From Candidatus Brocadia sapporoensis (GTDB lineage Bacteria; Planctomycetota; Brocadiia; Brocadiales; Brocadiaceae), in assembly GCF_001753675.2 (NCBI RefSeq), contig NZ_MJUW02000092.1, positions 1-32,388 of the forward strand: a stretch of DNA of 32,388 nucleotides. Reading direction: 5' to 3'. The notes beneath the pieces were generated by a model, which saw nothing but the letters and a program-made list of their open reading frames with translations, did no database searches and was not told the DNA's origin. The position numbers and the translations under genes are program-made. This document shows positions 1 through 32,388 of this stretch, piece after piece. Numbering within the stretch: the first letter of the stretch is position 1; every line of letters begins with the position of its first letter.

Positions 1-17
1 AGGGTATTACAGAAGGT

Positions 18-103
18 CGATTTTCGCACTGCGAAAATCGTTTGCAGAATTTAGGTTGTAAGTTTTCACGGACAAGGTATCCTTGTGAATCTCGAACTTG
101 CAA
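18..103. repeat. Two hairpins downstream of the SAM synthetase gene
   Basis: Positions 18-27 and 31-40 form a perfect 10-bp inverted repeat (CGATTTTCGC) with a 3-base loop. Positions 56-103 form a second, imperfect stem-loop: the outer arms TTGTAAGTT and AACTTGCAA match at 8 of 9 positions, and the inner arms end in ACAAGG and CCTTGT around the loop TAT. They lie just past the stop of the minus-strand gene ending at 118. Neither is followed by a clear T-run, so they are not typical Rho-independent terminators. They may be a 3' transcript structure or part of a dispersed repeat cut by the window edge. Confidence 0.45.
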
Positions 104-117
104 TTTTCAGTTTCTCA

Positions 118-1299
118 CTAATATAAAGAATAGCGTTTTTCTAAAATTCCAGCCCATAACCGGGGTATTTGACCGAGATGTTTATGTATGACCTTTCTGC
201 ACTTTTCTTCTATGATTTTTTTCTCAAGGTTGGAACGGATTTTTACATGTATAATTTGGGGTTCCGTGATGGGTATTCCTATCTGACTCACCAGATAGCA
301 CTCAGCGCCGGAAATATCGGGTTCTTTCGTTATTTCCGCCGCTATTTCACCGGCGGTCAAGTTATATAATTTGCCAGTGTGGGTAATTGGGTTTTTTCCT
401 GCTGTTGCTTCTAGGGTCATTGGCCGGTAAGGGGTAATCAAGCCATTGGCCCTATTCCCTCTGCCTACCTGTCCGTCATCTCCACACTCGGCGCTGGTTC
501 CGGTAATGGTTAAATACACAATGTTCTTTTTATAATTATCTGCAGCATTGAGTACAAGAGAAACCTCACACGTCGTTAATTTTTTCACAAAGGTGAAGAT
601 GTATTCAAGGATCTTCGATTTTGTGTCAAAATATACCTCTTTTGATGAAATAAATCTCGAAACAAATGCTATGGCTATCGTAAGGTTTATATGGTCGTTT
701 ACCCTGACGCCCATGATTTTAATGTCCTCACCAATCATGGGATATTTCCGTTTCACTTCCGGAGAATTTAAGAATTGCTCGGTGTGGTAAACGAGAGACT
801 CTGTTTCTGTCATAGGTGAGAAACCGACACCAATCGAGGTGTCATTTGCTAACGGAATCGAGCTGTCAAAGGTTGACAAAAGTTCCGCGCTGCCGGTTCT
901 AATCTTTGTTTCAACAATGACATTTTTTTCAGGTTCTATGAATCTCAACTGTTCTTTTAACCATCGGTTGGTTGTTTCCCTGGCAATCTCTTCCAAAGGC
1001 ACCTTTTCCTTTCCTACCGATTCTACTGCCCGCCCGGCAACAATCAGGTGCATGGGGGTTGTCACTGTTCCACCGCCAAAACAAACCTCAGAGCGTCCAC
1101 CCACAAGAAGACACTTGTCAATATTGTGATGCAACACCCTTCCGAATTTTTCAATATAATATTTGGAAAATGCGATACTCAATTCTTCGGCAGCGCGGTC
1201 ACATAATGTATCCGGATGCCCTAATCCTTTGCGTTCAACAATCTCAATTGCGGATTGTTGAACGGAGAGATCATTCACCTTTTCAACAATGATTTCCAT
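118..1299 (-). CDS. mat: S-adenosylmethionine synthetase, archaeal type
   Basis: Makes S-adenosylmethionine from methionine and ATP in the cytoplasm. The 393-residue protein matches the archaeal MAT family (PF01941-type, about 400 residues) and not the usual bacterial MetK. It has [10 protein letters not shown] near the N-terminus, a [17 protein letters not shown] block, [12 protein letters not shown], and the C-terminal nucleotide-site region [15 protein letters not shown] followed by [15 protein letters not shown]. The ATG at 1299 has no obvious Shine-Dalgarno, but the conserved N-terminus fits it. The reading frame continuing upstream to 1477 has no family support. About 300 nt of non-coding DNA separates it from the next minus-strand gene upstream, so it may have its own promoter; I could not identify one. 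Family assignment is firm; whether a bacterial-type metK also exists elsewhere cannot be seen here. Confidence 0.93.
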
Positions 1300-1607
1300 G
1301 TCGGCTAATCTGCGAGATAAAAGTTGTTGCTATTCGAAGCGGATTGTCACGAAATAGTTTCGAAATAACGAACAGGAAGCAACGGGATAGAAATGAAACG
1401 TGCATTGTAAATACTATTGTATTCTTGATGTCGGATACCAGTATATGGGGATACTCAGTGCATATCAAAGAATACATGGATAGTTATTTTCTGTTGTAAA
1501 CGACACAAACAAATTTCTCTTTCTTGAGGGCAGATTCATTTGTGTCGTTTATCGTAATTTCATTTGCGAACGTACACATGCAAAACCGGATTTTGCGGCT
1601 GTACAAA
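1300..1607. other. Intergenic region with two palindromes
   Basis: About 308 bases without a convincing gene. It holds a perfect 13-bp inverted repeat, TAAACGACACAAA at 1497-1509 and its complement at 1539-1551, separated by 29 bases. It also holds a looser palindrome from about 1565 to 1619 (GCGAACGT ... ACGTTCGC, with TGCAAAA/TTTTGC inside) that overlaps the stop of the minus-strand Usp gene and could act as its 3' structure. No T-run and no riboswitch consensus (for example SAM-I) were recognised upstream of the SAM synthetase. Confidence 0.5.
1497..1551. repeat. Perfect 13-bp inverted repeat
   Basis: The arms at 1497-1509 and 1539-1551 are exact reverse complements (TAAACGACACAAA). The 29-base spacer is too long for a tight terminator hairpin. 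It could be a bipartite operator, a cruciform or the ends of a very small mobile element. It lies between the minus-strand Usp gene (downstream end at 1608) and the SAM synthetase start at 1299. Confidence 0.55.
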
Positions 1608-2057
1608 TTAACGTTCGCGATATCTGACGCATAGGACCGGACAGGGAGCTGTTCTTACGACCCTTTCCGCCGTACTCCCCAAGATTGCATGGGAAAGACC
1701 AGTCCGGCCATGTGTAGCAATGGTAATTAAGTCTATATCATATTTTTGGGCTGCCTTGTTAATTTCTTGAAAAGGTGTTCCTCGTATAATAATATTTTCA
1801 ACTTGTATCTTCTCCATGAATCGCTTGGGTACCAAACGATAAATATTTTTTTTTGCTTCATTTTCCATATCTTCATAGAGTTTGGATACTGGGAAAGTCA
1901 ATCCCCCGGTGCCAACAGGAACATTTATTTTTGGTATTACATGCAAGATGTAGAGTTTTGCCCCTCGTTCTACGGCAATGTCCAGAGCATACTTTAAGGC
2001 ATGTTTCGAACATGCAGAAAAATCAGTAGGAAACAGAATTTTTTCAATTTTAATCAT
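1608..2057 (-). CDS. Universal stress protein, single UspA domain
   Basis: A 149-residue cytoplasmic protein of the UspA family. The N-terminus KILFPTDFSACSKHALKYAL is typical of the first strand and helix. The C-terminal stretch HGRTGLSHAILGSTAERV fits the G-x2-G-x9-G-S/T nucleotide-binding pattern, so this is probably an ATP-binding type. The ATG at 2057 has a good Shine-Dalgarno (GAGGAG, 8 nt upstream). The next gene upstream on the same strand ends 37 nt away, so the two are likely co-transcribed. Such proteins usually aid survival under stress or energy limitation; the specific role cannot be read from sequence. A palindrome overlaps the stop codon. Confidence 0.92.
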   Translation of the reverse strand: MIKIEKILFPTDFSACSKHALKYALDIAVERGAKLYILHVIPKINVPVGTGGLTFPVSKLYEDMENEAKKNIYRLVPKRFMEKIQVENIIIRGTPFQEINKAAQKYDIDLITIATHGRTGLSHAILGSTAERVVRTAPCPVLCVRYRER

Positions 2058-2094
2058 AACACAGACTCCTCAGTAAATTTTAAAGGTAGGGGTT

Positions 2095-2616
2095 TTACCG
2101 TTTCCACTCCACACGCATGAACTTTGCATCTCCACGTTTTTTATATTTCACTTCTCCGTGGTGAGCCTTAAACAAAACCGACCCAATACGCTGCGCTAGT
2201 TTGGCCGAAGTAGTGGATATCTCGATTTCATCGCCCTTTTCATTAATCTTCATAATCCTGTTTAAGGGGTTATAATTCTTCGTACGTGTATCTTCGTTAT
2301 GGATGAGATTTAAAATCTCTTGTTTGTGTTGTTTCAGAAAATCACCTTTCAGAGTCACGATACCAAAAGGGACGTTTTCTTTTATCTTTTTACATGCAGG
2401 ACAGATTACCCAGTTGATATCTTTTAAAATCTTTTTTTTCTCGTAAAGTTTGGCATCGAGGAACCACTTTTTATTATGATAAACAGCCGTACAATCCTTG
2501 CAAATGGCAACTCCCGCCAGTCCTTTTCCCTTGGGTGGTAAATACGGATCGTTCTCTGCATGAATTTTACTTCTTTTGCGTGATGGTCCATAGCCAATCT
2601 TTTTTGACAATTTCAT
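2095..2616 (-). CDS. BCAM0308-family zinc-ribbon-like protein
   Basis: A 173-residue protein resembling the BCAM0308 family, which shows distant similarity to the zinc-ribbon part of NMD3. Two CxxC pairs, CKDC and CPACKK, about 50 residues apart probably bind zinc. They are followed by the conserved EILNLIHNEDTRTKNYNPLNRIMKI-like block (HKQEILNLIHNE, then NPLNRIMKI) and end with VEWKR. An upstream in-frame ATG exists at 2637. I prefer the ATG at 2616 because GGAG lies 11 nt before it, inside the first codons of the longer frame. It probably shares a transcript with the downstream Usp gene. The function of the family is not established; a link to RNA or ribosomes is only suggested by NMD3-like similarity. 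Confidence 0.8.
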   Translation of the reverse strand: MKLSKKIGYGPSRKRSKIHAENDPYLPPKGKGLAGVAICKDCTAVYHNKKWFLDAKLYEKKKILKDINWVICPACKKIKENVPFGIVTLKGDFLKQHKQEILNLIHNEDTRTKNYNPLNRIMKINEKGDEIEISTTSAKLAQRIGSVLFKAHHGEVKYKKRGDAKFMRVEWKR

Positions 2617-2781
2617 GCTATTGATTTCTCCTTTCATTCAAAAATTGTTTAATCTTTTTGCTGCCATAGATCAGCTCGCTCCAAGCCTTCTATCTTGTTG
2701 GGGGTCTTCACCATTTTTTTACTAACGGTTCCTGGTATATCATCTCCTCTTGATTTCCCAGATTCATGGGCGCCGTTATAG

Positions 2782-4368
2782 CTATTGATAAATGTGATAA
2801 CCGATATCGGAAAATATATTATCTTTGCACTCGATATTGGAGAGCCAGGCAACATCAATGTTGTCTGATCGAATATCATCATAGAGTTTTGTAAAACGAA
2901 GGAGGTGTTCTTTGGTTCTCTTTATGGCATATTCTACCATGGTGCCAGTCTTCATAATAAATGCCCAATCGCTGCTCTGCGCCAGCAGGAGCTCACGTGC
3001 AGCCTGGTTAAGCGCCCGATTTCGCAAGGCATTTTCTGACAGGCAATGATAGGTCTTCGCTAATTCAACCATACGCTCTGCCGCCTTATGCAGATGACGA
3101 TAAATCCAATCGTTGCTTTCGTTCAGCCAATACTCGTGATAACCTTTGTATCCCCAGCTCGAAGGAGACGGTGTGGAAACCTGATTAACCGGATATTTTT
3201 CAAGATATTCTAACGGAGTAATCAGCGAGATTTCCTTTTGGTCAGAGTCGATCTTCCGAAACAGGAAATCAATCCACTGAGGTCCCTCAAACCACCAATG
3301 ACCAAAAAGTTCCGCATCATACGGTGCTACAACAATGGGTTTTCGATCCATTACTGTGGACAGGTACTCAATCTGTCTCTGTCGGTTAAACAAAAAATTT
3401 CCCGCGTGCCCGGCAGCCCTATCTAATGCCTTTTCAGGGGAATAAGGCTCTTTTTGATCAGTCTTGCCGGTAATCCGATAATATTTGATACCAATATTAC
3501 TGCGCTTGCCATCTCCATGGAGATACGGCCTTATATAATCATAATCGAGATCAAATCCCACGTCTCGGTAAAACTCGCGATAGAAAAAATCCCCAGGATA
3601 TCCTTCCCTGGCACTCCATACCTGTTTGGAAGACTCCATATCCCTCCCAAACGCGGCTATTCCTGACGGACAAAAAATGGGAGCGTAAATACCATATTTC
3701 GGTCTTGGGGAAGCAAAGAGAATTCCGTGGGTTTCCATAATAAAAAAACGTATCCCTGTATCCCGGAGTATCTTATCTATTCCCGGTTCATAGGCGCACT
3801 CAGACAGCCACATTCCATGGGGTCGCCGGCCAAAATGTTTCTCATAATGATTTACCGCAACGTAGACTTGGGCACGCATGGCATTCATATTGTTATTCAT
3901 GAGGGGGAAATAACCATGAGTAGCCCCGCAGGTAATTATTTCCAAATTACCTGCATCCTGGATTTTTTTAAATGCACTTACCAGGTTCCACCGGTACTTT
4001 TCTGCAAATACTTTTCGTGCATTGGTATAATACCCGTAATACATCTGCGCAAGCCGGTTAAATTCTGGTTGATGCTTCGTCCTCTCAATCTCTTTTTCAG
4101 CAAGCTCAATTCGTTTTTCAATATAACGGATATAACGAGATTGTAAAAGAGGATCCGTCAGCATCGAAAGCAACGGCGGCGTTATGGACATCGTTATGCG
4201 AAAGCCGATTCCGTCCTCGATCAGTTTATCAAAGACATCAATAAGTGGGATGTATGTCTCTGTAATAGCTTCAAAGAGCCAGTCTTCTTCGAAAAATTCG
4301 GTATATTCCGGATGGCGGACAAATGGCAGATGTGCATGTAAAATGAGCGACAAATAACCCTTTTCCAT
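2782..4368 (-). CDS. GH57 1,4-alpha-glucan branching enzyme
   Basis: Forms alpha-1,6 branches in alpha-glucan (glycogen) in the cytoplasm. The 528-residue length and motifs match the GH57 branching-enzyme subgroup. Visible motifs are HAHLPFVRHPE (residues 11-21), GATHGYFPL (about 148-156), MWLSECAYEP with the probable nucleophile Glu190, and APYDAELFGHWWFEG with the probable acid/base Asp351. The C-terminal DUF1957-like part ends in the family-typical DNIF-D-YxIY pattern. The start follows the stop of the DUF4912 gene by 3 nt, so the pair is an operon and probably translationally coupled. No glycogen synthase or phosphorylase is in the window. An amylase of the same clan is less likely because of the WLSECAYEP and FGHWWFEG blocks. 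Confidence 0.92.
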   Translation of the reverse strand: MEKGYLSLILHAHLPFVRHPEYTEFFEEDWLFEAITETYIPLIDVFDKLIEDGIGFRITMSITPPLLSMLTDPLLQSRYIRYIEKRIELAEKEIERTKHQPEFNRLAQMYYGYYTNARKVFAEKYRWNLVSAFKKIQDAGNLEIITCGATHGYFPLMNNNMNAMRAQVYVAVNHYEKHFGRRPHGMWLSECAYEPGIDKILRDTGIRFFIMETHGILFASPRPKYGIYAPIFCPSGIAAFGRDMESSKQVWSAREGYPGDFFYREFYRDVGFDLDYDYIRPYLHGDGKRSNIGIKYYRITGKTDQKEPYSPEKALDRAAGHAGNFLFNRQRQIEYLSTVMDRKPIVVAPYDAELFGHWWFEGPQWIDFLFRKIDSDQKEISLITPLEYLEKYPVNQVSTPSPSSWGYKGYHEYWLNESNDWIYRHLHKAAERMVELAKTYHCLSENALRNRALNQAARELLLAQSSDWAFIMKTGTMVEYAIKRTKEHLLRFTKLYDDIRSDNIDVAWLSNIECKDNIFSDIGYHIYQ

Positions 4369-4371
4369 AAA

Positions 4372-5199
4372 TTATTTTTTTGAAACCGGTGAAACACGCG
4401 GAGATTCAGGTGAAGCGACGCCTTCTTTTAGTATTTCCTGCCAATTCTTATGTGCACTTTTAAATACCGATTCACTACTGCCAAATTGCCCGGAGGCATC
4501 TATACTCTCATACAGCGCTTCAATACTCATCCATGTTTCATCAACTACCTCTGATACGCCGGAACGGGGAATCAGCACCGAATTTGATCGGGCAATGAGA
4601 CGAAATGTCCCATTCGGAGTGAGGAAACCGATATCCGCGCAAAACGATCTGTTCGGTTTTCCAGTATGAATATACCAACTTCGTGCGCCGCCTGTCACTT
4701 CAATATCAAAGTAATCAGGGGCATTGTTTCCGTTAAAGACGGTATCTGTAATATCATAAACCCGTAATACAATTTTTGCGCTGTGCGCCATGCTACCAAG
4801 CGTATTGATAATACTGTCCAACACGTCTTTCCTGAGTTCCCAGTAGGCAAACAGACATTCTGCATCACGTACCATTAATACAATGCGATTATCTCCGTAA
4901 TCCTCCGGAAGATCTGGAATTATTGGAGCATACACTGCCTCTTTCCGCTCCACCTGCAGCAGAGATTCTTCCGTTTTAAGGGACAATCCTTTTGAAGTTA
5001 CCGGCCAAGTATCTTCGCCGGTGTCACCCCATTCCTGCTGCCCCTCTTCCTGCTCAGAGGAGGAAATATCCATTACGCCAAAAAACCTGTCCCAGATCAG
5101 GCAAAAAAAGCCTTTTATCTTTTTCCAGAGCATTTCACAAAGTGCCTTGATGATCTCAAGGATCAGGAGGAATATTTCTTTGAAAATTTCTTTATCCAT
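4372..5199 (-). CDS. DUF4912 protein with amphipathic N-terminus
   Basis: A 275-residue protein. Residues 1-45 form a strongly hydrophobic, lysine-studded stretch rich in Ile, Leu, Phe and Trp, which could be a membrane-associated amphipathic helix. An acidic linker rich in Ser and Glu follows. From about residue 95 the sequence shows the DUF4912 pattern: YGDNRIVLMVRD, then LFAYWELR and later a single repeat-like fold with YFDIEV and SWYIHTG. DUF4912 proteins are often found beside GH57 enzymes, and here the GH57 gene starts 3 nt after the stop. A role in placing or regulating glucan metabolism is inference only. Upstream lies a 600-bp non-coding, repeat-bearing region that should contain the operon promoter. 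Confidence 0.82.
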   Translation of the reverse strand: MDKEIFKEIFLLILEIIKALCEMLWKKIKGFFCLIWDRFFGVMDISSSEQEEGQQEWGDTGEDTWPVTSKGLSLKTEESLLQVERKEAVYAPIIPDLPEDYGDNRIVLMVRDAECLFAYWELRKDVLDSIINTLGSMAHSAKIVLRVYDITDTVFNGNNAPDYFDIEVTGGARSWYIHTGKPNRSFCADIGFLTPNGTFRLIARSNSVLIPRSGVSEVVDETWMSIEALYESIDASGQFGSSESVFKSAHKNWQEILKEGVASPESPRVSPVSKK

Positions 5200-5264
5200 A
5201 CTTTATGCCCTAACAATACAAAGGGATGTTTCACCTTAACTAATTTGAAAACAAAGATTTGACA

Positions 5265-5435
5265 AAGAATTAATACCTGACGCAGCTATGCTGTGACCAA
5301 TCCCTGCTTACTATATACAAGAACAAGGTTAATCACCCCTCTCTTCCTATCCTTCATGGGGCGGAAACAAAGAAGGAGTAAAAAATCTTTTTCAAAAAAT
5401 GGTTTTTTATGAGGTAATACTATAATTTTTTATTA
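5265..5435. repeat. Dispersed repeat, copy A (most degenerate)
   Basis: Shares with copy B its beginning (a GCAG-rich block followed by CAATCCCT) and its end (AGGAGTAAAAAA, then a T/A-rich run and GAGGTAATACTATAA). The middle is diverged. Together with copies B and C it points to a non-coding repeat family of roughly 100-180 bp. The boundaries are approximate because they were judged by eye. Confidence 0.45.
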
Positions 5436-5466
5436 TACATCAATAAATTGTAAATGGTCAATGAAA

Positions 5467-5645
5467 TTCATAATGCAGCAAGGCCGCAACCAAATCCCTC
5501 CTATCGTTCGACGGATCCTTCGGCAGGCTCAGGATGTTGCGCCGTGGCATGGTGAGCCTGTCGAACCATCACGACGAAGTCAAAGGGGGCGAAGGGGAGT
5601 AAAAAACTTACAAAAAAAGAAAGATTTTACACGGTAATACTATAA
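5467..5645. repeat. Dispersed repeat, copy B, with embedded palindrome
   Basis: Starts with CATAATGCAGCAAGGCCGCA and ends with CACGGTAATACTATAA. These match copy C near 19532-19632 (CATAACGCAGCAAAGCCGCA ... ATGGTACTATTATAA). The middle contains a palindromic segment absent from copy C, as if a second small repeat had inserted. Confidence 0.6.
5521..5563. repeat. Palindromic small repeat (GACAGGCTCA type)
   Basis: Arms CGGCAGGCTCAGGATG (5521-5536) and CATGGTGAGCCTGTCG (5548-5563) pair at 13 of 16 positions around an 11-base loop. Sequences with the core GACAGGCTCA are common as dispersed intergenic palindromes in many bacterial genomes. This one lies inside repeat copy B. Confidence 0.6.
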
Positions 5646-5690
5646 GGCGATGGAGATTGAAGGACGTCTTTCAGATTTGAAACTAATCTC

Positions 5691-5719
5691 TTGACAAAAA
5701 CCTGCCATTCGGTGATAAT
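5691..5719 (+). promoter_or_regulatory. Sigma-70-like promoter for the tandem Usp gene
   Basis: TTGACA at 5691-5696 is a perfect -35 box. It is followed by a 17-nt spacer and GATAAT at 5714-5719 (5 of 6 matches to TATAAT). Transcription would begin near 5726 and give an 85-nt leader before the ATG at 5812, which has GGAGG about 10 nt upstream. Confidence 0.6.
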
Positions 5720-5811
5720 CGCAGCGATCATATATCAACGAGATTTTTAGAAAAGAAATCTTTTGTTTTTCATATCATTTATAAAAACAGACACCCGGAG
5801 GACTGGCAGTT

Positions 5812-6660
5812 ATGATTAAACGAATTCTCGTCCCTACCGATGGTTCAGACAATAGCCTAACTGCTGCTGACTACGCTGTAACCATTGCGCGACTTTTTAA
5901 AGCCAGCATCAGAGGGTTGTTCGTTAAAGACGTCAAGATATTGACCGGGCCATTGATCCATGATATTGGTACAAGCATCGGTGGAATGGTCCCCTATGGT
6001 ACCTTTAACCAAACAATCAGGGAAATGCTGGAATCACAGGCCGATGCGGCATTAACCCTGGTAGAGGGGAAGTGCAACCAGGCAGAGGTGTCATTTAGCC
6101 AGGAAATACGCGAGGGAGTTGTGAGCCATGAAATCGTTAAATCCGCAGATGACTGTGACCTGATTTCTATGGGAAAGATGGGCATTCATGCTGAATGGCG
6201 CGATGTTTTTTTAGGTACCAATGTTGAATTTGTGGTACGGCAGACTCACAAACCGGTACTTATTACACCGGCAGAATACAAGCCGTTTACCAGGATGTTG
6301 ATTGCCTATGATGGAAGTGTATTTGCAGATAAAGCCCTGAAGAGTGGCGCTGAAATAGCTGCAGTCATGAAGTTACCAATAACCGTGGTTTATGTGGCAG
6401 ACAAAAAAGACGCAGTCCTGGAACCGCTATCAAAGGCAAAGACTTTTCTCGAAAGCTACCATCTTGCCGTCGATACCGTTGCAAAAGAAGGAACCGATCA
6501 TGCAAAGGCCATCCTGGAACTCTGTAATGATGAAGACGAAAAATTTGATATTCTCGTCATGGGCGCCTACGGTCATTCAAGAATTCAGGAAATGATTCTC
6601 GGGAGCACTACCGTAAGGGTAATGAGATACACGCACTGTCCAATCTTGCTTTGTCGATGA
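5812..6660 (+). CDS. Tandem-domain universal stress protein
   Basis: A 282-residue cytoplasmic protein made of two UspA domains (about 1-150 and 155-282). Domain 1 begins KRILVPTDGSDNS; domain 2 begins RMLIAYDGS. In domain 2, GAYGHSRIQEMILGST fits the G-x2-G-x9-G-S nucleotide-binding pattern exactly. In domain 1 the equivalent stretch, GKMGIHAEWRDVFLGT, has one extra residue and Thr in place of Ser, so it may bind nucleotide poorly. The start is supported by GGAGG about 10 nt upstream and by a good promoter at 5691-5719. The gene appears monocistronic; the next plus-strand gene is 594 bp away. Family assignment is firm, and the signal it answers to is unknown. Confidence 0.93.
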   Translation: MIKRILVPTDGSDNSLTAADYAVTIARLFKASIRGLFVKDVKILTGPLIHDIGTSIGGMVPYGTFNQTIREMLESQADAALTLVEGKCNQAEVSFSQEIREGVVSHEIVKSADDCDLISMGKMGIHAEWRDVFLGTNVEFVVRQTHKPVLITPAEYKPFTRMLIAYDGSVFADKALKSGAEIAAVMKLPITVVYVADKKDAVLEPLSKAKTFLESYHLAVDTVAKEGTDHAKAILELCNDEDEKFDILVMGAYGHSRIQEMILGSTTVRVMRYTHCPILLCR

Positions 6661-7254
6661 CAATTCCTTATTGTAAAAACATATGCTTTTATCCACGAAA
6701 CTTTATGTCTAATGCCATAACGCAGAAGGCATAAAAAAGCTCAGGCGTCAATGCCATCGAATGAAGCTACGTTATTTCCATAATCCTATTTCCACTTGAT
6801 TCAAACCTGGGCTGTGCAAAAGAAGGAGCATTTGTCGCCGCCAATTCTGACTGCGAAGATTTAAAATTCATCTCTTTTCTCAACAGTGGACTCATAATTT
6901 CCAACCTCAAGATTGCACGAGTCTTCAGAAAGTAAATGTATAATAGTACTCTTGACTTCTACAGTACCAGATACTCCAGGTAATACCATTGCTACAAAAA
7001 ATATATTTAAAAAAACCTCAATAACTATCGAAATATTTCTGTAGATTAAACGCAAACCATGAGTTGTACAACTTCCTCTCTTTCTGTTCATTTTAGAATA
7101 ACTCTACCGATTTTAAAGCAGTCCCACCAATTGATGCTTCCCAACTACCGCGGATTATCTTCATTACCTGTATAAAACGTATAACAAAAATAGTTTGTTT
7201 TCGGCCATTCAACAATTTATAATTTCAAAAAATATTAATTTTTAAAATAATCAT
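6661..7254. other. 594-bp intergenic region
   Basis: AT-rich spacer between two plus-strand genes. A minus-strand open frame of 76 codons (6861-7091) contains one hydrophobic stretch but has no Shine-Dalgarno and no recognisable similarity, so I did not call it. The 3' part carries the likely promoter of the CDF transporter. I see no RNA gene and no terminator with a T-run. Confidence 0.5.
7195..7223 (+). promoter_or_regulatory. Likely promoter of the CDF transporter gene
   Basis: TATAAT at 7218-7223 is a perfect -10 box. TTGTTT at 7195-7200 (3 of 6 matches to TTGACA) lies 17 nt before it. The transcript would start near 7230 and leave a leader of only about 25 nt before the TTG start at 7255. 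Confidence 0.5.
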
Positions 7255-8232
7255 TTGCCTGACGGGAGACATACCATCGGACATATTCATGACATAGATA
7301 ATAATCACATTGAGGATGAACGTGGTCATAAACATGAATACCGGGCGCGTGAACGGAAGAAATTGGTGCTTGCGAGTGTTGTGACGGGCAGCATCTTTAT
7401 CGTAGAGATTGTTGGTGGCTTTATCGCCAATAGTCTCGCCCTGATTAGCGATGCCGGCCACATGCTCACCGACCTGTTTGCATTGCTCGTGAGTCTATTT
7501 GCTCTCTATTTTGCAGCAAAACCCCCTACAGAAAAAAAAACCTATGGTTTCTATCGGTTGGAAATACTGGCAGCCTTATTTAACGGCGTAACTCTCTTCA
7601 TGATTACCTTGTGGATATTTTATGAAGCCTACCACCGTTTTATGCACCCCGAAACCATCTCAAGTGGTAAGATGTTCATCGTAGCCCTAATTGGTCTGGT
7701 TGCCAATATAACTTGTGTTTATCTTCTCAAAGGCGATAGCCATGGCCATGAGCACAGCCTGAATGTTAAGGCCGCATTCCTGCATATGCTGAGCGATACC
7801 CTTTCGTCGGTGGGTGTCATACTCGGAGCAGTTCTTATTTACTATACGAACTGGTTTGTTATAGATCCCATCATCAGTGTCGTACTTTGCATACTTATCC
7901 TGATTTGGTCTTACAAATTAGTAATTGAATCCGTTGACGTTTTGTTAGAAGCGACACCGAAGGGAATCCGTATTGATGACGTTATCGCCAGGCTCAAACA
8001 GATTCCCGGCATCGATGATGCTCATGACATTCATGTTTGGACAATTACTTCCGGTATGTATTCCATGAGCGGCCATATTGATACGAAAGACATGATGATT
8101 AGTGAGACTACGAAGCTTTCCAAAGAAATTAACCGTGTTCTCAGTGAAAAATTCAAGATTGGGCATGCGGTAATTCAGTTTGGATGTGAATGCAAAGTTA
8201 ATAACGCGCACAACAAACACAACCATCCATAA
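7255..8232 (+). CDS. Cation diffusion facilitator (CzcD/ZitB-like zinc exporter)
   Basis: An inner-membrane metal/proton antiporter of 325 residues, the usual CDF length, with six predicted membrane helices from about residue 36 to 210. Helix 2 has SDAGHMLTD and helix 5 has HMLSDTLSS. This HxxxD/HxxxD arrangement is typical of zinc-type transporters. The N-terminal 30 residues are rich in His and Asp, and the loop before helix 5 carries KGDSHGHEHS; both are likely metal-sensing or metal-delivering segments. The C-terminal cytoplasmic domain (about 215-310) includes HDIHVWTITSG. The start is a TTG: an in-frame stop at 7243-7245 rules out an earlier one, and no in-frame ATG occurs before the first helix. 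There is no clear ribosome site, so the start is less sure than the function. Zn is most likely; Co or Cd cannot be excluded. Confidence 0.9.
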   Translation: MPDGRHTIGHIHDIDNNHIEDERGHKHEYRARERKKLVLASVVTGSIFIVEIVGGFIANSLALISDAGHMLTDLFALLVSLFALYFAAKPPTEKKTYGFYRLEILAALFNGVTLFMITLWIFYEAYHRFMHPETISSGKMFIVALIGLVANITCVYLLKGDSHGHEHSLNVKAAFLHMLSDTLSSVGVILGAVLIYYTNWFVIDPIISVVLCILILIWSYKLVIESVDVLLEATPKGIRIDDVIARLKQIPGIDDAHDIHVWTITSGMYSMSGHIDTKDMMISETTKLSKEINRVLSEKFKIGHAVIQFGCECKVNNAHNKHNHP

Positions 8233-8257
8233 AAGACCTGCGCCAATATCGCATAAA

Positions 8258-8647
8258 TTAATGCCCGATAAAAACGACTTCCATTACGGCCTTTTGTCCT
8301 GCCGCAGAAAAGATGATCTGTGTAGTACCTGGGGAAATTCCACTTACGGTAAATACAGCCTTTCCTGCGGGATCAGTAAGTACTTCAGGGGTAACCGTTG
8401 CAACCGTCGGGACTGGACTTACAGCCGTAACTTTGATGCCAAAGAGCGGGCCGCCCTGCCTGTCCAGTATCTGAATAAACACCTTATCCTCGGAACCCGA
8501 GTGGACACTTAGTTTAGAAGGGCTCACTATGATATGCACCCCTTTTTCATAGGGAAGATACGAAGGCGCTTGCGCACAGGAACTCAGAAAAAGGACGCCA
8601 ACCAAAATTAAAAAAAAAGGCGCTGTCTTTCGATTTGGAAATTTCAC
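8258..8647 (-). CDS. Lipoprotein with bacterial Ig-like (Big_1-type) domain
   Basis: A 129-residue exported lipoprotein. Residues 1-23 form a signal peptide (basic start, then a hydrophobic run) ending in the lipobox LSSC with Cys24. The residue after Cys is Ala, not Asp. Residues about 40-127 form one Ig-like beta domain: a strand-rich sequence with LDRQGGPLFGIKVTA and LTDPAGKAVFTVSG, the pattern of Big_1/invasin-like modules. The start is GTG at 8647, supported by GAGGAG 8 nt upstream. The gene converges with the CDF gene, 25 nt away. It may be a small structural or adhesion protein of the outer compartment; the exact role is unknown. Confidence 0.78.
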   Translation of the reverse strand: MKFPNRKTAPFFLILVGVLFLSSCAQAPSYLPYEKGVHIIVSPSKLSVHSGSEDKVFIQILDRQGGPLFGIKVTAVSPVPTVATVTPEVLTDPAGKAVFTVSGISPGTTQIIFSAAGQKAVMEVVFIGH

Positions 8648-9263
8648 AATATTCTCCTCTCCGAAGTCAAAGAGTATTTGTAAGTATCAAGAGTTAATAA
8701 CGTTTAATATATAACAAACTGTGACGATTGAGGTCAAGGCTTTCCTTTACCTTAAAGAACGTTCCGTCAACTTTGAAAAAAGTTACACTGGCCATCACAA
8801 GTTTTCTTAAAAAGACGAAGAATACTGATTTTATAGTTGTCTTCACGGCATGTTATGGTAAGACTGAACCCAATCGGTCAGACAATCTCTCCTTACTTAT
8901 GCACGGCACTAAACCAGAGAACCCGTCTGCTACTGCTTATCATAGGGAAAATGTCAATGCCGACAAGAAGTGATGCATCCTGGCAAAAAGGCTGTAAGTT
9001 TTTTTGCAAAAGTCTGTTGCAGTTCAGGGTTTACAAAAAGCATCATGAATACAGGAGGGCTCTCGAATGTCTTTTATGCAGCACTTTCCACGCTCAAATC
9101 AACGAGAGACCCGTATGTCCTTCATCCCCTCCCTGTAAAGATGAGGAAAAAGGGGGATGTGTTATTTCGGTAGCAGTATGCTGCGTTAGGAAGGTACCGT
9201 ATTTCTGTAATAAATTTGGTGCATGAAATCATAGGTTTTAGGACGTTTTCCATCATCTCTTTC
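8648..9263. other. 616-bp intergenic region, no gene recognised
   Basis: Spacer between two minus-strand genes. It has overlapping open frames on both strands (the longest is 129 codons, plus strand, 8837-9226, with a TTG start). None has a ribosome site, a recognisable domain or a believable amino-acid composition: they are rich in Cys, Arg and His. I read it as non-coding. It may include a decayed gene, but I found no family resemblance. Confidence 0.45.
8706..8737 (-). promoter_or_regulatory. Possible promoter of the Ig-like lipoprotein
   Basis: Read on the minus strand, TTGACC (8737-8732) is followed after 18 nt by TATATA (8713-8708), with further AT-rich matches next to it. Transcription would start about 60 nt before the GTG start codon. 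Match quality is moderate. Confidence 0.4.
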
Positions 9264-9830
9264 TCACAATGGCGACTTAAAATCGTTGCTCTCATCTCGT
9301 GCTGAGCCTTTCGGAGGATTTTTTTTCTTAACATCGTTTGCATAGTTATTAATTTTTTCGGAAATACTTTCAGGAATACCAGAGACTAACTTTTGCATTC
9401 CTTTCCCGATGTGGGTCGCAACTTTTGAGGAATAAACCGTGTCGCAGGTTGCCTTACTGCAAAATGTAAGGACGCCATAGATGATCACACCGGAAAAGAC
9501 GAGACCTTTGATAATTCCTAACAGGCCACCCAGCAGCCGCATACCAATCCCTATTTCCCATTTTCCTATAATTTTTTTTATCACATCCGTGAGAATGTGG
9601 GTAGCAATAAATGCGACACCGTAGATAAAAAGGTAACCAAACAATCCCGCCGTGGACTGGGTAAAAAATCCTTGCAGAAAATTACCCAAGGTGTTGTGAA
9701 AAAGCAGCGCTGTAAGGAAAGAGATGAACAGACAACCAATTCTAATAAATTGAAACAACGGACCGCTGGCAAGTCCCATAACGGCAGCAAAAAATACGAT
9801 GACAAAAATTGAGTAATCTATCCAGTGCAT
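9264..9830 (-). CDS. cvpA: CvpA family membrane protein
   Basis: A 188-residue inner-membrane protein with the CvpA (colicin V production) pattern: four hydrophobic helices in the first 125 residues, beginning WIDYSIFVIVFFAAVMGLASG and including IGIGMRLLGGLLGIIKGLVFSG, a typical CvpA segment. A basic, soluble C-terminal tail follows from about residue 150. The start lies 2 nt after the stop of the upstream AsmA-like gene, so the two form an operon. CvpA proteins are linked to envelope homeostasis, and pairing with an AsmA-like protein fits an envelope or lipid role. That link is inference. Confidence 0.85.
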   Translation of the reverse strand: MHWIDYSIFVIVFFAAVMGLASGPLFQFIRIGCLFISFLTALLFHNTLGNFLQGFFTQSTAGLFGYLFIYGVAFIATHILTDVIKKIIGKWEIGIGMRLLGGLLGIIKGLVFSGVIIYGVLTFCSKATCDTVYSSKVATHIGKGMQKLVSGIPESISEKINNYANDVKKKNPPKGSARDESNDFKSPL

Positions 9831-9832
9831 AG

Positions 9833-10939
9833 TTAATTGTTTTTTTTTCCTCTTTTTGGGTTGCGTAAAAAATCGTTTACCAAACCTTTGAAAAGATGCC
9901 CCAGGCTCTCTTTATTCAGTTTTACGGCAATCTTTGGATCTTTGGTCGTGCCTCGTATTTCTATGGGAACCGCATGTTGTTCTAAAATAAGCCCTGCAAT
10001 ATTTTCGACATCCTTTTTCATCCGCTCTTTGTGAAATTGAACCATAGCATCATACGAAATTACCCCTTCAAATTCAGCCACACCCGATGCTGTAATATTC
10101 GCCAGCGGGCCCTGTATCTCCATCTTTTGCGTGAAAATCTTACCGTCCTTGACCAGGATTACCGCCTCCAGAGAATCAAACGAATACTGCTCCGACTCGC
10201 CCAGCATTTCCAGTAGAGCGGACATAACCTTGTTGCCCTGGATGTACCCGTCTTTTATTTCAATCCTCACATTGGCAGTAAGCTCCTGATTAAGTATCTC
10301 CTTACCCATGCCATTGCCCTGCAGAGAACCGTTCAGGCTCAGCAACCCCCCGATATCACCGTCCTTTACCACAAAAACGGGAATGAGATTGACGACAGGA
10401 ATGTCCCGGGTAATATGGACTCCCTTTGCCTCAAACGTAAGGTCAAATACCGGTCTTTTCTGATGAAGATCAATCACACCCTGTACAACAGCAGGGCCTT
10501 CGTTTACCCTGCAACGGGCATCGGTAGTGATAATGCCATTTCTGAAAGAAAATGCGTTGGTAACAAGGTCTTCTACCAGCAACCGGTTTTCATAGTTCAT
10601 TTGACGGATACAAATTTTCTTTACAACAATTTCTTTCCACAGCGCAGGAAGCAATTGGAATGTACCTTGAATATCTTCAAGCTGTATCTGGGTGTCCGGC
10701 TCCTGTTCCACTCTCTGGATTGTAAGATAGGGGATATTTACCTTATTGGGCCAATGAAAAGAAACGGGTCCGATCTGTTGTACAGATTTAAAATTATCCT
10801 CTACTGCCCGGAGAACCTCGTGTTGTATAAAATCGTCAGAAACAAACGCTGGAATAATAAAGATGCCGGCTAATGGAATCCCCAGTGCCAAACTACAAAC
10901 AATAACAATCCATTTTAACGCTGCTTTTTTAGTTTGCAT
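9833..10939 (-). CDS. AsmA-like envelope protein
   Basis: A 368-residue protein with one N-terminal signal-anchor helix (about residues 8-30, ending in GIPLAGIFIIPAFV) and a large beta-rich remainder facing the periplasmic side. The pattern of repeated strands, IEIKDGYI near 230, ASGVAEFEGVISYDAMVQF near 290, and IEIRGTTKDPKIAVKL near the C-terminus resembles AsmA/DUF748-type proteins. Those belong to the wider group thought to help move lipids across the envelope. No good Shine-Dalgarno precedes the ATG at 10939. It is the first gene of a pair with cvpA. The superfamily assignment rests on pattern and layout, not on a single diagnostic residue. Confidence 0.7.
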   Translation of the reverse strand: MQTKKAALKWIVIVCSLALGIPLAGIFIIPAFVSDDFIQHEVLRAVEDNFKSVQQIGPVSFHWPNKVNIPYLTIQRVEQEPDTQIQLEDIQGTFQLLPALWKEIVVKKICIRQMNYENRLLVEDLVTNAFSFRNGIITTDARCRVNEGPAVVQGVIDLHQKRPVFDLTFEAKGVHITRDIPVVNLIPVFVVKDGDIGGLLSLNGSLQGNGMGKEILNQELTANVRIEIKDGYIQGNKVMSALLEMLGESEQYSFDSLEAVILVKDGKIFTQKMEIQGPLANITASGVAEFEGVISYDAMVQFHKERMKKDVENIAGLILEQHAVPIEIRGTTKDPKIAVKLNKESLGHLFKGLVNDFLRNPKRGKKNN

Positions 10940-11033
10940 AGAGGTATTTAATAAAAAGTAGCATACATGACAAACGACTTGCCTGCCTTACCAATAGTGC
11001 GGAGACGTGGTTGAGGCCTTGCTGCACCAGGAA

Positions 11034-11591
11034 TTATCTATTCTGATATTTTACCATTCCTTCTCTGAATAAATCATTTCCGTATATATCATTGGCTACC
11101 ACAACGGGAAAATCTTCCACCTCAAGCCGCATGATAGCCTCGGTTCCCAGGTCCTGATAAGCAATGACATCCGCCCTTTTTACTCTCTTCGCCAATAAGG
11201 CAGCGGCGCCTCCGGTTGCGGCAAAATAAACGGCCTTATACTGCTTCATTGCCTCAATGACACTGTCAGAGCGATTACCTTTCCCGATGGTAGCCTTTAA
11301 GCCCATTGCCAATAATTGAGGTGTATAGACATCCATCCGATAGCTTGTAGTTGGCCCGCATGACCCGATAGGTCTTCCTGGCTGCGCGGGACTTGGACCC
11401 ACATAATAAATGATCTGATTCTGTACATCAAAAGGTAACTTCTTACCCTGCCCGGCAAGTTCTACAAGCCGTTGATGAGCCGCATCCCTTGCCGTATAGA
11501 TAATTCCGGATATCAGAACCCTATTGCCTATCCTGAGGTTTGCAGTTGTATCGTCCATGAGAGGGGTTTTTATGTGAATGATGTTTGACAT
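11034..11591 (-). CDS. Fumarate hydratase class I, beta subunit
   Basis: The C-terminal half of an iron-sulfur hydro-lyase, encoded separately. With the alpha subunit it interconverts fumarate and malate. The conserved GSCGPTTSYRMD block is at residues 77-88, with GKG (GLKATIGKGN) and ATGGAAALLAKRV further on. The frame is open up to 11663, inside the alpha gene. I chose the ATG at 11591 because it gives 185 residues, the usual length, begins with a normal beta-subunit N-terminus (IKTPL) and has AAGG just upstream. This leaves 29 nt after the alpha stop. L-tartrate dehydratase (TtdB) is a close paralogue. Fumarase is more likely given the 2-oxoacid oxidoreductase neighbour. Confidence 0.9.
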   Translation of the reverse strand: MSNIIHIKTPLMDDTTANLRIGNRVLISGIIYTARDAAHQRLVELAGQGKKLPFDVQNQIIYYVGPSPAQPGRPIGSCGPTTSYRMDVYTPQLLAMGLKATIGKGNRSDSVIEAMKQYKAVYFAATGGAAALLAKRVKRADVIAYQDLGTEAIMRLEVEDFPVVVANDIYGNDLFREGMVKYQNR

Positions 11592-11620
11592 AACCTTGGA
11601 TAGCCACATGGTCAAAAAGT

Positions 11621-12478
11621 TTAGATACCCAATACCACCGTTTTCACACGGTGTGCATGGCACTCAATATTAACGGCTACCGGAAGGCTGGCAATGTGAC
11701 AGGGAGACCATTCCACACGAACTCCAAGGGCGGTTACACTGCCACCTAAACCCTGGGCTCCAATGCCCAAATTGTTTACCCTTTCCAGCATCTCCTTTTC
11801 CAGACAATCAGTATCAGGGTCGCTGTGTCCTACTCCCAAAGGCCTCAAGAGTGACTTTTTAGCCAGGTGGGCAGCATAATCAAAAGTGCCGCCGATCCCA
11901 ACACCCACAATAATGGGCGGACAGGGATTGGCCTTTGCTATTCGCACGGTCTCTACAACAAAGTTTATAACCCCCTCCCTGCCATCAGCCGGAGTCAGCA
12001 TGGCAATCCGGCTCATGTTTTCACAGCCTCCACCCTTTGCCATGAACGTAATTCTTACAGAATTTCCGGGAATAAGTTCTGTGTGGATAATAGCAGGGGT
12101 GTTATCACCGGTATTGACACGTTTGAGCGGATTTGCAACCATCGATTTTCTCAAATAACCTTCTTTATAACCCTGGCGTACCCCATTATGAATCGCATCG
12201 TACAGACGGCCGCCAGTAATCTCTACGTCCTCGCCCAACTCAACAAATACGACGGCAACCCCCGTATCCTGGCAGATAGGCATCTGGCATTCACGTGCAA
12301 TTTTTGCGTTCTCCAGTAAATCTGCAAATACTTCCTTTGCTACGGAGGACGCTTCAGCTTCGCGGGAGTTTTTCAATGCATCAAGAACATCATCACTTAC
12401 CTGAAAATTGGCGCCCATGCACAGATGAGATATCTTTTCAACGATTTCCTCTGCACTAATCTTTGTACGTGTACCCAT
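11621..12478 (-). CDS. Fumarate hydratase class I, alpha subunit
   Basis: A 285-residue subunit that carries the [4Fe-4S] cluster. The likely cluster ligands are Cys69 (in ICQDTG), Cys186 (in ANPCPP) and Cys273 (in IECHAHR). Their spacings of 117 and 87 residues agree with TtdA-like proteins. Other conserved blocks are MAKGGGCENMSR and GVGIGGTFDYAAHLAKKSLL. The start at 12478 overlaps the end of the KorC-like gene by 23 nt, and the beta gene follows 29 nt after the stop, so the three are one operon. Such clusters are oxygen-sensitive, which fits an anaerobe. A tartrate dehydratase role is the main alternative. Confidence 0.92.
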   Translation of the reverse strand: MGTRTKISAEEIVEKISHLCMGANFQVSDDVLDALKNSREAEASSVAKEVFADLLENAKIARECQMPICQDTGVAVVFVELGEDVEITGGRLYDAIHNGVRQGYKEGYLRKSMVANPLKRVNTGDNTPAIIHTELIPGNSVRITFMAKGGGCENMSRIAMLTPADGREGVINFVVETVRIAKANPCPPIIVGVGIGGTFDYAAHLAKKSLLRPLGVGHSDPDTDCLEKEMLERVNNLGIGAQGLGGSVTALGVRVEWSPCHIASLPVAVNIECHAHRVKTVVLGI

Positions 12479-13007
12479 AGCGTATCGCTTTTATATTTTC
12501 GTTGAAGAATTGTGGTGGAAATTCTGAAGCAAAATCTACCTTCTCAAGATTAATGCCAATTTTGCTTAAGAGTCTGCCCAGAGCAATCATGTTGACAAAG
12601 ATAGGACTGTTAAACTGTTCTATTGCGAGTTTCTCAAAGGGAACACGGTCGCTCGCGGGACATTTGATCTCACACTTTTTACATTCTGCACCACAGGCAG
12701 ACGATTCGATAAGCATAAGCTTTGCCCGTATCGAGGGATCGGGTGTCTTCGAAAGCTGGAGACCGATATCAGCCTCTTCAAAAAATGGAACGTCAATAGG
12801 GTCATCGGAATAAACAATTTCCGCATGAATATTACCCCCGCGCACTGCTGCATCATAAACGAGATTTAACGATATCTCTTTGCCTAATTTAGCAAGGATA
12901 TTAGCCAGCGCATGCGCCATAAGTTTTATACCCTGCCCTGCCTCACCCGCCAGAATGATCTTTTTTGAACGAAGTTCTTCGGGAACAGGGACAATCTTGT
13001 GTACCAT
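12456..13007 (-). CDS. 2-oxoacid:ferredoxin oxidoreductase gamma-like subunit with 4-Cys motif
   Basis: A 183-residue protein of the PorC/KorC family, the gamma subunit of 2-oxoacid:acceptor oxidoreductases. It shows the GEAGQGI nucleotide/FAD-like loop at 21-27 and AAVRGGNIHAEIVYSD in place of the family's usual MRGGxxxxxVxxSD. Unusually, residues 105-116 carry four cysteines in the pattern C-x3-C-x2-C-x3-C followed by Pro, which could hold zinc or an Fe-S cluster. No alpha or beta subunit gene is adjacent: upstream is only a 56-codon ORF and then about 660 bp without genes. It overlaps the fumarase alpha gene by 23 nt. Its partners must be encoded elsewhere, or it has a different job, perhaps supplying electrons in a partial TCA route. 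Confidence 0.8.
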   Translation of the reverse strand: MVHKIVPVPEELRSKKIILAGEAGQGIKLMAHALANILAKLGKEISLNLVYDAAVRGGNIHAEIVYSDDPIDVPFFEEADIGLQLSKTPDPSIRAKLMLIESSACGAECKKCEIKCPASDRVPFEKLAIEQFNSPIFVNMIALGRLLSKIGINLEKVDFASEFPPQFFNENIKAIRYGYTYKD

Positions 13008-13018
13008 AAGGATAACAT

Positions 13019-13189
13019 TTATCTTAAGAAACCTGCGGTCAACAAAAGCCGCTTCTTCACGTCTTTCACGGAGTACATATCCTTGAAGATCAGGCGTTCA
13101 ACTATATGACTCCAGGCGTGTAATTCGTCTGTAATATAACGGAAGAGGGTTGCCGTTGTTTCTGTACCGGATTTTTTAAAGTTCTCCAT
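13019..13189 (-). CDS. Small 56-residue ORF upstream of the KorC-like gene
   Basis: An ATG at 13189 opens a 56-codon frame ending in TAA at 13019, 11 nt before the start of the KorC-like gene. The translation (MENFKKSGTETTATLFRYIT ... ending LLLTAGFLR) has a balanced, protein-like composition with a possible amphipathic helix (DELHAWSHIVERLIF). No ribosome site is visible before its ATG, and the KorC-like gene also lacks one, so translation of the two may be coupled. No family was recognised. It could be a small accessory subunit or the tail of a decayed upstream gene. Confidence 0.42.
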   Translation of the reverse strand: MENFKKSGTETTATLFRYITDELHAWSHIVERLIFKDMYSVKDVKKRLLLTAGFLR

Positions 13190-13229
13190 GGCAAAAGTAA
13201 TAAGAAAGTGTTTGTATCCTATCGTTAAA

Positions 13230-13364
13230 TAGTGTCTGAACGAAAACGCATACTTTTGTTATTTCGACCGAAGGGAGAAATCTTCAAACCCTACAATTTC
13301 AATACTCAAAAGATTTCTCGCTCCACCTAAAAGGATATTTTTGGTAGTTTCCGTTCAGAGGCTA
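13230..13364. mobile_element. MITE-like element with nested inverted repeats
   Basis: Outer arms: TAGTGTCTGAACGAAAAC (13230-13247) and the reverse complement of TAGCCTCTGAACGGAAAC (13347-13364), matching at 15 of 18 positions. Inner arms: GAGAAATCTT (13275-13284) and AAGATTTCTC (13310-13319), a perfect 10-bp match. The element has no coding capacity. The similar flanks (TTAAAT before, AAATAA after) do not form a clear target duplication. It is most simply a non-autonomous transposon remnant with a second palindromic repeat nested inside. Confidence 0.55.
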
Positions 13365-13769
13365 AATAATTCAGCAGGACGGTTAAACAGGAATAAAAGC
13401 CGTAAGAGACGGTATATACCTTAACACTATCAATTCATCTTCATTTGCTGCCCGCCGTTTTTGCTCTTAAATTATACCAACCATTGAGAAATTGCAAAGA
13501 TAAATTTACCTTTCGGAAGATCTCCACACAAGTTTTTAGCGGGAATCTATAAAGTTTAGAGTTCACTGGATACCCGACAAAAGCATTCGGGTATGACAAA
13601 AATCGTACAAGTAAGCTTCTAACCTGACAACGCCGGTGTTGTTCAGAAAACAAACATCTCTACACATCTTGCGAATCCTGGGTTTCTCGATTTCTGCTTC
13701 TAAAGTTACTGTACAACTTGTTTGTTAAAACATATTGCTTCTGGTTGTTTTTGCACAAGGACTTTCCGC

Positions 13770-13798
13770 TTGACTTTGAAATATCATTGACGTAGATT
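13770..13798 (+). promoter_or_regulatory. Weak promoter candidate for the polysaccharide genes
   Basis: TTGACT at 13770-13775 (5 of 6) is followed after 17 nt by TAGATT at 13793-13798 (4 of 6). It lies about 50 nt before the ATG at 13851. The AT-rich surroundings make chance matches likely. Confidence 0.3.
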
Positions 13799-13850
13799 TA
13801 CCAATATTATCTATTATTCCTCTAGAAGGCGCCTTAAAAAAGATTCCATC

Positions 13851-15002
13851 ATGCAAGTAGCAATCGTTCATGACTGGCTAACCGGAATGCGTGGAGGAGA
13901 GAAGGTTTTAGAGATATTCTGTGAGCTCTTTCCTGATGCGGACGTTTTTACCTTAATCCATCTCCAGGGCACAGTTTCAAAGATCATCGAGAACAGAAAC
14001 ATACAAACTTCGTTTCTTCAAAGGGTGCCTTTGGTGAAAAGGTACTATCGCTCTTTCCTGATGTTATTCCCTATGGCAATTGAGGGGTTCGATATGAATG
14101 CGTATGATTTGGTTCTGTCCAGCAGCCACTGTGTGGCAAAAGGTATCTTAACCTCTTCAACTACCGTCCATGTGTGTTATTGCCACACACCAATGAGGTA
14201 CGTTTGGGATCAATATCACACATATTTTGGTATCGGAAAAAAGAGTCTGGTTTCCAGGGTCTTGATACCTCCCGTCGCCCACTATTTAAGGATGTGGGAC
14301 GTTACTTCCAGTGCGCGGGTAGATCACTTTGTAGCAAATTCACACCATGTTGCAAACCGGATAAAAAAATATTATAAAAGATCCGCAGAGGTTATTCACC
14401 CACCCGTGGATTGTTCGTTTTATACACCGCAGGAGAGTTACAAAGAAGGAAACTATTATCTGCTTGTTTCTGCCTTTGCTCCTTATAAGAGAATCGATGT
14501 GGCGATAGACGCATTTGAAAGGATGGGGGTGCCACTCATTCTTATCGGAGGAGGGCAGGAAGAAGTGCAAATCAGAAAGATGGCAAAAAAACACGTTCAA
14601 TGTATCGGATGGCAATCCAGTGAATCTTTGAGGGAATATTATCGTGGGTGTAAAGCCTTGATCTTTCCGGGTGAGGAAGATTTCGGGATCGTCCCTTTGG
14701 AGGCCCAGGCATGTGGAAAACCCGTGATTGCTTTCGCAAAAGGAGGCGTGCTGGAAACTGTTCATGGGATATATCCTCCTTCTTCTGGCTCTCCTGAAGG
14801 GAAGGCGGATATTCATCCGGCGTCTCCTACAGGGGTATTTTTTACAGAACAAACTCCGGAATCTTTAATGGATTCCGTAAGGTTTTTTGAGCGTCATCAA
14901 CACCTCTTTGACCCGCAATTAATCAGGAAACATGCAGAAAGTTTCGATCGTTCGCTATTTAAAGAAAAATTTAAACAATATATTGAAAAACAGGTATGCT
15001 AA
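13851..15002 (+). CDS. GT4 family glycosyltransferase
   Basis: A 383-residue GT-B-fold retaining glycosyltransferase that would add a sugar from a nucleotide donor to a growing polysaccharide on the cytoplasmic side. The N-terminal VHDWLTGMRGGEKV loop and HTPMRYVWD (112-120) are typical of mannosyltransferase-like GT4 proteins. The donor-site motif E-x7-E is Glu276 to Glu284 in FPGEEDFGIVPLEAQACGKP. The end overlaps the next gene by 7 nt (ATGCTAA), so the two are translationally coupled. The start ATG has no strong ribosome site; the family N-terminus supports it. Donor and acceptor sugars cannot be told from sequence. Confidence 0.9.
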   Translation: MQVAIVHDWLTGMRGGEKVLEIFCELFPDADVFTLIHLQGTVSKIIENRNIQTSFLQRVPLVKRYYRSFLMLFPMAIEGFDMNAYDLVLSSSHCVAKGILTSSTTVHVCYCHTPMRYVWDQYHTYFGIGKKSLVSRVLIPPVAHYLRMWDVTSSARVDHFVANSHHVANRIKKYYKRSAEVIHPPVDCSFYTPQESYKEGNYYLLVSAFAPYKRIDVAIDAFERMGVPLILIGGGQEEVQIRKMAKKHVQCIGWQSSESLREYYRGCKALIFPGEEDFGIVPLEAQACGKPVIAFAKGGVLETVHGIYPPSSGSPEGKADIHPASPTGVFFTEQTPESLMDSVRFFERHQHLFDPQLIRKHAESFDRSLFKEKFKQYIEKQVC

Positions 15003-16399
15003 AGAAACATAGCAAGTTTTTTGAATCCGTACTGCTTCTTGCAGATTGGCTTGCCCTGTCTGGTGCGTGGATACTGTCATATTACCTGCGTTTTTACTCA
15101 GACATCGTGCCTGCTTACAAAGGGATTCCCCCCTTTAAAATATATCTGATGCTACTCCTGTTTATGATCCCTTTATGGGGAACCGTTTTTCGGATATTTG
15201 GGCTGTACCGCCCCCGCAGAGTTTCGACCAGACTCTCTGAAATAGCGGATATTGGCAAGGCATCTACCTTTGCCACCCTGATCCTTATCGCACTTACCTT
15301 CTTTTTTCGCCAATATGAATTTTCCCGGCTGACGTTCTTTTATTTTTGGCTTATCAACATTGTCTTTCTTAGTTTGACCCGCATCCTATTCCGGGAATTT
15401 TTGCGTTTCTTACGGCGGAAAGGTTATAACCAGAGATACGCATTGGTTATTGGCACGGAAAACCTAGCGCAAGATCTGGTAAAAATCCTGCGGAAACATC
15501 CGGAACTCGGAATTCAAATTTCCGGTTTCCTGACACATGACTCACAAAGTATAGGAAATGTTTTGCAGGGAACCAAAGTGTTAGGGAAGTATTCTGATGT
15601 CCGCGACTTGGTTGTAAAGCTTGGCATTGACATTGTCTTTATCGCATTGCCTTTTAACGCCCATACTCAGTTGAGAGAGGTTCTGGATTGTATTGGTGAT
15701 GAAATGGTTAGTATCATGGTCTTACCGGATCTCTTTGAGTTTATTAGCTTACGGGGTAGTGTCAGCGAGTTTGAGGGCATGCCGCTTATTAGTCTTCGCG
15801 ATACACCGTTGTATGGATGGAATATTATCTTAAAAAGACTGTTGGATATTGTTTTCTCCACGATCATATTAATTTTCACATCCCCTCTTATAGGAATTAT
15901 CTCACTCCTGATTAAAATAACTTCTCATGGGCCTGTCTTCTTTAAACAAGAACGGATGGGGATGGATGGTAAGGTGTTTAATATCCTCAAGTTCCGGACG
16001 ATGAAGATAGATGCGGAGAGTGCAACGGGTCCTGTATGGACGAAACAGGACGATTCGCGACGCACGAAAATAGGTGCGTTGCTGAGAAAGACAAGTCTGG
16101 ATGAACTTCCGCAGTTTTTCAATGTTTTACGTGGCGACATGAGTATTGTTGGGCCACGTCCGGAACGGCCTGTTTTTATAAACAACTTCAGAAATGCCAT
16201 TCCAAAATATATGTTAAGGCATAAAATGAAGGCGGGAATTACCGGCTGGGCGCAGGTTAGCGGCTGGCGTGGAAATACCTCAGTGGAAAAACGGATTGAA
16301 TACGACCTGTACTACATTGAAAACTGGTCATTGCATTTTGATCTGAAAATTATATGGCTGACGTTATGGAATGGATTTATCAATAAACATGCGTATTAA
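14996..16399 (+). CDS. Polyprenyl-phosphate sugar-1-phosphate transferase (WcaJ-like)
   Basis: Starts exopolysaccharide or O-antigen units by moving a sugar-1-phosphate, often glucose, from UDP-sugar to undecaprenyl phosphate. The 467-residue length and layout fit the WcaJ type. There are about four N-terminal membrane helices, a Rossmann-like CoA-binding_3 domain (about 140-255, YALVIGTENLAQDLVKIL), a further helix near 285-305, and the C-terminal bacterial sugar transferase domain. The last shows KFRTM, TSLDELPQFFNVLRGDMS, IVGPRPE and GITGWAQVSGWRG. It overlaps the GT4 gene by 7 nt, so both act in the same pathway. The exact sugar is not determined by sequence. Confidence 0.92.
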   Translation: MLKKHSKFFESVLLLADWLALSGAWILSYYLRFYSDIVPAYKGIPPFKIYLMLLLFMIPLWGTVFRIFGLYRPRRVSTRLSEIADIGKASTFATLILIALTFFFRQYEFSRLTFFYFWLINIVFLSLTRILFREFLRFLRRKGYNQRYALVIGTENLAQDLVKILRKHPELGIQISGFLTHDSQSIGNVLQGTKVLGKYSDVRDLVVKLGIDIVFIALPFNAHTQLREVLDCIGDEMVSIMVLPDLFEFISLRGSVSEFEGMPLISLRDTPLYGWNIILKRLLDIVFSTIILIFTSPLIGIISLLIKITSHGPVFFKQERMGMDGKVFNILKFRTMKIDAESATGPVWTKQDDSRRTKIGALLRKTSLDELPQFFNVLRGDMSIVGPRPERPVFINNFRNAIPKYMLRHKMKAGITGWAQVSGWRGNTSVEKRIEYDLYYIENWSLHFDLKIIWLTLWNGFINKHAY

Positions 16400-16525
16400 A
16401 TCCGTTGCAGCAGCAGTCATATCATTTTTACAAAAATTTATGATTTTCTGTTTGCAAGGTATTTTTATAAATCTGCGATTCTTTATTGTAAATCAGAAGT
16501 ATTTTGGCTCCGGTTTGCCTGTGCT

Positions 16526-18145
16526 ATGAGAAAACTCATTGTTCTCTGTGTAGTCTGTACAATTTTCAGTTTTCAGTATTTTTTCATGGGTACACGGTAT
16601 TCTTTGTTTATTCTTTTCGCAGACGATTCCGTACCAGGGCCAGCATGGTCGATCGATACTCAGCCAGCGCCCCTTGCGAGGACGGCCTTAGAAATAGCAC
16701 AGGAATCCTATCCTGAAATCGACATAGAAATATATCTCAGAAAACTGGCGGAAATTGTGAAAAATGTAACAATAAGTCTCCGCGATGAAACAGAACCGGA
16801 ACAGATTATTAAAACGATCAATCTCGTCCTTTTTAATGAACTCCAATTTACCTATGTTCAAACGGGCGATCTTGATTCCCTCTCCCTCAATAAGGTTCTG
16901 GATACCAAGACGGGTAATTGTGTAGGACTGTCTATTCTTTATCTGTGCATAGCAGAAGGGTTACACATACCCATGTATGGAGTGAGTGTGCCGGAGCATA
17001 TTTTTGTCCGGTACGACGACGGGGATTTCCGGAGAAATATTGAGACGGGTTACGAAGGGATGTTCACACCGGATAGTTACTATATAAACATGCCCGGAAA
17101 GCGTATCTCGCCGGGAAGTATCAGAAATGGGTATTATCTCAAAAATCTTAGCCGGAATGAAGTTGTTGCTGATATTTATTTGAATCGCTCCATAATACAA
17201 AAAGAGAACGGCAATATAAAAGCATCATTACAAGACGTAAACCGTGCGATCGAATTCCATAGCAATGATGCCGTAGCCTTTTGTAACCGCGGTGTGTTGT
17301 ATGAAAAAATGCATGACCCTGATCGCGCATTGGATGATTATAACAAGGCCGTTGCCCTGAATCCCGACTACGCACCGGTCTATTACAATCGTGGTTCAGT
17401 ATATGCTTCAAAGGAAATATTTGACAAGGCTATCATGGATTATAGCAAGGCGATAGCTTTATATCCCAATTCAATTCTGTCATATTATAACCGGGGGATG
17501 GTCTTTAAAATGATTGGCAGGGGAGACTTGTCCGTAGGAGACCTCACCAGCGCCATCTCTTTAGATCCAAAATTTGCGCCGGCGTATGCCCAGCGTGGTC
17601 TGGTTTATGCCGAATCGGGTGAGCCGGAAAAAGCCCTGGCTGACTTCAACAGAGGACTGGAGCTTGATCCCACGAATACGGAAATTTATATGAAGAGAAG
17701 CATTCTCTACGCCGACGCACAGCGTTTTGATGAAGCGATTGCGGACATAACAGCTTTTATACAATATGCCAAAGACAATGCGTTTGCTTATTATATTCGG
17801 GCTAAGGCATATCGGGGGAAAGGGGATATTGAAAAATCTCTGGAAGACTATAACAAAATGATAGAACTGAGCCCGAGGCTTGCCGGCGTATATTACGAAC
17901 GGGGCCAAATCAAAAACCTGTTAAAAATGCCCGATGAAGCCCTCGAGGATTTTACTCACTCAATCGAACTGTTTCCTTACAATTCATTAGCTTACCTTCA
18001 TCGTGGAAATACTTTTCAAAAACTTGGAAAAAACGAAAAAGCACGGAAGGATTATGAGGTTTATCTGAAACTTAATCCTGACGCATCTGATAGCGAAGAA
18101 GTCAAAAACACGATAGAGCATCTGAAAGACAATCTAAACCACTAA
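16526..18145 (+). CDS. Transglutaminase-like protease-fold protein with nine TPRs
   Basis: A 539-residue protein with a hydrophobic N-terminus (1-32) that may be a signal anchor. Residues about 55-180 form a SirB1-like transglutaminase-fold domain: TGNCVGLSILYL with Cys132, VPEHIFVRYDDG with His158, then NIETG. The Cys-His pair suggests an active or formerly active site. From about 216 to 530 there are roughly nine tetratricopeptide repeats, each with a Y-x-x-R-G/S-like core (NRG, NRG, QRG, ERG, HRG). It lies 126 nt after the sugar transferase gene on the same strand and may serve as an assembly or scaffold protein for surface polysaccharide. That link is by position only. No clear ribosome site precedes the ATG. 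Confidence 0.8.
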   Translation: MRKLIVLCVVCTIFSFQYFFMGTRYSLFILFADDSVPGPAWSIDTQPAPLARTALEIAQESYPEIDIEIYLRKLAEIVKNVTISLRDETEPEQIIKTINLVLFNELQFTYVQTGDLDSLSLNKVLDTKTGNCVGLSILYLCIAEGLHIPMYGVSVPEHIFVRYDDGDFRRNIETGYEGMFTPDSYYINMPGKRISPGSIRNGYYLKNLSRNEVVADIYLNRSIIQKENGNIKASLQDVNRAIEFHSNDAVAFCNRGVLYEKMHDPDRALDDYNKAVALNPDYAPVYYNRGSVYASKEIFDKAIMDYSKAIALYPNSILSYYNRGMVFKMIGRGDLSVGDLTSAISLDPKFAPAYAQRGLVYAESGEPEKALADFNRGLELDPTNTEIYMKRSILYADAQRFDEAIADITAFIQYAKDNAFAYYIRAKAYRGKGDIEKSLEDYNKMIELSPRLAGVYYERGQIKNLLKMPDEALEDFTHSIELFPYNSLAYLHRGNTFQKLGKNEKARKDYEVYLKLNPDASDSEEVKNTIEHLKDNLNH

Positions 18146-18279
18146 AATCTTGGTATCAAAGCCGCTTTTTGAAAAGGGAGGGGAAAAGCATTTGCCCAAT
18201 TGAGCATGGGTGTCTTCACACCAGTTAAAGTAAATACTTCGCCCTTGCAGGCACAGTAAACAATGCTATCTTTCCTTTG

Positions 18280-19503
18280 TTAAAACGATTCTTTAAGCAC
18301 AATTCTTGCAAACCGCCGTTTTCCGACCTTGAGGACCATGCCGGGTTTTACCTCGATATTCAGGGTGGGATCCTGTATGGGATCATTGTTTATGCTTACC
18401 CCACCTTGTTGAACCAACCGTCGCGCCTCACTATTGGTAGTGGCAAAGCCACACAAGACAATAAGTCTGGCAACCCATATCCTGCCATTTACTAATTCTG
18501 TGCTTAATATTTCAATATCGGGTATTTTATCCGGAAGGGCGTGTTCTTTAAAGATACGGTCAAACTCTGCGGCCGCTGATTCTGCATCCTTAGCGTTGTG
18601 ATAGCGCTGTACGATTGCCTTCGCCATAGCTGCCTTCGCTGTGCGCGGATGGATGTCGACATTGAGAAGCTTGTTGATCTCGTCGCTATTCAGGTCTGTT
18701 GCCAGTTCAAAATACTTGCGCATCAGGTTGTCCGGAATAGACATCGCCTTGCCAAACATCTCGCCGGGAGATTCGGTAATGCCAATATAATTTCCAAGAC
18801 TTTTGCTCATCTTCTTGTTTCCGTCGATTCCTTCAAGGAGCATCGTGGTCAAGGCAACTTGCGGCTCTATACCCGCATCTCTTTGCAAATCCCTTCCGAC
18901 GAGCAAGCTGAATAACTGATCCGTGCCGCCCAATTCTACGTCGCTTCTTACCATAAGGGAATCGTAGCCCTGCATAAGGGGATAGATGAATTCATGCACA
19001 CTGATGGGAATACCGGCATTATAACGCTTGGTAAAATCATCCCGTTCCATCATTCTTGCCACGGTCATCTTTGAAGCGAGCTGGATGACATCATGAAAGG
19101 TCATCTTTTTAAACCACTCACTGTTATAGAGCACCTCTGTTTTCTTTAAATCTAGAATCTTCCCAGCCTGGGAAAGGTACGTCTTGGCATTTTCCAATAC
19201 CTTTTCATACGTAATAATGGGACGCGTCTTGTTGACCCCCGAAGGGTCGCCTACGGTTGCCGTATAATCTCCAATGATAAGCACTGCGGTATGCCCGAGC
19301 GATTGGAATGCCCGTAATTTATGGATAGGGACGGCATTTCCGATATGGATGTCAGGAGCGGTGGGATCGAGTCCTAACTTTACACGAAGAGGCCTGTTTT
19401 CTTCCTGCGATTTTTTAAATTTTTTTATCAATTCTTCTTTTGTTACAACATCTACCGTTCCGCGCAGTACTATCTCTAATTGTTCGTCCACATCTTTAAG
19501 CAT
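18280..19503 (-). CDS. tyrS: Tyrosyl-tRNA synthetase
   Basis: Charges tRNA-Tyr. The class I signatures are HIGN (residues 53-56, in PDIHIGNAVP) and KMSKS (231-235, in GNKKMSKSLGN). A GGTDQ block supports tyrosine specificity, and a C-terminal S4 RNA-binding domain (about 340-405) ends with GKRRFARIVL. The frame is open to 19557, but I chose the ATG at 19503. It gives 407 residues, the usual length for this long TyrRS subtype, and has GGAG 5 nt upstream; the longer version would run into the repeat at 19532-19632. No T-box leader was recognised. The gene faces away from the respiratory operon and is probably monocistronic. Confidence 0.95.
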   Translation of the reverse strand: MLKDVDEQLEIVLRGTVDVVTKEELIKKFKKSQEENRPLRVKLGLDPTAPDIHIGNAVPIHKLRAFQSLGHTAVLIIGDYTATVGDPSGVNKTRPIITYEKVLENAKTYLSQAGKILDLKKTEVLYNSEWFKKMTFHDVIQLASKMTVARMMERDDFTKRYNAGIPISVHEFIYPLMQGYDSLMVRSDVELGGTDQLFSLLVGRDLQRDAGIEPQVALTTMLLEGIDGNKKMSKSLGNYIGITESPGEMFGKAMSIPDNLMRKYFELATDLNSDEINKLLNVDIHPRTAKAAMAKAIVQRYHNAKDAESAAAEFDRIFKEHALPDKIPDIEILSTELVNGRIWVARLIVLCGFATTNSEARRLVQQGGVSINNDPIQDPTLNIEVKPGMVLKVGKRRFARIVLKESF

Positions 19504-19531
19504 AGTGTCTCCAGGATTCATGCATCCTATA

Positions 19532-19632
19532 TCATAACGCAGCAAAGCCGCAACCAAATCCCCCGATTAAGGATGGCAAAGGAGGGAGAAATACTTAGGA
19601 AAAAAGAACGTTTTGCATGGTACTATTATAAA
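19532..19632. repeat. Dispersed repeat, copy C
   Basis: Begins CATAACGCAGCAAAGCCGCA, followed by a CAAATCCCCC block. It continues through AAAGGAGGGAGAAATACTTA and ends ATGGTACTATTATAA. It aligns along its length with copy B (5467-5645), minus the palindromic insert of that copy. It sits just upstream of the TyrRS start. It is probably a non-coding repeat family of this genome. Confidence 0.6.
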
Positions 19633-19747
19633 TCCACGTCTGCTTTACTTGGAATGCCACGGGATTTAACATGACAAGCTGCGAATTAAAGGTCAAGACT
19701 CAAAGTGACAATTTGTGTCTCCCGAGAAGGCTGTCGAAGTTTTTCCG

Positions 19748-20524
19748 CTAAAATGCCGGGATCTTTCCTTTCATAAAAAACTTGAAATAGAGTAAAAACA
19801 CCAGGGTTAATGAGTTGTGTAAGATATGCACAACGATAGATGCAACGAGGGTTTGGGTCTTCTCATATAAATACCCAAGAAGCATTCCCAGGATAAATAT
19901 TTGTAAAAAGGCAAAGATGTCCATATGCACTGCGGCAAAAAGAGATGCTGTGATTGTAATGGCATATCGTCTGCCAAGCGAATTTTTCAATGCCGGCTGC
20001 AGAAACCCGCGAAACATAATTTCTTCCATAACCGGGGCAACGACAATTCCAAAAAAAATCAGGCTCCCAAGGACAAAGACCGACTTTTCTTCCAGTACCC
20101 ATTGGACAATCTCCTGCATTTGCGGTGCTTGACCGTAATAACTGGAGATCAGGTTGATGACGAAGCCTGCGAGTATGATGACAGGAAGCGTGATTGCATA
20201 TCGTTTAACACCTTGTTTTATATTTCCCGATAAATTTACCATGGATAGACCCAAGGCGGTAACGGACTGCCGGTATTCAATACAGACAATGTAAAACACA
20301 TACGAGCAGACTAACATGTTGATAAAAACAGAGATGAAAAGGACCAGGTTCCGATGTCCAATGCTGTTCAGGATATTAAAACCCAGGAGGGCATTGATGA
20401 ACCGCACGATTACCGGCATACCAATGAGCAGAAGAATCACATAGGCGAGAAAAACCTTTGCTGCATCCTTCAAATTCCAGCGACAATTCAATGCTATTCC
20501 GGGCCTTGTCTGAACGCTATTCAT
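19748..20524 (-). CDS. CPBP family intramembrane metalloprotease
   Basis: A 258-residue multi-helix membrane protein of the CAAX-protease/bacteriocin-processing (CPBP, Abi) family. The three catalytic motifs are present: EExxxR as Glu167-Glu168-Arg172 (MEEIMFRGF), FxxxH with His200 (FAAVH), and HxxxN as His233-Asn237 (HILHN). About seven hydrophobic segments are visible. It overlaps the upstream yjbQ gene by 8 nt (ATGAATAG), so both are read from one message. Substrates in bacteria are mostly unknown; self-immunity and membrane-protein processing roles are known for relatives. Confidence 0.9.
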   Translation of the reverse strand: MNSVQTRPGIALNCRWNLKDAAKVFLAYVILLLIGMPVIVRFINALLGFNILNSIGHRNLVLFISVFINMLVCSYVFYIVCIEYRQSVTALGLSMVNLSGNIKQGVKRYAITLPVIILAGFVINLISSYYGQAPQMQEIVQWVLEEKSVFVLGSLIFFGIVVAPVMEEIMFRGFLQPALKNSLGRRYAITITASLFAAVHMDIFAFLQIFILGMLLGYLYEKTQTLVASIVVHILHNSLTLVFLLYFKFFMKGKIPAF

Positions 20525-20915
20525 TTTTTATTATTTGGACAAAAACTTCTCTGTGTCTTGGTCCGTCAAATTCACAGAAATAGATACCCTGCCACGTTCC
20601 GAGGGCTAACTTTCCAAAGGTGAAAGGTATGGACGCTGAAGAACCCACCAGGGTTGATTTGATATGGGCTGCAGCATTCCCTTCGCTATGAGTATAGCGG
20701 CCATTCCACGGCACCAGCCTGTTAAGGTCATTAATAATATCTTCCCGTACCGAAGGGTCAGCATTTTCATTGATCGTTATAGCAGCAGTAGTATGAGGTA
20801 CATACAGATAACATATTCCTTCTTTCACAGACTGTTTTTTCAGGAGTGTATCCACTTCCTGTGTGATGTCGACAAACTCCGTATGTGAATGTGTTGTCAC
20901 CTGAATCTTATCCAT
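20517..20915 (-). CDS. yjbQ: YjbQ family protein (UPF0047)
   Basis: A 132-residue cytoplasmic protein of the YjbQ/UPF0047 family, a standard length. Conserved blocks are PHTTAAITINENADP, HSEGNAAAHIKSTLVGSS, and LGTWQGIYFCEFDGPRHREV with its His/Asp/Arg residues. Family members have weak thiamine-phosphate synthase activity when overproduced, but the cellular role is not settled. The stop overlaps the CPBP protease start by 8 nt. It is divergent from the respiratory operon, with about 380 nt between the start codons. Confidence 0.93.
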   Translation of the reverse strand: MDKIQVTTHSHTEFVDITQEVDTLLKKQSVKEGICYLYVPHTTAAITINENADPSVREDIINDLNRLVPWNGRYTHSEGNAAAHIKSTLVGSSASIPFTFGKLALGTWQGIYFCEFDGPRHREVFVQIIKNE

Positions 20916-21297
20916 GACGACATTCCGCCCTTATCTTAAAAAAATAGAATGAATTGTTTGAATAAAACGAAGTAATTATGTAATGCCAGAGAAATACCTC
21001 GTCGAATCTGATACGACTTTCTCCCGCTTTTATAGCAGGCACTGCTTATAGAATTTTTTATTTTATCAGTAATGCGAAGCTATTCAAGAAAATTTGTTTC
21101 AGGGATGTTGCCATTTTGAAATGTTAATAGTTATTACTATTTTAAATTGGTAACATCAAAACCTGTTATTTTATTGAAACTAAGACAAAATAAATATATA
21201 TTTAAATATTGTTTCTGTGATTCGTATTTTTCCTGAAATATCTCTGTTTTTTGCCATTATCCTTCTATCTTATGAAAACTTTTATTCCATTGGTGAT
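20916..21297. other. AT-rich divergent intergenic region with hairpin and promoter
   Basis: Separates yjbQ (minus) from the Rieske gene (plus). TATAGCA (21031-21037) and TGCTTATA (21043-21050) form a short imperfect hairpin, followed on the plus strand by six T's. It looks like a terminator but has no plus-strand gene in front of it, so it could be a structure in a longer leader or chance. A promoter candidate lies at 21174-21202. An upstream GTG at 21217 would extend the Rieske protein, which I consider unlikely. Confidence 0.45.
21174..21202 (+). promoter_or_regulatory. Likely promoter of the Rieske/cytochrome b operon
   Basis: TTGAAA at 21174-21179 (4 of 6) is followed after 17 nt by TATATT at 21197-21202 (5 of 6). 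The transcript would begin near 21209, with a leader of about 90 nt before the preferred ATG at 21298. The very AT-rich surroundings lower the certainty. Confidence 0.45.
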
Positions 21298-21804
21298 ATG
21301 TTAGAAGCAACAAAAAATCTGGAAACGCCGTTAAATCGCCGAAGATTTTTGTACTTTACGGGTTGGGGGTGTATTGGGATATTTCTCATGACTCTATTTG
21401 GCGGAGTTATGAGATTCTTCTTTCCCAGAACCATCGTTGAACCGCCAACGAGATATAAGATTGGATATCCCTCCCAATATACGTTAGGGGTGAGTGAAAG
21501 GTTTAAAAAGCAGTTCCGGATATGGATCGTCAGGGAGGCTGATAGATTATACGTAATCGAAGCGAAATGCACCCATCTGGGTTGTACCCCAAACTGGCTG
21601 GCGGCTGAAGGTAAATTCAAATGCCCATGTCATGGCAGCGGGTTCACGCCCGATGGGATAAATATTGAAGGCCCTGCTCCGAGGCCTATGGAAAGATTTA
21701 AGGTTATGCTGGAAACGGACGGCCAAATCATTGTTGATGCGGGGGTACGATTCAGGGGTGAACGTGGAGAATGGGATAAGCCAGGCGCTTTTTTAAAGGT
21801 ATAA
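21298..21804 (+). CDS. Rieske iron-sulfur protein
   Basis: The electron-transferring [2Fe-2S] subunit of a bc1/b6f-type quinol-oxidising complex. Cluster ligands are in CTHLGC and CPCHGSGF; Cys/His pairs and the bridging Cys positions are all present. The N-terminus carries NRRRFLYF, a twin-arginine-like signal, directly followed by one membrane helix ([17 protein letters not shown]) that anchors the protein. I chose the ATG at 21298 (168 residues). The GTG at 21217 would add a second hydrophobic stretch in front of the Tat-like motif. The start is not backed by a strong ribosome site. The cytochrome b gene follows after 2 nt. Confidence 0.93.
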
Positions 21805-21806
21805 TA

Positions 21807-22634
21807 ATGGATAATAAACCTACGGAAAATTTCTTGTCAAAATACAAAAACATGCTGAAAGAGAAGGGATTGTTCGGCACACTGAGAGACGTAACGGTTA
21901 ACTCGCAGGTCTGGAAATCTATCTTCAGACACACCTTTGCCGATACGCCTAAGAATCGTATGCTAAAGATTGTGTCGAACGTCTTTATGCATCTGCATCC
22001 AGCCAAGGTAAAAAGGCATGCTCCGCAATTAAAATTTACCTGGTGTATGGGCGGTATCAGTTTCTTCCTGTTTCTGGTGCTTACGTTTACCGGTGTGTTA
22101 TTGATGTTTTATTACCGTCCTACGGTGCATGATGCGTACTGGGATATAAAAGACCTGGAATATCAGGTGCCTTTCGGTGCAATACTGCGAAATCTGCACC
22201 GGTGGAGCGCCCACCTGATGGTTATCACGGTATGGTTCCATATGTTTCGCGTATTTGCAACGGGTTCGTACAAACCGCCCAGGGAATTCAACTGGTGTGT
22301 GGGCGTTGTCCTGCTGGTGCTTACTCTTCTTCTCAGCTTTACCGGTTACCTGCTTACATGGGATCAATTGGGATTCTGGGCAGTAACGGTTGGCACGAAT
22401 ATGGCACGCTCAACGCCCTTGCTGGGACACGAGGGGCCTTTTGGGGAACAACTGGGAATGACCGCACATAATGACATACGTTTCGCCCTTCTGGGCGGTT
22501 CGCTGGTGGGAGGAAATGCCCTGTTAAGGGCATACGTATGGCATTGTATCGGGCTGCCTCTTATTATTAGTATCTTTATGATGGTGCACTTCTGGAGGGT
22601 TCGCAAGGACGGAGGTATTTCCGGACCACTCTAG
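21807..22634 (+). CDS. Cytochrome b6-like subunit with haem c-i cysteine
   Basis: The four-helix N-terminal half of cytochrome b, 275 residues, closer to b6 than to full-length bc1 cytochrome b. Haem b ligands are His131/His145 (RNLHRWSAH ... WFHMFR, spacing 14) and His246/His261 (YVWHCIG ... VHFWRVRK, spacing 15). Cys80 in [10 protein letters not shown] sits at the position of b6 Cys35, which binds the extra covalent haem c-i/c-n, and is followed by the matching FYYRPTV. The C-terminus ends in GGISGPL, like b6. The first about 70 residues form a longer, charged N-terminal extension. The Rieske stop lies 2 nt upstream, with AAGG 7 nt before the ATG. Confidence 0.94.
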
Positions 22635-22731
22635 CGATTTCTTGGAATGTCTGTAGGTATATTGTTTTTATTGGTTTACCGGGGTTCATGCAAAAAGGTG
22701 AGCCTCGTCGCTCCACAAAGAGAATTCAATC

Positions 22732-22884
22732 ATGGAAAACGTCTGGGCAATTATAACGAAACCTGATAATATCCCCATTGTTGGGCTAATGATTCTGTTG
22801 GTATTCTTTACCTGGATTACCTTTAAACAGGCATTTGAGAATGACGAACGGATAGAACGAAAAAAACAACAAGAACGGAAGTAG
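22732..22884 (+). CDS. Small single-helix protein of the Rieske/cyt b operon
   Basis: A 50-residue protein (MENVWAIITKPDNIPIVGLM at its start) with one membrane helix (about 14-32, containing IVGLMILLVFFTWITF) and a strongly charged C-terminal tail (FENDERIERKKQQERK). It lies 97 nt after the cytochrome b gene and ends 6 nt before the flavoprotein gene, in the same direction. Size, topology and place recall the tiny one-helix subunits of b6f complexes, although the sequence is not homologous as far as I can tell. It is a good candidate for a structural subunit or for docking the flavoprotein to the membrane. The ribosome site is weak. Confidence 0.7.
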   Translation: MENVWAIITKPDNIPIVGLMILLVFFTWITFKQAFENDERIERKKQQERK

Positions 22885-22890
22885 TGTTCG

Positions 22891-24597
22891 ATGAACTATA
22901 CAATAGTCAAAGCCGACGACCACTGGTTCAGAGAAAATGTCAATTGCCAGTATGCATGTCCTGTCAATACGCCGGCCATGAATTATATCGAGCGCATCGT
23001 TTATGGAGACTTTGATGCCTCTCTGCGCCTCAATTTCATGGCAAATCTTTTCCCTCATATCCTCGGCAGGACCTGTACTCATCCCTGTGAAACAGCATGC
23101 CGCCGTGGAGCGATTGACAAACCCGTCTCCATATGCGCACTGAAAAGGAGCGCGGCAGACTTTTCAGCTAAAAAATTCCCTCCAAAATCAATGCATATCG
23201 AAAAGACAGGAAAGCGCATTGCAATAATAGGTTCCGGGCCATCCGGTCTTGCCGCCGCACATGATTTGGCAATAAAAGGTCATGATGTTGTTATCTATGA
23301 GTCCCTTCCGGTTGCCGGTGGCATGTTAACTGTGGGTATTCCGCCGTACCGGTTGCCACGTGATAAGATAGAAGACGCTGTAAACTGGATAAAGGAACTC
23401 GGAGTAGATATCCGCTTAAACAGCCCTATAGACACCCACGATAAGTTTGACATTTTACTAAAGGAATACAATGCAGTTTATATCGCCACAGGCGCGCATA
23501 AATCACAGATGCTTGAAATTCCCGGTGAAGACCTTGAAGGGGTAATGCATGGCGTAACCTTCATGAAGGATACAAATCTTGGGATACGAAAAGCCGTCCC
23601 CGAAAGGGTAGCCGTCATTGGGGGGGGCTTTACTGCCATAGATTGTGCGCGTTCTTCCCTCCGGCTTGGCGCAAAAGATATTTCCATCATTTACCGGAGG
23701 ACGTTGCAGGAGATGCCCGCCGGTGAATTGGAAGTACATATGGCACGGGAGGAAGGTGTAAAGATGCACTATCTGACTTCTCCGGTAAAAATTATAGGCG
23801 GACATGATCGAAAGATGACACACATCGAGTGCATAAAAAACGAACTGGGCGAACCGGACGACAAGGGACGCCGCCGCCCGGTCCCGGTAACAGGAAGCAA
23901 TTTCACCATCCCTGTCGATATGGTAATTGCGGCTATCGGCCAATCACCGGAGGTTGGTTTTTTGACAGAAAGGTTTGGGATAGAGATCAATCGATGGGGG
24001 ATGCCCGTCATTGATTCTGAAAATTTTATGACTGCACGAAAAGGCGTATTTGCGGGTGGCGATTGTATAACCGGCCCGAGGAATATTATTGAGGTAGTGG
24101 CGGACGGCAGAAAGGCTGCAAGGTCGATACACGCATTTTTAACAGGTGCAGAACGGAAAGGATACAAGTTTTACTATAGAGATCAATCCCCTTCAGACAG
24201 AATGCCCAATTATGAATCGGCGCCCAGACAGAGCCAGGACTCCCTCCCCATGAAAGAGCGATGTGACCTGACTGCGGAGGCCGAACAGGGGCTCTCACAG
24301 GAGAACACATTCAAGGAGGCGGGACGCTGTCTGCTCTGTCATTATAATATATTCATTGACGAAACGTGTATACTTTGCGGCGGCTGTATTGACGTTTGTC
24401 CCTATGATTGTATCTCCATGGTCTCCCGTGAAAACGTAGCGGCTACAGAGGCCTTACAGGACGAGAGGGTTGTTCCTGGCGACTGGAGCGCCGCTATGGT
24501 AATCGACGAGGAAAAATGCATCCGCTGTGGACTGTGCGTCAAACGTTGCCCGGTGAACGCCATCACGATGAAACGCTTTGCGTATTCGGAGGAATAA
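22891..24597 (+). CDS. GltD-like NAD(P) oxidoreductase with C-terminal 2[4Fe-4S] ferredoxin
   Basis: A 568-residue flavoprotein related to the small subunit of glutamate synthase. The N-terminal Fe-S region has Cys19, Cys23, Cys62, Cys66, Cys70 and Cys82. The FAD site is IAIIGSGPSGLAAAHDL (110-126), and the NAD(P)H site is VAVIGGGFTAIDCARSSLR (240-258). The C-terminus has two [4Fe-4S] motifs: Cys493/496/499/503 and Cys543/546/549/553. No glutamate synthase large subunit is nearby; it sits between cytochrome b genes. In anammox Rieske/cyt b clusters such a subunit has been proposed to exchange electrons with NAD(P)H or ferredoxin on the cytoplasmic side. That function is inference here. The CLLCH near the C-terminus belongs to the GltD pattern and is not a haem site. 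Confidence 0.92.
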   Translation: MNYTIVKADDHWFRENVNCQYACPVNTPAMNYIERIVYGDFDASLRLNFMANLFPHILGRTCTHPCETACRRGAIDKPVSICALKRSAADFSAKKFPPKSMHIEKTGKRIAIIGSGPSGLAAAHDLAIKGHDVVIYESLPVAGGMLTVGIPPYRLPRDKIEDAVNWIKELGVDIRLNSPIDTHDKFDILLKEYNAVYIATGAHKSQMLEIPGEDLEGVMHGVTFMKDTNLGIRKAVPERVAVIGGGFTAIDCARSSLRLGAKDISIIYRRTLQEMPAGELEVHMAREEGVKMHYLTSPVKIIGGHDRKMTHIECIKNELGEPDDKGRRRPVPVTGSNFTIPVDMVIAAIGQSPEVGFLTERFGIEINRWGMPVIDSENFMTARKGVFAGGDCITGPRNIIEVVADGRKAARSIHAFLTGAERKGYKFYYRDQSPSDRMPNYESAPRQSQDSLPMKERCDLTAEAEQGLSQENTFKEAGRCLLCHYNIFIDETCILCGGCIDVCPYDCISMVSRENVAATEALQDERVVPGDWSAAMVIDEEKCIRCGLCVKRCPVNAITMKRFAYSEE

Positions 24598-24636
24598 GCG
24601 CAGATAATAATCGAGGATAAACTGAATAATTAAAAT

Positions 24637-26610
24637 ATGCAGGCAAAAGAGACTAAACTCCAGGATATTATCGAAGGAACAAAGCAATATGTTATCCCTC
24701 TTTTTCGGCGGACTTATAGCTGGGAAGAAAAAGAATGGAAAATTTTATGGGAAGACCTTGTCGAACTTTGTACAGCGGAAAACCCACGATCTCACTTTAT
24801 TGGCTCAATTGTAAATATGCCAACCGTTTCTGTCCCTGAAGGCGTTGCTAAATTTTTATTGATCGATGGTCAGCAGCGATTAACTACTATATTTATCTTA
24901 CTGACTCTTCTACGCAATAAGGCAAAAGAAAAACCAAATCAGGAATTTGCCGAAGAAATTAATAATACTCTACTAGTTAACCCATACAAAAAGGGCAATG
25001 ATTATTTCAAGTTAATGCCGACGCAGGTTGACAGGGACGCATATATAAACCTCATCAATGGAAAATCAAATGGATCAGAAAATCAACTTACAAGGGCATA
25101 CACTTTTTTTGAGAAGAGACTCAGACAGACACAGTTTGAACATGAAAAGCTAAAGAAAATTATCACGAGTTATTTTTCTGTTGTTAGCATTGTACTTGAT
25201 GCAGATGATAACCCATACTTGGTTTTTGAAAGCTTGAATGCTAAAGGAATGCCCCTAACACAGGCAGACCTCATTCGCAATTATTTCTTTATGCGCATTC
25301 ATGCAGACAAACAAGATGAAGTTTACAATAACTATTGGCAGCCAATGCAAACAGCGTTAAATGATAGACTGACCGAATATATTAGACATTTCTTAATGAA
25401 AGATGACGGCAGCATCATAAAACAATCCGATGTTTACTTTGCGCTCAAAGGAAGAGTGTCACCGGACACTGCAATCGATTATTTGAAAAAATTGCAAAAG
25501 TTTTCGATTTACTATCAGAGACTGATTTATCCGGAATTCGAACCCGAGGTGGATTTGCAGAAGCATTTCAGAAGAGTGGACAGAATAGAAGTCACTACGG
25601 CCTATCCACTTCTTTTGAACGTTTATGATAATTATGTGGAAAATAAAATAAGCAAGGCCGATTTTATTTCTATTCTGAAAACGCTTGAGAATTACCTTAT
25701 TCGCAGATTTGTTTGTAACGTACCAACAAATCAGCTTAACAAAATCTTTTCAGCAGTTTATCCACAATTAACCACAAAATATTCAGATAACCTTGCTGAA
25801 GGGGTTAAAGCAATATTACAAAGTAAGGGTTATCCAAAAGACAATGAGTTTTGCTTCCGGTTTAAAGAAGCTAAGTTTTATGGTGGTGGTGACAGGCAGA
25901 AAAAAACCAAACTCATACTCGAAAGCCTGGAAGAAAGTTTTGCCCATAAAGAGGCAATATCTTTTGATAATTTAAGTATAGAACATGTAATGCCACAAAC
26001 TTTATCAGAGTGGTGGCAAAATCATCTTGGTAACGACTGGGAAGAAACACATGCATTATTTTTGCATACCATCGGTAATTTGACTTTATCCGCTTATAAT
26101 ACAGAATTGTCAAATGACGATTTTATAGCAAAAAAACGAACATATAACGAAAGCCACTTAGAACGTAACGAATATTTCTATGCCCTTTCCGCTTGGACAA
26201 GGGCAGAGATTGAAGAAAGAGCGAAAGTATTAGCAAAACAAGCGCTGGAAATATGGAACTACTTTGGACAAGAAAAAGCTATTTCATCTAACCTGAAAGA
26301 AGTCACTGGCACCACACCAACAGAACTTAAAATTTTGGGACAGCGGTTTCCAGTTCAGACATGGCGAGATGTTTTAGAGCAAACCCTTAACACTGTTGCA
26401 GATCTGGAAACCGATAAATTTGAAATCATTGCACACAGCTTTCCTCATTACGTTGGCAAAGATAAAAATAAATTTAGAGCAAGTCGACAGCTTCAAAATG
26501 GTTATTTCGTTGAAGTAAACATGTCTGCTCAATCCATACAAAGGCGTTGTCGTCAACTGATTGAAACAATTGATCTTACTTCGGAAGATTGGAGTGTAGA
26601 AACAATATAA
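24637..26610 (+). CDS. DUF262-DUF1524 (GmrSD-like) nuclease inside the respiratory operon
   Basis: A 657-residue protein. The N-terminal DUF262 (ParB/Srx-like NTPase) domain has IPLFRRTYSWEEKEW at 20-34 and the diagnostic DGQQRLTT starting at Asp77. The DUF1524 HNH-like nuclease domain has SIEHVMPQTL with His450, then HTIGNLTLSAYN and SNDDFIAKK, so the catalytic elements look intact. A C-terminal extension of about 100 residues follows, often seen in this group. Relatives include GmrSD and BrxU, which cut modified phage DNA. It lies 39 nt after the flavoprotein gene and 2 nt before the subunit-IV gene. Sampled lines are AT-richer than the gene before it (19 and 22 G+C per 60, against 36 and 31). 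Likely a horizontally acquired defence gene. Its ribosome site is weak. Confidence 0.88.
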   Translation: MQAKETKLQDIIEGTKQYVIPLFRRTYSWEEKEWKILWEDLVELCTAENPRSHFIGSIVNMPTVSVPEGVAKFLLIDGQQRLTTIFILLTLLRNKAKEKPNQEFAEEINNTLLVNPYKKGNDYFKLMPTQVDRDAYINLINGKSNGSENQLTRAYTFFEKRLRQTQFEHEKLKKIITSYFSVVSIVLDADDNPYLVFESLNAKGMPLTQADLIRNYFFMRIHADKQDEVYNNYWQPMQTALNDRLTEYIRHFLMKDDGSIIKQSDVYFALKGRVSPDTAIDYLKKLQKFSIYYQRLIYPEFEPEVDLQKHFRRVDRIEVTTAYPLLLNVYDNYVENKISKADFISILKTLENYLIRRFVCNVPTNQLNKIFSAVYPQLTTKYSDNLAEGVKAILQSKGYPKDNEFCFRFKEAKFYGGGDRQKKTKLILESLEESFAHKEAISFDNLSIEHVMPQTLSEWWQNHLGNDWEETHALFLHTIGNLTLSAYNTELSNDDFIAKKRTYNESHLERNEYFYALSAWTRAEIEERAKVLAKQALEIWNYFGQEKAISSNLKEVTGTTPTELKILGQRFPVQTWRDVLEQTLNTVADLETDKFEIIAHSFPHYVGKDKNKFRASRQLQNGYFVEVNMSAQSIQRRCRQLIETIDLTSEDWSVETI

Positions 26611-26612
26611 TT

Positions 26613-27455
26613 ATGGAAAAGTCAAATAATGAATCAGAAAACATAAAAGATAAAGGCAGATACCGGGCGCTCACCTTTATTAAGGGACCAACCCTTGCCA
26701 AGGAAAAAGACCTAGAAATATCTAAAGATGAAATCCCCACGTGGCCGTACCTGGTAAGAAAGGAATTTCTGGCGGCGATCATCTGTACCATCATCCTCAT
26801 TGTCTGGTCGATCCTCCTCGATGCGCCGCTGGAGGAACTTTCCGATCCTACCATGACCCCGAATCCGGCAAAGGCGCCGTGGTATTTTTTAGGACTACAG
26901 GAAATGCTTGTCTATTTTGATCCCTGGATTGCCGGTGTCGTTTTTCCGGTGCTTATCATCATTGGGCTGATGGCCATACCCTTCGTGGACTTTAATCCAA
27001 AGGGGAATGGATACTACACCTTTAAGGAGCGGAAGTTTGCTATGCTCACCTTCTGCTTCGGATTCCATATCTTATGGATATTGCTGATTATCGTTGGCGT
27101 CTTTATGCGCGGGCCTGGCTGGCTCTGGTTCTGGCCCTGGCAGGAGTGGGATCTCCACAGGATTGTGGCCGAGACTAATTATGATCTGACCAATTTCATT
27201 GGTATTAATTCAAAATCTTTCCTGGGTTTTGTCCTTGGTGGCGCCGTGGTAATCGGATATTTTTTTATGGGTATGACACTTCCTTACCGTTTTATGAAGG
27301 CAAGGAAAAGTATAGCGCTGGAAAAACTCGGCATGATCAGATATGCCATGGTGTCGTTCCTCTTCTTATCTATGATGGCGCTGCCCATAAAAGTATGTCT
27401 GAGACTGGTGTTCCATGTAAAATATATATGGGTAACACCGTGGTTTAATATATAA
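26613..27455 (+). CDS. Cytochrome b C-terminal half (subunit-IV-like)
   Basis: The other half of the split cytochrome b, 280 residues, longer than chloroplast subunit IV (about 160). Helices begin near 53 (AAIICTIILIVWSILLDAP), with further ones near 108-125, 145-165, 204-222 and 242-262. NPAKAPWYFLGLQEML (84-99) stands where the Qo-site PEWY motif is expected; here it reads Ala88-Pro-Trp-Tyr91, so the usual Glu is missing. The frame is open upstream to 26589, but the ATG at 26613 is preferred because it starts just after the nuclease stop codon. No ribosome site is visible, so translation may depend on coupling to the nuclease gene. It completes the quinol-oxidising core with the Rieske and b6-like subunits. 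Confidence 0.9.
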   Translation: MEKSNNESENIKDKGRYRALTFIKGPTLAKEKDLEISKDEIPTWPYLVRKEFLAAIICTIILIVWSILLDAPLEELSDPTMTPNPAKAPWYFLGLQEMLVYFDPWIAGVVFPVLIIIGLMAIPFVDFNPKGNGYYTFKERKFAMLTFCFGFHILWILLIIVGVFMRGPGWLWFWPWQEWDLHRIVAETNYDLTNFIGINSKSFLGFVLGGAVVIGYFFMGMTLPYRFMKARKSIALEKLGMIRYAMVSFLFLSMMALPIKVCLRLVFHVKYIWVTPWFNI

Positions 27456-27715
27456 GTTAAGCCTCCGGCGACTTACCCACGGTTTCCCCGATAAACAGGT
27501 GAACAGAAAGCATTTACCCCGTTTGCGGGGGATTATGGGAGATTAAATTCCTAAAAATTAAATTAGGCCTTCTGGGGCTTAAAATATCTATCTTTCATAG
27601 ATGGCATCCTCCCTCTTCACTCCGCGACGGTGAGAGACAATCGTTTGTCCTCCTCAGTGCAGGGAGCTAAGGGTGAGGAGATTTCCGTTTAAAATTCCTT
27701 ATAAACACAAAGACT
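27456..27715. other. 260-bp spacer before the octahaem gene
   Basis: Non-coding. It includes a 5-bp GC stem (CCCCG-TTTG-CGGGG near 27516-27529) and a small ATCTAT/ATAGAT hairpin near 27584-27600. Neither is followed by a T-run. A GGTGAGGAG stretch near 27674 is too far from the ATG at 27716 to be its ribosome site. A separate promoter for the cytochrome gene may lie here, but I could not pick one. Confidence 0.35.
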
Positions 27716-30556
27716 ATGTTGACTAGCAAAAATCCACATTCCACAAAAAAAGAAGAAGATAAATCTTACCTGAAAATTTTTGTTGCGGTTAGTTTCATCC
27801 TCGTAGGAGTCACGGTATGGGTACTCGTAAACGAGACCGTCGACAGGCGACCCTGGAAAAATTATCAGAAGCAGTTCTACCACCTTGAGTACAAAAAAAT
27901 CAAGCAGAACTACGATCAGGAGCGGACTGTTTTTGAAAGTCCGGAGGTACAAACGAAATACCGAGAAACACAGAGAAATCTGGAAAAGGCGTGGGAGGAC
28001 TTTAAAAAACCGTCGATACAAAATGAATTCAAAAAACTATCAGAAGAACAAAAATTGTTAAATGACGAGTTAGAGACCTTGAAATTTCAGGCTATAGTCG
28101 CCCGGAATGAAGGTATGGGAAAGGAATATCTCTATGGAAAGACTCAGAGCGAACAGGTTAGGCATGAGATTGTGGAATTGGAAGAAAAGGGCAAGGAGTT
28201 TACCACGAAGATAAAGGAGCGGGAAGGAAAAATTGCGCCTATAAAGACAAGATTGAAAGAACTCAGACAGGAAACGGATAAATATACGGAAGAGCTGGAG
28301 GTCTATACTGTTGGTATGAAAAGATACGGAGAGCAGTTAAAAGCCTATGAGAAGACCCGCCCCAGCCTGCAAGTCTATCAGACCTATCTGGAAGATTTAA
28401 ATATCACTGATCGCTGTATGTCGTGTCATGTGGGTATCAATAAGACGGAGAGTGTGTCTTCAGAACAACCCTACGCAAGCCATCCAGACCAGAAATTGTA
28501 TCTGGGTAATCATCCTCCTGAAAAATTTGGCTGTGTGCTTTGCCATGAGGGGCAGGCAAGCGCCACGTCTGGGGTAAAAAAGGCACACGGTGAGGTTGAA
28601 TACTGGCTTACACCCATTTATCGTGGAAAGACGGCTCAGGCATCGTGCATACGGTGTCATAGTGAAGGCAAGGAGGTAAAAGGAGGAGAGATGCTCTGGG
28701 AGGGCAAAAGACTGTTTGAAAATCTTGGCTGTCATGGATGCCATGAAACAACGGGCTTTGGTGAAGATAAAAACAGGATAATCGGTCCAAGTTTACGAAA
28801 CATACGGAACAAGGTGAAGTCCGAATGGATTACCGGTTGGATAAAGGCCCCAAAAAAATTCAGACCTACCACGTTAATGCCCGACTTCAAACTTTCGGAT
28901 GAAGAATCACAGGCCATTGCCGCATATCTCTGGCAACATGCGGATAAGAAAAAGGCTGCTGACGAGATGCCGGTTTTCAGTGATGAACAATTATCGCAAG
29001 GCGATTTCCTCTTTGAGCAGGTGGGGTGCATGGCATGCCATAGTTATAAAGAAGACGCTGAACGGGGATTCGCCCCCAATCTTGCACGGATTGGACAAAA
29101 GATAAACTATGGATACCTGATGGAGTGGATCGTGAACCCAAAAGCAAAAGAATCGCATACACGCATGCCCAGCTTCAGGTTAAATCAGGAAAAGGCAAGT
29201 CTCATTGCCGGATATTTGATACATAAGACGGGCAAGGATACACTGAAGGAAGGGGTGGCGGATAGGGATTGGCTGGAAGACAAGGAAAAATCCCGCGCCG
29301 GTGAGGTGTTGATCAAGAGATATGGTTGCTTCGGATGTCACGAGATAGAGGGCATGGAAGGGCTTGGAAAGATAGGGACAGAGCTATCCGCCATCGGGTC
29401 TAAATCGGTAACCCTCCTTGATTTTGGACTATTAGAAAAGAAGATATTGGGAGAGGCTGGGCTTAAGCATTTTACAGAAAATGTGGGAAAGGCAAGGCAG
29501 TCGTGGTTACAGGCAAAGTTGCGTGACCCCAGGCAGTTTGACGAGGGGAAGTATAAAAGACCAGAAGACCGCCTGAAAATGCCGGATTTTGCGCTAAAAG
29601 ACGAAGAGGTTGAGTCATTGGTAATAATGCTCGCCGGGCTAAGAGAAGAAAAGTTCCCTGAGAAGTATCTCGCCAGACTGGCAGAAAAAGACAACTCGGT
29701 CGTAGAAGGAAAGCGATTGATTGGAAAGTACAATTGTATTGGCTGTCATCAGTTTGATTTGGATAGATTACATCTTGCCGGAGATGTTGAAGTTGCGGGG
29801 ATGGTAAAGCTGGAAGAGGATGCGGGTGTCTATTTTCAGCTCTGGGAGGATAATGAGAAATTAGGGCATAAGGCGGGCGAAACGGTGTACATAGACAACC
29901 AGCAGATCGTGGATAGGAAAAAGGCCGCCGGAGGCGATATCACACCCGAAATCATCGAGTATCATGTTGAAAATGAGGGGCTCGTGCCGGAAGAGGCAAG
30001 GGTGTTTGCGCCTCCGTTGTTGTATAGTGAAGGTAAGAAGGTGCAGTCCGAATGGTTGTTTGAATTCTTGAAAGAGCCTTTCGATCTGAGACCATGGCTC
30101 GACATAAAGATGCCTACGTTTCGCTTGCCGGATGATGAGGCAACCAGCCTTTCAAAGTTCTTTGCTGAGGTAGAAAATGAGCCGTACCCGTATGAGTATA
30201 TTTTTGAGACAAAAAAGGAATACATAGACGCAAAAGAAGCTATGTCACCGGGTTACCTCTTAGCGGCAAAGAAACTCTTTGAATCAAAGGACGTCAACTG
30301 CATCCTATGCCATGTAAAAGGCGAAAAGATGCCAGAGGGAGATAAAACTGGTTGGGCGCCAGACCTCCTGCTTGCCAAAAGGAGGCTCAAGCCTGGTTGG
30401 ATAAAACGATGGCTCCTTGACCCACAGTCCATCCAGCCTGGCACCAAAATGCCAAAGTTCTTCAGGGAAGGCGAGTTTCAGAACTACATCCCCGGCACAC
30501 CTGCAGACCAGGCAGAGGTAATGAAAGATTATTTAATGAATCTGCAGGGGGAGTAA
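27716..30556 (+). CDS. Membrane-anchored octahaem cytochrome c with coiled coil
   Basis: A 946-residue protein with an N-terminal anchor helix (about 19-39) and a long charged coiled coil (about 50-225). Eight CxxCH haem sites have first Cys at 234, 273, 311, 339, 438, 538, 674 and 862. The last five lie in repeated class-I-like modules, each followed by a probable Met ligand: LMPDF, RMPSF, KMPDF, KMPTF and KMPKF. The first three form a separate tri-haem region. It is the last gene of the Rieske/cyt b operon and most likely accepts electrons from the Rieske protein, acting as a large cytochrome c1 equivalent that hands them to soluble cytochromes. HAO-type enzymes also have eight haems but lack this modular MP[DSTK]F pattern, so I do not call it HAO. 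Confidence 0.92.
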   Translation: MLTSKNPHSTKKEEDKSYLKIFVAVSFILVGVTVWVLVNETVDRRPWKNYQKQFYHLEYKKIKQNYDQERTVFESPEVQTKYRETQRNLEKAWEDFKKPSIQNEFKKLSEEQKLLNDELETLKFQAIVARNEGMGKEYLYGKTQSEQVRHEIVELEEKGKEFTTKIKEREGKIAPIKTRLKELRQETDKYTEELEVYTVGMKRYGEQLKAYEKTRPSLQVYQTYLEDLNITDRCMSCHVGINKTESVSSEQPYASHPDQKLYLGNHPPEKFGCVLCHEGQASATSGVKKAHGEVEYWLTPIYRGKTAQASCIRCHSEGKEVKGGEMLWEGKRLFENLGCHGCHETTGFGEDKNRIIGPSLRNIRNKVKSEWITGWIKAPKKFRPTTLMPDFKLSDEESQAIAAYLWQHADKKKAADEMPVFSDEQLSQGDFLFEQVGCMACHSYKEDAERGFAPNLARIGQKINYGYLMEWIVNPKAKESHTRMPSFRLNQEKASLIAGYLIHKTGKDTLKEGVADRDWLEDKEKSRAGEVLIKRYGCFGCHEIEGMEGLGKIGTELSAIGSKSVTLLDFGLLEKKILGEAGLKHFTENVGKARQSWLQAKLRDPRQFDEGKYKRPEDRLKMPDFALKDEEVESLVIMLAGLREEKFPEKYLARLAEKDNSVVEGKRLIGKYNCIGCHQFDLDRLHLAGDVEVAGMVKLEEDAGVYFQLWEDNEKLGHKAGETVYIDNQQIVDRKKAAGGDITPEIIEYHVENEGLVPEEARVFAPPLLYSEGKKVQSEWLFEFLKEPFDLRPWLDIKMPTFRLPDDEATSLSKFFAEVENEPYPYEYIFETKKEYIDAKEAMSPGYLLAAKKLFESKDVNCILCHVKGEKMPEGDKTGWAPDLLLAKRRLKPGWIKRWLLDPQSIQPGTKMPKFFREGEFQNYIPGTPADQAEVMKDYLMNLQGE

Positions 30557-30697
30557 GAAGTAAACCAGGAAGTTTTTGTCTGTAAATGATACAGGAAACG
30601 AACCTAACAGTTTCTTGGGCTTCGCCTACGTCCTACCCAAAACTTATCTGGCTTTTTAACGGACAGAGCTCACAAATATTTTTAAAACGAGGTTGTC

Positions 30698-31036
30698 ATG
30701 AATGTATTTGTTGAGATAAAACAATACATAATTTCATTTGACATAGGTAAAACATCATCCCACATACTTACCGTTGATATTTACAAAGATGACGGCGAGT
30801 ACCTGGACTCTTTTGCTGTCTACGCAAGTTCAGAAGATATACCAGAAATGTTTCTTAAACGATTGCCTGATCTGTCCTATCACGATATAAAGTTCTTTAC
30901 ATCCGAAGTTGAAACTCTTGTCAGAGAACCAAACAACGGGACGTCTTTTTTGGACGCAATGCAAAGATATCGGGTTAGTGATAACCGTTTGAAAGAATTA
31001 GGTCTTAAGACTCCTGACGATCCTGGTAAAAACTGA
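30698..31036 (+). CDS. Hypothetical protein, 112 residues
   Basis: A small soluble protein without signal peptide or membrane helix. A good ribosome site (GAGG, 6 nt before the ATG) and normal composition support it. The N-terminal half is strand-rich (YIISFDIGKTSSHILTVDIY, then DDGEYLDSFAVYA). The C-terminal part ends in a polar, proline-containing tail. I do not recognise a family. It lies 141 nt after the octahaem gene and 165 nt before the lipoprotein hydrolase, so membership in either transcript is open. Confidence 0.65.
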   Translation: MNVFVEIKQYIISFDIGKTSSHILTVDIYKDDGEYLDSFAVYASSEDIPEMFLKRLPDLSYHDIKFFTSEVETLVREPNNGTSFLDAMQRYRVSDNRLKELGLKTPDDPGKN

Positions 31037-31201
31037 ACTTAGTATTTCAGTAAAAATATAAATAGTAATTAACTCTGCCAGAGCTTAAAACCCCGACAGC
31101 GTTGGCTCACGAATTTCGATCTCAGGATTTTATTCTTTCAGACTCGTTTAAATAAGATAGTGCATATTTTTTCCTGGAAGGGAGAAAAGAAAGAGAACTA
31201 C

Positions 31202-32371
31202 ATGAAGCACAGTCATCGTACGGTCATCCTTATTTTTTTTATACTCGTTGCCGGATGTGGCAACCTAAGTAAGCCAAAGCTTATTGATAAAGAAAAGAAT
31301 TATGGCACCGAGGGTGAGAGCTTATCGATCTTTCATCGTGTGGCAGAGGGAGACGGCGGTCTTGGCCTTAAATTCCCGGGATTCATAATTTCAATTGAAA
31401 AGGCTTACAGGAAAAATATAAAGAAGGACAATATCTTTGAAAGTATCAACGATGAATATTTCCATGGTAACAAAGAATACCAAAGGAGTGTTTATCATAT
31501 CTTAGATGATTGTAAAAGAACGTTCATTTCGCATCTTGTTGAGTATCGCATAGATCCGTATAAGAGATATATAAAGGAAGACTTCTTTTATAATGCATAC
31601 GATAAATGTTTTGACCCAACAGATGCCTACCTGAAAGGTTTGTTGAAATTAGATGAGTTAAGAAACAGGATATTTATAAACGATAGTGAAGCGCCCTACA
31701 CGCATGTCTTTCTCTATTGTATGGGGTGGAATACCGATCAGCAGGAATCCATCAGAAATTATAATAGCCTTTTTTCGCAAATAATAAAGGAGAACAGAGA
31801 GGGTGCCAACTTTAGGCCTTTATTCATAGGAATATCATGGCCATCGGAGTGGCGATCTAATTTTCTCGGAGGTTTTATTAGTGTAATAAGCTACGGCGCC
31901 AAGGCGGATGACGCCGATGAGGTTGGGCTCGTGTGGGTAAATAAAATACTATGGGATATTCTCGTACCAGTGAAAGAAACGAAACACATTCCACTCATCG
32001 TGGTAGGCCACAGCTTTGGTGCCAGGGCGGTAACAAGGGCTATATTCAGTAACGGATTAATTACCATACCGGCTGGCAAAAAGACATTAAGCACGCACCC
32101 GAAAAAAGAATCTGACATTGACCTCGTGATAGGGTTGCAGGGTGCATTTAGCATCAGGAGATTTATTCAGGAAGATGGCGAAGAAGGGTCGCCATACAGT
32201 GGATTTGTCAAAAATAAGCAGGTAAAGAAATTGGTATTTACGTGGAGCAAGTATGACTTTGCAAATCCCATTGCAAAGTTCTTTACCGGAGCCAGCCATA
32301 TTGGAGGGATGTACGGGCATGAAACATCCTTAGCCCGACCTTCGCAATTCGAGGGGTGTATGAGCTGCTAA
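31202..32371 (+). CDS. Lipoprotein of the alpha/beta-hydrolase fold
   Basis: A 389-residue exported lipoprotein. The signal peptide (HRTVILIFFILVAGC) ends in the lipobox VAGC with Cys19. The nucleophile elbow is VVGHSFGAR with Ser271. An earlier strand, YTHVFLYCMGWNTD, fits the oxyanion side of a hydrolase. Likely acid and His residues lie further on (candidates in FTWSKYDFANP and GGMYGHE) but were not assigned. The frame is open to a GTG at 31160. The ATG at 31202 is preferred because it places the lipobox at the normal distance. The C-terminus ends in GCMSC, an uncommon Cys pair. Substrate is unknown; lipase or esterase activity is the reasonable guess. The stop is 17 nt before the window end. 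Confidence 0.78.
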   Translation: MKHSHRTVILIFFILVAGCGNLSKPKLIDKEKNYGTEGESLSIFHRVAEGDGGLGLKFPGFIISIEKAYRKNIKKDNIFESINDEYFHGNKEYQRSVYHILDDCKRTFISHLVEYRIDPYKRYIKEDFFYNAYDKCFDPTDAYLKGLLKLDELRNRIFINDSEAPYTHVFLYCMGWNTDQQESIRNYNSLFSQIIKENREGANFRPLFIGISWPSEWRSNFLGGFISVISYGAKADDADEVGLVWVNKILWDILVPVKETKHIPLIVVGHSFGARAVTRAIFSNGLITIPAGKKTLSTHPKKESDIDLVIGLQGAFSIRRFIQEDGEEGSPYSGFVKNKQVKKLVFTWSKYDFANPIAKFFTGASHIGGMYGHETSLARPSQFEGCMSC

Positions 32372-32388
32372 GCCAGCAAATACAAGGG

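Follow-up and report, generated by a model that had tools for sequence, protein, structure and literature searches.

The analysed stretch, hereafter the window, is an entire 32,388-bp contig from the 2.93-Mb genome of Candidatus Brocadia sapporoensis (99% complete, not closed). It carries an intact GmrSD-like (DUF262-DUF1524) nuclease gene, a plus-strand ORF of 657 aa with an ATG start, which is the sole representative of its kind within this genome. As described in the original prediction, made from the DNA letters, the gene lies on the same strand inside a Rieske/cytochrome b operon, between the flavoprotein and subunit-IV genes. The operon comprises the following features:

21217..21804 (+): Rieske iron-sulfur protein gene (Pfam Rieske, 5e-9; start uncertain, homology from about 21290)
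21807..22634 (+): b6-type cytochrome b gene (Pfam Cytochrome_B, 3.6e-42; NCBIfam ExtP-like)
22891..24597 (+): gene for an NAD(P)/FAD flavoprotein carrying 4Fe-4S domains, bordering the slot on the left (Pfam Pyr_redox_2, Fer4_20)
24598..24636 (+): spacer, 39 bp
24637..26610 (+): GmrSD-like nuclease gene, 657 aa, intact (Pfam, PADLOC, motifs, fold)
24661..25290 (+): DUF262/GmrSD_N domain (ParB/Srx-like NTPase), residues 9-218 (Pfam)
24865..24879 (+): DGQQR motif, residues 77-81 (sequence, alignment)
25831..26238 (+): DUF1524/GmrSD_C HNH-type nuclease domain, residues 399-534 (Pfam)
25981..25986 (+): E449-H450 of the E/D-H-N-N nuclease motif (sequence, alignment)
26272..26607 (+): C-terminal extension, residues 546-657 (outside any Pfam family; kept in close relatives)
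26613..27455 (+): gene for a subunit-IV-like membrane protein, bordering the slot on the right (Pfam Cytochrom_B_C, 9e-6; NCBIfam ExtQ, cytb6_f_IV)
27716..30556 (+): multihaem cytochrome c gene, 946 aa (Pfam)

The nuclease gene follows the flavoprotein gene after 39 bp, and its stop codon precedes the subunit-IV gene by 2 bp. The start of the latter was placed by homology at ATG 26613; the TTG at 26589 given in the ORF list would overlap the nuclease gene. Clear orthologs of the flavoprotein (at least 60% identity) are present in 36 of the 62 genomes of the order. The low G+C previously noticed in the nuclease gene relative to the flavoprotein gene was borne out: its GC content is 0.367 (GC3 0.326), versus 0.45-0.49 (GC3 0.46-0.55) in the Rieske, cytochrome b, flavoprotein, subunit-IV and cytochrome c genes. 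Beyond the cytochrome c gene lies a 112-aa ORF (30698-31036, plus strand) with a GC content of 0.37 and no Pfam match.

The gene order and domains of the operon agree with those of the Kuenenia Kuste4569-4574 Rieske/cytochrome b complex, the most highly expressed of three such complexes in that organism, for which NAD(P)H production has been proposed (PMC12954380). The operon had been predicted to be highly expressed, a level documented for the Kuenenia ortholog only. The gap between the flavoprotein and subunit-IV genes measures 6 bp in G026-G028, three genomes from a neighbouring genus, and in G035 the two genes overlap; thus, this compact arrangement is probably the ancestral state. In the complete genome of Ca. 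Brocadia pituitae (G015), the multihaem cytochrome c gene (L191, G015:C1:545398-548217, plus strand) is situated about 14 kb from subunit IV (C1:561959-562798, minus strand) on the opposite strand, and a purL-like gene succeeds subunit IV. This arrangement indicates that the operon of B. pituitae was broken by rearrangement.

The nuclease protein contains both GmrSD domains in one chain, each above its curated Pfam cut-off: GmrSD_N (PF03235; E=1.5e-34, 120.3 bits vs a cut-off of 33.2) and GmrSD_C (PF07510; E=9e-29, 100.5 bits vs 23). The motifs that define GmrSD proteins, namely IDGQQR, EHxxPQ, GNLTL..YN, NxxFxxKK and a fourth W..I..R..L..W motif (PMC4619093), were all recognized. The (I/V)DGQQR motif is found within LIDGQQRLTTIFIL (residues 75-88), and the E/D-H-N-N site and the fourth motif, WxxxxIxxRxxxL..W, are represented by IEHVMPQ, IGNLTLSAYN, NDDFIAKK and WTRAEIEERAKVLAKQALEIW. 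The DUF1524 motifs (IEHVMPQ, GNLTL..YN, NDDFxxKK and WxxxxIxxRxxxLxxxxxxIW) are intact and vary little or not at all among relatives; DGQQR, EH, N481, N488, W520 and R528 are invariant over 26 relatives. Pfam and the alignments thus confirm the full-length DUF262-DUF1524 gene with intact DGQQR and HNH-like motifs that had been predicted. PADLOC matched the protein to Orf5 (3e-210), HEC-06 (3e-81) and mREase_IV (2e-34), and no NCBIfam model matched it.

An AlphaFold2 model built from 26 sequences (pLDDT 81, pTM 0.68) showed its best PDB match with DndI (9jfl; Foldseek 9.6e-19, Z 22), followed by SspE (Z 18-19) and BrxU (Z 12). These similarities span 420-530 residues, with unrelated entries scoring below Z 6, and a profile search retrieved the same relatives (DndI, E=2.5e-59; SspE, E=1.6e-34). 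The C-terminal residues 546-657 are poorly modelled, yet conserved among close relatives. The protein is a further member of the already known GmrSD-like kind. By analogy with its solved relatives, a solitary modification-dependent nuclease is our best guess for its function: a stand-alone enzyme that combines an NTPase domain (DUF262, ParB/Srx fold) with an HNH nuclease domain (DUF1524) and would bind NTP at DGQQR and check the chemical state of incoming DNA. The E-H-N-N HNH site may then nick or cut DNA carrying (or lacking) a modification, which would protect the cell from phage or other mobile DNA.

Among the 62 genomes of the order, the nuclease occupies the flavoprotein/subunit-IV site in the window genome (G000), in B. 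pituitae and in Brocadia sp. WS118 (G017), that is, in 3 of the 11 genomes of the genus; it is missing in the other 8, and no anammox genome read outside the genus carries it there. The gene is therefore not a resident of this site in most anammox genomes. The same gene order in the complete B. pituitae genome (AP021856) and in the independent WS118 assembly also shows that the junctions are real, and an assembly artefact was rejected. The B. pituitae copy carries one frameshift (a single base lost just 3' of the DGQQR codons) and the WS118 copy an in-frame internal deletion of about 140 codons (about residues 215-353). The function of the nuclease is thus dispensable, since two of the three Brocadia copies are broken.

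Relatives of the nuclease were found in Ca. Magnetominusculus xianensis (Nitrospirota, 72%), a deltaproteobacterial MAG (78%), G060 from another anammox family (64%) and a viral contig (64%); catalogued plasmids and phages contained no homologue above 38%. On the viral contig, a type IIG restriction-modification gene lies directly downstream of the nuclease gene and a RadC-like gene is also present, company that is typical of a mobile defence gene. The G060 homologue is located near IS91-type transposase, integrase and methylase genes, and the deltaproteobacterial one is neighboured by FRG and Uma2-like genes. No conserved partner gene was detected among the neighbourhoods in the deltaproteobacterial MAG, G060, the viral contig and Magnetominusculus. 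The Magnetominusculus homologue resides on a 3.4-kb contig (L099) whose two ends overlap and encode a class II ribonucleotide reductase-like tail, which suggests that this assembly is circular or repeat-bounded around the nuclease. The deltaproteobacterial homologue (L101:1606-3249) bears an in-frame internal deletion (about residues 126-233) adjoining the stretch deleted in WS118; these are two separate mid-protein losses, and the catalytic motifs of both domains stay in frame in each.

To place the insertion site in context, the four internal junctions of the operon were measured in every readable Brocadiaceae assembly. Gaps of at least 0.9 kb between the flavoprotein and subunit-IV genes were observed in 9 of 25 assemblies (those of G024 and G043 reach a contig end), whereas all 70 gaps at the remaining three junctions stayed below that length, with a maximum of 481 bp (Fisher p=1.7e-6, an optimistic value because it ignores the kinship of the genomes). 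Unrelated cargo in different lineages accompanies this contrast between junctions of the same operon, as in an insertion hotspot. The slot contains the following cargo:

nuclease: slots of G000, G015 and G017
PIN toxin with a small partner: slots of G015 and G025; fragment in G017
HicB-like protein: slot of G019; fragments in G025 and G040
DUF4258 and DUF2283 proteins: slot of G040
DUF433 protein and HTH/MqsA-like protein: slot of G024
TPR protein: slot of G014; fragment in G019
DJ-1/PfpI protein: slot of G043

The HicB and PIN-partner assignments were made by the analyst from sequence, Pfam giving no match, and part of the cargo (TPR, DJ-1) is not defence-like. All recognisable cargo is on the operon strand (sign test p=0.004, with nine cargo lineages assumed independent). 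As a control, six junctions elsewhere in the window were surveyed in up to ten Brocadia genomes. Five of them lacked any gap above 0.25 kb; the sixth, a3-a4, between the genes at 11034 and 9833, showed gaps of 1.3-1.4 kb in 2 of 8 genomes and of 0.65 kb in a third. The latter region (window 9833-11663, minus-strand genes) constitutes a second insertion-prone junction, with gaps in L195 (G016) and L200 (G021). The slot is thus exceptional inside its operon and not unique in the genome, and this core energy operon seems to harbour a site where accessory genes, some of them related to defence, turn over.

Exchange of cargo could be followed for the PIN toxin and its partner. Between B. pituitae and G025, which belongs to a different genus, the silent divergence of this pair is 0.26, compared with 0.54-0.70 in the flanking operon genes (p<=6e-7); the pair therefore entered the slot after the genera split in at least one lineage. 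The high identity ends at the slot edges, with no recombination footprint in the flanks, so homologous recombination through long flanks is unsupported as the means of this exchange. Furthermore, G014, the sister of WS118, carries a TPR gene in a slot that terminates in a 25-bp remnant of a PIN gene, indicating cargo replacement. In G043 (L085), two 88-bp repeats, 95% identical and with an internal palindrome, enclose the DJ-1/PfpI cargo; counted from the flavoprotein stop, they lie at 34-121 and 1000-1087. The slot of the related G042 (L071) is nearly empty and contains a single copy of this repeat at 50-117. The slots of G014, G017, G019, G030 and G031 likewise hold repeats of 50-80 bp that are self-complementary. 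Recombination between palindromic repeats is a possible route into and out of the slot; the window's own slot is devoid of such repeats, and no convincing pair of target-site duplications or terminal repeats flanks its insert.

The account that we favour, and hold to be reasonably probable, is that the gene encodes a stand-alone, putatively modification-sensing defence nuclease, is housed in an accessory-gene slot and probably owes its expression to read-through. This account builds on the gene, its motifs and fold match, the shared site, purifying selection and the slot statistics. The nuclease gene would have been acquired by horizontal transfer into a Brocadia ancestor, taken its place in the main Rieske/cytochrome b operon, between the genes for the flavoprotein and subunit IV, and been inherited at this site with losses, in a gap that serves the Brocadiaceae as an accessory-gene slot with cargo turnover. 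The cargo keeps the direction of the operon and is probably transcribed by read-through. The 39-bp and 2-bp spacings, the common strand and the lack of a plus-strand terminator-like site in the 39-bp spacer fit such read-through; promoter and terminator scans performed at chance level and are no proof of it.

The three Brocadia copies grouped together in trees of protein, codons, and first plus second codon positions (UFBoot 93-96), and some rival topologies survived the tests. This grouping bears on the possibility that two related copies entered the same slot independently, one in the window lineage and one in the lineage of B. pituitae and WS118, which we regard as unlikely. The slot demonstrably took the same cargo repeatedly, as with the PIN-antitoxin pair in G015 and G025; the spacer at 24598..24636 is shared with the B. 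pituitae and WS118 slots over no more than the 17 bp preceding the ATG, the sequences farther upstream being unrelated; and the B. pituitae protein resembles the deltaproteobacterial copy (83%) no less than the window copy (82%). The union of the Brocadia copies in the trees argues for a single entry. An alternative grouping of the B. pituitae and WS118 copies with the two foreign ones was excluded by the AU test on full codons (p=0.026), and was retained on protein (p=0.078) and on first plus second positions (p=0.067). The base of Brocadia is poorly resolved in the operon tree (supports 32-59). Where the slot is empty in other Brocadia, blastn and tblastn turned up no remnants of the nuclease; hence losses, if any, were clean.

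Given that its nearest solved structures are those of DndI and SspE, with BrxU further off, the nuclease might instead be the effector of a phosphorothioation (Ssp/Dnd) system rather than a solitary modification-dependent enzyme. We consider this improbable. No DndC (TIGR03183) match was found in the window genome (99% complete, not closed) or in B. pituitae, although DndC does occur in other genomes of the genus (G016 and G017), and the only PAPS-reductase match of the window genome is one locus split by stops. Moreover, the phosphorothioate-sensing Tyr25 of DndI (PMC11662687), equivalent to Y30 of SspE, aligns with Phe23 of the nuclease, a conservative change.

The original prediction held that a defence gene had been captured by the operon. 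A horizontally spread, low-GC gene inserted in-strand agrees with capture as such, and the low GC and the absence from 8 of 11 genomes of the genus would also suit a recent event in this one lineage. Recent capture is nevertheless very improbable. The same site is occupied in three species, the copies are monophyletic and the slots of B. pituitae and WS118 are likewise low in GC (0.36-0.37). Between the window and B. pituitae, the silent divergence of the nuclease gene (0.56 per site) is near that of the subunit-IV (0.50), flavoprotein (0.64) and cytochrome b (0.65) genes, and its dN/dS of 0.094 is within or near the range of the operon genes. From this neighbour-like silent divergence and low dN/dS, the nuclease gene is read as an old resident that purifying selection has maintained through most of its past and that, judging from the sequences, is now decaying in two lineages. 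Codon adaptation, which had been proposed as a further indicator, gave no signal (relative CAI 0.816, inside the range of other genes). The notion that the nuclease was recruited to the respiratory complex, or is regulated by the respiratory state as had been suggested, draws on operon position and co-orientation only and is extremely improbable, as the gene is absent or broken in most relatives with an intact operon, including the two sister-species copies, and the slot contents are unrelated to one another.

The usual picture places defence hotspots at tRNA genes, within islands or between operons. In the present case the recurrent landing place lies within the operon for a key bioenergetic complex, at a junction whose gap is 6 bp in some empty-site relatives. 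Such a slot, located in a core energy operon and demonstrably exchanging cargo between genera, represents a new form of the known insertion hotspots, and one whose other occupants, including toxin-antitoxin-like genes, the reading of a single genome had missed. Read-through from the operon, if it occurs, would give immunity genes steady expression without regulation of their own and would make it possible to measure what each insertion costs the complex. More speculatively, and with rather little probability in our view, defence and toxin-antitoxin genes may be swapped between species and genera in a permissive slot of the respiratory operon, always in its direction; accessory immunity would then be expressed from a transcript among the most essential of the cell, whose loss or damage, for example by a phage, could alter toxin/antitoxin or nuclease levels. 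Our literature search on the phage defences of uncultured anammox bacteria found little, and the slot provides a defined, comparable locus for tracking defence-gene turnover in these organisms.

Among known systems, the GmrSD type IV enzymes (Eco94GmrSD, GmrS/GmrD; PMC4619093) are likewise single-chain DUF262-DUF1524 proteins, share the IDGQQRLTT, EHxxPQ, GNLTL..YN, NxxFxxKK and W..I..R motifs, and are encoded by solitary, horizontally spread genes. Unlike them, the window nuclease has about 110 additional aa at its C-terminus and is encoded inside an energy operon rather than a defence island. DndI (PDB 9jfl) and SspE (PDB 6jiv, 7drs), phosphorothioation-sensing HNH nucleases, are the nearest solved structures by both profile and fold; they act with phosphorothioate-modification genes, whereas the window genome lacks a DndC match and the nuclease has Phe in place of their sensing Tyr. 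The structural match to them stops at residue 546, leaving the C-terminal extension without a matched counterpart. BrxU (PDB 7p9k), a type IV enzyme of the GmrSD family whose domains follow the same order, is more distant (Z 12) and its gene resides in a BREX island. The PADLOC families Orf5 (PDLC02693) and HEC-06, which gave the top profile scores and cover both domains, are candidate defence families; the window gene is instead embedded in a metabolic operon. That operon is orthologous to Kuste4569-4574 of Kuenenia (PMC12954380), which encodes the Rieske protein, b6-type cytochrome b, NAD(P) oxidoreductase, subunit IV and multihaem cytochrome c; where the flavoprotein/subunit-IV gap narrows to 6 bp in empty-site relatives, that of the window holds 2 kb of cargo.
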